A stretch of DNA of 64,000 nucleotides from Bacteroidota bacterium (lineage in GTDB: Bacteria > Bacteroidota > Bacteroidia > Chitinophagales > Chitinophagaceae), in contig CANGUG010000003.1 of assembly GCA_947457075.1 (NCBI GenBank), forward strand, positions 103,062 to 167,061, written 5' to 3'. This document shows, piece by piece, positions 1-64,000 of the stretch. Position numbers and translations under genes: made by a program. Positions within the stretch are counted from its first letter, which is position 1. Each line of letters starts with the position of its first letter. The notes below the pieces were generated by a model. The model did no database searches and had not been told where the DNA came from. It saw nothing but the letters and a program-made list of their open reading frames with translations.

Positions 1-1
1 C

Positions 2-925
<924 letters not shown>

Positions 926-948
926 TTTCCTTCCAAAATCATTCCCCA

Positions 949-1437
949 ATGTCAACTGATATACAAATAAGACCCATTGCTCCCAATGATAATGTTGCTT
1001 TGGCTAAAGTTATCAGAGACACTTTAACTGAGTTTGGTGCCAACAAACCTGGTACGGTTTATTTTGATCCAACGACAGATGCATTGTATGAACTGTTTAG
1101 AACTCCTGGCGCCGTTTACTTTGTTGCCACTATTGACAACACCCTAGTGGGTGGTTGTGGCATTTATCCTACTGAAAATTTACCCAATGGGACTTGTGAA
1201 TTAGTGAAATTATATTTGAAAACGGAAGCACGTGGAACCGGACTTGGTAAACAATTACTAGAAATATCTATGCAGTGGGCAAAAGATAATGGCTATTCGC
1301 AGGTTTACCTGGAATCAATGCCCGAGCTAGACAAAGCTGTTTCTATTTACGAAAAACTGGGCTTTATAAGAATTCAACAACCACTTGGAAATAGTGGTCA
1401 TTGTGGTTGTGATATTTGGATGACCAAACAATTGTAA
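949..1437 (+). CDS. GNAT family N-acetyltransferase
   Basis: LVKLYLKTEARGTGLGKQLLEISMQWAKDNGYSQVYLES acetyl-CoA binding motif. Confidence 0.9.
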   Translation: MSTDIQIRPIAPNDNVALAKVIRDTLTEFGANKPGTVYFDPTTDALYELFRTPGAVYFVATIDNTLVGGCGIYPTENLPNGTCELVKLYLKTEARGTGLGKQLLEISMQWAKDNGYSQVYLESMPELDKAVSIYEKLGFIRIQQPLGNSGHCGCDIWMTKQL

Positions 1438-1445
1438 TAATGAAT

Positions 1446-1472
1446 AAAGCCCGATCTTCTGGAACGGGCTTT
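1446..1472. terminator. Bidirectional terminator-like hairpin between convergent genes
   Basis: AAAGCCCG...CGGGCTTT between convergent GNAT and DUF3276 genes. Confidence 0.7.
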
Positions 1473-1499
1473 ATATTTATATCTAATTGATTATAGAAA

Positions 1500-2045
1500 T
1501 TACCATTTATCTACTTCTTCACTACTTAAATTGTCCCCTTGACTAGCAGGTGTATCACGCGCTTCAAGTGGCTTTTTTTCAGTAATGGAAGCTGGGTCAA
1601 TATCAGTTTCAGGGGTAGCTTCAACTGTTGGCATTACTTGGCTAACTGTGGAAACAACGTTATCAGCTACATATGAATGTTGACTTTCAGCAACCTGTGA
1701 TGGATTATTTCCAAATTCATCTTGTCCATATTCATCATGGTTAAATGCATCAAAATCAAAATCAGGCATTAACTCTGTTTTTACATGATCAATCGCTTCT
1801 GTAATTGCTTTTAAAAACTTATTAAAATCCTCTTTGTACAAGAAAATTTTATGGCGATCATATCCATTATTGTCAAAGCGTTTTCTACTTTCTGTAATGG
1901 TTAAAAAATAATCATTGCCACGTGTAGCCCTTACATCAAAAAAATAGGTTCTACGCTTACCTGCACGAATTCTTGTACTATAAACACTTTCGTTTTTTTT
2001 GTCATTTTGCTCAAAATTCCCGTTCTCCATAGGTATCATTTTCAA
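1500..2045 (-). CDS. DUF3276 / PUR-alpha-like nucleic-acid-binding protein
   Basis: VYSTRIRAGKRRTYFFDVRATRGNDYFLTITESRK...KIFLYKEDFNKFLKAITEAIDHVK matches the bacterial PUR-like family. Confidence 0.85.
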   Translation of the reverse strand: MKMIPMENGNFEQNDKKNESVYSTRIRAGKRRTYFFDVRATRGNDYFLTITESRKRFDNNGYDRHKIFLYKEDFNKFLKAITEAIDHVKTELMPDFDFDAFNHDEYGQDEFGNNPSQVAESQHSYVADNVVSTVSQVMPTVEATPETDIDPASITEKKPLEARDTPASQGDNLSSEEVDKW

Positions 2046-2103
2046 TTTATTAGTCTAAAATATAGAAATTGATTGAAAAATGAAAATTTTGAAATGATAA
2101 ATT

Positions 2104-3924
2104 TTAACCCTCTTTTTGAGATTGCTGGGTTTTATAAAGGTCGGCATATAATCCATTTTTAACTAACAAACTTTCGTGTGTGCCCATTTCAGCGATATTC
2201 CCCTCTTGTAAATAGATAATTAGGTCAAAATGAAAACTGAAAAATATACGATGTGTTATAAATAAAGCTGTTTTCCCTTCCAAATCCTTACTTAATTGAG
2301 TTAGTATAGATTGTTCCGTTTTGGCGTCAACAGCACTAAGACAGTCATCAAAAATGTATATAGAAGGTTTTTTTATAATAGTACGAGCAATACTCACTCT
2401 TTGCTTTTGTCCTCCACTTAATGTAGTTCCTCGCTCCCCTATTAAAGTTTCGAATTCTTTGTTTAATTGTTGTATTTCTTGATAAACATTAGCTGTTTTT
2501 GTTGCGTCAATTAAAGATTGATTTTCAGAAACTTGATGAATGCCAAATTGTATATTATTTTTTATAGAATCACTAAATAAAAAAACATCTTGTTGTACAT
2601 ATCCAATTGCCTTTCTTAAATCCTGCACATTCAAATCCCGAATATCCATTCCATCAATTTTAATGGTACCCCTATTCGGATCATACATACGGGTTAATAA
2701 CTGGGCAATACTTGATTTGCCAGCACCCGTTTTACCTAAAATCAATACTTTTTGACCTGCTTGAATTTGTAAATCAAAATCATGCAAGGCTTTGACTCCC
2801 GAATGAGGATATATGAAATTTACGTGATCAAATTTTATTTCACCTTTTAAACTACTAAAGTCAGTAAAATTAACTTTTGTTTGAATATTAGGGGTTATGG
2901 ATAAAAATTCATTAAGTCTTTTTTGAGAAGCAGCGGCTCTCTGAATCATACTTGCTGTCCAACCAATGGCACTTACAGGAAAGGTTAACATATTGATATA
3001 AATTACAAACTCAATAATGGTACCCACTTTACTGGGGTCCTGATAAGCTTGTATCCCCCCAAGGAAAATGGTGAGCAAAGTACTTAAACCAATCATCAAT
3101 GACATGGAGGGTGTATAAATAGCCTCAACTTTTGCAAGGCTTACTGCATTTTTACGATAGAGTTCGCTGTTCTTTTTGAAAAATCCAAGCATGGCCCCTT
3201 CTTGAACAAATGACTTAATCACCCTTATACCAGAATAAGATTCTTGAGCATTAGTGGTCAAATCAGAAAGCTGTTCTTGTATTTGTTCACTCTTTTTATT
3301 AATAATACTATTTACAATATAAATTGTAATTGCGAGTATTGGTAAGGGGGATAAAACATATAAACTCAACAGCACATCCTTACTGAACATATTAAATAAA
3401 CAAAAACCAATTAAAGATATCAAATTGATAAGATACATTAAGGAAGGTCCCGTGTACATTCTTACCCTGCTTACATCCTCAGACATTCTGTTCATTAAAT
3501 CACCCGTGCTATGCGTTTTATAAAACTCAGTATCTAACTTTTGGTAATGCGCATATACTTGATTCTTTTGATCAAATTCAATATGACGACTCATTACAAT
3601 AATTGTTTGTCGCATAAAAAACATAAAAACACTTCTAATGATAGCGAGCGCTAAAATGGTTATGCTACAAAAAGTAATTAAAGATGAAAAGCTAAATTGA
3701 TTACTTGCACTTAAATCAGTAATATAGGAGACAATCAAATCCTCTTGTATGGGAGATACTGGTTTGCCCCCTGGTAACTTAGCTTGTACCAAACTAACTA
3801 CATATCCAGTGATTTGAGGAGCTAAAACCGCTAAATAGTTGGTAGCAATCACCAATAGTATCCCTGTGAAAAACCGAAATCGATATTTCCAAAAAAACAC
3901 ATTTAAAGCAGCAAGTTCTTTCAC
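2104..3924 (-). CDS. ABC transporter, fused permease and ATPase (MsbA/MdlB-like exporter)
   Basis: TM domain followed by Walker A GKTGAGKSS, signature LSGGQKQRVSIAR, Walker B IYIFDDCLSAVD; GTG start. Confidence 0.93.
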   Translation of the reverse strand: MKELAALNVFFWKYRFRFFTGILLVIATNYLAVLAPQITGYVVSLVQAKLPGGKPVSPIQEDLIVSYITDLSASNQFSFSSLITFCSITILALAIIRSVFMFFMRQTIIVMSRHIEFDQKNQVYAHYQKLDTEFYKTHSTGDLMNRMSEDVSRVRMYTGPSLMYLINLISLIGFCLFNMFSKDVLLSLYVLSPLPILAITIYIVNSIINKKSEQIQEQLSDLTTNAQESYSGIRVIKSFVQEGAMLGFFKKNSELYRKNAVSLAKVEAIYTPSMSLMIGLSTLLTIFLGGIQAYQDPSKVGTIIEFVIYINMLTFPVSAIGWTASMIQRAAASQKRLNEFLSITPNIQTKVNFTDFSSLKGEIKFDHVNFIYPHSGVKALHDFDLQIQAGQKVLILGKTGAGKSSIAQLLTRMYDPNRGTIKIDGMDIRDLNVQDLRKAIGYVQQDVFLFSDSIKNNIQFGIHQVSENQSLIDATKTANVYQEIQQLNKEFETLIGERGTTLSGGQKQRVSIARTIIKKPSIYIFDDCLSAVDAKTEQSILTQLSKDLEGKTALFITHRIFFSFHFDLIIYLQEGNIAEMGTHESLLVKNGLYADLYKTQQSQKEG

Positions 3925-4000
3925 TTAGACCATTTTTGTAAAGATACTTAGTACTCAATTAATTAGCTGTTTTGTTTAATGGAATAAAAAGACATTATTT

Positions 4001-4032
4001 TTTGCATATTTCGGTTTCCTATCCTACATTTG
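4001..4032 (+). promoter_or_regulatory. Bacteroidota-type promoter of tRNA-Ser
   Basis: TTTG (4001-4004), N20, TACATTTG (4025-4032), just upstream of the tRNA. Confidence 0.65.
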
Positions 4033-4036
4033 CCGC

Positions 4037-4124
<88 letters not shown>

Positions 4125-4132
4125 ACCAATTC

Positions 4133-4160
4133 AAAAACCACGATTAATCGTGGTTTTTTT
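4133..4160 (+). terminator. Rho-independent terminator of tRNA-Ser
   Basis: AACCACGATTAATCGTGGTTTTTTT stem and T-run. Confidence 0.8.
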
Positions 4161-4251
4161 GTTTCCAAAAGTCACGAAGTGAATACATTTTTCGAAAAAA
4201 TGAGGCATAAAGCTTGCTTTAATGCCGAATTTTGAAGAAAAGTGTGAAAAG

Positions 4252-4484
4252 GGCGAAGCCCTTTTTGGAAGTAAAAATAAGTGGCGAAGCCGCAGGTTTT
4301 TGAATTGGTTGAAGCCCCCCACCTAAGGGATGCCGGAACGAAGTGACGGCAATCCAACATTATTAATTTTAAATAAGTGGCGAAGCCCTTTTTGGAAGTA
4401 AAAACCAGTGGCGAAGCCTACGGTTTTTGAATTGGTTGAAGCCCCCCACCTAAGGGATGCCGGAACGAAGTGACGGCAATCCAA
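4252..4484. repeat. Imperfect direct duplication, period 127 bp, about 105 bp conserved
   Basis: Copies 4252-4357 and 4379-4484 share GGCGAAGCCCTTTTTGGAAGTAAAAA...GGTTTTTGAATTGGTTGAAGCCCCCCACCTAAGGGATGCCGGAACGAAGTGACGGCAATCCAA. Confidence 0.95.
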
Positions 4485-4534
4485 TAATAAAGTTGACGAC
4501 AATCCAATTTATATATTTTGAAATTTAGTTATAT

Positions 4535-4563
4535 AAAAAAGGCCATCCAACAGGATGACCTTC
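4535..4563 (-). terminator. Terminator of DUF1573 gene
   Basis: On minus strand GGTCATCC-TGTT-GGATGGCC-TTTTTT. Confidence 0.75.
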
Positions 4564-4581
4564 CAATAATATTTTTTAATT

Positions 4582-4977
4582 TTAAGGTTGTACCCCTTCT
4601 CCGTGGAAACTGACCTGTTTATTTAGATTCCCACTAAAAAACAAGGTAGCTGCTTTAGAGAAAGCCCCAACAGCGCTACCATTAAATCCAAGAGTAACCA
4701 CCGCCTTTTCGCCAGGCGCAATTACTTGACCTTTATTATATTTTGGAGTGGTACATCCACATCCTACCATCACATTTTCAATAGTAATGGGAGCAGAACT
4801 AATATTCTCAATACTTACATTAAACTCAGTCGCTTTACCTGTTGTAATTTTACCCATATCATAATTATCATTGGTAAATTTCAACACTTTGGTTATATCT
4901 ACAGGCGCTTGTGTTGTTTGTGCATTCAAAGTAAGGGTACCAAAAAATAAAACAATGGCAACTAAAATCTTTTTCAT
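4582..4977 (-). CDS. DUF1573 domain-containing secreted protein
   Basis: Signal peptide; YDMGKITTGKATEFNVSIENISSAPITIENVMVGCGCTTPKY...VTLGFN. Confidence 0.88.
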   Translation of the reverse strand: MKKILVAIVLFFGTLTLNAQTTQAPVDITKVLKFTNDNYDMGKITTGKATEFNVSIENISSAPITIENVMVGCGCTTPKYNKGQVIAPGEKAVVTLGFNGSAVGAFSKAATLFFSGNLNKQVSFHGEGVQP

Positions 4978-5027
4978 AATTCATTGATTTAGAATTCAAA
5001 TTTATACTATTTTATCTTAATATAAAG

Positions 5028-6419
5028 CTATTTATTTGACTGCAGGTGATTGACAATGATATTTTTAAGTGTATTAACACTGATTTTTTTCCCAACAAAC
5101 TTACCTTCCTTGTTGATTAAGTAAAAAAGCGGATTAGTAAAAGCATCATACGACTTACGCAAATCGTTATTTTGTCCTAAATGAACATGCGCATAATTTT
5201 TTGATAAATGATGAGTAGTAATAAAGGATTTCCATACTTCTGACTGTAAAATCAGCTCATTGCATATAGAATACTTCCCAATTTTCAAAACCAACTGATT
5301 TTCAAGAATATGGATAATGCTATCCATTTTTGGCAATTCTACTTTACAATGATCACAGGTTGGGTCGAAAAAAGTAATTAAGGTATAATCAAATTGTTTT
5401 GCAAATTCATGTAAATTTTTTTCTACACCAGCTGTATCTTTAAGCACCATATTCATACTGGTATCTTGAAATTTCAACGCATTAACATTTTCAAGTTCGT
5501 TAAGTAAATTTTTTTCAATGGTAGGGTCCAAGAATTTACATTTTTTTTCTTTTACATATTTATTGAGAAAGTAGGCATATGCTATGGTGTTATTTTGAAT
5601 TTCCCTGTTTTTTAAAATCTTTACAATTTGGTCAAATACATATGGATAGGCTTTGCTTTTACAATCTAATTTAAGCATAATGGTATCCACCCCTTTAACA
5701 ATTGAATCTGCTTGTAAAGGATAATAAGATAAATATTCTGTAATAACTTGTTTTAATAATGGCGTGAATAAAAGTTTGGGCGAGTTAATATCAATATTAT
5801 TAAAGAAAGTGATTCTATCCGAAAATTTCTTTTTATTAGGTACCGAAGCATCCAGCTTATTTAAAACATCAAAATAAATATACAATGCCGATGTTGGCTT
5901 CAATTTTTTCATCATCCTGATCCTTGTTTCAAAAAGTACGGTATTCTTTTCATTGAAAAAGAGTGCTTTTTGGGCAAGATTAAATTTTTTGCCTTGTTTT
6001 ATTTCTTTATCATATAATGAATCAAAATAGGATAAATTTTTCTCTAATCTTTGGTAAGAAAAAAAACTATCGTTCTTGCTATTATTTGAATTTATGGAAC
6101 CTAAGTAGTCGGAATCATTAATGACAATTGAAATTGAATCCTTATTGTCAATGATTAAATTGATTTTTTGCTTTGATTTTGGAAAGTATAAATAATAAAT
6201 GCCCCCAACAATAGGTTTAGCTTGTTTAATGGTTAGTACAGTTTTGTAAAGCTGAATTGTATCTTTTGGAATGTAATTTTTTTCATCAAAAACGGTAGCC
6301 CTTAAATAAGCAATACTATCTAATGAATTACTTGATTTTATCTTTAATTGAAATTGGGAAAACCCCCATTGAGTAATCAATAAAAAACCCATTAATAAAA
6401 AAACGATTCTTGATTGCAT
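5028..6419 (-). CDS. TlpA-like thioredoxin-fold protein with N-terminal DUF4369/DUF5106-like region
   Basis: Signal peptide; C-terminal TFFDPTCDHCKVELPKMDSII (CxxC) thioredoxin motif. Confidence 0.75.
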   Translation of the reverse strand: MQSRIVFLLMGFLLITQWGFSQFQLKIKSSNSLDSIAYLRATVFDEKNYIPKDTIQLYKTVLTIKQAKPIVGGIYYLYFPKSKQKINLIIDNKDSISIVINDSDYLGSINSNNSKNDSFFSYQRLEKNLSYFDSLYDKEIKQGKKFNLAQKALFFNEKNTVLFETRIRMMKKLKPTSALYIYFDVLNKLDASVPNKKKFSDRITFFNNIDINSPKLLFTPLLKQVITEYLSYYPLQADSIVKGVDTIMLKLDCKSKAYPYVFDQIVKILKNREIQNNTIAYAYFLNKYVKEKKCKFLDPTIEKNLLNELENVNALKFQDTSMNMVLKDTAGVEKNLHEFAKQFDYTLITFFDPTCDHCKVELPKMDSIIHILENQLVLKIGKYSICNELILQSEVWKSFITTHHLSKNYAHVHLGQNNDLRKSYDAFTNPLFYLINKEGKFVGKKISVNTLKNIIVNHLQSNK

Positions 6420-6501
6420 AGGTTACAAAAATAAGCTAGGTAATTTATAGCTTAGTAGGTCATTTGAAGATAATAAATAGAATAAATTCTAGTTGTGTTT
6501 A

Positions 6502-7299
6502 TTATTGCTTATAAAACTTCATAGCTTGTGGCATATAGGCTTTTATTGCCTTTATTCTGTTTACGCCTGTTGGATGTGTTCTGAAAAACTCAGGAACATC
6601 ATTTCCACTGGCAATACTCATTCTTTGCCATAAAGGTATGGCCTCATTTGGGTTATATCCAGCCATTGCGGTCCAGATTAAGCCAAATTGATCCGCTTCC
6701 GTTTCATGTTTTCTTGAAAAGGGCAAGGCCAAACCCACCTGAGTTCCGATTCCATAAGCAATTTCGAAATTAGATCTAGCCCTTGCAGATTTATCTGAAA
6801 CAGCCGATGATAATGCCAAACTACCCAAGTTCAATAACATGGATTGACTCATTCTTTGTTTACCATGATTTAATAAAGCATGTGAAACCTCATGTCCCAT
6901 AATAACAGCTAATTCAGCTTCTGTTTTAGTCATGGATAAAATACCAGTATATACTACAATTTTACCTCCGGGCATACACCATGCATTGACTTCAGCATTT
7001 TGTACTAAATGATATTCCCATCGATACTCATTTAATTGGGATTGCATATTTCGGTCGGCATAATATTGATTAACTGCTTGCACAATTTTTTTACCCACTC
7101 TTTGAACCATTTGAACATCCATGTTTTCACGGTTACTAATTACTTTACTCTTATTTAAGTAATCACGATACATTGAATCAGATGTTTTAAATATTTCACT
7201 ATCTGATATTAAGGACAATTGATTGGTCCCCGTAAGTTTATTATATGCACAACTAGCTAATATGATAATGGCGAATAGGGAAAAAAATAAATATCTCAT
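6502..7299 (-). CDS. M48 family metallopeptidase, lipoprotein
   Basis: Lipobox (ASCAY); VIMGHEVSHALLNHG HExxH motif; ETEADQFGL. Confidence 0.92.
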   Translation of the reverse strand: MRYLFFSLFAIIILASCAYNKLTGTNQLSLISDSEIFKTSDSMYRDYLNKSKVISNRENMDVQMVQRVGKKIVQAVNQYYADRNMQSQLNEYRWEYHLVQNAEVNAWCMPGGKIVVYTGILSMTKTEAELAVIMGHEVSHALLNHGKQRMSQSMLLNLGSLALSSAVSDKSARARSNFEIAYGIGTQVGLALPFSRKHETEADQFGLIWTAMAGYNPNEAIPLWQRMSIASGNDVPEFFRTHPTGVNRIKAIKAYMPQAMKFYKQ

Positions 7300-7313
7300 A
7301 TTGATGTAATTGA

Positions 7314-8243
7314 TTAATCTTCTAATGTACCAAATTTACCATTTTCATAGTCTTCAAATGCCTGAAGAATTTCCTGACGTGTATTCATTACAAATGGACC
7401 ATGTGCCGCAATCGTTTCCTTTATGGGTTCACCTGATAAAATGAGCACAATACAGTCTTCAGTTGCTTTTACCGTAAAAGACTCCCCTTTGTTAGCGAAT
7501 AAAGCAAAATGATCCAATGGTACCTCTTCATTATTATTCACAATCACCGAACCTTCAATAACCAATAAACCTGTATTGAATTGAGGAGGCAAATTAAATT
7601 GTGCTTCCCCGCCAGTTTTCAATTTTGCATTGTACATATGTATAGGAGAAAAAGTAGTTGCAGCACCTGTATGACCTTCATAATTACCTGCAATTACTTC
7701 AATGAATCCACCTTCGTTAGACAACGGAATTTTGGGGATTTGCGCATTGGCTATTGCTTGATATTTTGGCGTACTCATTTTATCCATTGCAGGTAAATTT
7801 ACCCATAATTGAACCATCTGGAAATCACCTCCCGTTTTACTGAATTCCTCACTATGATATTCCTTGTGTAGCACACCACTCGCCGCAGTCATCCATTGAA
7901 CATCTCCTTCGGAAATCACGCCACCTCCACCACTACTGTCATGATGCGCGACACTTCCCTTATAAGCAATAGTTACTGTTTCAAACCCTCTGTGTGGATG
8001 AACACCCACTCCTTTTGCCTTACTGGGACTTGGAGGAAAATAAAATTTTGCGCCATAGTCCAACATGATAAATGGGTCCATGCGTTGCATGGTTAAGCCA
8101 TATCCACTCGGAATAAAATTATGCACCCTAAATCCGTCTCCAACATAATGTGGTTCTCTCGGAGCCAATACCATTTCCACTTGTTTCACTGACATAAAAT
8201 GATTTTTTAACGTTTCAGTAGTTTCAAATAAATTAATGAACAC
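7314..8243 (-). CDS. Pirin family protein
   Basis: PFIMLDYGAKFYFPPSPSKAKGVGVHPHRGFETVTIAYKGSVAHHDSSGGGGVISEGDVQWMTAASGVLHKEYH; Met at 8195 may be the real start. Confidence 0.93.
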   Translation of the reverse strand: MFINLFETTETLKNHFMSVKQVEMVLAPREPHYVGDGFRVHNFIPSGYGLTMQRMDPFIMLDYGAKFYFPPSPSKAKGVGVHPHRGFETVTIAYKGSVAHHDSSGGGGVISEGDVQWMTAASGVLHKEYHSEEFSKTGGDFQMVQLWVNLPAMDKMSTPKYQAIANAQIPKIPLSNEGGFIEVIAGNYEGHTGAATTFSPIHMYNAKLKTGGEAQFNLPPQFNTGLLVIEGSVIVNNNEEVPLDHFALFANKGESFTVKATEDCIVLILSGEPIKETIAAHGPFVMNTRQEILQAFEDYENGKFGTLED

Positions 8244-8688
8244 GAATTTTCATGACTACTTTTCTGATTTTTCCTGATCCAATCATTGGCGCATGCACAT
8301 CCTCTGGAAAATAAATACCAAACTGACCTGGATATAATTTAAAAAAGAAATCAGGCGCGTCTTCATAAAATAACACATCTTTCTTGGCATCATATTCCCC
8401 TCTTGGTTCTACACAGGTTAATCTTGATTTATACCCTACTGTTTCTACACCCCCAAATACATATTGGATGTCAATGTATGTATTGTGACACTCAAATTCC
8501 GAAGTGGAATCCAACATAGCCACCCCCTCTTCATTTACGACCATTGCATAAATATGATCCCCCTCTATTTCATATTTACCAGGGGTTAATTTTTCAAAAT
8601 CGGTATTGATTAAATAGGCAAATGCTTTTTCAAACCTTGGATGTATGGCTACATATTTTTGAATATTATTTAAATCGTCAAGTATCAT
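8233..8688 (-). CDS. YhcH/YjgK/YiaL family protein
   Basis: GKYEIEGDHIYAMVVNEE...ECHNTYIDIQYVFGGVETVGY...PEDVHAPMI. Confidence 0.87.
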   Translation of the reverse strand: MILDDLNNIQKYVAIHPRFEKAFAYLINTDFEKLTPGKYEIEGDHIYAMVVNEEGVAMLDSTSEFECHNTYIDIQYVFGGVETVGYKSRLTCVEPRGEYDAKKDVLFYEDAPDFFFKLYPGQFGIYFPEDVHAPMIGSGKIRKVVMKIRVH

Positions 8689-8711
8689 TTGGTTTTGTAT
8701 TTTTTTATGAA

Positions 8712-10916
8712 CTATTTATTCCTTTTGGGTTGACCTCCATTTGGCGCTGCTTGTGCCTTAGTATTCTTTTGGGCAGAAGGCGACGGAGTGCTTTTCTTTC
8801 CTACCTGTTTCACAGGTTCATCCGGTATTTTTTCCACTACCAATAAATCTACTAAATCAATATTCATTGGTAACTGTCCCACTTTCACGATGGCTCTTTT
8901 ACCTTTAATCTCCAACACTTCTCCTACTTGATAGTTTTTCTTCAATTTAACGGTTGCCCCCACTATAATAGGTGCATTGGTTTCTTTGAAATTTTTATCC
9001 ACTTTCTTTGCTAATTTATTGATAACAATTGCATCGTTCTTTTTAAACAATAAATTAAACAAGTTCTTCATTACCTCTTCCTTCTTTTCTGATTTTTTCC
9101 AATCAAGGGCAATTTGTTTTAACTGCCTTTCCATGTCCTTATTATAGGCAAATTTTTCTTCGGCCACCCTATTTTGTTCCTTCAATAAACTAATTTGCTG
9201 ATGGTATTTTTCCTTATCTAAAATTTGGGTTAATGAATTTTTTAAGGCATCATTCTCTTTCAATTTTTTATGCAACTCCTTGCGCTCTTGTTGCACCAAT
9301 TGTAAATCCTGTTCAGTTCTATTTAATAATTTATCTAATTCAAAATGATGAGTATCCACCAATTTTCGAGCTCGATTAATTAGGTTTTTAGGAAGGCCTA
9401 TTCTTTCTGCAATGGCAAAAGTGTATGAACTACCTGGTTTACCTATCACTAACAGATACAATGGTTCCAATTTTACTTCATCAAACTGCATGGCACCATT
9501 TACAATCCCCTTATTGTGATTGGCCATTACTTTTAAATTCAAATAATGGGTGGTCACAATACCTTGTGCATGTTTATGGGAGAGTTCTTCTAAAATAACT
9601 TCGGCAAAAGCACCTCCTAAATGGGGATCCGAACCACTTCCCAATTCATCTATAAAAAATAGGGTTTTGCCATTTGCATTTTCAATAAAATGCTTCATAT
9701 GCATTAGGTGACTTGAATAAGTACTTAATTCAAATGCCAAATTCTGTGTATCTCCTAATTGAATAAATAATTGTTTATAAATCCCCATTTGGGAGGTTGG
9801 ATTCATTGGAACCAGTAAACCACTTTGCATCATTACTTGGTTCAACCCCAAGGTTTTCATGGAAACGGTTTTACCCCCTGCATTGGGTCCACTGATAATG
9901 AGTATCCTCGCTTCGTCGTCTAAATGCAAATTCACTGGAATTGTTTTTTTGCCAGAATGCTTATTGTATAAATACAACAAAGGATGATAAGCGTCAATTA
10001 ATTGAGAAGTTGCGCTGTTTTGAACCATGGGCATATGTGCATTCATGTCCACTGCTAAAATTGCTTTAGCACGAATGAAATCAAAAATGCCCACCATTTG
10101 AATATAACTCAATAATAAAGAGGAATAAGGAGATAAAGTGGCAGTTAGTTGTCTTAAAACGCGCTGCACTTCTTTTTGTTCTTCCTGCTCTAAACTATAT
10201 AATTCATTATTCAATTCAATGGTTTCCTCTGGTTCAATGAAGGCTGTTTTACGGCTGTCACTTTCCCCATGTAAAAAACCTTTAACCTGCCTTTTATACT
10301 CGGAAAAAACGGCAACCACTCTTCGTCCATTGCTAAAACTCTCATCGATATCAGCTGTATAGCCTGCTTTGGCTAATCTATGTATAACTTTGTCAAAAAT
10401 GCGTCTTAATTCTTGGCGCTTTTTATACAAATGCATTCTAATTTTTGCTAAATCCTCCGATGCATTATCTTTCACATTCCCTCGATCATCTATAATTTCA
10501 TCAATACTTTCAACAATTGATTTTTCATAATAGTTATCCCCTATCACTTCAAATAAATTGGCATAGGCTAGTTTTCGTTCAGCATCAAACCATTTGTATA
10601 TGTTTCCAGTATGTTCGGCTAATCGCCTTACCAATAACCATTGCTCCCCTGTTAATTGTGCACCAGGAATACCCAATAGTTTTAAATCCTTTCGAATATC
10701 TAATACAAAGTCCGCTGGAAAGTATTGATTCGCTGATTTTATGAATTTATACTCTTCAGTTTGACTTAAAGCTGTTTGAATATATTTTTGATGGGTATGT
10801 ATACGCATTTCCTCCACCAACTCCTTTCCTATGGTTGTTTGACAATGCCCTAATAAAATGGCAGAGATTTTATCAAATTCTAGTTGGGTTAAGGCGTTTT
10901 CCGGATAAACTCTCAT
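8712..10916 (-). CDS. MutS2-like DNA mismatch/recombination ATPase lacking a visible Smr domain
   Basis: IISGPNAGGKTVSMKTLGLNQVMMQSGLLVP, FFIDELGSGSDPHLGGAFAEVILEEL, TTHYLNLK; C-terminus ends after a KOW-like region with a low-complexity tail. Confidence 0.9.
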   Translation of the reverse strand: MRVYPENALTQLEFDKISAILLGHCQTTIGKELVEEMRIHTHQKYIQTALSQTEEYKFIKSANQYFPADFVLDIRKDLKLLGIPGAQLTGEQWLLVRRLAEHTGNIYKWFDAERKLAYANLFEVIGDNYYEKSIVESIDEIIDDRGNVKDNASEDLAKIRMHLYKKRQELRRIFDKVIHRLAKAGYTADIDESFSNGRRVVAVFSEYKRQVKGFLHGESDSRKTAFIEPEETIELNNELYSLEQEEQKEVQRVLRQLTATLSPYSSLLLSYIQMVGIFDFIRAKAILAVDMNAHMPMVQNSATSQLIDAYHPLLYLYNKHSGKKTIPVNLHLDDEARILIISGPNAGGKTVSMKTLGLNQVMMQSGLLVPMNPTSQMGIYKQLFIQLGDTQNLAFELSTYSSHLMHMKHFIENANGKTLFFIDELGSGSDPHLGGAFAEVILEELSHKHAQGIVTTHYLNLKVMANHNKGIVNGAMQFDEVKLEPLYLLVIGKPGSSYTFAIAERIGLPKNLINRARKLVDTHHFELDKLLNRTEQDLQLVQQERKELHKKLKENDALKNSLTQILDKEKYHQQISLLKEQNRVAEEKFAYNKDMERQLKQIALDWKKSEKKEEVMKNLFNLLFKKNDAIVINKLAKKVDKNFKETNAPIIVGATVKLKKNYQVGEVLEIKGKRAIVKVGQLPMNIDLVDLLVVEKIPDEPVKQVGKKSTPSPSAQKNTKAQAAPNGGQPKRNK

Positions 10917-11011
10917 AGGGCTAAATAGACTGCAAATTTACTTAAATAAACATTATCCCCCTTTGAACAATTATATGAACAGATTGTTTTACTTTAAACA
11001 AATCTAAATTT

Positions 11012-11665
11012 ATGAAACCCATTATAGCAGGATTATTACTCATTACAGCTCTTTTTAGCTTAGAAGCCTGCGCTCAGTCGGTAAAAAACAATAAAAAAGA
11101 AATTAACTCAACCAATTTAAACATGACAAATACAGAAACAATTACACTAGGATCTGGCTGCTTTTGGTGCACCGAAGCCATTTATCAAAGATTAGAAGGG
11201 GTGGTAAAAGTAACCAGTGGTTATAGTGGTGGACATGTTGATAATCCAACTTATGAGCAAGTATGTGATAAAACAACAGGTCATGCTGAAGTATGTCAAA
11301 TTGTATATGATACCACCAAAATTAGCTTGGATGATATTTTGGCCGTTTTTTGGAAAACACATGATCCAACTACACCCAATCAGCAAGGAAATGATGTTGG
11401 CCCTCAGTACCGAAGTGCTGTTTTTTACCATAATGAACATCAAAAACAAGTAGCTGAAAAATACATTGCCGAATTAACTGCTGCCAAAGCATGGGATAAA
11501 CCCATTGTGACAGAAGTAACTGCCTTTAGTAAATTCTATTCTGCAGAAAGCTACCACCAAAACTATTACAATAACAATACCTACCAAGGCTATTGTCGTT
11601 ATGTAATTGGTCCAAAACTAGAAAAATTTGAAAAGGTGTTTAAAGACAAGTTAAAAAAAGATTAG
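11012..11665 (+). CDS. msrA: Peptide-methionine (S)-S-oxide reductase with lipoprotein-like signal
   Basis: GSGCFWCTEAIYQRLEGVVKVTSGYSGGHVDNPTYEQVC...HDPTTPNQQGNDVGPQYRS. Confidence 0.97.
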   Translation: MKPIIAGLLLITALFSLEACAQSVKNNKKEINSTNLNMTNTETITLGSGCFWCTEAIYQRLEGVVKVTSGYSGGHVDNPTYEQVCDKTTGHAEVCQIVYDTTKISLDDILAVFWKTHDPTTPNQQGNDVGPQYRSAVFYHNEHQKQVAEKYIAELTAAKAWDKPIVTEVTAFSKFYSAESYHQNYYNNNTYQGYCRYVIGPKLEKFEKVFKDKLKKD

Positions 11666-11760
11666 TGTCATCTGGGTTAGGAAAAATGAAAGGCATAACC
11701 CAATTGTTTCTGCTAAGATTAATGGATAAAAACCATTATTTTTATCTTCAAATTTGAAGT

Positions 11761-13473
11761 ATGAAACAGCTTGCCCTTCTATTTTCTATCGTATTTATGA
11801 GTTTATCCATGAATGCGCAACCCATTTTTACAAAAGCCGATACTCTTCGTGGAAGCTTAAATGAAAATAGAGATTGGTTTGATATTCAATCTTATACAAT
11901 TAACGTAACACCTGATATAGCGAACAAATCAATTCAAGGAAGCGTAATTTGGAAGGCAAAAGTGATTAAAAATAGCAATGATATTCAAATTGACTTGCAA
12001 CAACCTTTAATCATTGACCATATTTCAATGAATGTACATCCTAAAAATAGTTTTGAATTTGAAACTTTACAATGGACTAGAGATGGTAATATCGCCCTTG
12101 CTAAAGTGAAAAATAAACTTTCAAAAGGGGACGAAATTGAATTAAAGATAAAATACCATGGAATCCCCAAGGAAGCCATTCGCCCTCCTTGGGATGGAGG
12201 ATGGATTTGGAAAAAAGATGCCAATGGGAATCCATGGGTCTCTGTTGCATGCCAAGGTTTAGGTGCTTCGGTTTGGTATCCATGCAAGGATGTGCAGTCA
12301 GATGAACCCGATAGTGGCGCTTCCTTATCCATTAAACTACCTACACAAAAAAACCTGCAAGCAATTGCCAATGGAAACCAGGCCTGGATCATTACTGCAG
12401 ATTCGGACAATGAAACAAATAAAAAAGCAGACTCAACCGACCACTTTTGGTTTGTATCCAACCCTATCAACAACTACAATATCATCCCCTATATTGGAGA
12501 TTATTTTAAATGGAGTGAAAAATACAAAGGATTAAAGGGTAATTTAGAAATTAGTTACTATGCCCTAAGACAAGACTCTGCAAAAGCACGTAAACAATTT
12601 AAGCAAGTACCTGAAATGCTTAAAGCATTTGAGCATTGGTTTGGTCCTTACCCATTTTATGAGGATGGTTTTAAAATTATTCAAAGCCCCCATTTAGGGA
12701 TGGAACATCAATCCGCTATTGCTTATGGTAATAAATTTATGAATGGTTATTTAGGTAAAGATTTGTCAGGATCCGGATGGGGAATGAAATGGGACTTTAT
12801 TATCGTACACGAAAGTGGACATGAATGGTTTGCCAATAATATCACCACTAAAGATATTGCTGATATGTGGGTACATGAAGGTTTTACCAATTATTCTGAA
12901 ACCTTATTTACTGAATATTATTATGGAATAGAAGCGGGAAATGATTACGCTTTTGGTATAAGAAAAAACATTTTAAATGATATTCCTATTATTGGGAAAT
13001 ACGGCGTTAATAACGAAGGTAGTGGAGATATGTATGCAAAAGCAGCTGTAATGATACATGGCATTCGTAAATCAATCCATAACGATGAATTATTTAGAAG
13101 TATATTAATTGGATTGAACAAGGATTTTTATCATCAAACGGTTACCACTGAACAAATTGAAAATTATATATCAAAAAAATCTGGCTATAATTTCAGTAAA
13201 GTATTTGATCAATATTTAAGAACCACTCAAATACCTGAATTCAATTACAGCTATGATGAAAAAGAAAAAATTCTTACTTATCAATGGAGAAATTGTATCG
13301 CTGGATTTGACCAGAATTTACACTTTACCTACGAGGGAACTACATTTGATTTATTACCCACCGCTTTTATACCACAAAAGCGGTTAATTAAATTGGAAAA
13401 CTTTAATCCAGAAAAATTTGGCGAAGCCATCAAGCGACTTTATTACGTTCAATTAAAATACGAAAAGTACTAA
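11761..13473 (+). CDS. M1 family metallopeptidase
   Basis: GMEHQSAIAYGN (GxMEN-like) and HESGHEWFANNITTKDIADMWVHEGFTNYSE (HExxH-18-E). Confidence 0.94.
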   Translation: MKQLALLFSIVFMSLSMNAQPIFTKADTLRGSLNENRDWFDIQSYTINVTPDIANKSIQGSVIWKAKVIKNSNDIQIDLQQPLIIDHISMNVHPKNSFEFETLQWTRDGNIALAKVKNKLSKGDEIELKIKYHGIPKEAIRPPWDGGWIWKKDANGNPWVSVACQGLGASVWYPCKDVQSDEPDSGASLSIKLPTQKNLQAIANGNQAWIITADSDNETNKKADSTDHFWFVSNPINNYNIIPYIGDYFKWSEKYKGLKGNLEISYYALRQDSAKARKQFKQVPEMLKAFEHWFGPYPFYEDGFKIIQSPHLGMEHQSAIAYGNKFMNGYLGKDLSGSGWGMKWDFIIVHESGHEWFANNITTKDIADMWVHEGFTNYSETLFTEYYYGIEAGNDYAFGIRKNILNDIPIIGKYGVNNEGSGDMYAKAAVMIHGIRKSIHNDELFRSILIGLNKDFYHQTVTTEQIENYISKKSGYNFSKVFDQYLRTTQIPEFNYSYDEKEKILTYQWRNCIAGFDQNLHFTYEGTTFDLLPTAFIPQKRLIKLENFNPEKFGEAIKRLYYVQLKYEKY

Positions 13474-13497
13474 AGCTGACTTTGCGAATTCATTAGT

Positions 13498-14214
13498 TTA
13501 TTTAGCTAATGTAGAAACCCTACCCATACTGAATAAAGTTTTTTGATAGTATGGTTCTCCTAAATCACTAATGGTAACGCCTCTTTTGGAGGAAGCATGT
13601 ACAAATTTATTGTTGGCTAAATAGATCCCTACATGTGAAATTTTATTGGGTCCTTCAGTTTTAAAAAAGATTAAATCACCTTCCTTTAACTCATCCCAAT
13701 TTATTCTCTTACTTTGTAAATATTGCTCAGCGGCAGTTCGGTTTAACTTGATATCAAAAGTTCCTTTCATCACATCCAAAGCAAAAAAAGAGCAATCCAC
13801 CCCCGACTTTGAAGTACCTCCATAATGATAGGGTGTCCCTATCCATTCATCTATTTTTTTAAGTAAAGGAACATTATTAATGGACTCAACAGGTACATCC
13901 ATCAAAATGGAATATTTTAATTGTAACCAATTGGCTTTCTCAATATCAGACAAATTAGAAGGCATTTTATCCAATTTGGTAGTAGTCCCTGGGTCGGTTT
14001 CTTCCTCAATTCCCAAGGAGGATTTTTTAACATATACTTTCCCTGGGGTAACAGCGATATGTTCTAAAAATTCAATATTATCATTTTTTGCAATAGAAGA
14101 TTGCTTAGGTGCTGGCTTAAAAGCAGCTGACATAGATTGTAATGATTTACAACTACTCATGAATACTAGCATCAAGGTAGCTAGTAGGCCATTATAGAAA
14201 ATCTTGATTTGCAT
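13498..14214 (-). CDS. C40 (NlpC/P60) family peptidase, lipoprotein
   Basis: GTPYHYGGTSKSGVDCSFFALDVMKGTF...EGDLIFFKTEGPNKISHVGIYLANNKFVHAS; ATG at 14214 preferred over ORF-track TTG at 14223. Confidence 0.92.
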   Translation of the reverse strand: MQIKIFYNGLLATLMLVFMSSCKSLQSMSAAFKPAPKQSSIAKNDNIEFLEHIAVTPGKVYVKKSSLGIEEETDPGTTTKLDKMPSNLSDIEKANWLQLKYSILMDVPVESINNVPLLKKIDEWIGTPYHYGGTSKSGVDCSFFALDVMKGTFDIKLNRTAAEQYLQSKRINWDELKEGDLIFFKTEGPNKISHVGIYLANNKFVHASSKRGVTISDLGEPYYQKTLFSMGRVSTLAK

Positions 14215-14345
14215 GGTATGCAAGTTAAGTCAAGAACACTTAAATTGAGTCATGATTTGGCATTTTTAACCATTTTTTGTGGAAAATTAGCCCAATGTAA
14301 ACCCCTGTTTTTGTCGATATTTGCATACTTAGTCCTATCCTATTT

Positions 14346-17300
14346 ATGCCAACATTTTCCCATTTACACGTTCATACGCAATATTCACTATTAGACGGTG
14401 CAGCCTCCATTGATAAATTGTATCAAAAAGCCATAGCGGATAATATGCCCGCTTTAGCCATCACTGATCATGGAAATATGTTTGGGGCTTTTAATTTTGT
14501 CAATCAGGCTTGGAAAAAAACCAAAGTAATTGGAAAGGATAAAAACGGGAATGATATAGTAGAGCCCGTTGTGAAGCCCATTGTAGGTTGTGAATTTTAT
14601 ATGGTCAAGGATAGACATCAAAAAATCTTTACCAAAGAAAATAAGGACGACCGATTTCACCAGGTTTTGTTAGCGAAAAACGCAATAGGCTACCAAAATT
14701 TAATTAAACTTACTTCACTTGGATACATTGAAGGAATGTATAGTAAGTATCCGCGTATTGATAAAGAATTGATTTTACAATACCATGAAGGTATTATTGC
14801 AACCACTTGTTGTATTGGCGCCCATGTACCACAATATATTTTAAGGCATGGAGAAGAAGCTGCGGAGAAAGAATTTAAATGGTGGTTAGATATTTTTGGT
14901 GAGGATTACTATATCGAACTACAAAGACACCAAATACCTGAGCAGGAAACCATCAATGCTACTTTGCAAAAATTTGCAAAAAAATACAAGGTTCAAGTAA
15001 TTGCAACCAATGACAGTCACTATGTAAACGAGGATGACGCCAATGCACATGATATATTATTGTGTGTAAATACGGGTGAGAAACAATCTACACCAGGCTT
15101 TGATGATTTTGTCAATGACGAATTACAAATAAAAAATCGAAGATTCAAATTTCCAAATAATGAGTTTTATTTCAAGACTCAGAATGAAATGATTGAATTA
15201 TTTAGTGATATCCCAGAAGCCATTGACAACACCAATGCGATTGTTGACAAAGTAGAAGTGTTAAATCTTAAAAAGGACATCCTCCTACCCGCTTTCCCCA
15301 TTCCAGCGGCATTTAAGATTCATAAGGATGCCAATATGAATCAATGGGAGTATTTAAAACACATCACATGGGAAGGAGCAAATAAACGATACCCTGAAAT
15401 TACTGCTGAAATTCAAGAACGTATTGACTTTGAATTATTCACCATACAAACCATGGGATTTGCTGGTTACTTTTTAATTGTTAGTGACTTTATTAAAGCA
15501 GGTCGGGAAATGGATGTATTTGTAGGTCCTGGTCGTGGATCCGCTGCGGGCAGTGTGGTTGCCTATTGTATTGGCATCACCAATATTGACCCTATTAAAT
15601 ACCAATTACTATTTGAACGTTTCTTAAACCCCGACAGAAAGTCAATGCCCGATATTGATACGGACTTTGATGATGAAGGGCGTCAAAAAGTAATTGATTA
15701 TGTGGTGGAAAAATATGGAAAGGAACAGGTAGCACAAATCATTACTTATGGCACGATGGCAGCAAAAAGTAGTATCAAGGACGTTGCCCGTGTAATGGAT
15801 TTACCTCTTTCTGAATCTAACTTACTTGCAAAGTTAGTACCCGATAAGCCAGGTACCGAATTAGCCCGTTGTTTACACGCCCCCATCACCGCAAAAGAAG
15901 GTGATAAATCCTTAGCAGAAAAAGAAGGGTATCAGGTAGAAGATATCGATAACATTAAAAAGTTAAGAGAAATATATAAGGGAAATGATTTGAGAGCAAC
16001 AGTATTACATGAAGCAGAAAAATTAGAAGGTTCTATACGAAATACAGGTATTCATGCTGCAGGTATTATTATTGCTCCCAAGGATTTGACAGAAATTATG
16101 CCGGTGGCCACTTCCAAGGACTCTACCTTATGGATTACCCAAATTGAAGGTTCGGTCATTGAAGAAGCAGGCGTTATTAAGATGGACTTTTTGGGTCTAA
16201 AAACTCTTTCTATTTTAAAAACAGCTTTGGAATTGATTTACCAAAATCATGGGATTAAAATAAACTTGGATACGATTCCTTTGGATGATGAAAAAACATT
16301 TCAGTTATACCAAAAAGGAGAAACCAATGCCACTTTCCAATTTGAATCGGTGGGAATGCAAAAGCATTTACGTGATTTAAAGCCAGATAAATTTGCCGAC
16401 TTAATTGCGATGAATGCCTTGTACCGTCCAGGTCCAATGGCGTATATACCCAATTTTATTGAACGTAAACATGGCCGTGAAATTATTAAATATGACTTAC
16501 CAGAAATGGAAGAATATTTAGCAGATACTTATGGCATTACAGTTTATCAGGAGCAGGTAATGTTATTGAGTCAAAAAATTGGAGGCTTTACCAAAGGAGA
16601 TGCCGATGTGCTAAGAAAAGCCATGGGTAAAAAGCAAAAATCGGTGCTGGATAAAATGAAGGCTCAGTTTATTGCAGGTGCAGTTAAAAATGGACATCCT
16701 GAAAATGTGTTGGATAAAATTTGGACTGACTGGGAAGCATTTGCACAATACGCCTTTAATAAATCACACTCTACTTGTTATGCTTATGTAGCCTATCAAA
16801 CAGCTTATTTAAAAGCACATTACCCGGGTGAATACATGTCCGCAGTGCTAAATCATGCAGGCAGTATTGATAAAATCACCTTCTTTATGGAAGAGTGTAA
16901 AAGAATGGGAATAAAAGTACTAGGTCCTGATATTAATGAATCCTTAAAAGGTTTTTCTGTTAATAAGCAAGGTCAAATTCGTTTTGGTTTAGGAGGATTA
17001 AAAGGCGTTGGCGAAGCAGCAATTGAAGCCATCATTATTGAAAGGGATAAGAATGGCCCATTCAAAGACATGGTGGACTATATTAAAAGAGTTTTGTCTC
17101 GAGCTGTAAATAAAAAATCATTGGAAAGCTTAGCTTATTCTGGCACTTTTGATTGTTTCCCAGAATATAGCCGTGCACAATATTTTCATGTGGGAGACGG
17201 AGATCGTTCCAATGGTTTAGAAAAACTCATACAGTACGCACAAGCGACTCAAGCAATGAGTACAGGAACCACCAATACCCTTTTTGGTGATTTACCTTCT

Positions 17301-18023
17301 GCTATGCAAGTGCCATTGCCTAAATTAGCAACATGTGAGCCTTGGACTTTGACTGAAACATTGGAGCACGAAAAAGATATCACAGGTATTTTTATGAGTG
17401 GCCATCCTTTGGATCATTTTAATTTTGAAATGCGCCATTATCACTTTACCAATATCATTGATTTTAATGAAGTAAAAGATAATTTATCCACCCACCCCAA
17501 TCATTTAGGGAAGCCATTTAAATTGGCAGGTTTAATTACCGATGTTCAACATAGAATAACAAAAACGGGAAAGAATTTTGGATCCTTTGTTATTGAAGAT
17601 TTCACCAGTAAAACGGACTTTATATTATGGAGTGAGGATTATATAAAATTTCAAAACTATTTAGAAATAGGACAAAAAGTATATATAAATGGATCCTTTA
17701 GAACAAGATTTAACCAAGCCAATAATTTTGAATTTAAAATTCAAACCATGTCCCTTTTGGAAACAGTTAAGCAACAACAAACAAGGTCTATTGAAATTAC
17801 CTTACATCCTGCACATTTAAATGAAGAAATAATTTCCTTCTTTGAAAAGAATTTAAAACAAAACCCAGGGAAGTCCTCTTTTAAAGTCACCTTTATAGAA
17901 CCTAGAGAAAATATTGCTGCCAGCTTATTGACCCTTGAAAAAGGATTTTTAATGAATGATGAATTAGTTGAATTCTTAGATAAAACCCCCGATTTAGGTG
18001 TTAAAGTGAACTTAGTCACCTAA
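14346..18023 (+). CDS. dnaE: DNA polymerase III subunit alpha
   Basis: PHP domain FSHLHVHTQYSLLDGA; GPGRGSAAGSVVAYCIGITNIDPIKY; PDIDTDFDDEGRQKVIDYV. Confidence 0.98.
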   Translation: MPTFSHLHVHTQYSLLDGAASIDKLYQKAIADNMPALAITDHGNMFGAFNFVNQAWKKTKVIGKDKNGNDIVEPVVKPIVGCEFYMVKDRHQKIFTKENKDDRFHQVLLAKNAIGYQNLIKLTSLGYIEGMYSKYPRIDKELILQYHEGIIATTCCIGAHVPQYILRHGEEAAEKEFKWWLDIFGEDYYIELQRHQIPEQETINATLQKFAKKYKVQVIATNDSHYVNEDDANAHDILLCVNTGEKQSTPGFDDFVNDELQIKNRRFKFPNNEFYFKTQNEMIELFSDIPEAIDNTNAIVDKVEVLNLKKDILLPAFPIPAAFKIHKDANMNQWEYLKHITWEGANKRYPEITAEIQERIDFELFTIQTMGFAGYFLIVSDFIKAGREMDVFVGPGRGSAAGSVVAYCIGITNIDPIKYQLLFERFLNPDRKSMPDIDTDFDDEGRQKVIDYVVEKYGKEQVAQIITYGTMAAKSSIKDVARVMDLPLSESNLLAKLVPDKPGTELARCLHAPITAKEGDKSLAEKEGYQVEDIDNIKKLREIYKGNDLRATVLHEAEKLEGSIRNTGIHAAGIIIAPKDLTEIMPVATSKDSTLWITQIEGSVIEEAGVIKMDFLGLKTLSILKTALELIYQNHGIKINLDTIPLDDEKTFQLYQKGETNATFQFESVGMQKHLRDLKPDKFADLIAMNALYRPGPMAYIPNFIERKHGREIIKYDLPEMEEYLADTYGITVYQEQVMLLSQKIGGFTKGDADVLRKAMGKKQKSVLDKMKAQFIAGAVKNGHPENVLDKIWTDWEAFAQYAFNKSHSTCYAYVAYQTAYLKAHYPGEYMSAVLNHAGSIDKITFFMEECKRMGIKVLGPDINESLKGFSVNKQGQIRFGLGGLKGVGEAAIEAIIIERDKNGPFKDMVDYIKRVLSRAVNKKSLESLAYSGTFDCFPEYSRAQYFHVGDGDRSNGLEKLIQYAQATQAMSTGTTNTLFGDLPSAMQVPLPKLATCEPWTLTETLEHEKDITGIFMSGHPLDHFNFEMRHYHFTNIIDFNEVKDNLSTHPNHLGKPFKLAGLITDVQHRITKTGKNFGSFVIEDFTSKTDFILWSEDYIKFQNYLEIGQKVYINGSFRTRFNQANNFEFKIQTMSLLETVKQQQTRSIEITLHPAHLNEEIISFFEKNLKQNPGKSSFKVTFIEPRENIAASLLTLEKGFLMNDELVEFLDKTPDLGVKVNLVT

Positions 18024-18155
18024 TATGCCCCTTTGGCAGACAATTTGTCCCCAATGACAATCCCCATTCGTGGAAAAGTCAAATGGGCAGGTATTAGAGA
18101 ATGGAACTATTTTTGAACTATACAATTCATACAAAACAATTTAAAATAAACTAGT

Positions 18156-18473
18156 ATGGCTTTAGAATTTACAGATGCAAATTTTCAACAAGTAGTAATG
18201 GAAAGTGATAAACTTTCTGTGATTGATTTTTGGGCAGAATGGTGTGGTCCATGTCGCGCAATTGGTCCTGTTATTGAAGAATTAGCCGTTCAATATGAAG
18301 GCAAAGTAAATATTGGGAAAGTAAATGTGGATGTTAATCCTAACTTAAGTATGAACTTTGGTATAACCTCTATTCCAGCAATCCTTTTTGTAAAAGGCGG
18401 CCAAGTGGTGGACAAACAAATTGGCGCAGTTCCCAAAGCAGTATTGGATAAGAAAATACAAGCACATTTATAA
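18156..18473 (+). CDS. trxA: Thioredoxin
   Basis: VIDFWAEWCGPCRAIGPVIEELA active site. Confidence 0.97.
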   Translation: MALEFTDANFQQVVMESDKLSVIDFWAEWCGPCRAIGPVIEELAVQYEGKVNIGKVNVDVNPNLSMNFGITSIPAILFVKGGQVVDKQIGAVPKAVLDKKIQAHL

Positions 18474-18496
18474 TATACATTATTATAAAAACACAT

Positions 18497-18523
18497 GAAA
18501 ATCCTGCTTTTTAGCGGGATTTT
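18497..18523 (+). terminator. Terminator after trxA
   Basis: AAAATCCTGCTTTTTAGCGGGATTTTT. Confidence 0.75.
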
Positions 18524-18612
18524 TGCTTATTAATTGCACCTGTTTCAAGGAATTGGCTTTTTTAATTTTTATAATTTCCAAAATCAGATTATCTTGACCC
18601 CTATAATTATTA

Positions 18613-19878
18613 ATGATGGAGAAATTTCAAGGCTTAATTGGAGTGGCAGTTATTTTAGGAATTGCATTTCTATTTTCAAATAATAAAAAAAATATTAATT
18701 ACCGATTGGTCATAAGTGGTTTAACCTTACAATTGGTGATTGGAATTTTAGTATTAAAAATACCAGCAGTAACAAACTTTTTCCAATTTTTAGGAAAGGG
18801 TATGGGAAAAATTGAAGAATTTTCACGTCAGGGGGCTGCTTTTGTATATGGTGGAATATCCGCTTCCACTCCAACCGGTGTAACTGATTTTGCCAATGGA
18901 GGATTTGTATTTGCATTTAATGTTACTGCTACGATTATTCTGGTTTGTGTGTTAGTTGCCTTATTATATCACTTTGGCATTATGCAAAGAATTGTGGCGG
19001 TAATTGCTAAAGCCATGAATTTTATTATGCGTGTTAGTGGTGCCGAAGCCTTGAGTAATGTGGCAAGTGCCTTTGTAGGTCAGGTGGAAGCGCAGGTAAT
19101 GATTCGTCCATATTTACCAACAATGACCAAAAGTGAATTATTGGCAAGTATGAGTGGAAGTTTAGCTTGTATCGCTGGAGGTATTTTAATAGTATATGCC
19201 AATATGGGTGCTCAAGCAGGAATGGATTTAGCCCCTAAATTAATTACAGCTAGTTTAATGGCAGCGCCGGGTGCATTGGTGATTGCTAAGATTTTATTTC
19301 CTGAAACCGAGGAATCTCAAACCATGGGGAAAGTAAAATTAGAAGTAAAAAGCCAATACAGTAATACCATTGATGCCATCACACATGGTGCAGGTGAAGG
19401 TTTTAAAATAGCCATGAATGTTATTGCAATGTTGATTGGATTTATTGCTTTAATTGCCTTTATAGATTGGAGCTTACTAAAAATTGGACATTTATTTAAT
19501 GCTCAGTTGGATTTGAGTTTAAACTATTTATTTGGTAAGTTATTTTACCCAATGGCTTGGGCAATGGGCATCCCCAATGCTGATATTCAAAATGCGGCTA
19601 CCTTACTAGGTCAAAAACTAACCATTAATGAATTTGTCGCTTTTAAAAGTTTAACAAGCAAAGCGGTGCCGATCATTACTGAAAAAGGGTTGTTTATTGT
19701 AAGTATTGCCATTTGCGGCTTTGCCAATTTTAGTAGTGTAGGGATGTTAATAGGTGGAATTGGAGAATTAGTGCCAGGACGCCGAAAGGATTTAGCAGAA
19801 TTAGGTTTAAAAGCCCTGTTGGCAGGTACCCTTGCCTCCTACTTGTCTGCAAGTATAGCGGGCATTTTAATTGGCTAA
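18613..19878 (+). CDS. Concentrative nucleoside transporter (NupC/CNT family)
   Basis: GVAVILGIAFLFSNNKKNINYRLV...GAEALSNVASAFVGQVEAQVMIRPYLPTMTKSELLASMSGSLACIAGGIL. Confidence 0.93.
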   Translation: MMEKFQGLIGVAVILGIAFLFSNNKKNINYRLVISGLTLQLVIGILVLKIPAVTNFFQFLGKGMGKIEEFSRQGAAFVYGGISASTPTGVTDFANGGFVFAFNVTATIILVCVLVALLYHFGIMQRIVAVIAKAMNFIMRVSGAEALSNVASAFVGQVEAQVMIRPYLPTMTKSELLASMSGSLACIAGGILIVYANMGAQAGMDLAPKLITASLMAAPGALVIAKILFPETEESQTMGKVKLEVKSQYSNTIDAITHGAGEGFKIAMNVIAMLIGFIALIAFIDWSLLKIGHLFNAQLDLSLNYLFGKLFYPMAWAMGIPNADIQNAATLLGQKLTINEFVAFKSLTSKAVPIITEKGLFIVSIAICGFANFSSVGMLIGGIGELVPGRRKDLAELGLKALLAGTLASYLSASIAGILIG

Positions 19879-19933
19879 TTTAATAGTTGATTGTTGCTAT
19901 AATTTGTAGCTTTGTGGCTCTATTTAAGAACAT

Positions 19934-21091
19934 ATGAATACAAAGCAAATTGAGGTAATTATTGGTGCTGAAAAAGACAGTCATTTACAAACAATAGGAA
20001 ATAAAGTAATTCAAAATGAACGCCTTTCGTTTGACGAGGGTGTTTATTTATTTGAAAAAGCATCACTCCCCTATGTTGGCGCTTTAGCCAATTGGAAAAG
20101 GGAATCACTCCATGGGAATAAAACCTATTTCAACAAAAACTTTCATATAGAACCCACCAATGTTTGTGTATTCTCTTGTAAGTTTTGTTCTTATTCAAAA
20201 TTATACGCCCACAAAGAAGAAGGTTGGGAACTGACCATTGATCAAATGTTGGACATTGTAAAATCCTACGATGGAAAACCAGTAACTGAAGTCCATATTG
20301 TAGGCGGCGTGCACCCTAAATTAACTTTAGCTTTTTTCTTGGATTTAATGCGTGCCATTAAAGCACATCGTCCAAGTTTGCATATTAAAGCATTTACCCC
20401 TGTTGAATTGGAATACATGTTCCGAAAAGCCAATGTCTCTACTAAGGAAGGCATGCGTTTAGCGCATGAAGCTGGACTTGATTCTTTACCAGGTGGTGGA
20501 GCTGAAATTTTTCATCCTGAAATTAGGGAGCAAATTTGTGCCGATAAAGCTACAGCCGATCAATGGCTTGAAATTCATGAAACAGCGCACGAATTAGGTA
20601 TGCATAGTAATGCAACCTTATTATATGGGCATATTGAAAAATATACACATCGTATTGATCATATGGAACGCTTGCGCCAATTACAGGATAAAACAAAAGG
20701 ATTTAACACTTTCATTCCTCTAAAGTTTAGAAACGAAGGAAATGATATGAGCCATGTACCTGAATCCACCATGGCCAATGATTTAAAAATGTATGCGATA
20801 TCACGTTTATACCTTGATAATTTCCCACACGTTAAAGCCTACTGGCCTATGTTGGGACGCGACACCGCCCAATTAACATTAAGTTATGGCGTGAATGATA
20901 TTGATGGCACTATTGACGATACCACTAAAATTTACTCGATGGCGGGTAGTGAGGAGCAAACTCCAGCTATGACCACTGAACAATTAGTAAATTTAATTAA
21001 ACAAGTGAAACGTCAACCAATAGAAAGGGATACCTTATACGGTGTAATTAAAGATTATTCGAACCACCATTTTGTTGAAGGGGAACTTTAA
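19934..21091 (+). CDS. mqnE: Aminofutalosine synthase (radical SAM, futalosine menaquinone pathway)
   Basis: NVCVFSCKFCSY (CxxxCxxC); VGGVHPKL; GLDSLPGGGAEIFHPEIREQIC; PVERDTLY-like C-terminus (PIERDTLY). Confidence 0.88.
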   Translation: MNTKQIEVIIGAEKDSHLQTIGNKVIQNERLSFDEGVYLFEKASLPYVGALANWKRESLHGNKTYFNKNFHIEPTNVCVFSCKFCSYSKLYAHKEEGWELTIDQMLDIVKSYDGKPVTEVHIVGGVHPKLTLAFFLDLMRAIKAHRPSLHIKAFTPVELEYMFRKANVSTKEGMRLAHEAGLDSLPGGGAEIFHPEIREQICADKATADQWLEIHETAHELGMHSNATLLYGHIEKYTHRIDHMERLRQLQDKTKGFNTFIPLKFRNEGNDMSHVPESTMANDLKMYAISRLYLDNFPHVKAYWPMLGRDTAQLTLSYGVNDIDGTIDDTTKIYSMAGSEEQTPAMTTEQLVNLIKQVKRQPIERDTLYGVIKDYSNHHFVEGEL

Positions 21092-21114
21092 AATTGAATG
21101 CAATCAAAACCAAT

Positions 21115-22647
21115 TTAACACTCCGCAAGTGCAATGGGTATTTGAATTGCTAAACCGCCGTCTGCAGTTTCTTTATATTTAGCATTCATATCCAAAGCAG
21201 TATTCCACATTGTTTTGATGACTTTGTCTAAGCTTACCACTGCAAAGTCTGGTTTACTTTGCAATGCCAATTGCGCAGCTGTGATGGCCTTGATAGCTCC
21301 CATACTATTGCGTTCGATACAAGGAATTTGAACCAAACCACCAATTGGATCACAAGTAAGGCCTAAATGATGTTCCATTGCAATTTCAGCAGCCATTAAA
21401 CATTGCTTTTGATTACCACCCAATAATTCAGTTAGCCCAGCGGCAGCCATTGCAGAAGAAACACCAATTTCAGCTTGACAACCTCCCATCGCTGCTGAAA
21501 TGGTTGCGCCAGTTTTAAACAATGTACCTACTGCGCTTGCCGTCATTAAAAAATTTCGAATAGCTGTTGGCGTATTTTTATTACAAAATAATTGTACATA
21601 TAAAAGTACAGCAGGAACAACGCCAGCAGCGCCGTTGGTAGGCGCAGTCACAACCCTACCAAAACTAGCATTCTCCTCATTCACTGCTAATGCAAAACAA
21701 CTTACCCAATCCAAAATATACCTAAAATCTTGTCCTCCCTTTTTAATCAGTTCCATCCATTGTGCTTGATTATCGAAGGTTGCTTGATTCAGTAATTGCT
21801 GGTTTAAATCAAATGCACGTCTTCTTACTTGAAGCCCGCCCGGTAAAACTCCATTGGTTAAACAACCCTTATAAATACAATTTAGCATGGTTTGCCATAT
21901 GGCATCTAATTGTGCATTTATTTGTGTTTCAGATAAAATGGCTTTTTCATTTTCATAAACAATTTCACTAATGGACATACCTGTTTTCATGCACCAATGT
22001 GATAGTTCATCCGTGCTTTTAAATTCAAAAGGAACCTCTGTAACTTCTTCCCTTGCATCGGAAGCCTTAACTCCTATATCAGAAGCTGACGCTTCTTCTT
22101 TACTTACATCAGAAGCTAGCGCTTCTTCTTTCCATGCATCGGACGCATTTAGTTTATTCCATGCATCGGACGCATTCGCGTCCTCTTCAATGAAACCACC
22201 CCCAATGGAATAATAAGTAAAATTGAATTGCGCATTATTAATTGTAACAATCAATTGTAAAGCATTGGGATGATGTGGAAGAGACTGCTCTTTTAAAAAA
22301 AGCAGGTCAGTTTCTACATTAAATTCAATCCCATGAGTACCGTTCAATTGAATAAATTGATTACTTTTTATCGCCTCTATTTTTTGGGTAATAAGTGAAG
22401 TGTCGGTGCTGATAGGATCTTCCCCTAAAAGGCCCATTAACACCGCCATATCAGTGCCATGCCCTTTTCCAGTTTTTGCCAAAGACCCATATAAAAGTAC
22501 CGTGACCTGACTGATTTGATGAAATAAATTGGCTTCTCTTAACTGTTGCATACAATGCAAGGCAGCCCTCCAAGGCCCAAGGGTATGAGAACTTGATGGT
22601 CCCACCCCTATTTTAAACATATCAAAAACAGATATAAATTTTTCCAT
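21115..22647 (-). CDS. sdaA: L-serine ammonia-lyase with an in-frame ASD-repeat insertion
   Basis: [80 protein letters not shown] at 22647 preferred over TTG at 22659. Confidence 0.95.
22060..22185. repeat. Degenerate ~21-30 bp repeats inside sdaA encoding ASD-type peptide units
   Basis: Repeated CATCRGAAGC/CATCGGACGC and CGCTTCTTCTTT words; protein [45 protein letters not shown]. Confidence 0.9.
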
Positions 22648-22688
22648 AATCTTAGACAAATGTATGTTAGTTTTTTATACATTTGATA

Positions 22689-23924
22689 ATGAAATTGTAT
22701 TTACTTATTCTATTTTCAATTTTTTCCATTTGCGAAGTCAATGGTCAAGTAAATGCTCAATTCCTTGAGGCTTTAATGAAGCAAAGACCAGCTCAGTTTG
22801 CGGAAATATTAAACAATCCATCTGAATACAGGATTCAGTTATTTTATACTCAAATAGATAGAGACGAACATAATATACCGCACTTTACAGAATATAGTTA
22901 TCGACTAAATCCAACGGAATATTTTTATCCAGCAAGTACGGTAAAAATGCCTTTAGCTATCTTAGCATTAGATAAAATTAATTCGCTCAACATTCCTGGA
23001 TTAACCAAATCAACCTCGCTATATTATGATAGTGTTGGTGCGAGACAAGAAACCATATATAATAATCCCTATGCAGTAAATGGTAAACAAACCATTGAAC
23101 AAGCCATTAAAGAAATTTTTTTAGTAAGCGACAATAATGCAGCTAATAGATTATTTGAATTCATAGGACAAGAAGCAATACATTCTACATTGGCTGAAAA
23201 AGGATACAAAGATGCCTATATTAGGAATAGACTTGAACTAGGAAGAACGCAGGAAGAAAGCAGACAAACCCAAGCCATTGATGCTTTTGATGACAATGGA
23301 AAACTAATTTACCATTTCAAGCCACAATATAATAAACAACCTTTACCTAATTATAATGTTCAATTGGGAAAAGGGTATTTAAACGGTAACGATTCGTTAA
23401 TAAATGCCCCATTAGATTTTTCTACAAAAAACAGAATTTATCTAAACGATTTACACCATATTTTACAGTCCGTTATTTTTTATGATCAAACTCCTAAGGC
23501 AAAGCAATTTAATTTAACAAAGGAGGATAGAATGTTTCTTTTAAAGTGGATGCATACCTTACCCACCGAATCTCAATATCCTACTTATGATTCGCTTGAT
23601 TATTGGCCAGCCTATTGTAAATTCTTACTAATGGGTGCTGAAAAAGGGCCTATTCCATCAAACATTAAAATATTTAATAAAGTAGGTGATGCTTATGGTT
23701 TTTTATTGGACGTAAGCTATATAGTAGATACAGTGAATAAGGTTGAGTTTATGTTGAGTGGCGTTATTTATTGCAATAAAGACGGAATTTTAAACGATAG
23801 TCAATACGATTATGAATCAGTCGGCTTTCCTTTTTTTAAAAATATGGGGCAACTCATTTATGATTATGAACTGAATAGAAAAAAGAAATTCCTACCCAAT
23901 TTTAACCAACTCTTTCCTCAATAA
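22689..23924 (+). CDS. Serine hydrolase / class A beta-lactamase-like secreted protein
   Basis: Signal peptide; YPASTVKMPLAIL (SxxK), VSDNNAANRLFEFI (SDN), FNKVGDAYGF (KxG). ATG at 22689 preferred over TTG at 22683. Confidence 0.85.
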   Translation: MKLYLLILFSIFSICEVNGQVNAQFLEALMKQRPAQFAEILNNPSEYRIQLFYTQIDRDEHNIPHFTEYSYRLNPTEYFYPASTVKMPLAILALDKINSLNIPGLTKSTSLYYDSVGARQETIYNNPYAVNGKQTIEQAIKEIFLVSDNNAANRLFEFIGQEAIHSTLAEKGYKDAYIRNRLELGRTQEESRQTQAIDAFDDNGKLIYHFKPQYNKQPLPNYNVQLGKGYLNGNDSLINAPLDFSTKNRIYLNDLHHILQSVIFYDQTPKAKQFNLTKEDRMFLLKWMHTLPTESQYPTYDSLDYWPAYCKFLLMGAEKGPIPSNIKIFNKVGDAYGFLLDVSYIVDTVNKVEFMLSGVIYCNKDGILNDSQYDYESVGFPFFKNMGQLIYDYELNRKKKFLPNFNQLFPQ

Positions 23925-24070
23925 TTAGCTATAACATACTACCTTATTGAATTTCCTTAGATATACACAACCTAGTCAAGAAAGACTGAATAATTAAATG
24001 ATATCAAAAGCCTAAAACTTACAGGCGTTTGCGAATAATTTGCGAAATTTGATATACCAAATAAATTACC

Positions 24071-25261
24071 ATGATATTATCTTCTTTATTAAATCGCTTT
24101 AGTGAACCAGAAACTTTGAAAATGGCTAAGTTAGGCCGTGAATTAAGGGCACAAGGAATTGATGTGATTGATTTAAGCTTAGGTGAACCCGATTTTGATA
24201 CGCCTCAGCATATTAAAGACGCTGCTATTAAAGCCATACATGACAACTGGTCGCATTATACACCAGTTGCCGGTTTCTTAGATTTAAGAGAAGCAGTTTG
24301 CACAAAATTGAAAAGAGACAATCACTTGGATTATAAACCGGAACAAATTGTTACTTCTACTGGAGCAAAGCAAAGTTTAGCCAATGCTATATTGGCCTTG
24401 GTGGATGAGGAGGATGAAGTTATTATCCCTACTCCGTACTGGGTTACTTACTCTGAATTGGTAAAAATTGCTAGAGGTAAAGTGGTTGAAATTAGAACAA
24501 CTACTGAAGCAGGTTTTAAAGCAACTCCTGCCCAAATTGAAGCAGCAATCACTCCAAAGACAAAGGTATTTATGTTCTCTAGTCCTTGTAATCCAAGTGG
24601 TGCAGTTTATAGTAAGGATGAATTAAAGGCCATCGCTGCCGTATTTGAAAAATATCCTCATATCACTATATTGTCTGATGAAATATACGAGTACATCAAC
24701 TTTGTTGGAAAACATGAAAGTATTGCACAGTTTTCTGCCATTAAGGATCAGGTTGTTGTGATTAATGGTTTAAGTAAAGGTTTTGCTATGACAGGTTGGA
24801 GATTAGGATATACTGCATCCTCAGTAGAAATTGCAAAAGCAATGGAAAAGTTACAAGGTCAGTTTACATCTGGCACTTGTTCCATTACTCAAAAAGCTGC
24901 AGTCACTGCTTTAGTGGGTGATTTAAAACCTTCATTCGAAATGACTGAAGAATTTACCCGTCGTCGAACAACTACCTTAAAATTAGTAAGTGAAATGCCT
25001 GGCTTTAAATGTTATGCTCCAGAAGGTGCATTTTATGTTTTTCCTGATGTAAGTGCCTACTATGGTAAATCGGATGGGACACAAACCATTTCAAATGCAG
25101 CTGATTTTAGCATGTATTTATTAAATACAGCACATGTTTCCTCAGTTATGGGTGATGCATTTGGCGAACCCAATTGCGTACGTTTTTCTTTTGCCAACAG
25201 CATGCCTAATATTGAAAAAGCATGGGCAAGAATTAAAGAAGCATTGGCTAAATTAAAATAG
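24071..25261 (+). CDS. Pyridoxal phosphate-dependent aminotransferase (aspartate aminotransferase-like)
   Basis: LSLGEPDFDTPQHIKDAA; TGAKQSLANAILAL; SSPCNPSGAVYS; INGLSKGFAMTGWRLGY. Confidence 0.95.
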   Translation: MILSSLLNRFSEPETLKMAKLGRELRAQGIDVIDLSLGEPDFDTPQHIKDAAIKAIHDNWSHYTPVAGFLDLREAVCTKLKRDNHLDYKPEQIVTSTGAKQSLANAILALVDEEDEVIIPTPYWVTYSELVKIARGKVVEIRTTTEAGFKATPAQIEAAITPKTKVFMFSSPCNPSGAVYSKDELKAIAAVFEKYPHITILSDEIYEYINFVGKHESIAQFSAIKDQVVVINGLSKGFAMTGWRLGYTASSVEIAKAMEKLQGQFTSGTCSITQKAAVTALVGDLKPSFEMTEEFTRRRTTTLKLVSEMPGFKCYAPEGAFYVFPDVSAYYGKSDGTQTISNAADFSMYLLNTAHVSSVMGDAFGEPNCVRFSFANSMPNIEKAWARIKEALAKLK

Positions 25262-26211
25262 TGACTTCCGAGAAATTTCAAATGTTTGAAAACCGGCTGC
25301 TTAAAAATTATAAGCACCGCCTTAAACAAGCCAAGCGTCAAAACTTGACATGTTGGAGATTATATGATCATGACTTGCCTGAGTTCCCAATATGTGTAGA
25401 GTTTTATGAGGAATATATTTACATCGCGGAGTACAATCGAAGACATGCCCTAACCGAAGAAGAACATGCTATTTGGTTTGAAACAACCAAAGACATCATA
25501 ACTAAGTTGACAGGCGTTCCTGTGGATCATATGTATGTGAAACTTAGAAAAAGAATGTCTCACAGGGAAGGCCAATATGAAAAAGAGGAAGTCACTGAAT
25601 CCAAAATAATTACGGTACAAGAAAATGGACACAAATTCCTAGTCAACTTAACTGACTATCTAGATACCGGACTTTTTTTAGACCATCGGATGACGCGTCA
25701 AATGGTTGCGGCAGAAGCAAAGGATACGCACTTTTTAAATCTATTTAGTTATACCAGTTCCTTTTCGGTTTATGCTGCTGCAGCGGGCGCAAAATCAGTC
25801 ACTTCGGTGGATTTATCCAAAACTTATTTGGCCTGGAGTGAGGATAATTTTACCATTAATTTATTAAAGAACCCAGTTCATTATCAATTTGTACATGCCG
25901 ACGTAAAACAATATTTAAAAACACTGCCCGTCAATCATTTTGATTTAGTAGTAATGGACCCCCCTACCTTTAGTAACAGCAAAAGAATGAAGGATATTTT
26001 AGACATTCAAAGAGATCATGTGGAGTTAATCAATGATGTTTTACGTTCCATGAAACCCAACGGAATACTTTACTTTAGTACTAATTTTACACAATTTATC
26101 ATTGACTTAGAACATATTAATAGTTCGCAAGTAAAGGATATTACCAAAGCAACCACTCCATTTGATTTTGAAGGAAGATTAAAACGCTGGTGCTATAAGA
26201 TTATAAAATAA
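25261..26211 (+). CDS. Class I SAM-dependent methyltransferase, RlmK-like (23S rRNA methyltransferase family)
   Basis: FENRLLKNYKHRL...CWRLYDHDLPEFPICVEFYEEYIYIAEY; GLFLDHRMTRQM; FLNLFSYTSSFSVYAAAAGAKSVTSVDLS; DLVVMDPPTFSNSKRM. GTG start overlaps the preceding stop. Confidence 0.87.
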   Translation: MTSEKFQMFENRLLKNYKHRLKQAKRQNLTCWRLYDHDLPEFPICVEFYEEYIYIAEYNRRHALTEEEHAIWFETTKDIITKLTGVPVDHMYVKLRKRMSHREGQYEKEEVTESKIITVQENGHKFLVNLTDYLDTGLFLDHRMTRQMVAAEAKDTHFLNLFSYTSSFSVYAAAAGAKSVTSVDLSKTYLAWSEDNFTINLLKNPVHYQFVHADVKQYLKTLPVNHFDLVVMDPPTFSNSKRMKDILDIQRDHVELINDVLRSMKPNGILYFSTNFTQFIIDLEHINSSQVKDITKATTPFDFEGRLKRWCYKIIK

Positions 26212-26233
26212 TGAAGATTTTAAATGAGTGGCA

Positions 26234-26842
26234 TTAAATACTGGCAAGTATTTGTTCATGCAAAGCCACCACTTGTGGCAATACCAATTGCAAGTCATCA
26301 TTTACAATTACCCAATCACATAATTTCATTTTTAAAGATTCATCAATTTGATGCATCATTCTTTTTTCAACATCTTGCTGTGTACAATTATCTCTTTTCA
26401 TCACCCGATGCACCCTTAATGATTTGGGTGCAGAGACCCCGATAATTTTATAGGTTCCAAGAGAGGAGCCTGATTCAAAAAATAAGGCAGCTTCTTTGAT
26501 AACATAGGGCGCAGTTTGCGTAGCGGCCCAATCAATGGCAGCCTGAATGGTCACTGGATGTACAATGGCATTGAGTAATGTTAATTTATATGGGTCCGCG
26601 AAAACAATTTTTGATAAATATGTTCGATTTAAGCTACCCTCAACTCCATTATCATTTAGGGTCGAATAAACTTCAGGTCCAAAAGCTGCTATTAATTTTT
26701 CTTTAATGAAGGGACTATTATTCATTAATTGTTTAGCAGTGGCATCAGCATCAAAAATAGGCACCCCCAAATTGGCAAAAACTTTTGCAATGGTGGACTT
26801 ACCTGATCCAATACCCCCTGTTAAACCAATTATCAAGGACAT
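26234..26842 (-). CDS. coaE: Dephospho-CoA kinase
   Basis: IIGLTGGIGSGKSTIAKVFANLGVPIFDADATAKQLM. Confidence 0.97.
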   Translation of the reverse strand: MSLIIGLTGGIGSGKSTIAKVFANLGVPIFDADATAKQLMNNSPFIKEKLIAAFGPEVYSTLNDNGVEGSLNRTYLSKIVFADPYKLTLLNAIVHPVTIQAAIDWAATQTAPYVIKEAALFFESGSSLGTYKIIGVSAPKSLRVHRVMKRDNCTQQDVEKRMMHQIDESLKMKLCDWVIVNDDLQLVLPQVVALHEQILASI

Positions 26843-26892
26843 AAATTAATAAATTATCAAACTTAAAGTTAAGTCAAATTGGACATAAAAAA

Positions 26893-26931
26893 TCCGAAAT
26901 AAGCGCCTAGTAAAAGGATACCTATTTCGGA
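26893..26931 (-). terminator. Terminator-like hairpin after yajC
   Basis: Minus strand TCCGAAATA...TATTTCGGATTTTTT. Confidence 0.7.
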
Positions 26932-26965
26932 CTTATTATAAAATGCTTAGTGCAATTAGTAGCAA

Positions 26966-27274
26966 TTACTTATTGATTGCTTGAGACCACTCTAAACTAA
27001 TAGAAGATCTTTCAATTTTTAAATAGCTTCCAGGGCTCACTTCTAATTGAACAGTGTTGTCCTCGTTCACTTTACTAATTGTACCGTGAATGCCTGCAAT
27101 GGTAACAACTTTATCCCCTTTTTGCATATTGTCAATAAACTTCTTTTGTTCTTTTGCTTTTTTAGCTTGCGGACGAATCATGAAAAACCAAAACACGACC
27201 ATGATACCACCTAGCATAATTAATTGAAAAGTACCACCACCTTGACCTGGTGCTTGTAATAAAAATGTTGTCAT
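26966..27274 (-). CDS. yajC: Preprotein translocase subunit YajC
   Basis: MVVFWFFMIRPQAKKAKEQKKFIDNMQKGDKVVTIAGIHGTISKV. Confidence 0.96.
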   Translation of the reverse strand: MTTFLLQAPGQGGGTFQLIMLGGIMVVFWFFMIRPQAKKAKEQKKFIDNMQKGDKVVTIAGIHGTISKVNEDNTVQLEVSPGSYLKIERSSISLEWSQAINK

Positions 27275-27350
27275 TTGTATTAATTTAATTGTTGTTGTTT
27301 ATTTTATTCTTTCTTACACAAATATAGGCCACAAATACAGATAATGAAAA

Positions 27351-28265
27351 CTATTTGCCCTTATGACTTACTTTTTGAATTTTACCGTTACCTACTAATT
27401 CTTTATGGATACTATCTAAAATCCCATTCACAAAATGACCACTTTGTTCTGTACTATAATCCTTCGCCAAATCGATATATTCATTAATAGAAACCTTGGT
27501 GGGTATTGTGTCAAAATAAACTAATTCGCAAACACCTAAACGCAATAAAATCATATCAATAACTGCAATTCGCTCAGGATCCCAGTTTTTTAATTTTGGC
27601 TTAATAATATCTTCTGAAATTGTTTTCTTTGAAATGGCAGTTTCTAATAAATCAATCGCAAACTTCATTTTTTCCTCTCCTACTAGATCTATAAAATTCA
27701 CCGAACCTGGTTTTTGTATATAATTCAATACAAAGCCTATCATCATATCTCCTTCGTCCTCCCAATTCGTGAAATGTGCATCGATATAATCCACTGCATT
27801 TTCAGATCCTAAAATAATGGTGCCGAAAATGAATTTTAGAATTTCTTTTTCTTTAGCCTTGTCTCTATTTTCTTCTAAGATATAGGTTTTGTATTCATTG
27901 GATTCAGAAAGTTGTCTGAATAAATTTTTAACCAAATCAGCTTCTAACCATTGGTTGGGTTTAACCAATTCCACTGCTTTTTTGAAAGATTCTGATTCAA
28001 TGGTTTGCCAAACAATTGTATTACCCGCAATTTTGATATTAACTGATAAATCAGCTTGGTCAGGTAAGTTTTTGGAAGCACGTTGTTGGGATTCCACTTC
28101 GGCATATAAAGCCACTTGATGTATAAGGTGTATTAGGAAAACAAACAGATTTCTGGATTTATCAAATTCTTTATTAAGTAATTGATTTGGGGTACCCTGA
28201 ATAGTAGATTCTAGCATGTATAAAACCTGCATTACTTTAATTCGGATGTTTCTTCTGTTCATCAT
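27351..28265 (-). CDS. nusB: Transcription antitermination factor NusB
   Basis: NRRNIRIKVMQVLYMLES; VIDMILLRLGVCELVYFDTIPTKVSINEYIDLAKDYSTEQSGHFVNGILD. Confidence 0.93.
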   Translation of the reverse strand: MMNRRNIRIKVMQVLYMLESTIQGTPNQLLNKEFDKSRNLFVFLIHLIHQVALYAEVESQQRASKNLPDQADLSVNIKIAGNTIVWQTIESESFKKAVELVKPNQWLEADLVKNLFRQLSESNEYKTYILEENRDKAKEKEILKFIFGTIILGSENAVDYIDAHFTNWEDEGDMMIGFVLNYIQKPGSVNFIDLVGEEKMKFAIDLLETAISKKTISEDIIKPKLKNWDPERIAVIDMILLRLGVCELVYFDTIPTKVSINEYIDLAKDYSTEQSGHFVNGILDSIHKELVGNGKIQKVSHKGK

Positions 28266-28498
28266 ATTAATAAGAGCTATAAGGCGGGCAAAGCTATCTA
28301 ATAAAATCCAAAAAAACTGACATTTTTTACATAATTAAGCCCAAAACCTTCAAATTTAAGCATAGATTTGCCACCCCTGTCTCCCCAAATTGCATGTTAC
28401 TGCTATTTTGACTTATTTAAAGCGAAAAATAGTCACTGGCAAGGTTGTTGAAGATAGAGAAGTATATCATTTAATTTAAAACCAAAAAACGATAAAGT

Positions 28499-28792
28499 AT
28501 GGCTAAGAGTACGGCAAAAAAACTAAACATTACGCCCTTACATGACAGAGTAATTGTGATGCCTGCCGCTGCTGAAGAGAAAACAGCTGGAGGAATCATT
28601 ATCCCAGACACTGCAAAAGAGAAACCACAACGTGGAGTAATAGTTGCTGCTGGTCCTGGAAAAAAAGACGAACCCGTAACTGTTAAAGTGGGTGATACCG
28701 TTTTATATGGTAAATACGCTGGCACAGAGATTCAAATTGAAGGTCAAGATTTATTAATCATGCGTGAGAGTGATATTTTGGCTATTGTATAA
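28499..28792 (+). CDS. groES: Co-chaperonin GroES
   Basis: [44 protein letters not shown]. Confidence 0.98.
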
Positions 28793-28846
28793 ATGATACA
28801 TCCAATCTATCCAATTAAAATTAAATAACGTTTAAAATAAGTTTAT

Positions 28847-30481
28847 ATGTCTAAAATGATTTTTTTCGATTTAGAAGCGAGAAATAAAATGAAAAAAGGT
28901 GTTGACACATTAGCCAACGCTGTGAAAGTTACTTTAGGGCCAAAAGGTCGTAATGTAGTGATTGAGAAAAAATTTGGATCTCCCTCTGTAACAAAGGATG
29001 GTGTATCTGTAGCTAAAGAAATTGATTTAGAAGATCCAATCGAAAACATTGGCGCTCAAATGGTAAAAGAAGTTGCCTCTAAAACTGCCGATCAAGCGGG
29101 TGATGGTACCACTACAGCAACTGTATTGGCACAAGCCATTGTTGGAGAAGGTTTAAGAAACGTTACAGCTGGCGCCAATCCAATGGATTTAAAGCGTGGT
29201 ATTGACAAAGCAGTTGAAAAAGTAGTGGCTAGTTTAAAAGCACAATCTCAAACAGTTGGAAACGACACAAAGAAAATTGAGCAAGTAGCTTCTATCTCTG
29301 CAAACAACGACAACGAAATTGGTAAGTTAATTGCCATGGCAATGTCTAAAGTGGGTAAAGAAGGGGTTATCACTGTTGAAGAAGCAAAAGGTACTGATAC
29401 AACTGTTGACGTTGTAGAAGGTATGCAATTTGATCGTGGTTATGTATCTCCCTACTTCGTAACCAATAGCGAAAAGATGGAAGCAGAAATGCAAAATCCA
29501 TACATCTTAATTTATGACAAGAAGATTTCAGCGATGAAAGACATCTTACATATTTTAGAGAAAGTAGCGCAAACAAGTCGTCCATTAGTAATTATTGCGG
29601 AGGATTTAGAAGGCGAAGCAATGGCTACATTGGTGGTAAACAAATTACGTGGCACCATTAAAGTAGCTGCTGTTAAAGCACCAGGATTTGGTGACAGAAG
29701 AAAAGAAATGTTAACAGACATCGCTATTTTAACTGCAGGCACTGTAATTAGTGAAGAGCAAGGATTTAAATTAGAAAATGCTGACTTATCTTATTTAGGT
29801 CAAGCCTCTTCCATCACTATTGACAAAGACAACACCGTTATTGTTGGTGGTAAAGGTAAAAAAGCAGATATCACAAGTCGTGTAAATCAAATTAAGGCAC
29901 AAATTGAAAACACCACTTCAGAATACGATAAAGAAAAATTACAAGAGCGTTTAGCGAAATTAAGTGGTGGTGTAGCTGTATTGTATGTAGGTGCTGCCAC
30001 TGAAACTGAAATGAAAGAAAAGAAGGATCGTGTGGACGATGCTTTACACGCTACACGTGCTGCAGTGGAAGAAGGTATTGTTCCAGGTGGTGGTGTTGCT
30101 TACATTCGTGCAGTAGCAAGTTTAGATAAATTAAAAGGGGCTAACGAAGATGAGAATACCGGTATCCAAATTGTACGTCGTGCAATTGAAGAGCCATTAC
30201 GTCAAATTGTTAAGAATAGCGGTATCGAAGGTTCTATTGTTGTACAAAGAATCAAAGAAGGTAAAGACGACTTTGGTTTCAATGCAAGAACAGAAGTTTT
30301 CGAAAACTTATTCAAAGCAGGCGTTATCGACCCCACTAAAGTATCAAGAGTTGCATTAGAAAATGCAGCATCCATTGCTTCTATGTTATTAACAACAGAA
30401 TGCGTGATTGCTGATAAACCTAAGCCAGAAGCTGCTCCACACGGTGGTGGTGCACCTGATATGGGTGGAATGGGTTACTAA
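28847..30481 (+). CDS. groEL: Chaperonin GroEL
   Basis: [50 protein letters not shown]-type tail. Confidence 0.99.
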
Positions 30482-30505
30482 AATAATACGCATAAGCGTT
30501 ATCAT

Positions 30506-30540
30506 AAAAAAAGCCTCAGCAATTGCTGAGGCTTTTTTTA
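30506..30540. terminator. Strong terminator after groEL
   Basis: AAAAAAAGCCTCAGCAATTGCTGAGGCTTTTTTT. Confidence 0.88.
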
Positions 30541-30552
30541 TTTGCTATTAAT

Positions 30553-31272
30553 TTATTGTAATTTGGAAGCGTCCAATTTAGTAAAATATAGTTGAAACCC
30601 CTTTGCTAAAAATAATTGAGCCATACCATAAGTAAGCATGGTCACTAATCCAATATTTTTGATGGGATGATGCAATGACCAATCAAATTTATTGAAAGCT
30701 AATACAGCATCTGAGCTAATAAAAAATAACATGCCAGGCAACCAAAATAAAGTTGAAATAACCTCCCCTTTTGAATTTCCCCCAGCATGTATGGCCATTA
30801 ATGCAGCACTACAAATAAGTGCCATATATACAAGAATAGGATAAATTAAAGTCCCCATTGCTTTTTGAAGCAATAAATAAATTAACACACAGAATGCCAA
30901 TAACAATAAGGTAAAAAGTAAAAACTTTTTTGACTTTGGTTGACCTATGCCATTTATATTATGAAACATTAAAATATTAAAAATATGGGTAGTCATAAAT
31001 GCCAACATCCCAACAATAAATAAATGATCATAGCTCAATAAAACATCCCCTAAAAAAGATCCCAACATCGCAAATAGTACCAGCCACTTAACTTTTGGCG
31101 CTGATGGAAAAAAATTTTGTGTAACTAAATATGCCATTAAAGTAGGCAATAGTAAAGCCTTTGTGGCAAACTGCCAGCTGGCAAAATTTGGACCTAATAC
31201 CTGGGCGTATAAATGTGCTGACAAGATTAAGATGTAGATAGTTATCCCCCACTTTTGCATAAAAATTTTCAT
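30553..31272 (-). CDS. Lysoplasmalogenase (YhhN family) membrane protein
   Basis: Multi-TM; LGSFLGDVLLSYDHLFIVGMLAFMTTHIFNILMF...PGMLFFISSDAVLAFNKF. Confidence 0.85.
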   Translation of the reverse strand: MKIFMQKWGITIYILILSAHLYAQVLGPNFASWQFATKALLLPTLMAYLVTQNFFPSAPKVKWLVLFAMLGSFLGDVLLSYDHLFIVGMLAFMTTHIFNILMFHNINGIGQPKSKKFLLFTLLLLAFCVLIYLLLQKAMGTLIYPILVYMALICSAALMAIHAGGNSKGEVISTLFWLPGMLFFISSDAVLAFNKFDWSLHHPIKNIGLVTMLTYGMAQLFLAKGFQLYFTKLDASKLQ

Positions 31273-31343
31273 AGTTCGTGTTTATTTTATTAAAAGTACG
31301 GTATGACTCGTATATTATTGTCGTCATTTCATAAATTTGTAAA

Positions 31344-31655
31344 ATGTTAAGTAAGGAGGAAGAGCAATTTTACCAACAGTGGGAAAAAGAGAGAGTCCAA
31401 CCCCAATATAAACGCCGACCATTTTTACGTGGATTAAGTGTGGGTTTGCTAATTGGATTGGTGGTACTTGTCATTTCTGAATTGGGATGGTATGAAAGGG
31501 CCCAAATGGTTGCCAATCGAAGGGGTAATGAAACTTGGATAATTATTGCTATCCTCGTAATTTCAATTGGTTTTGGATGGTTATACCAGCAATTTACTTC
31601 AGAAATGAACGAACAAAGATTTCAAGAATTAAAACATATAAAAAACAAAAAATGA
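31344..31655 (+). CDS. Hypothetical small membrane protein (2 TM)
   Basis: Two hydrophobic segments; stop overlaps next ATG (ATGA). Confidence 0.75.
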   Translation: MLSKEEEQFYQQWEKERVQPQYKRRPFLRGLSVGLLIGLVVLVISELGWYERAQMVANRRGNETWIIIAILVISIGFGWLYQQFTSEMNEQRFQELKHIKNKK

Positions 31656-32158
31656 GCATTTTTAACACAAAAGGAAAATTCACAGCAAGTTTAGCATCTG
31701 TTTTGGCTATCACAGCCCTAATTTTCATCCTTTCTTCCCAAACTGCATGTAATAAATCAGAACCCTGTAATTTAACCGCTAATTATATACCTGATAGAAA
31801 TACGGCTCAAAATGCGGCAATGGTTGCTTTTTGTAATGCCCGCAATATTACTTATACCACCGATTCAAGTGGTATTTTATACCAAATTATCACAGCTGGT
31901 GCATCCAAAAAACCAAACCTATGTGAAACAATATCAATGACTTATACAGGTACATTATTAAATGGCACCCAATTTGATGCAGGTACTATCTCCTACCCAT
32001 TAAGCCAATTAATTCTAGGTTGGCAGATCGCCGTGCCTAAAATTGGTAAAGGGGGGCGCATAAAGGTGGTCATTCCTTCCTCACTTGCTTATGGAGGACA
32101 GGCAAGAAGTGGCATTCCAGCCAATTCTCCCTTGTATTTTGACATTGTTTTGAACTAG
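31652..32158 (+). CDS. FKBP-type peptidyl-prolyl cis-trans isomerase, secreted/lipoprotein
   Basis: TISMTYTGTLLNGTQFDAG...GWQIAVPKIGKGGRIKVVIPSSLAYGGQARSGIPANSPLYFDIVLN; lipobox-like TACN. ATG at 31652 gives a signal peptide; the track start at 31535 lies inside the upstream gene. Confidence 0.93.
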   Translation: MSIFNTKGKFTASLASVLAITALIFILSSQTACNKSEPCNLTANYIPDRNTAQNAAMVAFCNARNITYTTDSSGILYQIITAGASKKPNLCETISMTYTGTLLNGTQFDAGTISYPLSQLILGWQIAVPKIGKGGRIKVVIPSSLAYGGQARSGIPANSPLYFDIVLN

Positions 32159-32200
32159 GAAATTAATGCCTTTTTAGGCCTAATTTTCCCTTGTTTCCAT

Positions 32201-32208
32201 TATATTTG
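32201..32208 (+). promoter_or_regulatory. TATATTTG -7 element upstream of secDF
   Basis: TAnnTTTG consensus 29 nt upstream of ATG. Confidence 0.5.
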
Positions 32209-32237
32209 CCGACTAAAAATCAGTTAACCAAACTATT

Positions 32238-35234
32238 ATGCAACTCAAAGGATTAGTGCGCTTTTTTGCAATTGCGCTTATTTTAATTTGTCTTTATCAA
32301 TTATCATTTACCTATTTTGTAAATAGCCATGAAAAAGACATGGAGGCAAAGGCTTCAACCTGGATCAAGAAATTCCCTAAAGCTGAAAGTGTTTATCCTT
32401 CAGACAAAGAGAAACAATCATTTTACAATGACAGTTTAAGTGAAGTAAAGAAAACCTATTTCAAGCGTTTATTGGACAGTACAAAAGACACAAAATTATT
32501 TTTTGGATTAACTACTTACGGTAGTGCAAAAGAAAAAGAATTGATGTTGGGCCTTGATTTACAAGGTGGTATGAGTGTTACCATGGAAGTTAGCTTGGAT
32601 GGTTTAATTAAGTCATTAGCCAACTATTCAAAGGATCCCTCATTTAATACTGCTTTAAACAATGCAGTTGCTAAAAAAGCAAATAATAGCGGTGATTTGA
32701 TTACCTTATTTATGGAAGAATACGCACGTGTGAATCCATCTGGTAAATTAGCCCCTCTTTTCGCACAAAGAAGTAGTAAAAGTGCCAACAAGCTTAAAAT
32801 TGATGCTTCAAACGAAGAAGTAGCCACTTATTTAAGAGCCCAATCAGCTGCTGCATTTGAATCTACAATCAATATATTAACTAAACGTATTGATAAATTT
32901 GGTTTGGCTTCTCCTAATATCAATCCAAACGCCAATAAAGGAATTATCAATATCGAATTAGCAGGTATTAGCGATAAGGAAAGAGTAAGAGCTAATTTGC
33001 AATCAACTGCCAATCTTCAAATTTTTGAAGTATATACTTTAGAAAATCCTGATTTAGGGAATGCAATTTTAGCTGCTGACAAGTCAATTGAAGATAATTT
33101 AAATGGCATTAAGGATACAACAAGTAATGCTAAATTAGATACGACAAAAATTAACCAAAATAAAAATCCATTACGTAGAATTGTTCAATTTAGTCAACCT
33201 TATCAAGGTAAAAATGGACAACCTTACTATTCTGGTGTAATTGGTTATACTTTAAAGAAAGACACTGCCACTTTAAATGCATGGTTAAAATTACCTGAAG
33301 TGAAATCGAAATTCCCTTCTAACCTAGTATTTATGTATGGTAAGACGGAAGAAGAAACAGATCCTAAAGCAAAAGACATTTTACCATTGTACGCAATTAA
33401 AACTTTAGATAATGGACAAGCTGAATTAGAAGGCGACATTATTGAAAGTGCATCAGTAGGAACCAATGAAGTGGGCAAGATTGATATCAAAATGAATATG
33501 AAATCTGATGCAACACGTATTTGGGCAAAAATGACTACCAAAAACATAGGCAAACCTATTGCCATTGTGCTTGACAACATGGTTTATTCTGCTCCTAATG
33601 TAAACGATGCAATCACTACTGGTAGTACTTCTATTAGTGGCAACTATACTATTAAAACTGCACAAGATTTAGTGGATATCTTAAAGATTGGTGCTTTACC
33701 AGCCACGGCTAAAATTGTTCAAGAGCAATTAATTGGCCCAACTTTAGGTAAAACAACAGTTGAAGGTGGATTAATGTCATTTGGTATTGCCTTCTTAGTG
33801 ATTTTCGCATTAATGTTATTGTATTTTAACACAGGTGGATGGGTAGCTAATATTGCACTTATCTTAAACTTGTTATTTACGATTGGAATATTAAGTGCAT
33901 TAGGATTTACTTTGACTGCCCCTGGTATCGCTGGTTTGGTATTAACCATTGGTATGGCGGTGGATACCAACGTAATTATATTTGAAAGAATTAAAGAAGA
34001 ATTAACAAAAGGTAAGAGCTATCAAATGGCTGTATCTGACGGATACAAGCGTTCTATGTCACCAGTATTGGATGCACACGTTACTACCCTTTTGACTGCT
34101 TGTATTTTGGCCTACTTTGGATTAGGTCCAGTATTAGGATTTGCTACAACACAAATCATTGGTATTTTATTATCCTTGTTCTGTGGAATCTTAGTATCTC
34201 GTTTAATCACTGATATTTATACTAGCAAGAATAGACATTTTGAATACTTTACAAAAGTTTCCAAATCTATCTTCAAGCATGCTAATTTTAAATTCATTGA
34301 ATTCAGAAAGTACGCATACTTATTATCAGTAGTTGTATTAATTATGGGTATTGCTTCCTTCTTTAACGGATTTGACGAAGGTGTTGAATTCGCAGGAGGA
34401 AGAAGCTACACTGTTAAATTTAACAAAGCTGTAAATACCGAAGAAGTGAGAGCAGCTTTAAAACCTGTATTTGGTGACGAAGCGCCAATTATCAAAACAA
34501 TTGACACTAAGAATCAAGTAAATATTACTACCTCTTATTTAATTAAGAAACAAGGTAAAGAAGTAGATAAATTAGTGGAAACTAAATTATATGAAGGCTT
34601 AGTTAAATTTTTACCGCAGGGTACAAGCTTCAAAGATTTTGAAGAAAAATACAAACAAAGTTCTCAAACTGTATTGCCTTCCATTTCTGAGGAATTAAAA
34701 TCAGGCGCTACCAACGCAACCATATTTGCCATCATCGCAATATGTTTATACATCTTTATTCGCTTCCGTGATTGGAGATATTCTTTAGGTACTATCTTCT
34801 CCTTATTGCACGATGTATTGGTCACCTTAATTGTATTTAGTTTCCTAAGAAGAGTTGTTCCATTTGCATTAGAAATTGACCAGCACTTTATTGCTGCGGT
34901 ATTAACTGTAATTGGATTCTCTATGAATGATACGGTGATTGTTTATGACCGTATTCGTGAAGATTCTAATTTAATGAAAGGATCAGACAATGCTAGTATA
35001 ATTAACCGAGCAATCAATGAAACATTAAGTCGTACCATCATGACTTCCTTAACGGTGTTCTTGGTAATCTTAATATTGTTCTTCTTTGGTGGTGAAGTAA
35101 CCAAAGGTTTTGCATTTGCCATGTTAATTGGTGTAATTACAGGTACCTATTCTTCTATCTTCGTGGCTGCACCTGTATTGGTTGATTTCGCAAAGAATCG
35201 TCCATTGGGTCGCGCAGAAAATAAAAAGAAATAA
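32238..35234 (+). CDS. secDF: Protein translocase subunit SecDF (fused)
   Basis: LGLDLQGGMSVTMEVSL; FALMLLYFNTGGWVANIALILNLLFTIGILSALGFTLTAPGIAGLVLTIGMAVDTNVIIFERI; SecF half with GFSMNDTVIVYDRIRED. Confidence 0.97.
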   Translation: MQLKGLVRFFAIALILICLYQLSFTYFVNSHEKDMEAKASTWIKKFPKAESVYPSDKEKQSFYNDSLSEVKKTYFKRLLDSTKDTKLFFGLTTYGSAKEKELMLGLDLQGGMSVTMEVSLDGLIKSLANYSKDPSFNTALNNAVAKKANNSGDLITLFMEEYARVNPSGKLAPLFAQRSSKSANKLKIDASNEEVATYLRAQSAAAFESTINILTKRIDKFGLASPNINPNANKGIINIELAGISDKERVRANLQSTANLQIFEVYTLENPDLGNAILAADKSIEDNLNGIKDTTSNAKLDTTKINQNKNPLRRIVQFSQPYQGKNGQPYYSGVIGYTLKKDTATLNAWLKLPEVKSKFPSNLVFMYGKTEEETDPKAKDILPLYAIKTLDNGQAELEGDIIESASVGTNEVGKIDIKMNMKSDATRIWAKMTTKNIGKPIAIVLDNMVYSAPNVNDAITTGSTSISGNYTIKTAQDLVDILKIGALPATAKIVQEQLIGPTLGKTTVEGGLMSFGIAFLVIFALMLLYFNTGGWVANIALILNLLFTIGILSALGFTLTAPGIAGLVLTIGMAVDTNVIIFERIKEELTKGKSYQMAVSDGYKRSMSPVLDAHVTTLLTACILAYFGLGPVLGFATTQIIGILLSLFCGILVSRLITDIYTSKNRHFEYFTKVSKSIFKHANFKFIEFRKYAYLLSVVVLIMGIASFFNGFDEGVEFAGGRSYTVKFNKAVNTEEVRAALKPVFGDEAPIIKTIDTKNQVNITTSYLIKKQGKEVDKLVETKLYEGLVKFLPQGTSFKDFEEKYKQSSQTVLPSISEELKSGATNATIFAIIAICLYIFIRFRDWRYSLGTIFSLLHDVLVTLIVFSFLRRVVPFALEIDQHFIAAVLTVIGFSMNDTVIVYDRIREDSNLMKGSDNASIINRAINETLSRTIMTSLTVFLVILILFFFGGEVTKGFAFAMLIGVITGTYSSIFVAAPVLVDFAKNRPLGRAENKKK

Positions 35235-35255
35235 ATTATCATTCTTAATTGATAC

Positions 35256-35285
35256 AAAAAGGCCTCACATTTGTGAGGCCTTTTT
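35256..35285. terminator. Terminator after secDF
   Basis: AAAAAGGCCTCACATTTGTGAGGCCTTTTT. Confidence 0.87.
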
Positions 35286-35307
35286 ATTAGTATATAAATA
35301 CAATAAG

Positions 35308-35658
35308 TTATACAGCAAAGCTGGTTCCACAACCACAGGTGCTTGAAGCATTGGGATTGTTAAAGGTAAAACCTCGGCTATTTAACCCGCCTTGCCAGTC
35401 GATATGCATACCAAATAAGTAAATTTGATGGGCAGCTTCCATACAACAGGGGATTCCTTCAAAAACAAATTCTAAATCACCTTCTTTAGGGGTATCAAAA
35501 CCTAAAACATAGGTCATTCCGGAGCAACCTCCTCCTTTTACCCCTACCCTTAATTTTTGTTGTTGGTCAAAGTCGGGTTCACCCATTAAACGGGTTAATT
35601 CCTCCACTGCTGAGGCGGTAAAACTTACCGGAGTGTTTAATATTGTATCTGTAGCCAT
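35308..35658 (-). CDS. HesB/IscA family iron-sulfur cluster assembly protein
   Basis: LRVGVKGGGCSGMTYVLGF...FNNPNASSTCGCGTSF conserved cysteines. Confidence 0.95.
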   Translation of the reverse strand: MATDTILNTPVSFTASAVEELTRLMGEPDFDQQQKLRVGVKGGGCSGMTYVLGFDTPKEGDLEFVFEGIPCCMEAAHQIYLFGMHIDWQGGLNSRGFTFNNPNASSTCGCGTSFAV

Positions 35659-35776
35659 AAATTAATAATTTATAATGCAAAATTACAATAACTATGGGAT
35701 ATGCTGATTGCATAAAATTTCGAAAATAGAAATAATATCCTACCCCTTAAGATGTGATTTTTTCGTAAATTGAAGC

Positions 35777-37345
35777 ATGCAAGACAAAGTGAAAAAGACA
35801 GACAGCGGTATATCTATCCAAAAAGTATATACCAAGGCAGATTTGCCCAATAATTTAGATGGCAGTCAATTACCAGGTGAATTTCCTTACACAAGAGGAG
35901 TCCAACCAGATATGTATCTTGGAAAATTATGGACCATGCGCCAGTATGCAGGATTTTCAACTGCCGAAGAAAGCAACCAACGTTACCATTTTTTATTAGC
36001 ACAAGGTGTAATGGGATTAAGTGTTGCTTTTGATTTACCCACCCAAATTGGGTATGATCCTGATCATGCTTTAGCAGAAGGTGAAGTGGGCAAAGTAGGT
36101 GTTTCCATTTGTTCCTTAGCCGATATGGAAGTTTTATTTAAGGACATCCCTTTGGATAAAATAAGTACTTCCATGACCATTAATTCAACTGGATTTATTT
36201 TATTAGCCTTGTATGTTGCATTGGCTAAAAAAAGAGGGATTGATATTAAGCAGTTGGCAGGTACGATTCAAAATGATATTTTAAAAGAATATGCAGCAAG
36301 AGGAACTTATATTTATCCTCCCAAACATTCAATGCGTATTATCACTGATATATTTGAATGGTGCAGTACAAATGTTCCAAAATGGAATAGTATTAGTATT
36401 TCTGGTTATCATATCAGAGAAGCAGGCAGTACGGCTGTTCAAGAAATTGCTTTTACTTTAAGTAACGGTAAAGCCTATGTCAAAGCTGCATTAGAAAAAG
36501 GATTAGACATTAATGTTTTTGGAAAAAGACTTTCTTTTTTCTTCAATGCACATAATAACTTATTTGAAGAAGTAGCTAAATTTAGAGCAGCCAGAAAAAT
36601 GTGGGCAACTATTATGAAAGATCTAGGCGCCACTGACGAAAAAGCTTTGATGCTACGATTTCATACACAAACAGGTGGTGCAACACTTACTGCACAACAA
36701 CCCCTTAACAATATAAGCAGGGTAACTTTACAAACCCTAGCAGCTGTTTTAGGCGGCACACAAAGCTTACATACCAACGGATTCGATGAGGCATTGGGAT
36801 TGCCCACACAGGAAGCTGCAAGCATTGCACTAAGAACGCAACAAATTGTCGCATATGAAAGTGGGGTCACCGATACGGTAGATCCATTGGCGGGAAGTTA
36901 TTTCATTGAAAATTTAACCAATCAGGTTGAACTGGAAGCATTGAAAATTATGCAACAAATTGATGAAATGGGTGGAAGCGTAATGGCAATTGAAAATGGA
37001 TTTATGCAAAATAAGATTGCAGATAGTGCATATGCATATCAGAAAAAAATAGAATCTAAAGAAAAGATAATTGTTGGAGTGAATGAATTCAAATCGGAGT
37101 CAACCACTAATATCCCTATTTTAAGAATTGATGAAAAAATTAGGCAGGAACAAATCGAAAAGTTGAAAGTATTTAAATCCAATAGAGATGAATCAAAAGT
37201 GAAAGCTAGTTTATTGGCGATAAAAGAGGCTGCCTTAGGTACGAAAAATTTAATGCCAGTGGTAATTGAAGCAGTAGAGCATCACTGCACATTAGGTGAA
37301 ATTTCAGATACCTTAAGAAGTGTATTTGGCGAATACCAATCTTAA
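35777..37345 (+). CDS. Acyl-CoA mutase large subunit (methylmalonyl/isobutyryl-CoA mutase family), no B12-binding domain
   Basis: [63 protein letters not shown]; ends at 522 aa without DxHxxG. Confidence 0.93.
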
Positions 37346-37431
37346 CGATTTATAAAAAACATGGATCAAAAAAGTAGTATTACTTTATATTAAATCCAAT
37401 AACTAAAACAAATAACTATAAACAAATATCA

Positions 37432-38733
37432 ATGCGAAAATTATTACTTTCCCTTTTCATTACAGGTAGCTTATCAAGCTATGCTCAAGAGCTTCCTAAA
37501 AATTATAATGAATTACTCAAGGAGGTAGAGCCTCAACTTATTAGTTGGAGAAGACATTTTCATGAATTTCCTGAACTTTCCAACAGAGAAGTCAATACAG
37601 GTAAATACATCGCAGATTTTTTGAAAACATTACCTAATGTGGAAATTAAGTACCCAGTCGCTAAAACAGGTGTAGTTGCAGTATTGAAAGGTGGAAAGCC
37701 TGGTCCTGTTGTTGCATTAAGAGCCGATATTGATGCACTTCCTGTATATGAAAGAACTCCCGTACCTTTTGCTTCCAAAGTAACCAACGAATTTAATGGC
37801 CAAAAAGTAAGTGTCAGTCATGCATGTGGGCATGATTCACATACTGCCATGTTAATGGCAACTGCTAAAGTATTGAGTGCATTACAAAAAGATGTACCAG
37901 GAACCGTTGTATTTTTATTTCAACCAGCCGAAGAAGGTGCGCCTGGAACTGAGGAAGGGGGTGCACCATTAATGATTAAAGAAGGTGCTTTAGACAATCC
38001 AAAAGTAGAAGCAGTGTATGGAATTCATATTTCTTCTCAAACACCTGTAGGTACCCTTAAGTATAAATCAGGTGCTTTCATGGCATCCTCTGATTGGTTT
38101 ACGATTAAAGTAAATGGGAAAGGTAGCCATGGATCTCAACCCTGGGGTGGTGTTGATCCGATAGCTGCATCTGCACAAATTATTGAAGGACTTCAGCATA
38201 TCGTAAGTCGTCAAATGGATTTAACAAAAGCACCAGTTGTAATTACCGTGGGTACGATTAATAGTGGGGTGCGCTCCAATATTATTCCTGAGACCGCTGA
38301 AATGACAGGTACCATTAGAACATTAGACAGTAAAATGCAAGAAGAAGTGCACGAAAGAATCAAGCAAACTGTAAAAACCATTGCAGCAAGTTCAGGTGCA
38401 ACAGCTGATGTTACAATAGATACAAAAACTTTAGTAACCTATAATGATCCAGCCTTAGTTAAAAAAACATTACCCTCTTTAATGAAAGCAGCTGGTGAAG
38501 CCAATGTTTCAGAATCCACATGGGTAACAGGTGCAGAAGATTTTTCATTTTATGCTGCTAAGGCGCCTAGCTTTTTCTTTAATTTAGGTGCATTACCAAA
38601 AGGAACAGATCCTAAAAATGCAGGCCCACACCATACGCCCGATTTTTATTTAGATGAATCAGGTTTCATTGTTGGGGTTAAAGCTTTTACACAATTGGTA
38701 TTTGACAACGCAACTATCAAAAAAGGAAAATAA
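37432..38733 (+). CDS. M20 family amidohydrolase, secreted
   Basis: Signal peptide; RRHFHEFPELSNREVNTGKYI; SHACGHDSHTAMLMATAKVL; FLFQPAEEG. Confidence 0.95.
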   Translation: MRKLLLSLFITGSLSSYAQELPKNYNELLKEVEPQLISWRRHFHEFPELSNREVNTGKYIADFLKTLPNVEIKYPVAKTGVVAVLKGGKPGPVVALRADIDALPVYERTPVPFASKVTNEFNGQKVSVSHACGHDSHTAMLMATAKVLSALQKDVPGTVVFLFQPAEEGAPGTEEGGAPLMIKEGALDNPKVEAVYGIHISSQTPVGTLKYKSGAFMASSDWFTIKVNGKGSHGSQPWGGVDPIAASAQIIEGLQHIVSRQMDLTKAPVVITVGTINSGVRSNIIPETAEMTGTIRTLDSKMQEEVHERIKQTVKTIAASSGATADVTIDTKTLVTYNDPALVKKTLPSLMKAAGEANVSESTWVTGAEDFSFYAAKAPSFFFNLGALPKGTDPKNAGPHHTPDFYLDESGFIVGVKAFTQLVFDNATIKKGK

Positions 38734-38754
38734 TAACACTGTAACTTGTTCAAA

Positions 38755-38790
38755 TAAAAAAAGGAAGTCTAAATAAGGCTTCCTTTTTTT
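38755..38790. terminator. Terminator-like hairpin after M20 peptidase
   Basis: AAAAAAAGGAAGTCTAAATAAGGCTTCCTTTTTTT. Confidence 0.75.
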
Positions 38791-38839
38791 ATTTGATATA
38801 TAAATGTACAGCTAAGACGACTGGAAATACTTTGTACAA

Positions 38840-39514
38840 TTACTTTGTATAATTTCTTGCACCAAATAACAAACTTCCAATTCTTACCATATTGCTTCCT
38901 TTAGCAATGGCTAAAGCATAGTCGGAACTCATACCCATACTTAATGTATCAAATTGTCCATTGGGGAAGGCAGATTTTGCTTTGTCAAAATATAATTTTA
39001 AAGTAGTAAACTCTGTACTTAATAATGACTGGTCTTCGCTAAAACTTGCCATTCCCATTAAACCTCTAATACGCACATTAGTATATTGTCCTATCCTATT
39101 ACTTGATAATAATTCATGAAGTGCAGGTCCATCAAAACCAAACTTGGTTTCCTCTGTAGCAATATGTACTTGCAATAAACAATCAATTACTCTCCCAGCT
39201 TTTGCCCCTTGTTTATTAATTTCTTGTAATAATTTTTCTGAATCCACCCCATGAATCATATACACAAAGGGGGCAATGTATTTTACCTTATTTGATTGTA
39301 AATGTCCAATAAAATGCCATTGAATGTCCTTAGGCATCATTGTTTCTTTGTCCACTAATTCCTGTACATAGTTTTCGCCAAATGCCCTATGTCCTAAATC
39401 ATATAATACTTGTAAATCCTCAATGGGCTTAGTTTTGCTTACTGCAATCAATTGGACATGATCGGCTAGTAATTTTTGTTGAATGGTTTGATATTGTTCG
39501 ATATTTACAGGCAT
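38840..39514 (-). CDS. YggS family pyridoxal phosphate-dependent enzyme
   Basis: LIAVSKTKPIEDLQVLYDLGHRAFGENYVQEL...IQWHFIGHLQSNKVKYI...LSMGMSSDYALAI. Confidence 0.96.
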   Translation of the reverse strand: MPVNIEQYQTIQQKLLADHVQLIAVSKTKPIEDLQVLYDLGHRAFGENYVQELVDKETMMPKDIQWHFIGHLQSNKVKYIAPFVYMIHGVDSEKLLQEINKQGAKAGRVIDCLLQVHIATEETKFGFDGPALHELLSSNRIGQYTNVRIRGLMGMASFSEDQSLLSTEFTTLKLYFDKAKSAFPNGQFDTLSMGMSSDYALAIAKGSNMVRIGSLLFGARNYTK

Positions 39515-39590
39515 GGATATATTTTAAATCCCTATAATAGGAAAATCAAATTTACACTATTAAATTTTAAATACCTGCTTGCATCAACTA

Positions 39591-40745
39591 TTACCTAGTG
39601 ATATTTCGACCAATAACCATTTTCTGAATTTCGGTAGTACCCTCATAAATTTGGGTAATTTTTGCATCACGCATTAATCTTTCAACATGAAATTCTTTAA
39701 CAAAACCATATCCACCGTGTATTTGAACAGCTTCCGTTGTTGCCCACATGGCAATATCACTTGCATGTAATTTAGCCATAGCCGCAGTAGTGGTATAATC
39801 CAAGTGATGGTCCTTTTCCCATGCAGCTTTAAAACACAATAATCTTGCTGTTTCAATTTTAGTAGCCATTTCAGCTAGTTTAAATTGAATAGCTTGATGT
39901 TCATGAATTGGCTTTCCAAAAGTTTTTCGCTCCTTACTGTATGCAAGTGCTAATTCATAGGCACCACTAGCAATACCTAACGCTTGAGCGGCAATTCCAA
40001 TTCTGCCCCCATTCAAGGTTTTCATGGCAAAATTAAATCCAAATCCTTCCTCTCCTATTCTATTTTCTTTGGGTACTTTCACATCTAAAAATGAAATGGC
40101 ATGGGTATCACTACCTCTAATTCCCATTTTATTTTCTTTTGCACCAACGGTAATACCTGGTGTATTTTTTTCAACGATAAAGGCATTGATCCCTTTATGT
40201 CCTTTTGTATAATCGGTCTGAGCGATGACTAAATAAACATTGGCAGTAGAACCATTGGTAATCCAGTTTTTAACCCCATTAATTACATAATAATCACCAT
40301 GGTCAACAGCACTTGTATGTTGATGTGTGGCATCACTACCCGCTTCTGGTTCACTTAATAAAAAAGCACCTATATACAATTCATTGTCTTTCATGCCTTG
40401 AGCTAATGGCACTAAATATTTTTTCTTCTGTTCTTCATTTCCATAATGCTCTAAACCCCAACATACTAAACTATTGTTCACACTCATTGCTACACTTACA
40501 CTGCTATCTACTTTACTTATTTCCTCCATAGCTAAAACATAACTAATGGTATCCATTCCTGCTCCTCCATAATTAGGATCAGTCATCATACCCATAAAAC
40601 CAAGTTGTGCTAATTGTAACAATTGTTCTTTGGGAACTTGTTGATGTTCATCTCTTTCAATTACACCAGGCAAGCATTGTTGTTGCGCAAATTCACGAGC
40701 AGCTTTTTGAATCATTATTTGCTCTTCGGACAAGTTGAAATCCAT
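39591..40745 (-). CDS. Acyl-CoA dehydrogenase
   Basis: LSEPEAGSDATHQHTSAV; RDAKITQIYEGTTEIQKMVIGR. Confidence 0.96.
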   Translation of the reverse strand: MDFNLSEEQIMIQKAAREFAQQQCLPGVIERDEHQQVPKEQLLQLAQLGFMGMMTDPNYGGAGMDTISYVLAMEEISKVDSSVSVAMSVNNSLVCWGLEHYGNEEQKKKYLVPLAQGMKDNELYIGAFLLSEPEAGSDATHQHTSAVDHGDYYVINGVKNWITNGSTANVYLVIAQTDYTKGHKGINAFIVEKNTPGITVGAKENKMGIRGSDTHAISFLDVKVPKENRIGEEGFGFNFAMKTLNGGRIGIAAQALGIASGAYELALAYSKERKTFGKPIHEHQAIQFKLAEMATKIETARLLCFKAAWEKDHHLDYTTTAAMAKLHASDIAMWATTEAVQIHGGYGFVKEFHVERLMRDAKITQIYEGTTEIQKMVIGRNITR

Positions 40746-40806
40746 ACAATTTTAAATTTGCACAAATTTACGCTAACATTTGTTAGTTCTCAAAAAAAAT
40801 AGTGAA

Positions 40807-41664
40807 TTATTTAGGGAGTGAATTTAAATCAGGCAAACCAAGTTTCTTTTGGATTAGTTGCGCTAAAACAGACTTATCAGCTTCGTTAATAAGGGTTGTA
40901 CTGTCCTGTCTAAAATGACGCTTGAATGCAATGATTGCTGCAGTTGGATCCTTTACATCATAGCCTACCAATGCTAAAGCATAAGGAATGGATAAGTTGT
41001 TGGGTAATGTATATTTTGCATTTGGCTCAAACCAAACCCCAAACCCTTTCTTAGCCAACATGGCCCAGGGGAAATGAATATTAGGATCGTCTTTTCGGGT
41101 TGGCGCAATATCCGCGTGACCAATAAAATTGGCTTCGGGTATTTTATATTTAACCTTCAATTTGTTCAATAGGTTTAATAAACTTTCAATTTGCTTGGGC
41201 TCAAAAGGCACTAATCCATCATTGTCTAATTCAATTCCAATGGAACTTGAATTTATATCGGTAGCATTGCCCCATTTCGCCACTCCACCATGCCATGCCC
41301 TAAAATAGTCATTTAACATATGGTGCACTGTCCCGTCTTTACAAATTACATAATGCGCACTCACTTTGGTCCTTTCTAACGTAAATGTCCTTAGGGTTTC
41401 CTCACAAGATTTTTGGGCGGTATGGTGTATTACCACAAAATTGGGCTTGCGTAAATCAAAATTAGTTGTCCCCACCCATTGTGGTGCAGTAATATGATTG
41501 ATAGAGTCGACTACTGGATATGGTTCCGCTATAATTTCTTTAATTAAATTGGCCGCCTGTTTTTTATAAAATTGATTCGTTGAATGATACTTAAATTGAT
41601 TACATGCCATTACAAAAATGGACAGGAATACTACAAATGCATATCGTACCAGTTTTAAAATCAT
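40807..41664 (-). CDS. N-acetylmuramoyl-L-alanine amidase (AmpD-like), lipoprotein
   Basis: FVVIHHTAQKSCEETLRTF...AWHGGVAKWGN...SIGIELDNDG...FIGHADIAPTRKDDP; ATG at 41664 overlaps upstream stop (ATGA). Confidence 0.92.
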   Translation of the reverse strand: MILKLVRYAFVVFLSIFVMACNQFKYHSTNQFYKKQAANLIKEIIAEPYPVVDSINHITAPQWVGTTNFDLRKPNFVVIHHTAQKSCEETLRTFTLERTKVSAHYVICKDGTVHHMLNDYFRAWHGGVAKWGNATDINSSSIGIELDNDGLVPFEPKQIESLLNLLNKLKVKYKIPEANFIGHADIAPTRKDDPNIHFPWAMLAKKGFGVWFEPNAKYTLPNNLSIPYALALVGYDVKDPTAAIIAFKRHFRQDSTTLINEADKSVLAQLIQKKLGLPDLNSLPK

Positions 41665-42713
41665 ATACTTGGTTCTTGTTGACTTAAACAATGGAAGCTA
41701 CCCAATCCCCAAATAATATCGGTAGAGTCAATGCCCACCACCTGTCTATCTTTGAAACATTCCTGAATAATTTGCATTGCTTTGTCATCCTGCTCACACT
41801 GATATGTTGGTACAATTACGTGACCGTTGCTTATATAAAAATTAGCATAAGAAGCAGGAAGCATTTGTCCTTCATATATTACATCGGCAGGCATGGGCAA
41901 TTCTACAATATTTAATTGTTTCCCATTTATCAAACGCATTTCTTTTAATTCCTTCAAATTTTGTTGCAATAAATCATAGTTTTCTGATAATACATTAGAC
42001 TCCACTACTGTAACTACCGTATCCTCATTCACAAATCTAACTGTATCGTCAATATGACCATCGGTGTCATCACCAACAATGCCTTCAGAAACCCATAACA
42101 CTTGTTCTACTCCATAATAATTACATAAATACCTTTCAATTTGATCCTGGCTTAAAGCTGGATTCCGATTGGGATTTAATAAACAACATTTTGAAGTTAA
42201 TACGGTACCTGCTCCATTAAAATCAACCGACCCACCTTCCATAATAATATTTGGATAAAATACGGGTAAGTTAAGTGCTTTAGCAATATGTGTTGGTATT
42301 TCATCATCCAAATCATAAGGAGGATATTTTCCACCCCAGGCATTGATATTCCAATCCACAATGGCTTTTGGTTGATCCTTATTTTTTCTTATTAAAAAAC
42401 TAGGGCCATGGTCTCTACACCATGCGTCATTGGTGGGATGTAAATAAAATTGAACTCGATTTAAATCAACACCAGCCAATTCTAACATATTAGCAGCAGA
42501 CTGTCGCATTTTATCATTGAGTACATTAATACAAACCCTTTCGGTAATTGAAACCACTTTTATAAATTCACAATAGGAAGGATAAATAGAAGCGATTTTC
42601 CCTGGCCAACTTTCTTCTTTATGTGGCCAACTTAACCACATAGCGTCATGTTTGGCAAATTCAGCAGGGAAAAAATAGCCTAATGATTTTGGCGTGGGGG
42701 TATTATTAAGCAT
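41661..42713 (-). CDS. aguA: Agmatine deiminase
   Basis: FPAEFAKHDAMWLSWPHKEESWPG; NDAWCRDHGPSFLI; MEGGSVDFNGAGTVLTSKCCLLNPNRNP; DDTDGHIDDTVRFV. ATG 42713 gives the canonical N-terminus. Confidence 0.96.
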   Translation of the reverse strand: MLNNTPTPKSLGYFFPAEFAKHDAMWLSWPHKEESWPGKIASIYPSYCEFIKVVSITERVCINVLNDKMRQSAANMLELAGVDLNRVQFYLHPTNDAWCRDHGPSFLIRKNKDQPKAIVDWNINAWGGKYPPYDLDDEIPTHIAKALNLPVFYPNIIMEGGSVDFNGAGTVLTSKCCLLNPNRNPALSQDQIERYLCNYYGVEQVLWVSEGIVGDDTDGHIDDTVRFVNEDTVVTVVESNVLSENYDLLQQNLKELKEMRLINGKQLNIVELPMPADVIYEGQMLPASYANFYISNGHVIVPTYQCEQDDKAMQIIQECFKDRQVVGIDSTDIIWGLGSFHCLSQQEPSI

Positions 42714-43587
42714 TTTCTTCGTCAATATATCTTTTAGTAATGGGTTGATAAGAATCGATTCTTCGATCGCGTAAAAATGGCCAGTGTGTGCGATAACTAT
42801 CTGACTTATCAGTATCAATATCTACCACAGCTACTTCTTCTTGATCGTGAGAAGCCTTATACAATAAAGTACCGAATGGATTACTTACAAAGCTTCCACC
42901 CCAAAATTTCATTAAACCATCCTGTTCATACCCAACTCGATTCACACTAATTACAGGCACCCCATTTGCAACCGCATGACTTCGTTGAATAGTCTGCCAT
43001 GCATTGTATTGTTCTATGTTAGTGGCTTCATCCTGTGCCGTTGCCCATCCAATGGCTGTTGGATAAAATAACATTTCAGCCCCCATTAAGCTGGTAATTC
43101 TAGCCGCTTCGGGATACCATTGATCCCAACAAATTAATACCCCTATGGTAGCAAATTTTGTTTTGAAAACCTTGTAACCTAAATCACCTGGAGTAAAATA
43201 AAATTTCTCATAATAAGCAGGATCATCTGGAATATGCATTTTACGATACTTACCTAAATAAGTTCCATCTGCATCTAACACTGCAGTTGTGTTATGGTAT
43301 AATCCTTCCGCTCTTTTTTCAAATAAAGAAGCAATAATAACAATTCCCAATTCCTTTGCCAATAAGGATAGTTCATCGGTCGTTTTACCTGGAATTGGCT
43401 CTGCTAATTTAAAATTTTCATAGGCTTCTACATCACAAAAATATAAGGACGTATATAATTCTTGTAAGCAAACAATATTAGCACCCTGCTTTGCAGCTTC
43501 TTTTATTTTTTCGACCGCTTTTTGCTTGTTGGCATTTACCTCTGCACTACAAGTCATTTGGACCAAGCCAACTTTAACTATTGACAT
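42706..43587 (-). CDS. aguB: N-carbamoylputrescine amidase (carbon-nitrogen hydrolase)
   Basis: VGLVQMTCSAEVNANKQKAVEKIKEAAKQGANIVCLQELYTSLYFC; GVLICWDQWYPEAARITSLMGAEMLFYPTAIGW; directly upstream of aguA. Confidence 0.95.
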   Translation of the reverse strand: MSIVKVGLVQMTCSAEVNANKQKAVEKIKEAAKQGANIVCLQELYTSLYFCDVEAYENFKLAEPIPGKTTDELSLLAKELGIVIIASLFEKRAEGLYHNTTAVLDADGTYLGKYRKMHIPDDPAYYEKFYFTPGDLGYKVFKTKFATIGVLICWDQWYPEAARITSLMGAEMLFYPTAIGWATAQDEATNIEQYNAWQTIQRSHAVANGVPVISVNRVGYEQDGLMKFWGGSFVSNPFGTLLYKASHDQEEVAVVDIDTDKSDSYRTHWPFLRDRRIDSYQPITKRYIDEENA

Positions 43588-43648
43588 ATCATTAAATTAA
43601 AAAGTATTAAATATTGTTTTGAAAAATAATAATGAATTTAATAATCTA

Positions 43649-44380
43649 CTATGTTTTATTTTGAATAATTGCATCCAAACTTTTAATTCCAACTATTTTT
43701 TTTGTAATAAATCCTTCGGCATATTCTACACCAATTTGTTGTCCCAATTCTTTAGCCCTGCCTTTTACAAATTCTAAAAAAGCAGCCCCTGAAATAAATG
43801 TATCAGGCTCATTTGAATTTGGATCATAAAACTGAGAACTATGGGCTAAAATAGATTCCATTTTTTTATCCATATAGGCACTTATGTCCACCACAAAGTT
43901 AGGCGTAAGGCTTCTTGACTGAATATAATGAAATACCTGGGTAGGACGCCAAGCTTCTTGGGCAACTCCATTATGGGATGAATGAATTTTTGAAAGACCT
44001 GCTAAAAAAGCTGCTTCTTCAATTAAACTTGCTGCACGTCCATGGTCAGGATGACGATCCTCTGGTGCATTACACAAAATAATAGAAGGTTGAAAGCGTC
44101 TTATTGTTTCAATGATAGCAAATTGATGCTGTTTGTCATTGACAAAAAAGCCGTCAGCCATGCCAAGGTTTTCTCTAATCGTTAAACCCATAATTTCACA
44201 AGCCAATTGAGCCTCTTTAAGTCTTAGTGAAGTTGTTCCTCTGGTACCTAACTCCCCTTTAGTCAAATCAATAACACCCACTTTTTTACCTTCTGCAATG
44301 GCAGCCAATATTGTTCCTGAACAACCTAATTCTACATCATCGGGATGTGCACCAAAAGCAAGAATATCTAATTTAAGCAT
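43649..44380 (-). CDS. bshB1: Bacillithiol biosynthesis deacetylase BshB1 (PIG-L family)
   Basis: LDILAFGAHPDDVELGCSGTILAAIAEGKKVGVIDLTKGELGTRGT...APEDRHPDHGRAASLI; ATG at 44380 preferred over TTG at 44386. Confidence 0.93.
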   Translation of the reverse strand: MLKLDILAFGAHPDDVELGCSGTILAAIAEGKKVGVIDLTKGELGTRGTTSLRLKEAQLACEIMGLTIRENLGMADGFFVNDKQHQFAIIETIRRFQPSIILCNAPEDRHPDHGRAASLIEEAAFLAGLSKIHSSHNGVAQEAWRPTQVFHYIQSRSLTPNFVVDISAYMDKKMESILAHSSQFYDPNSNEPDTFISGAAFLEFVKGRAKELGQQIGVEYAEGFITKKIVGIKSLDAIIQNKT

Positions 44381-44440
44381 GGCCAAAAGTTAAGGTTAAC
44401 AAAGGTAAGTATAATTGAGTCTGCCAACGTATTCATTCAC

Positions 44441-44475
44441 AAAAAACCCTCTCTTGCCAGGCAAGAAAGGGTTTG
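44441..44475 (-). terminator. Terminator after rpmE2
   Basis: Minus strand AAACCCTTTCTTGCCTGGCAAGAGAGGGTTTTTT. Confidence 0.82.
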
Positions 44476-44510
44476 GTATGTTATAAAACACAACTTTAAA
44501 AAGTAAGTGC

Positions 44511-44762
44511 TTAATTCTTTTTTGCGTAACGCTTGTTGAATTTATCGATACGACCAGCAGTATCCACTAACATATTTTTACCAGTGTAAAAAGGATGTGA
44601 AGTGTTAGAAATCTCCAATTTGATTACTGGATATTCATTGCCGTCCTCAAATAAAATTGTTTCTTTAGTTACAGCAGCAGATTTGCTTAAAAAAGCAGTA
44701 CCGTTACTCATGTCTTTAAATACTACGAAGCGATAAGCTTCTGGATGGATACCTTGTTTCAT
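44511..44762 (-). CDS. rpmE2: 50S ribosomal protein L31 type B (cysteine-free paralogue)
   Basis: [25 protein letters not shown]...[25 protein letters not shown]. Confidence 0.97.
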
Positions 44763-44870
44763 TTAATGAATTTTTAAGGAAGCACGGTTTTTGCCGTACA
44801 ATTATTGAATAGGACGCAAATTTAGGCTAAAATAGCGTTTTTGCCAAATTTTTAGGTTTGAAGCCCCTAT

Positions 44871-45362
44871 TTAGGACTTCATATTGGCATACTGCAAAGG
44901 CACCCCAAAATTTTCTGCTCTACAAGCAGCTATAACTTCTTGTAAATCATCAATTTTCTTCCCTGTTACACGAATAATATCGTCCATTATGGCTGTTTGC
45001 ACTTTTAAGCCTTTATCCTTAATGAATTTGACAATTTTTTTGGCATCCTCTTGCTTGAGGCCATTTCTTACAGGTACGTCTTTTTTAAAGATTTTGCCAC
45101 TAGGTTGAGGTTCTTTGGATAAATCAAAGGCGTTGGCGTCAATTCCTTGCTTAATGGATCTGCTCAAAAGCACATCCACAATTTGTTGCACTTTCATTTC
45201 AGAATCAGACTCTAACTTAATTAAGTAGTCTTTTTTATTTAATTCAATTACAACGTGTATCCCCTTGAAATCGAATCGATTAGTGATTTCTTTCTTTACA
45301 ACATTCACTGCATTGTCTAAGGCTTGAATGTCAACTGAACTTTCAATATCAAATGATGGCAT
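44871..45362 (-). CDS. YajQ family protein (DUF520)
   Basis: MPSFDIESSVDIQALDNAVNVVKKEITNRFDFKG...VTGKKIDDLQEVIA. Confidence 0.96.
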   Translation of the reverse strand: MPSFDIESSVDIQALDNAVNVVKKEITNRFDFKGIHVVIELNKKDYLIKLESDSEMKVQQIVDVLLSRSIKQGIDANAFDLSKEPQPSGKIFKKDVPVRNGLKQEDAKKIVKFIKDKGLKVQTAIMDDIIRVTGKKIDDLQEVIAACRAENFGVPLQYANMKS

Positions 45363-45372
45363 AGTGTAAGAT

Positions 45373-46533
45373 TTAAGTGTTACTTTTTAATGTCGGAAAC
45401 CACTTTTTGGAAAAGACCAAAAAGACAATTCCACACAAAATTAGGATAATTGAGATGAATTCAGCCTGTGTGGGCTGAAAAGGTAAAGATGCTATTTTAT
45501 TGTTCACCCTGATTTTTTCAATCAAAAAACGCTCACCACCTGCAAAAATCAAATACATCCCCGTTAAAATACCAGGTTGGGTAATTTTTTTACGCCATAC
45601 CCACATAATCGCAAAAAGCAAGAAAGTACCGATAACCTCATAAAAAGTAGTGGGGAAAACGGGTTGAAGCAAGGCATTGCAATATGGTCCTACACATCCA
45701 GGGATAGCAGCCCCTTCATTCACTACATTATGGGGGTAATGATATGCCCACATCCAATCGGGCAGCCAGGTGAATGGCTTGGGTTGCAAATTCACAATCC
45801 CCCAATCTCCATCACCACTAATATGACATCCAATTCTTCCAGCGGCATAAGCAAACAACATTGTTGGTGCCATTGCATCTGCAAAATGAATTACACGAAT
45901 ATTGTATTTACGAATATAAATTATGATTGCAATGGTGGCTATAATTAATCCACCATAAAACGTTAATCCACTAAAAGAAATTAATGAACCAATGGGATCT
46001 CTACTAAATTCATCTAAATTTTCAAGGTTATGAAAAATTTTTGCTCCAATAAATCCCCATAACGCTGCTTGTAAAACAACATCTCCTACTCGGTCACTTG
46101 GCCATACCAAAAAGGTTTTTGTTTCGGGCTTCGCTAATTTTGATTTATCCTTTTCTTTCCATTTTAAAAAAGCCATGATTGCCCCAACCAATATCCCTGC
46201 AGGTAAACTTCCTTGAAGAGATAAAATAAATGCTTGTGTATTATTTAAGGCATTTTCAATAATGAAAGCCCCAATAATTTTATACCCAAACAAAAAACCA
46301 AATCCAAAGCTCATTAATAATTCATTCATCGTGGCTGGCGCACCTACTAAAACTTTTTCTTCGATTGGTACGAACTCACCATTTTTTTCCTTGCGCTTAA
46401 GCTCCATGTACAAAACATATCCTGATGCCACGAAAGCCAATGCCACAAAGAATCCGAAAGAATTAACTAATTTAAAAGCATTGATTTTTAGGCCAAATAA
46501 ATCCTCTATTAAATAATATAAATTAGGGTACAT
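45373..46533 (-). CDS. lgt: Prolipoprotein diacylglyceryl transferase
   Basis: LTFYGGLIIATIAIIIYIRKYNI...AGRIGCHISGDGDWG...FPTTFYEVIGTFLLFAIMW...GGERFLIEKIRVN. Confidence 0.94.
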   Translation of the reverse strand: MYPNLYYLIEDLFGLKINAFKLVNSFGFFVALAFVASGYVLYMELKRKEKNGEFVPIEEKVLVGAPATMNELLMSFGFGFLFGYKIIGAFIIENALNNTQAFILSLQGSLPAGILVGAIMAFLKWKEKDKSKLAKPETKTFLVWPSDRVGDVVLQAALWGFIGAKIFHNLENLDEFSRDPIGSLISFSGLTFYGGLIIATIAIIIYIRKYNIRVIHFADAMAPTMLFAYAAGRIGCHISGDGDWGIVNLQPKPFTWLPDWMWAYHYPHNVVNEGAAIPGCVGPYCNALLQPVFPTTFYEVIGTFLLFAIMWVWRKKITQPGILTGMYLIFAGGERFLIEKIRVNNKIASLPFQPTQAEFISIILILCGIVFLVFSKKWFPTLKSNT

Positions 46534-46595
46534 ATGATAATTGAATATGGTATTGCAATGTTACTTAGAATTATTCATTTTAGTAGTAATGAATT

Positions 46596-46630
46596 AAAAA
46601 AAAGGCCACACTAGAAAGTGCGGCCGTATT
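46596..46630 (-). terminator. Terminator after bacilliredoxin gene
   Basis: Minus strand CGGCCGCACTTTCTAGTGTGGCCTTTTTTTT. Confidence 0.78.
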
Positions 46631-46673
46631 TTACTAACCCATCTAAAAACAAAAAACATTTACTATTTTTAAA

Positions 46674-47090
46674 TTAATTACAATGTTGGTTAAACACTGA
46701 AATTAAATGTTGTGCGATCACTTGAGCTGGGCTTCCTTCAATATGATGTCTTTCAACCATACTTACCAATTCCCCATTTTTAAATAGTGCAATTGCAGGT
46801 GATGATGGTGGATAAGGCAAGTGGTATTCTCTTACTTTATTTACCGCTTCTAAATCAAAACCAGCAAAAGTAGTTGTGATTCTATCCGGTTTAACTGTTG
46901 CATTGGCTACCGCCATTAAAACACCTGGACGACAAGCTCCAGCTGAACAACCACAAACTGAATTTATCACTACTAATGTAGTACCATCAATTTTAATTGC
47001 ATTTTCTACTTCTGATGCTGTTGTAAGATCTTCAAAACCATTATCAACTAATTCAGCTTTCATTGGTATTACAATCTCTGCAGGGTACAT
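46674..47090 (-). CDS. BrxA/BrxB family bacilliredoxin
   Basis: MYPAEIVIPMKAELVDNGFEDL; VVINSVCGCSAGACRPGV (CGC motif); ATG 47090 preferred because the track TTG start lies 2 nt after a TAATTTTG promoter element. Confidence 0.92.
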   Translation of the reverse strand: MYPAEIVIPMKAELVDNGFEDLTTASEVENAIKIDGTTLVVINSVCGCSAGACRPGVLMAVANATVKPDRITTTFAGFDLEAVNKVREYHLPYPPSSPAIALFKNGELVSMVERHHIEGSPAQVIAQHLISVFNQHCN

Positions 47091-47205
47091 ATCTTCTACT
47101 ATTTGTACCAAAATTAGGGATTTTCAAAATGCCCTACAAATTTGTTTTAACGCCATCTTGGCACTTAACTTTCATTTAACATAGCAAAAACAAGACTAAA
47201 TGGCG

Positions 47206-47237
47206 CAAAAAAGGCCATAATTCAGTATTATGGCCTT
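47206..47237 (-). terminator. Terminator after speA
   Basis: Minus strand AAGGCCATAATACTGAATTATGGCCTTTTTT. Confidence 0.85.
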
Positions 47238-47257
47238 AAAACATTCATTATCAATTA

Positions 47258-48694
47258 CTAACGAAGGTAACCTAATATTTTTAACATGGATTGCGCAGAT
47301 TGCTCTTTGGCGTACACCCAATCCACTAGTTTTCCTGTTTTTGGATCTTTTTCAACAATAACATGTTTAGGAGAAGGAATCAAACAATGCTTGATACCGC
47401 CGTAACCACTAATCTGATCCTGATAAGCACCGGTATGGAAAAAACCAACATACAAAGGGACAATATTCTCTTCGGTTTTATCCCCTTTCTCGGAATCCTT
47501 TAATTTGGGAAGGAATACTTCATTGATATGCTCTTCAGAGTCATAATAATCATGACTGTCACAAGTAATACCTCCTAAAACCACCCTTTGGTAATCATTC
47601 TCCCATTTATTCACAGGCAACATCAAGAATTTTTCACCAATCCCCCAGGTATCCGGCAAAGTAGTGATAAAGGAAGAATCAATCATATACCAACACTCCC
47701 TATCATTTTGCTTTTTCTCCGCCAACACTTTATAGATATGCGCCATACTCTCACCCACCGTATAACTTCCAAATTCAGTATAGATATTGGGCATTGGCAC
47801 TTTCGCTTTTTTACAAGCCTTCTTAATATTGGATACAATCTCATTAATCATGAATTGATAATCATATTCAAACCCTAATGAGTGCTTAATAGGGAATCCA
47901 CCACCAATATTAATTGAATCTAACTCGGGACAGATCTTTTTTAACTGACAATATAAGTTAATGATTTTGTTTAATTCAGACCAATAATAAATATCATCCT
48001 TAATTCCTTTGTTCAAAAAGATATGCAACATTTTTAATTGAAACTTATCTTCATATCCTTCAATCTCATCAACATAAAATTCTAAAATATCTTTGGCACG
48101 TATTCCTAAACGGGATGTATAAAATGGGAAACTAGGCTCTTCCTCAGCGGCTACGCGTATTCCCAATTTAAAGGGTTGTTTAGCATTACGCTTGTAAAAT
48201 TGTAACTCTTCTACATTATCTAAAATTGGAATTACATTTTTGAAACCAGAATTTATCAATTTAGTAATTCTACTCGTATAGGTCTTTTGCTTGTATCCAT
48301 TACAGATAATAAATATGTCCTTATTTATTTTACGACGCTTATACAATTGATTGATGATTTCAATATCATAAGCGTAGGAAGTTTCTAAATGTACCCCATG
48401 AGACAAGGCCTCTTCTACGACAAATGAAAAGTGAGAACTTTTAGTACAATAACAGTAAAAATATTGCCCTTCGTATTTATGCTTTTTAAATGCAACATCA
48501 AACATTTTCTTTGCCTTATTAATTTGCATTCCAATTTTTGGAAGGTAGGTTAACTTTAAGGGCGTACCATGTTTTTCGATAATTGCTTTTAAATCCAACC
48601 CATTAAACTCCAAATAACCATTGTCATTTATATCAAAACCTTCTTGCGGAAAGTGAAAGGTTTGTTCTACTAGGGAGGTGTAGGTATTGTTCAT
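47258..48694 (-). CDS. speA: Arginine decarboxylase (Bacteroidota-type, PLP alanine-racemase-fold)
   Basis: YFYCYCTKSSHFSFVVEEALSHGVHLETSYAYDIEIINQLY; SINIGGGFPIKHS; CDSHDYY; aguA/aguB nearby. Confidence 0.87.
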   Translation of the reverse strand: MNNTYTSLVEQTFHFPQEGFDINDNGYLEFNGLDLKAIIEKHGTPLKLTYLPKIGMQINKAKKMFDVAFKKHKYEGQYFYCYCTKSSHFSFVVEEALSHGVHLETSYAYDIEIINQLYKRRKINKDIFIICNGYKQKTYTSRITKLINSGFKNVIPILDNVEELQFYKRNAKQPFKLGIRVAAEEEPSFPFYTSRLGIRAKDILEFYVDEIEGYEDKFQLKMLHIFLNKGIKDDIYYWSELNKIINLYCQLKKICPELDSINIGGGFPIKHSLGFEYDYQFMINEIVSNIKKACKKAKVPMPNIYTEFGSYTVGESMAHIYKVLAEKKQNDRECWYMIDSSFITTLPDTWGIGEKFLMLPVNKWENDYQRVVLGGITCDSHDYYDSEEHINEVFLPKLKDSEKGDKTEENIVPLYVGFFHTGAYQDQISGYGGIKHCLIPSPKHVIVEKDPKTGKLVDWVYAKEQSAQSMLKILGYLR

Positions 48695-48791
48695 TTCTTT
48701 AGCAGGGGTTGTTAGCTGTTATTTTAAGAGCACAAAAATAGTTCATTGAACGGATATTAGGACTGATTTTTCACAGTATTCATTAAAAACA

Positions 48792-48920
48792 AAATGCCCC
48801 CATGTAAGGGGGGCATTTAAAAAATCATAAAAGGCTAAATTTAATAACTCCTAAATTTTAAATAAGGAGTTATAATATAACAAATGCCCCCGTTTATGGG
48901 GGGCATTTAAAAAATCATAA
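48792..48920. repeat. Two copies (period 90 bp) of a 39-bp GC-stem hairpin unit
   Basis: AAATGCCCCCATGTAAGGGGGGCATTTAAAAAATCATAA (48792-48830) and AAATGCCCCCGTTTATGGGGGGCATTTAAAAAATCATAA (48882-48920). Confidence 0.92.
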
Positions 48921-48964
48921 GAGGAAGTAATTTTGAGGCTTTATCTTTCTTTAAAGCCGAGGAA

Positions 48965-49309
48965 TTACTTAACTGATTGTACTAAGGCTTTGAAAGTAGC
49001 TGGCTCGTTCATTGCTAAATCAGCCAATACTTTACGGTTCAAATCAGCACCTTTCTTCGCCAATAAGTTAATGAATTGGCTATAAGTTAACCCTTCTTCT
49101 CTTACTGCTGCGTTAATACGTGCAATCCACAATGTGCGGTATTCACGCTTCTTTAATTTACGACCAACATATGAGTAAGTTAAACCTTTCTCTAATACGT
49201 TTTTGGCAACGGTATATACGTTTTTACGCTTACCATAAAAGCCTTTCGCTTGGTCTAATATCTTTTTTCTTCTTGCTCTAGATGCAACGGCATTTTTTGA
49301 ACGTGGCAT
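48965..49309 (-). CDS. rplT: 50S ribosomal protein L20
   Basis: [68 protein letters not shown]. Confidence 0.99.
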
Positions 49310-49401
49310 AATTACTATTTTTTTGAATCTACGTCAATAAGACTACGACTCGGTTAATTTAAATTTTGTGAAATTGAATCAAACGGATTGATCTTGTCGT
49401 C

Positions 49402-49602
49402 TTATCCTTTTAATCTTAATAAACGTAAAACGAAGTCCTTGTTAGTAGATCCTACTAAACCTTTCATTCTCATTGCTCTTTTACGCTTTGTTGATTTCTT
49501 GGTAAGGATGTGTCTTTTGAACGCTTTTTGGAAGGTGATTTCACCTGTTCCAGTAACTTTAAAACGCTTCTTTGCGCTTGAGTTAGTTTTTACTTTTGGC
49601 AT
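49402..49602 (-). CDS. rpmI: 50S ribosomal protein L35
   Basis: [45 protein letters not shown]. Confidence 0.98.
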
Positions 49603-49682
49603 TATTATAATCTTAACGATTACTCCCTACTGGCGGTCTTGCACGGGCGAGACACTTGTTGAGCCTTGTGGGAAATGGATGG

Positions 49683-49713
49683 CAAAGATAGTAGATATAG
49701 AGAAGATAGACAA
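49683..49713 (-). promoter_or_regulatory. Candidate internal promoter for rpmI-rplT
   Basis: Minus strand TTG-N20-TATCTTTG directly after the infC terminator. Confidence 0.55.
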
Positions 49714-49742
49714 GAAAAAAGCCCTCAAATAGAGGGCTTTTG
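49714..49742 (-). terminator. Terminator-like hairpin between infC and rpmI
   Basis: Minus strand AAAAGCCCTCTATTTGAGGGCTTTTTT. Confidence 0.82.
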
Positions 49743-49792
49743 ACAAAAATTCTATTGAAAATCAGCAATTTAGCTGATTGAAGTTGATCATA

Positions 49793-50374
49793 CTAAGCGC
49801 TTGGCTTCTTTTTACCCCCTACTTTTGGCTGGAAAATGGCGAACATTCTTTTTCCTTCCAATTTAGGCATACTCTCTAAAGTACCTGCTTCTGCTAATCT
49901 TTCTGCAAATTTTAATAAAAGCAATTGGCCACGATCTTGGAACATAATCGCACGTCCTTTAAATTGAACATAGGCTTTTACTTTATTTCCATCTTGTAAA
50001 AACTTCTCGGCATGTTTCGCTTTAAAGTCAAAGTCATGATCGTCGGTACCCGGAGTGAAACGAATTTCCTTAATTTCTGATTGCTTAGAATTGGCTTTCA
50101 TTTCCTTTTCCTTACGCTTTTTCTCGTAAAGGAATTTTTTATAATCAATTACTTTACACACAGGTGGATTGGCTGTTGGAGAAATCTCCACTAGGTCCAA
50201 ACCTTGTTCTTCAGCAATTTTAAGTGCATCTTGTGTAGCGTAAACGCCCACTGTAATGTTATCTCCCACTAATCGTATCTCTGGTACTCTGATTCGATCA
50301 TTAATACGATGTTCTGGTTCTTGTTGTCTTTGAAACCTTGGGTTAAATCTGGGTCCTCTGTTCGGTAATGCCAT
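49793..50374 (-). CDS. infC: Translation initiation factor IF-3
   Basis: RINDRIRVPEIRLVGDNITVGVYATQDALKIAEEQGLDLVEISPTANPPVCKVIDYKKFLYE. Confidence 0.98.
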   Translation of the reverse strand: MALPNRGPRFNPRFQRQQEPEHRINDRIRVPEIRLVGDNITVGVYATQDALKIAEEQGLDLVEISPTANPPVCKVIDYKKFLYEKKRKEKEMKANSKQSEIKEIRFTPGTDDHDFDFKAKHAEKFLQDGNKVKAYVQFKGRAIMFQDRGQLLLLKFAERLAEAGTLESMPKLEGKRMFAIFQPKVGGKKKPSA

Positions 50375-50416
50375 TAATTTTTTAAACGTTGTTTAGTTGA
50401 GTAAAGATAGTCAATG

Positions 50417-52357
50417 TTACGCTTCGGGCGCCATTCTTTCCGCAATTTCTTCCACTACTTTGGCCAAGAAGGTCGCTTTGTCCAACATTCCTAGGTCCCC
50501 TTTTCCTTGTCGGCGAACAGAAAGTTTATTTTCAGCCACTTCTTTTTCCCCAATCACCAACATATAAGGCACTTTCATCATTTCGGTATCACGGATTTTT
50601 TTACCAATTTTTTCGTTTCTATCGTCAATTTCAACACGCACACCAGCTTTCTTAAATTCAGCAAATACTTCCTGCGCATAAGGCATGAACTTATCAGAGA
50701 TTGGTAAAATTTTAACCTGTAAAGGGGCTAACCATACTGGGAATTTACCCGCATAATGTTCCAATAAGAACCCAATAAAACGCTCGTGTGTTCCTAAGGG
50801 GGCACGATGTATAATTAACGGATTTTCAGGCTCGTTGTCCTTGTTAGTGAAATTTAAGTTGAAGCGTTTTCCTTGTGCAAAATCTACTTGATTAGTGGCC
50901 AAAGTAAACTCTCTACCAATCACACTCCAAATTTGAACATCAATCTTAGGACCATAGAATGCTCCCTCGTCTTGAACTTCCACAAATGGGGTTCCTGTTT
51001 CAATTAACACTTCACGTACCATGGCTTCGGTCTCTAACCAAAGTTCGGGTTCATTAATATATTTCTGACCCAATTTAGCAGGATCATGTAAACTCAAACG
51101 CATCACATATTTGTCAATGCCAAAAATTTTGAAATACTTTAAATACATTTCATTTACTGCACGAAACTCGGCAGCAAATTGTTCCTTGGTACAATAAATA
51201 TGCGCATCGTTCATGTGTAAACAACGTACACGCATTAAACCAAATAATTCACCAGATTGCTCGTAACGATAACAGGTGCCGTACTCTGCAAGCCTTAATG
51301 GCATGTCCTTATAGCTTTTTGGTTCTGCATCAAATATTTTATGGTGATGCGGACAATTCATTGCTTTCAAGTAATATTTAGTGCCATCCAATTCCATTGG
51401 AGGAAACATACTGTCTTGGTAATAAGGCAAGTGACCACTAGTAATGTACATGCTTTCTTTAGCGATATGTGGCGTAACCACACGCTTATAGCCAGCCGAC
51501 TCTTCGGTTTCTTTTGCCAAACGCTCTAGTTCCTCAATAATAATGGTTCCATTAGGCATCCACAAAGGAAGACCAGGTCCCACATCATCATCCATGGTAT
51601 AAATACCTAACTCTTTTCCTAATTTTCTATGATCTCTTTTCTTTGCTTCCTCTAACATTAACAAGTACTCATCCAATTCCTTTTGATTCGGAAATGTCAC
51701 GCCATATACCCTTGTCAACATTTTATTCTTCTCATCCCCTTTCCAAAACGCGCCTGCAATATTGGTAATTTTAATTGCCTTAATCGCTCCTGTGTTGGGA
51801 ATATGTGGTCCACGACATAAGTCTGTAAATTGGCCCTGTGTGTAAAAAGTAATGGTGCCGTCCTCTAGGCCAGACAATAAATCCAACTTGTACTCATCCC
51901 CCTTTTCTGTGAAATACGCTACAGCTTCTGCTTTGGTCATTTCCTTACGGATATATTCATTGGCTTGTTTAGCCAACTCATTCATTTTCTTTTCTAAAAT
52001 GACAACATCTTCTTCCTTTAAAGTTTTACCCCCTAAATCAATATCATAGTAAAATCCTTTTTCCAAAGCGGGGCCAACCCAAAACTTAGCACCAGGGAAT
52101 TGTATTTCAACTGCTTCGGCCAATAAATGGGCTGAAGAATGCCAAAATGTAGCTTTCCCGTCGTTGTCATCCCAGGTTAATAATTTTAAGGAAGCATCCG
52201 TATGAATAGGACGTGTGGCATCCCAAACCTCACCATTTACCGAAGCTGCTAACACTTTTTTAGCCAAACCCTCACTAATGGATTTAGCAATACCTAAAGC
52301 AGTTATTCCTTTTTCGTAAGGTCTAACCGCACCGTCTGGAAATTGAATTTGAACCAT
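50417..52357 (-). CDS. thrS: Threonine--tRNA ligase
   Basis: TGS domain, FWHSSAHLLAEAV, MNCPHHHKIF, HRAPLGTHERFIGFLLEHYAGKFPVWLAPLQV. Confidence 0.98.
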   Translation of the reverse strand: MVQIQFPDGAVRPYEKGITALGIAKSISEGLAKKVLAASVNGEVWDATRPIHTDASLKLLTWDDNDGKATFWHSSAHLLAEAVEIQFPGAKFWVGPALEKGFYYDIDLGGKTLKEEDVVILEKKMNELAKQANEYIRKEMTKAEAVAYFTEKGDEYKLDLLSGLEDGTITFYTQGQFTDLCRGPHIPNTGAIKAIKITNIAGAFWKGDEKNKMLTRVYGVTFPNQKELDEYLLMLEEAKKRDHRKLGKELGIYTMDDDVGPGLPLWMPNGTIIIEELERLAKETEESAGYKRVVTPHIAKESMYITSGHLPYYQDSMFPPMELDGTKYYLKAMNCPHHHKIFDAEPKSYKDMPLRLAEYGTCYRYEQSGELFGLMRVRCLHMNDAHIYCTKEQFAAEFRAVNEMYLKYFKIFGIDKYVMRLSLHDPAKLGQKYINEPELWLETEAMVREVLIETGTPFVEVQDEGAFYGPKIDVQIWSVIGREFTLATNQVDFAQGKRFNLNFTNKDNEPENPLIIHRAPLGTHERFIGFLLEHYAGKFPVWLAPLQVKILPISDKFMPYAQEVFAEFKKAGVRVEIDDRNEKIGKKIRDTEMMKVPYMLVIGEKEVAENKLSVRRQGKGDLGMLDKATFLAKVVEEIAERMAPEA

Positions 52358-52450
52358 ATATATGTATCTAAATAAGGGTGTAAAGATAACAAAAAATAGT
52401 GGTTGATGAATTCTTAGATTTATAGTAAAATTTATACATAGATTTGCCTT

Positions 52451-53470
52451 ATGTATCGCTTATTGCTGATCATATTAATGTTTGGGCCTATTACCGCCAT
52501 TCAATCTCAAAATTTGAGCGGGAAATGGGTGGGCTATTTTACAACCAGCGCTGGGGTCACCTACCCTTATGAAATAACCATTCAAGCAATGGGTAACACA
52601 ATTAAAGCAACTACCCTCACTAAATTCTCCTACAATTCATCGGCTACTGCCATTGCCAATGGCTATTTTACGGCACAAGCAAAATTGGTAAGTATAAAAG
52701 AGTCAAAGTTTGAACACTTACAAATTGCAGCCAATGCGCAAGCTTGTTTAATGAGCAATTATTTATATTACAATAATGCAAATGGTCGTGAAACATTGCA
52801 AGGTACTTATATGTCCAATAATTACTCTGGTAGTAAGGATTGTGGTACTGGAACAGTTGTATTGGTCAAAGAAATGTTTTTTGTAAAAGCAAAACCAATA
52901 CGTAAACCCAAGCCCGTAAATAAAGTAACTGTTCAAAAACCAATTGTAAAAACAATAGTAAAAAAGGACAGTACCGAAATAGCATCTTCTACCACAAAAG
53001 CGCCTGAGGAAATACAAAATACGACTGTACAAACCAATACAGTAATGATTTTGGATACAATCAAAACACAAGAATACAAGCTCCCTGTTAAAAAAGAAAA
53101 AATAGGCTTTATGCCTTGGGTTTTAATTAGCAGGGCTGATAAACTAGTTCAAGAAATCAATACCAATAGTAAAAATTTTAGTATTGAGTTATATGACAAT
53201 GGTACTATTGACAATGACAGTATCACTGTATATGACAATAAAAAAATGATTCTTGATCGAATGCGGTTAACCTATACGCCTATTCGCGTCGATCTTGAAT
53301 TTAACAACGGTATAACTGAACACGAAATAATTGTAGTTGCCCATAATTTGGGAATCGTACCTCCCAATACCGCATTACTAGTGGTAAAAGATAAAACAAC
53401 AAAGGAAGAGTTTTTTATCAATACAAATTTTCAAACAAATGCGAAGATAATTGTGCGATATAGTCCTTAG
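52451..53470 (+). CDS. Hypothetical secreted protein
   Basis: Signal peptide (MYRLLLIILMFGPITAIQSQ), SGKWVGYFTTSAGVTYPYEITI N-terminal motif, no further domain recognised. Confidence 0.75.
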   Translation: MYRLLLIILMFGPITAIQSQNLSGKWVGYFTTSAGVTYPYEITIQAMGNTIKATTLTKFSYNSSATAIANGYFTAQAKLVSIKESKFEHLQIAANAQACLMSNYLYYNNANGRETLQGTYMSNNYSGSKDCGTGTVVLVKEMFFVKAKPIRKPKPVNKVTVQKPIVKTIVKKDSTEIASSTTKAPEEIQNTTVQTNTVMILDTIKTQEYKLPVKKEKIGFMPWVLISRADKLVQEINTNSKNFSIELYDNGTIDNDSITVYDNKKMILDRMRLTYTPIRVDLEFNNGITEHEIIVVAHNLGIVPPNTALLVVKDKTTKEEFFINTNFQTNAKIIVRYSP

Positions 53471-53496
53471 ACCAATTTGCCACATATTTTATCTTC

Positions 53497-54072
53497 TTAT
53501 TTTTCTTGCAATATATAAATTGCTTCCACTTCCTTTTTTTGATTTGGTTGGTACGGATTCGGGGCATTTTTTTGCAAAGCAAACCAGTATAATCCATCCT
53601 CTAAAACAATATCCTCCGTTTGGAATATATATACCTGTTGTTTATTGTACCCAATTTTTCCAAGCAGGTTTAATATTTGAATAGTACACATATTCACTGA
53701 AATTTTCAATTCGGATTCATCCCCCATTCCATTACTGTAGATAACCGCTTCAAGCTCGGCAGCTATATTTTGAAAACCTGCTTTCATTTCATTATTCAAT
53801 AATGTATCCTTTGATAAATCCATGGTAGCAAATGAATCTAATTGAAACTTCATTTCATTTGCCACTAAACTTATATAAGCAGTATCCTGGCGCTTTACCC
53901 CTTTGAGTAATTCCTGATATTTAACAATAATAGGTTGGCACTGCTCATCCAATACATCACTATGATTTTGAGGTTGATAGGCCCAATTATTAGTGATTGA
54001 TTGAGAATTACTGTTTTGTTCTGAGCAAGCAGCTGCGGACAAACAAAATAAAATGATCAAATATTTATACAT
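53497..54072 (-). CDS. Hypothetical lipoprotein
   Basis: MYKYLIILFCLSAAACSEQNSN lipobox from Met at 54072; TAAATTTG promoter element upstream. Confidence 0.72.
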   Translation of the reverse strand: MYKYLIILFCLSAAACSEQNSNSQSITNNWAYQPQNHSDVLDEQCQPIIVKYQELLKGVKRQDTAYISLVANEMKFQLDSFATMDLSKDTLLNNEMKAGFQNIAAELEAVIYSNGMGDESELKISVNMCTIQILNLLGKIGYNKQQVYIFQTEDIVLEDGLYWFALQKNAPNPYQPNQKKEVEAIYILQEK

Positions 54073-54146
54073 CCTTAGGAATTTTATCAAATTTATGCAT
54101 ATTTAGCCCGATCATGGGCTAACTTTGCGCTTTGAATTGAAAAAAT

Positions 54147-56120
54147 ATGCTGATAGGATTACAAAATGTAACATTTGAATTTGGTGCTAGAGTAATAGTA
54201 AGTGAAGCCACTTGGCATATTCAACCAGGGGAACGTATTGGCTTAATTGGTTATAATGGCACCGGGAAGTCCACCTTGTTAAAACTGCTAGTAGGTCAAT
54301 ACACCCCCAGTAAAGGGACAGTAGAAAAAGGAAGAGACACTACTATTGGCTATTTACACCAGGACTTATTAAGTTTTGATACTAGCGAAACCATCACCGA
54401 AGTGGCTTTAGGTGCATTTGAAAGAGTGCGTGCTTTAGAAAAAGAAATAGAACAACTAGGTATTGAACTAGAAGCCAACCCTGAGGACAATGATATTTTA
54501 ATAAAATATACCGATGCATTACATGAAATTGATGTATTGGATGGTTATAATATTCAACATAAGGCCGAAGAGGTATTACATGGATTAGGATTCACTACCG
54601 CCGACTTAGCCCGACCCTATAAAGAATTTAGTGGAGGTTGGAGGATGCGTGTATTGCTTGCGAAAATGATTTTACAAGCTCCTGATGTATTGTTATTGGA
54701 TGAACCTACCAACCACTTGGACTTGCCTAGTATTGAATGGTTAGAAAAGTATTTAATACATTATAAAGGCAGTGTAGTAATTGTTAGTCACGATAAATTC
54801 TTCTTGAATAAAATGGTGAATAAAATTGTGGAAGTTTATCAACAGCAATTAAATTTCTACACTGGCGATTATGCCTATTACGAAGTGGAAAAAGTACAGC
54901 GTGTCGAAATCCAGCAGCGTGCTTTTGAAAATCAACAAGATTATATACGTCAACAAGAAAAATTTATTGAGCGATTTAAAGCAAAGGCTTCAAAAGCTGC
55001 TCAAGCACAGTCCATTCAAAAAAGATTAGACCGTTTAGAAGTAATAGAAGACGTACAAATAGAACGTCCGAATATAAGAATCAATTTTGCGGTGGACAAA
55101 ACACCAGGCAAGGTATTGGTTGACTTAAAAGGAATAAATAAATCCTATCCTAAGCAAATAATATTAGAGAATGCTTTTGCTGAAATTGAACGAGGTGATA
55201 AAATTGCATTAATTGGCGCCAATGGTAAAGGAAAGTCAACCTTACTTAGAATTGTGGCCGGTATGGAAACGTATGAAGGAGAACGAGTATGGGGGCACAA
55301 TGTGGATGAAAGCTTTTATGCTCAACACCAATTAGAATCTTTAAATCTAAACAATACCATTCTTCAGGAAGTGCAAGAATGTGGCACTAAAAAAACCGAT
55401 TTAGAATTACGTGCCTTATTGGGATGTTTCTTATTTGGCGGCGATGACGTGGATAAACGAATTAAAGTGTTAAGTGGAGGAGAAAAAGCAAGAGTCGCCC
55501 TTACTAAAACTATCATTAGCAAAGCCAACTTTTTAATGCTGGATGAACCTACTAACCACTTGGATATGGTTACGGTAGAGCTATTGGCTGAGGCATTAAC
55601 AAAATATGATGGCAGTATCATTTTAGTAAGTCACGATCGTTATTTCATTTCAAAAACTGCCAATAAAATTTGGGAAATTGAAGATGAAAAAATTGTGGAA
55701 TTCAAAGGTAATTATACCGAATGGGTAGAATGGAAAGAGCGAATGGCAAAGCAAAAAGCAGCACATCCAGAAGCTACAAAAGTGGCTGCTAGCAAACCAA
55801 GTACTGTTGCTGAAAAAAAGCCCGCTGTTACCGAACAAAACGCTGAAACTAAATCAGGCCCCATTGACAAAGAGCTTCAAAAACAAATTCAAAAATTACA
55901 AAAAGCCATTGCGCAATTAGAGCACAATATTGAAGTATTAAATAAGGAAAAAGTAGCTATTGAATTACAAATGGCTGACCCAAGTATCTATTCAGATGTA
56001 AGCAAATTTCAAAGTATTGAAAAAAGCTATCATGATAAGAACGCATTAATTCGATCAATGAATAAGGAATATGAAATGGCTTTTAACGATTTAGTCGAGT
56101 TGGAAAGTAAAATCAAATAG
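54147..56120 (+). CDS. ABC-F family ATPase
   Basis: Two ATPase domains: GYNGTGKSTLLKLL / FSGGWRMRVLLAKMI / LLLDEPTNHLDLPSIEWLE and GANGKGKSTLLRIV / LSGGEKARVAL / MLDEPTNHLDM. Confidence 0.95.
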   Translation: MLIGLQNVTFEFGARVIVSEATWHIQPGERIGLIGYNGTGKSTLLKLLVGQYTPSKGTVEKGRDTTIGYLHQDLLSFDTSETITEVALGAFERVRALEKEIEQLGIELEANPEDNDILIKYTDALHEIDVLDGYNIQHKAEEVLHGLGFTTADLARPYKEFSGGWRMRVLLAKMILQAPDVLLLDEPTNHLDLPSIEWLEKYLIHYKGSVVIVSHDKFFLNKMVNKIVEVYQQQLNFYTGDYAYYEVEKVQRVEIQQRAFENQQDYIRQQEKFIERFKAKASKAAQAQSIQKRLDRLEVIEDVQIERPNIRINFAVDKTPGKVLVDLKGINKSYPKQIILENAFAEIERGDKIALIGANGKGKSTLLRIVAGMETYEGERVWGHNVDESFYAQHQLESLNLNNTILQEVQECGTKKTDLELRALLGCFLFGGDDVDKRIKVLSGGEKARVALTKTIISKANFLMLDEPTNHLDMVTVELLAEALTKYDGSIILVSHDRYFISKTANKIWEIEDEKIVEFKGNYTEWVEWKERMAKQKAAHPEATKVAASKPSTVAEKKPAVTEQNAETKSGPIDKELQKQIQKLQKAIAQLEHNIEVLNKEKVAIELQMADPSIYSDVSKFQSIEKSYHDKNALIRSMNKEYEMAFNDLVELESKIK

Positions 56121-56368
56121 ACAAAAAAGTATTTAAAATAGAATTTTTATTTTCTTATAAAATTCAAAAGGGGTCATCTGCAAAGATGAACCCCTTTTTA
56201 GGTTTAGGTAGTAAAATCAAATAAACAAAAAAGTATTTGAAATAGAATTTTTATTTTCTTATAAAATACAAAAAGGGGTCATCTGCAAAGATGAACCCCT
56301 TTTTAGGTTTAAGTAGTAAAATCAAATAGACAAAAAAGTATTTGAAATATAAATTTTATTTATTTCAA
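56106..56368. repeat. Tandem terminator-cassette duplication (2 full copies and a partial third, period 104-105 bp)
   Basis: AGTAAAATCAAATA.ACAAAAAAGTATTT.AAATAGAATTTTTATTTTCTTATAAAAT.CAAAA.GGGGTCATCTGCAAAGATGAACCCCTTTTTAGGTTTA beginning at 56106, 56210, 56315. Confidence 0.95.
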
Positions 56369-58774
56369 ATACTTATCCAACCATCGACCTTGCTCATATA
56401 ATAAGTGTAATACATTTTCCTTTCCTTTATATCCATGCGCTTCATAAGGCAAATACACAAAACGAACTGTTCCCCCATGTCCTTTAATGGCAGCATATAA
56501 ACGCTCACTATTAATTGGGAAAGTACCCGTATTGTCATCGGCCTCGCCATGCGTCATTAACAAAGGAGCTTTAATTTTATCTGCAAAAGCAAATGGGCTC
56601 ATTGCTAAATAAAGTTGAGGTGCTTGCCAAAAAGTACGTTCTTCATTTTGAAATCCAAATGGAGTCAATGTTCTGTTATAAGCACCACTACGTGCAATAC
56701 CTGTTTTAAATAAGGAGGTATGTGCTAATAAATTGGTAGTCATAAAAGCACCATAACTATGGCCTCCTACTGCCATTCTATTCCTATCCCCAACGCCCAT
56801 TTCAACTAATTTATCAATAGCAGCCGAAGCATTCAAACTTAATTGGTTTACAAAATCGTCATTAGGTTTTTTATCAGGCGAGGTAGCTACAATGGGCATT
56901 TCTGCGTTGTCTAAAATTGCATACCCTTGTGTTACATAAAATACTGGAGAACCCCATGAAAGCATAGTGAATTTATGTTGGTTCCCTCTTACCTGGCTGG
57001 CATCTGCAGCATTGGTAAATTCTCTTGGATAAGCCCAAATTAAAGTAGGTAAAGCGCCATCTTTAGCCTTATCATATCCTTTTGGCAAATACAAGTCACC
57101 GGTCAAATCTACCCCATCCTTACGCTTATACTTTATTTTTTCCTTGGTTACTCCTTCCATACCAGTATATGGATTAGCAAAACGAGTAATGGCTACTGAA
57201 TTCTTTAAACCAGCGCCTGATTTGATATAATAATTAGGCACATCTTTTTCCGTTTCACGTCTGGTAACCAATTTTAAATTATTAATATCTAAAACATCCG
57301 CTACATACTCAAAGCAATCCTCCGCACAGCGCCAAAGAATTTCTTTTTGTTTGGTTTGTAAATTAAACTTTGCGATATAAGGCAAGTCTCCTTTATCCGA
57401 TGCCCCTGTCGTATTGTTAAACAAAATAGATTGGCCATCACTTAACAAAGCAATAACTTGTTCCCCATATTTGTTTTTCTCCGTAACTGGCGTGCCAGGG
57501 TTATTATATAAGTCAGTGCTATTGCCTTCATATAGTTTTGTAATGGAACCATTGCTTGGATTATATATACTTACTTTATACTGTTGTTTTGATCTTAATT
57601 GTTCTGCGACTAAAGCCATTTGATTGTTACCCCAGGTTATTCTACCGTATCTAGTTTCTGTTTTAAACAATTCCTTCGCTTCTCCCTTAAAAGGCGCTTC
57701 TAAAGCAAATACAGCATCATGAAAAGGTACTTTTTTCTTAATTAATCCACTATCCAATGGCATTGCATATACAATGGTGGATGGTGCATCATTTCTCCAA
57801 TCAAACCCTCTAGGTAGGTTTTGTACATTATCATATCCAGAAGGTGTACTTTCTGCAGAAGGCAAATTTGCCAAGGTATGCACTAGGTTTCCTTTGGTGT
57901 CTGTGATAAAAACAGTGGAAGCAAAACCATAAGATGGTACTAAATAAGAAAAAGGCTTATTTAGTGTACGTGTTAATATATATTGCTTATCAGGAGATAG
58001 TGAAATACTTGACAAAATACTAGGTTTACCCATTTTTGTTTCTACTCCATTATTGTTTTTCACTAATTGAACTGTTGTGAGATATTCAAACAAATATTCA
58101 TCAAAAGGCGACTTGATTAAATCCTGGTAGGTTACACTAGGTGCAACTTTCCCCAAATTTTCTTGAACAGTTGGTCCTTTGGGTGTAATAGGTTTTTTAG
58201 CCACTTTTGCTGGATCATTCACATTGGTCTTATACAATACATTTACATCATCCATCCAAGTAAGTGTATTTCCTAAAACCAAATTGGCAGAAGTAGTATT
58301 TATTTTTTTACAAGTCAATGCTGTAATATCTATCACATAAACGTCCACACTGTTAGATAAAACATTAAAAAAGGCAATTTTATTTTCGGATGGATTCCAA
58401 GTAGGATTTAAAGCCGATAAATTTGCAGGTAGTCCTTTAATTTCTATATTCTTATCCGCACCTACAAGCTTAACCGAAATACGATTAATATAAGTTTGTC
58501 TTGTTAAGGAAGCATTTAATGGATTAATTCTGATACCTGCAATTTTCAATTCAGGTTGACCCAATTCCTCAACCGCTGGATAGGAATTTCGTTCCATAAC
58601 CAACATGTATTTAGCATTTCCACTCACACTAATGGCAGGTGTAGGAGCAGCTAATAATAAATCAGCAATTACTTTAGGAGGTAATTGATAACTTGAATTG
58701 TCCTGAGCCGTTAAATGGACAGAAAAGACAATCATTAGTACAAGTAATACAAAGGATTTTACTGTTTTTTGCAT
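56360..58774 (-). CDS. S9 family peptidase (prolyl oligopeptidase-like), secreted
   Basis: MAVGGHSYGAFMTTNLLAHTSLFKTGIARSGAYNRTLTPFGFQNEERTFWQAPQLY; MTHGEADDNTGTFPINSERLYAAIKGHGG; LPYEAHGY. Confidence 0.94.
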   Translation of the reverse strand: MQKTVKSFVLLVLMIVFSVHLTAQDNSSYQLPPKVIADLLLAAPTPAISVSGNAKYMLVMERNSYPAVEELGQPELKIAGIRINPLNASLTRQTYINRISVKLVGADKNIEIKGLPANLSALNPTWNPSENKIAFFNVLSNSVDVYVIDITALTCKKINTTSANLVLGNTLTWMDDVNVLYKTNVNDPAKVAKKPITPKGPTVQENLGKVAPSVTYQDLIKSPFDEYLFEYLTTVQLVKNNNGVETKMGKPSILSSISLSPDKQYILTRTLNKPFSYLVPSYGFASTVFITDTKGNLVHTLANLPSAESTPSGYDNVQNLPRGFDWRNDAPSTIVYAMPLDSGLIKKKVPFHDAVFALEAPFKGEAKELFKTETRYGRITWGNNQMALVAEQLRSKQQYKVSIYNPSNGSITKLYEGNSTDLYNNPGTPVTEKNKYGEQVIALLSDGQSILFNNTTGASDKGDLPYIAKFNLQTKQKEILWRCAEDCFEYVADVLDINNLKLVTRRETEKDVPNYYIKSGAGLKNSVAITRFANPYTGMEGVTKEKIKYKRKDGVDLTGDLYLPKGYDKAKDGALPTLIWAYPREFTNAADASQVRGNQHKFTMLSWGSPVFYVTQGYAILDNAEMPIVATSPDKKPNDDFVNQLSLNASAAIDKLVEMGVGDRNRMAVGGHSYGAFMTTNLLAHTSLFKTGIARSGAYNRTLTPFGFQNEERTFWQAPQLYLAMSPFAFADKIKAPLLMTHGEADDNTGTFPINSERLYAAIKGHGGTVRFVYLPYEAHGYKGKENVLHLLYEQGRWLDKYLK

Positions 58775-58900
58775 GTTATAATATTTGCTTCAATTTAGAC
58801 ATTATTCAAATTGAAATGTAAAATTTTGGATGAATGATGCAAAAAAACTAACAAATGATTGGAAAATAAGAGAAAAATACCCACATCGAAAACGATATCG

Positions 58901-58930
58901 TTGAAAATTGGTGTCAAATGTTTAATTTTG
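58901..58930 (+). promoter_or_regulatory. Candidate promoter of pfkA(-pyk)
   Basis: TTG (58901-58903), N19, TAATTTTG (58923-58930). Confidence 0.6.
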
Positions 58931-59002
58931 TGGCTCCGTTTAGACGATAGTCAATTGGTTTACAATTGTAAATCAATACATTAAAGTACAATTGAATAAT
59001 TT

Positions 59003-59989
59003 ATGTCAGCAAAGAAAGTTACCAAAATTGCAGTATTAACTTCAGGGGGAGATGCTCCTGGAATGAACGCAGCAGTTAGAGCAGTTGTTAGAACAGGTAT
59101 TTACCATGGTTTAGACGTGTTTGGTGTAACCCGTGGGTATAATGGTATGATTGAGGATGAAATTTTTCAAATGAATTCAAAATCTGTGGCCAATATTATT
59201 CAAAGAGGCGGAACTATTTTGAAAACTGCAAGAAGTAAGGACTTTTTCACCCCAGAGGGACGTCAAATTGCCTACCAAAATCTTAAAAAAAGAGGTATTG
59301 ACGGGATCGTTGTCATAGGAGGAGATGGTAGTTTTAAAGGAGCCCAAAAGTTTAGCAATGAATTTGACATTCCCTGTATTGGTTTACCGGGAACCATTGA
59401 TAAAGACATAGCTGGTAGCGACTTTACTATTGGATTTGACACAGCCGTAAATACAGCCGTTGAAGCCATTGATAAAATCAGAGATACCGCGGACGCCCAT
59501 GATCGTTTATTTGTGGTGGAAGTAATGGGGCGTGACGCAGGCTATATAGCCCTGCATAGTGGTATTGCCACAGGAGCTGAAAATATATTGATTCCAGAAT
59601 CTAAAACAGATATGGAAGCCTTAGTGACTTCCTTAACTGAGAAAGAAAAAAGACAAAAATTAGTCAACCTAATTGTAGTTGCTGAAGGTGATGAATTTGG
59701 AGGTGGTAATGAAGTAGGTGATTTCTTAAAACAAAGATTACCAAATGCGGACATACGTGTTTGTATTTTAGGTCATATACAAAGAGGTGGTGCCCCAAGT
59801 TGCTTGGATCGTTTAATTGCAAGCCGAATGGGATATCATGCAGTTGAATGTTTAATGAATGGCACACACAATGTGATGGTAGGTATTGAAGACAACAAAA
59901 TGAAATACACTCCACTTGACAATGCCGTTAAAGCAAAACAAAAAATTTCCGAAGAGTGGTTAAAGATTGTTAAAATCTTAGCTAGTTAG
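59003..59989 (+). CDS. pfkA: ATP-dependent 6-phosphofructokinase
   Basis: IAVLTSGGDAPGMNAAVRAVVRTG; VIGGDGSFKGAQKFS; GLPGTIDKDIAGSDFTIGFDTAVNTAVEAIDKIRDTADAH. Confidence 0.98.
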   Translation: MSAKKVTKIAVLTSGGDAPGMNAAVRAVVRTGIYHGLDVFGVTRGYNGMIEDEIFQMNSKSVANIIQRGGTILKTARSKDFFTPEGRQIAYQNLKKRGIDGIVVIGGDGSFKGAQKFSNEFDIPCIGLPGTIDKDIAGSDFTIGFDTAVNTAVEAIDKIRDTADAHDRLFVVEVMGRDAGYIALHSGIATGAENILIPESKTDMEALVTSLTEKEKRQKLVNLIVVAEGDEFGGGNEVGDFLKQRLPNADIRVCILGHIQRGGAPSCLDRLIASRMGYHAVECLMNGTHNVMVGIEDNKMKYTPLDNAVKAKQKISEEWLKIVKILAS

Positions 59990-60027
59990 TAAAGTATCAA
60001 AGAGTTAAAAATAACCCAACAAATAAA

Positions 60028-61479
60028 ATGAGCGAACAAACTTTAAAACAAAAACATCACAAAACAAAAATCGTAGCAACCGTAGGCCCAGCTTGCGATA
60101 CCTACGATCAATTAAAGGCTTTGGTGGTTGCAGGTGTGAATGTATTTCGTTTAAACTTTTCACATGGAAGTCATGAGGATAAGAAAAAAATTATTGATCA
60201 TATTCGTGGCATTAACAAGGAACTAGGGTGCACCGTTGCCATTTTAGGCGACTTACAAGGCCCTAAATTACGTGTTGGAGAAATTGAAAATAATCGTTTA
60301 GAAGTAAAAGTGGGTGACGTGTTAACATTAACCAATGAAAAATGCATTGGTACTATGGAAAAAATATACGTATCCTACCCTAACCTTGCTGGCGATGTGG
60401 TGGTGGGCAATACCATTATGATTGATGATGGTAAAATTGAAGTGAAAGTGCAAAGCATTGAAGCCAATAATGATGTTAAAGTAGTAGTAAGCTTGGGAGG
60501 GATTATCTCTTCTAAAAAAGGATTAAACTTACCAGATACTAAAATTTCTTTACCTGCATTAACAGAAAAGGATTTATTAGATGCTGAATTTATCATAAAG
60601 GAAGAATTGGATTGGGTAGCATTGAGTTTCGTTAAACGTGTTGCTGATATTGAAATGTTAAGAGAAATTTTAAATAAGCATAATAGCAAATCTAAAATTA
60701 TTGCAAAAATTGAAATGCCAGAAGCCATTGTAAATTTGCGTGACATTATTATTGCAAGTGATGGTATCATGGTGGCCCGAGGAGACTTGGGTGTTGAATT
60801 ACCGGTTGAAAAAATACCTTTAATTCAAAAGGAGATTATTAAAAAATGTTTGCATAGAGCTAAGCCAGTGATTGTGGCAACACAAATGATGGAATCAATG
60901 ATTGATCGTGTTAAGCCAAACCGCTCGGAAATCACCGACGTAGCCAATGCCGTTATTGAAGGAGCAGATGCTGTGATGTTAAGTGGTGAAACCGCAACAG
61001 GTCAATTTCCAGTTTTAGTTATTGAAACCATGAGAAAAATTATTTCAGAAGTGGAAGAATATGGCTATAACTATAACCGTTCTGAGGATTTAAAACCACA
61101 ACCACACTCCCCTTCATTTGTAAGTGATGCATTATGTTACAATGCTTGTAAATTAGCAGAAGATGCTAACGCACAAGGATTAGTTGGTATGACGCAAAGT
61201 GGTTATACTGCCTTTATGTTAAGTAGTTTCCGTCCACAATCACCATTATTCATATTTACAAAAGAAAAGAGCTTAGTCAATCAATTAAGTTTAAGTTGGG
61301 GCGTAAAGGCATTTTACTATGACAAAGAGGAAAGTTTAGATAAAATCATAACCGATCAAATTCAGATTTTAAAAGACAATGGATTTGTGAAAAAAGAGGA
61401 TATCGTCGTTAACACGGGTAGTACTCCAGTTAAATTACACTTGCCTACCAATATGATTAAAATTAATAAAGTAGATTAA
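60028..61479 (+). CDS. pyk: Pyruvate kinase
   Basis: TKIVATVGPACDTYDQL; VFRLNFSHGSHEDK; GDLQGPKLRVGEI; IMVARGDLGVELPVEKIPLIQKEI; VMLSGETATGQFPV. Confidence 0.98.
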   Translation: MSEQTLKQKHHKTKIVATVGPACDTYDQLKALVVAGVNVFRLNFSHGSHEDKKKIIDHIRGINKELGCTVAILGDLQGPKLRVGEIENNRLEVKVGDVLTLTNEKCIGTMEKIYVSYPNLAGDVVVGNTIMIDDGKIEVKVQSIEANNDVKVVVSLGGIISSKKGLNLPDTKISLPALTEKDLLDAEFIIKEELDWVALSFVKRVADIEMLREILNKHNSKSKIIAKIEMPEAIVNLRDIIIASDGIMVARGDLGVELPVEKIPLIQKEIIKKCLHRAKPVIVATQMMESMIDRVKPNRSEITDVANAVIEGADAVMLSGETATGQFPVLVIETMRKIISEVEEYGYNYNRSEDLKPQPHSPSFVSDALCYNACKLAEDANAQGLVGMTQSGYTAFMLSSFRPQSPLFIFTKEKSLVNQLSLSWGVKAFYYDKEESLDKIITDQIQILKDNGFVKKEDIVVNTGSTPVKLHLPTNMIKINKVD

Positions 61480-61482
61480 TTC

Positions 61483-61515
61483 AAAAAAACGCTCCTCCAA
61501 AAGGAGCGTTTTTTG
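61483..61515. terminator. Terminator after pyk
   Basis: AAAAAAACGCTCCTCCAAAAGGAGCGTTTTTT. Confidence 0.87.
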
Positions 61516-61544
61516 TATATTTATAATGCACAAAGCAAGATGTT

Positions 61545-63443
61545 ATGTTAGAATCATTTGAAAAAATTCCTGTAAAAATTTACAATAATCCTACTGAAGG
61601 ATCTAATGCATTGGCGGCTCAAATTGCCCAATTAATTCGCGAAAAACAAGCTAAGAATTTACCCTGTGTATTGGGAATGGCTACTGGGGCTACCCCCATC
61701 CTATTGTATAAGGAATTGGTAAGAATGCATAAAGAAGAAGGTTTAAGTTTTAAAAATGTGATTACCATTAATTTAGATGAATACTATCCTATTCCTAGAA
61801 ATGCCTATCAAAGCTATTGGAGTTTTATGCACCGTCATTTATTTGATCATGTGGACATTGACCCCAAAAATATTCACTTACCCAATTCAGAATGGAGCAA
61901 AGAGGAACTAAAAGAAAATTGTGTAGCTTATGAGCAAACCATTGAAAAAATTGGTGGTATTGATTTACAAGTATTGGGAATTGGAAAAAATGGACATATA
62001 GGATTTAACGAACCTGGCTCTAGCTTTCATTCAAAAACAAGGGTCATCCATTTAGACAACCAGACAAGGATGGCTAATTTATATGAATGGCATGATATGA
62101 ATAAAGTACCCCGCACAGCCATTACGGTGGGTATTAGTAGTATTATGAAAGCTAAAAAAATTGTTTTGTTGGCTTGGGGAAACAAAGCTGAAATTGTAGC
62201 AAAATCAGTGGAAGGCGATGTGACTGAACAAGTGCCAGCAAGTGTATTGCAAAATCATGACGACTGCACTTTTATCATTGATGAATATGCAGCAGCAGAA
62301 TTAACAAGAAATAAAGCTCCTTGGTTAACAGGTGCCAATGACTGGTCACCCAAAATGATAAAGAAAGCAGTAATTGAATTAGCCTTAAAATTAGATAAGA
62401 CAGTGTTGAGTTTAACGGCTGATGATTATAAAGAAAATAGTTTAGCCGATTTATTGGTGTTAAAAGAATCGGTGTACGATATCAATTTGCAAGTATTTTA
62501 TATGTTGCGTGACTCAATTACTGGATGGCCCGGAGGAAAGCCTAATGCAGTAATACCTGCACATCCTGAAAGAAGTACGCCAAGTGCAAAACGAGTAATG
62601 ATATTCTCTCCTCATCCCGATGACGATATTATTAGTATGGGTGGAACATTTATGCGCTTAAATGATCAAGGACATGAAGTTCATGTTGCTTACCAAACAA
62701 GTGGGAATATTGCGGTTACCGATGAATTCGTTACCCGATTTCTTGATTTTGCGGTTGGGTTTGAGGACTTATTTGGCATCGACAATAAAAAAAGTAATGA
62801 AATATTATCTGAAGCCCGTGCCTTTTTGGGAAGTAAGAAACCAGGAGAATTAGATACGCATGAAATTCGATCCATTAAAGGTTTAATCAGAAGATGTGAA
62901 GCAAAAGCAACCTGCCGATATGTTGGCATCGATGAACAGAACTATCATTTCATGAATTTGCCCTTTTATGAAACCGGTGCCATTGATAAAAAACCAATGG
63001 GTGAAGAAGATATTGCAATCACCATGGAATTACTTAGAAAAGTTAAACCTCATCAGGTTTATTGTGCAGGTGATTTAGCTGACCCACATGGCACCCATAA
63101 AGTATGTTTAGAAATTGTTTTTGAAAGTATGCGTCGATTAAAAGCAGCCGGTGACGAATGGGTTAATGATTGTTGGGTATGGTTGTATAAAGGCGCTTGG
63201 CAGGAATGGGATATTTCTGAAATAGAAATGGCGGTGCCAATGAGTCCAGACCAAGTGATGAAAAAACGTTTTGGCATATTCATTCATCAGTCTCAAAAAG
63301 ACAGTGTTCCATTCCAAGGTACCGATGCAAGGGAATTTTGGCAAAGGGCTGAAATACGCAACGCCAATACGGCTAATTTATATGCTCGATTAGGCCTTAC
63401 CAAATATGCAGCTATTGAGGCCTTTGTAAGATGGCATTACTAG
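61545..63443 (+). CDS. nagB: Glucosamine-6-phosphate deaminase fused to a PIG-L/LmbE-type deacetylase domain
   Basis: NagB half: ITINLDEYYPIPRNAYQSYWSFM, GIGKNGHIGFNEPGSSF; C-terminal half: MIFSPHPDDDIISMGGTFMRL ... DLADPHGTHKVCLEI. Confidence 0.92.
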   Translation: MLESFEKIPVKIYNNPTEGSNALAAQIAQLIREKQAKNLPCVLGMATGATPILLYKELVRMHKEEGLSFKNVITINLDEYYPIPRNAYQSYWSFMHRHLFDHVDIDPKNIHLPNSEWSKEELKENCVAYEQTIEKIGGIDLQVLGIGKNGHIGFNEPGSSFHSKTRVIHLDNQTRMANLYEWHDMNKVPRTAITVGISSIMKAKKIVLLAWGNKAEIVAKSVEGDVTEQVPASVLQNHDDCTFIIDEYAAAELTRNKAPWLTGANDWSPKMIKKAVIELALKLDKTVLSLTADDYKENSLADLLVLKESVYDINLQVFYMLRDSITGWPGGKPNAVIPAHPERSTPSAKRVMIFSPHPDDDIISMGGTFMRLNDQGHEVHVAYQTSGNIAVTDEFVTRFLDFAVGFEDLFGIDNKKSNEILSEARAFLGSKKPGELDTHEIRSIKGLIRRCEAKATCRYVGIDEQNYHFMNLPFYETGAIDKKPMGEEDIAITMELLRKVKPHQVYCAGDLADPHGTHKVCLEIVFESMRRLKAAGDEWVNDCWVWLYKGAWQEWDISEIEMAVPMSPDQVMKKRFGIFIHQSQKDSVPFQGTDAREFWQRAEIRNANTANLYARLGLTKYAAIEAFVRWHY

Positions 63444-63494
63444 TATTTAAAGTCCCTAAACCACTATAAATTAGCCAATTATTTGCCCAAATAC

Positions 63495-63525
63495 TTTGGA
63501 TAAATAGGAAATTGGGCTATATTTG
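63495..63525 (+). promoter_or_regulatory. Bacteroidota-type promoter of tRNA-Arg
   Basis: TTTG (63495-63498), N19, TATATTTG (63518-63525). Confidence 0.65.
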
Positions 63526-63557
63526 CACCCCTTTCTAGCCTAGCTAGAAAACGGAAT

Positions 63558-63631
63558 GGCCCCGTAGCTCAACTGAATAGAGTATTTGACTACGGATCAA
63601 AAGGTTTCAGGTTTGAATCCTGACGGGGTCA
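63558..63631 (+). tRNA. tRNA-Arg (anticodon ACG)
   Basis: Acceptor GGCCCCG/CGGGGTC, anticodon stem TTTGA/TCAAA with loop CTACGGA, T-arm TCAGG-TTTGAAT-CCTGA; no encoded CCA. Confidence 0.93.
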
Positions 63632-63633
63632 CA

Positions 63634-63662
63634 AAGCCCGCACGAACAGTGCGGGCTTTTTT
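63634..63662 (+). terminator. Terminator of tRNA-Arg
   Basis: AAAGCCCGCACGAACAGTGCGGGCTTTTTT. Confidence 0.87.
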
Positions 63663-63765
63663 ATTGCGAGAAGGCGTCAAGAGCTTGCTCTTGTAAGTCT
63701 TCGAGTAATAAAAAAGCAAAAACATCAACTCCGTTGATGTTTTAAAGGGCTTTGGGTACGACCAA

Positions 63766-64000
63766 TGCGAAAAGGATGCGACCGAAGGGAGCAATCCTAT
63801 TTAGTCATGACAACTGCGAAAAGGATGCGACCGAAGGGAGCAATCCTATTTAGTCATGACAACTGCGAAAAGGATGCGACCGAAGGGAGCAATCCTATTT
63901 AGTCATGACAACTGCGAAATGGATGCGACCGAAGGGAGCAATCCTATTTAGTCATGACAACTGCGAAATGGATGCGACCGAAGGGAGCAATCCTATTTAG
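63766..64000. repeat. 49-bp tandem repeat array (4 full units and a partial fifth, truncated by window end)
   Basis: TGCGAAAAGGATGCGACCGAAGGGAGCAATCCTATTTAGTCATGACAAC starting at 63766, 63815, 63864, 63913, 63962. Confidence 0.98.

Follow-up and report, generated by a model that had tools for sequence, protein, structure and literature searches.

A tandem array at the end of a contig

What does a strictly periodic array of 49-bp hairpin repeats represent directly behind a tRNA gene, an element in its own right or the edge of something larger? The locus lies at the end of a 64,000-nucleotide stretch of Chitinophagaceae DNA (hereafter the window), where the initial annotation had described five near-identical units downstream of tRNA-Arg that run off the end. 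Both observations hold. TRF, run on the window, reports the array at 63766-64000 with a period of 49, 4.8 copies, 99% match and a score of 456, which rules out a chance origin, and the unit starts read from the sequence (63766, 63815, 63864, 63913 and 63962) agree with it; tRNA-Arg(ACG) lies at 63558-63632, and the window ends where contig C3 (167,061 bp) ends, inside the array, leaving 39 nt only of the fifth unit.

63766..63814, + strand: array unit 1, with the tail hairpin AGGATGCGACCGAAGGGAGCAATCCT at 63773-63798 (sequence, TRF, folding)
63815..63863, + strand: array unit 2 (sequence, TRF)
63864..63912, + strand: array unit 3, the last AAAAGG unit (sequence, TRF)
63913..63961, + strand: array unit 4, AAATGG (sequence, TRF)
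63962..64000, + strand: array unit 5, incomplete at the contig end, with its probable continuation on contig C20 (sequence of C3 and C20)

Units 1-3 read TGCGAAAAGG and units 4-5 TGCGAAATGG, and this block order, which carries on into contig C20, bears out the proposal of unit-wise duplication. The stem AGGATGC..GCAATCCT, with one bulged A on its 3' side, had been ascribed to every unit; it is present in units 1-3, whereas the AAATGG change in units 4-5 removes its outermost A-T pair. The 8-bp palindrome GTCATGAC is found in all four complete units, the fifth being cut at 39 nt. The units abut without spacers, as had been argued against CRISPR, and a search of the 2.23-Mb assembly (20 contigs, 96.5% complete) with the 49-bp unit and its 24-nt core returned the array locus only, at both contig ends, so that the suggestion of a dispersed REP/MITE-like family falls away. 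The unit is not a dispersed REP, a CRISPR or an integron site. A GTCATTGCGAG-type Bacteroidetes repeat, considered as a candidate, was also discarded, as it has no dispersed copies in the window and the literature gave unrelated papers only.

Counting of units beyond the contig end was possible through contig C20 (3,820 bp), one end of which is the same array on the opposite strand, with three AAATGG units followed by diverged units that carry another hairpin, GGATGTTGCGCAGCAACCATCC. Near-identical units across the two contigs number at least six, namely three AAAAGG and at least three AAATGG. Since C3 and C20 both end within the array, the assembly broke inside the repeat, and we infer, short of proof, that C20 follows C3 in the genome, because in one relative (L021) tRNA-Arg is followed by a homologue of the 127-aa gene next to the C20 array. 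Repeats break this assembly elsewhere as well: contigs C5 and C20 (L165, L180) have near-identical starts consisting of OmpA-like gene ends, and C9 and C19 (L169, L179) have near-identical starts with an intergenic palindromic repeat.

A single 49-bp unit shows modest RNA folding (MFE z -2.0), and what comes after the array hairpins is ATTTAG or ATTTAAG rather than a T run. The strong folding lies upstream of the array, at 63640-63775 (z = -7.6).

A four-way junction between the tRNA and the array

A scan of the tRNA genes of this genome identified the array as only the 3' edge of an element that is common to many of them. The idea that the locus could be a source of structured RNA is therefore supported, though not for the array alone, since the array is the tail of a larger conserved four-way junction with the following parts.

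61545..63443, + strand: NagB-like/PIG-L deacetylase fusion, 632 aa, the conserved upstream neighbour (synteny anchor)
63558..63632, + strand: tRNA-Arg (anticodon ACG), host gene of the element (ARAGORN; Rfam RF00005)
63633..63758, + strand: four-way-junction module, beginning one base past the tRNA (covariance model R1, 124.8 bits, E 1.7e-25; G000:C3:166694-166819)
63633..63639, + strand: segment A (AAAGCCC), 5' strand of P1 or of the terminator stem (folds, pair counts)
63640..63652, + strand: hairpin 1, GCAC-GAACA-GTGC (folds, pair counts)
63653..63662, + strand: segment B (GGGCTTTTTT), terminator U-tract or 5' strand of hairpin 2 (sequence, folds)
63655..63717, + strand: hairpin 2, a long imperfect stem with apex AGAG-CTTG-CTCT (CUUG tetraloop), closed by GCTTTTTT/AAAAAAGC
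63719..63743, + strand: hairpin 3, AAAACATCAAC-TCC-GTTGATGTTTT (folds)
63747..63753, + strand: segment B' (GGGCTTT), 3' strand of P1 (folds, pair counts)
63752..63765, + strand: small hairpin TTGG-GTACGA-CCAA that separates junction from array and shares its first two T with B' (equivalent in relatives: TTGGGTAAGCCCAA)

The closing helix P1, formed by 63633-63639 and 63747-63753, encloses three hairpins. Across loci the order of parts is A (AAAGCC), hairpin 1, B (GGCTTTTTT), hairpin 2 with a AAGCTTGCTT apex, A' (AAAAAAGCC), hairpin 3, B' (GGCTTTGGGTAA) and the hairpin units, and the junction is built from P1 (A:B'), hairpin 1, hairpin 2 (B:A') and hairpin 3, the last of which is a different palindrome at each tRNA of the genome. 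The same strands allow a second fold, in which 63633-63662 reads AAAGCCCGCAC-GAACA-GTGCGGGCTTTTTT, a G+C-rich hairpin 1 followed by a T run; as this A:B pairing is an ordinary intrinsic terminator, the terminator and the junction are mutually exclusive. P1 is closed in the MFE folds of 8 of the 9 junction sequences of the genome, the Leu-TAA sequence adopting the terminator fold instead, and at tRNA-Leu(CAA) the segments have changed together (AAACCC / GGGTTTTTT / AAAAAACCC / GGGTTT). The 632-aa protein encoded upstream is a fusion of two domains, glucosamine-6-phosphate isomerase and PIG-L deacetylase.

Occurrence of the junction among tRNA genes and genomes

A covariance model built from 13 sequences, which contains no tRNA sequence, gave ten strong matches in this genome, nine of them at full tRNA genes (Arg-ACG, Glu, Arg-TCT, three Leu, Ser-GGA, Lys and Met) and the tenth at a tRNA-Met 3' fragment; more than half of the tRNA genes have no junction. 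With the same model, matches were obtained in 110 of 147 genomes of the genus, 35 of 249 of the family and 71 of 395 of the class Bacteroidia. As to position, 69 of the 88 family and genus matches begin within 10 nt of an ARAGORN tRNA, several of the 17 without such a tRNA have a tRNA 3' fragment, and at class level, outside the family, 15 of the 18 best loci lie within 12 nt behind a tRNA. One match behind tRNA-Phe (L214, E 8e-4) was rejected as false, having no junction fold, and the tRNA-Glu module had no match in phage and plasmid records.

Individual loci show further elaborations. One contig (L337, G602 contig C30) carries four whole modules in tandem over about 1 kb, with starts about 177 or 550 bp apart. 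Behind tRNA-Arg in L019 (G266) and at tRNA-Cys in L122, further complete hairpins are nested in hairpin 2, like an insertion of hairpin into hairpin. Apparent tRNA-Leu fragments in G423 and G425, considered as attachment sites, turned out to be an intron-like insertion of about 240 nt in the anticodon loop; this group I intron-like insertion in tRNA-Leu(UAA) is seen at L311 (6520-6870) and L312, and ARAGORN misses both.

Covariation and the case for RNA

The junction is well supported as a conserved structure with compensatory changes, beyond what shuffled and slid controls give, on figures that come from a model-fitted alignment. For 13 sequences, both the number of paired cells and the covariation score exceeded all 500 shuffles. 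In an alignment of 87 diverse sequences, 94.0% of the cells are paired, two-sided changes occur at 35 of 35 pairs and 0 of 500 shuffles match this, although the alignment was fitted to the model and its figures thus lean towards the structure. One row of another file, alignment A3 (own_SerGga), contains one extra loop base. When the pairs were slid along the 87-sequence alignment, pairing fell to 39-55%, and RNAalifold, with no structure supplied, recovered the same junction.

Among the helices of the 87 sequences, P1 is the best kept (96.4% paired), ahead of the alternative terminator pairing A:B (89.4%; terminator hairpin, 89.2%) and of the minus-strand terminator pairing A':B' (80.2%), which makes it unlikely that the junction merely arises from two terminators that face each other. 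G-U pairs on the tRNA strand outnumber A-C mismatches in each inner stem, by 28:3 in hairpin 1, 17:5 in the hairpin 2 apex and 25:6 in hairpin 3, or 70:14 in sum (combined two-sided p 4e-10). A looser count with over-extended stems had given 25:22 for hairpin 3 and with it the notion of a DNA hairpin, which we dropped in view of the inner stems. The hairpin 2 loop is G(CUUG)C in 52 of 104 sequences, a number that rises to 68 when G(CUCG)C is counted as well, and the hairpin 1 loops are mostly GNRA-like; CUUG and GNRA loops are stable RNA loops. Together, the G-U bias and the loops suggest that selection acts on the RNA of the tRNA strand, including the parts past the terminator, while transcription-linked C-to-T mutation or shared ancestry could contribute in part to the G-U excess.

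Arrays behind tRNA genes in relatives and in this genome

About 50 Chitinophagaceae metagenome genomes keep the NagB-like/PIG-L gene and tRNA-Arg(ACG) in synteny, and the genes downstream vary by species. Behind this tRNA, relatives carry tandem arrays with units of 32, 33, 49, 50, 52 or 58 bp, the sequences of which differ between species while their parts are alike, namely a small hairpin (TTTGGGTAAGCCCAA or TTTGGGTACGACCAA) joined by a TGCGAA linker to a foot hairpin of the form GGAT..ATCC; some relatives have a single unit, others none, and several of their assemblies stop just behind the tRNA. The 24-nt core itself is found in 2 of 299 family genomes at up to two mismatches and in 16 of 147 genus genomes at up to three, the fetched loci lying mostly beside tRNA-Arg(ACG). 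The GGAT..ATCC tail is less general, occurring within 75 nt of the module in only 32 of 85 family and genus matches, and a general test for GG..CC stems downstream of modules came out barely above shuffles.

Analogous arrays, made of different units, lie behind other tRNA genes. Within 700 bp, tandem arrays accompany 6 of 13 junction tRNA genes versus 1 of 18 others (Fisher p 0.012, this genome), with the junction group including partial and truncated junctions and the groups assigned by hand. The lone array without a junction, at tRNA-Ser(TGA) in the same window, is a 127-bp duplication; this region (4037-4500) holds nested hairpins and a foot hairpin GGGATGCCGG..CGGCAATCC, a similar tail with no clear junction. 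At 56106-56361, a 105-bp unit is present 2.4 times and carries an intrinsic-terminator-like hairpin, AAAAAGGGGTCATC..GATGAACCCCTTTTT, which means that tandem terminator duplication occurs away from tRNAs too.

Mobile elements at the same tRNA loci

In one relative (G036), tRNA-Arg(ACG) and the module are separated by an element of 9.6 kb that carries a tyrosine integrase (PF13102/PF00589). The tRNA on one side of this element is intact and followed by a plain terminator, and on the other side a tRNA-Arg 3' fragment, starting from the anticodon loop, precedes the module. The same arrangement exists in G266 at tRNA-Arg(TCT), for which the genome of the window offers the empty site, with the module directly after the tRNA. 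In G137, an element with a serine recombinase (PF00239/PF07508) occupies the tRNA-Arg 3' end and the recombinase C-terminus has been swapped. At this locus (L328, tRNA-Arg and attR) the large serine recombinase gene enters the tRNA antisense after integration and its own C-terminal tail is left at the other end; comparable tails adjoin modules in other genera (L264, L231). The conserved 'DLKRL' arms beside some modules, considered as a gene, are in G137 the C-terminal tail of a serine recombinase that integration has split.

With the integrase elements placed on the tRNA side of it, the module normally belongs to the flank of the host's own tRNA, and because the inserted elements supply the tRNA with a plain hairpin and T-run in place of the module, the junction seems replaceable and thus not essential at every tRNA. 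We had favoured the module as part of a mobile cassette on the basis of G351 and G414, and downgraded this view given the tRNA-side position of the integrase elements and their plain terminators. In G351 (L309), a 213-bp direct repeat, made of 44 bp of the tRNA-Met 3' part and the whole 169-bp module with one mismatch between copies, encloses a 4.2-kb cargo that includes a multicopper oxidase and in which no integrase gene was seen; this indicates that modules are sometimes carried or duplicated. The set of an integrase with a tRNA fragment, as in tycheposons, is absent at the window locus and was seen in G036, G266 and G137; in the genome of the window (96.5% complete), only XerC- and XerD-like tyrosine recombinases, judged by sequence and length, and no integron integrase were found.

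A proposed structured trailer of tRNA transcripts

On balance, we give a probability of roughly one half to the reading in which the element is a structured tRNA trailer, with a role in terminating, insulating or processing the transcript, and the 49-bp array is its 3' tail, duplicated in tandem. What the data support well is the junction itself, in structure, position and breadth; the role in termination, insulation or processing is what we infer. The element would work at the RNA level, on the tRNA strand. On its way out of the tRNA gene, RNA polymerase would meet the A:B terminator first, and transcripts that read through might refold into the junction, a compact second stop or processing structure; by its alternative pairing, the junction is predicted to form only in transcripts that have passed the U-tract. 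In this way it may insulate the tRNA gene from its neighbours and leave a clean tRNA 3' end. At tRNA-Arg the module is followed by the small hairpin and the GGAT..ATCC foot hairpin, and this last part is duplicated into the species-specific units of 32-58 bp, so the tail hairpins would be extra copies that grow by unit duplication under weaker constraint.

A bolder and more tentative reading is that of a class-wide RNA switch in tRNA transcripts, either terminator or junction, in which the junction has a function of its own and the copy number of the tail hairpins sets dose or stability. Such a switch is compatible with two features, namely that the two pairings exclude each other and that the junction is better conserved than the terminator. 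The junction would then be a second cloverleaf-like fold directly behind the tRNA, for which protein binding, control of tRNA release or a separate small RNA are candidate functions.

We consider it unlikely that the module is a selfish palindromic MITE- or REP-like element that moves between tRNA flanks, spares the tRNA through its own terminator and forms arrays by local amplification. One architecture at many tRNAs of a genome with exchanged hairpin 2 types, the hairpins nested in hairpin 2 (G266/L019, tRNA-Cys), the tandem modules of G602 and the direct repeat around 4.2 kb in G351 would all fit such an element, but where the context is known, most matches adjoin the 3' end of a tRNA, a fragment of one or its last bases, copies of the 49-bp unit are not dispersed, neither a transposase nor a target duplication was identified, and two-sided changes persist over many families, unlike in fast-decaying MITEs.

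It is improbable, too, that the locus consists of ordinary tRNA terminators and a meaningless variable repeat produced by slippage at hairpins. In favour of this reading, a lone unit folds modestly, unit size and number vary among species, hairpin 1 is a textbook terminator and a 105-bp terminator duplication exists elsewhere in the window. It explains the array itself well enough but leaves P1 and hairpin 2 unexplained, P1 being the best-kept helix (96.4%) although it competes with the terminator (89.4%), and the minus-strand terminator pairing being weaker (80.2%). Least probable is a DNA-level recombination structure, in which integrases recognise the junction or its hairpins, tRNA loci that have it are hot spots for integration and the array arises as a by-product: tyrosine integrase (G036, G266) and serine recombinase (G137) elements do lie between tRNA and module, and module pairs flank cargo in G351 and G414, but the att cores fall within tRNA sequence, in the anticodon loop or at the 3' end, the genome has XerC and XerD only and the G-U bias points to RNA. 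The anticodon loop and 3' end of tRNA genes are ordinary targets of such integrases.

Relation to known elements

The trailer element resembles several known systems in part. It shares with intrinsic tRNA terminators a hairpin and U-tract directly after the tRNA, but here hairpins 2 and 3 and P1 follow, P1 reuses the terminator strands in an exclusive manner, and a U-tract is lacking from the array units. The E. coli tyrT repeat with its RtT RNA (RF00391) is another case of repeats in tandem shortly after a tRNA gene, in which each repeat carries a piece of the tRNA 3' end; by comparison by eye with tRNA-Arg, the present units carry no such piece, and RF00391 had no Rfam match at array or module. 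As in riboswitches and attenuators, segments have two alternative pairings, one of them a terminator, whereas here the terminator comes first, with the competing junction behind it, and the genes that follow are not of one particular kind. Integron attC arrays are similar in that folded sites lie beside cargo genes in some relatives, but the genome has no integron integrase and the 49-bp units have no cassettes. REP/BIME elements are likewise short, imperfect, bulged hairpins in intergenic tandem, but here each unit type has one locus and is bound to tRNA 3' ends; the GTAG and CGTC tags described for REP families (PMC3733652) are absent from both strands of the 49-bp unit. With tRNA-anchored islands, such as tycheposons and the additive islands of Methylophilaceae (PMC10872708), the loci share tRNA 3' fragments and variable cargo, the difference being that the folded module is normally the host tRNA flank, displaced by such elements.

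In Rfam 15, only the tRNA scored above gathering, and a permissive search with the module from five loci returned none above it. The open-access literature gave no description of a junction element behind tRNA genes, and a keyword reading of two large bacterial structured-RNA surveys turned up nothing at tRNA 3' ends. One of the two, PMC8040213, lists palindromic Bacteroidetes candidates. Apart from these candidates, and as far as we found within Rfam 15 and the open-access literature, the junction is an undescribed structure family.

Implications

The trailers at the 3' end of tRNA genes are usually viewed as a few bases and a terminator. A strongly covarying four-way junction behind many tRNA genes in many families of Bacteroidia would instead constitute a large family of RNA (or DNA) structures, at a type of gene that ranks among the best studied. 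It accounts for the tendency of short-read assemblies to break off behind tRNA genes, as at three contig ends of this genome, and the module can serve as a marker for occupied versus empty integration sites. The element also leads to concrete, testable predictions on the termination and processing of tRNA transcripts in a major bacterial phylum.
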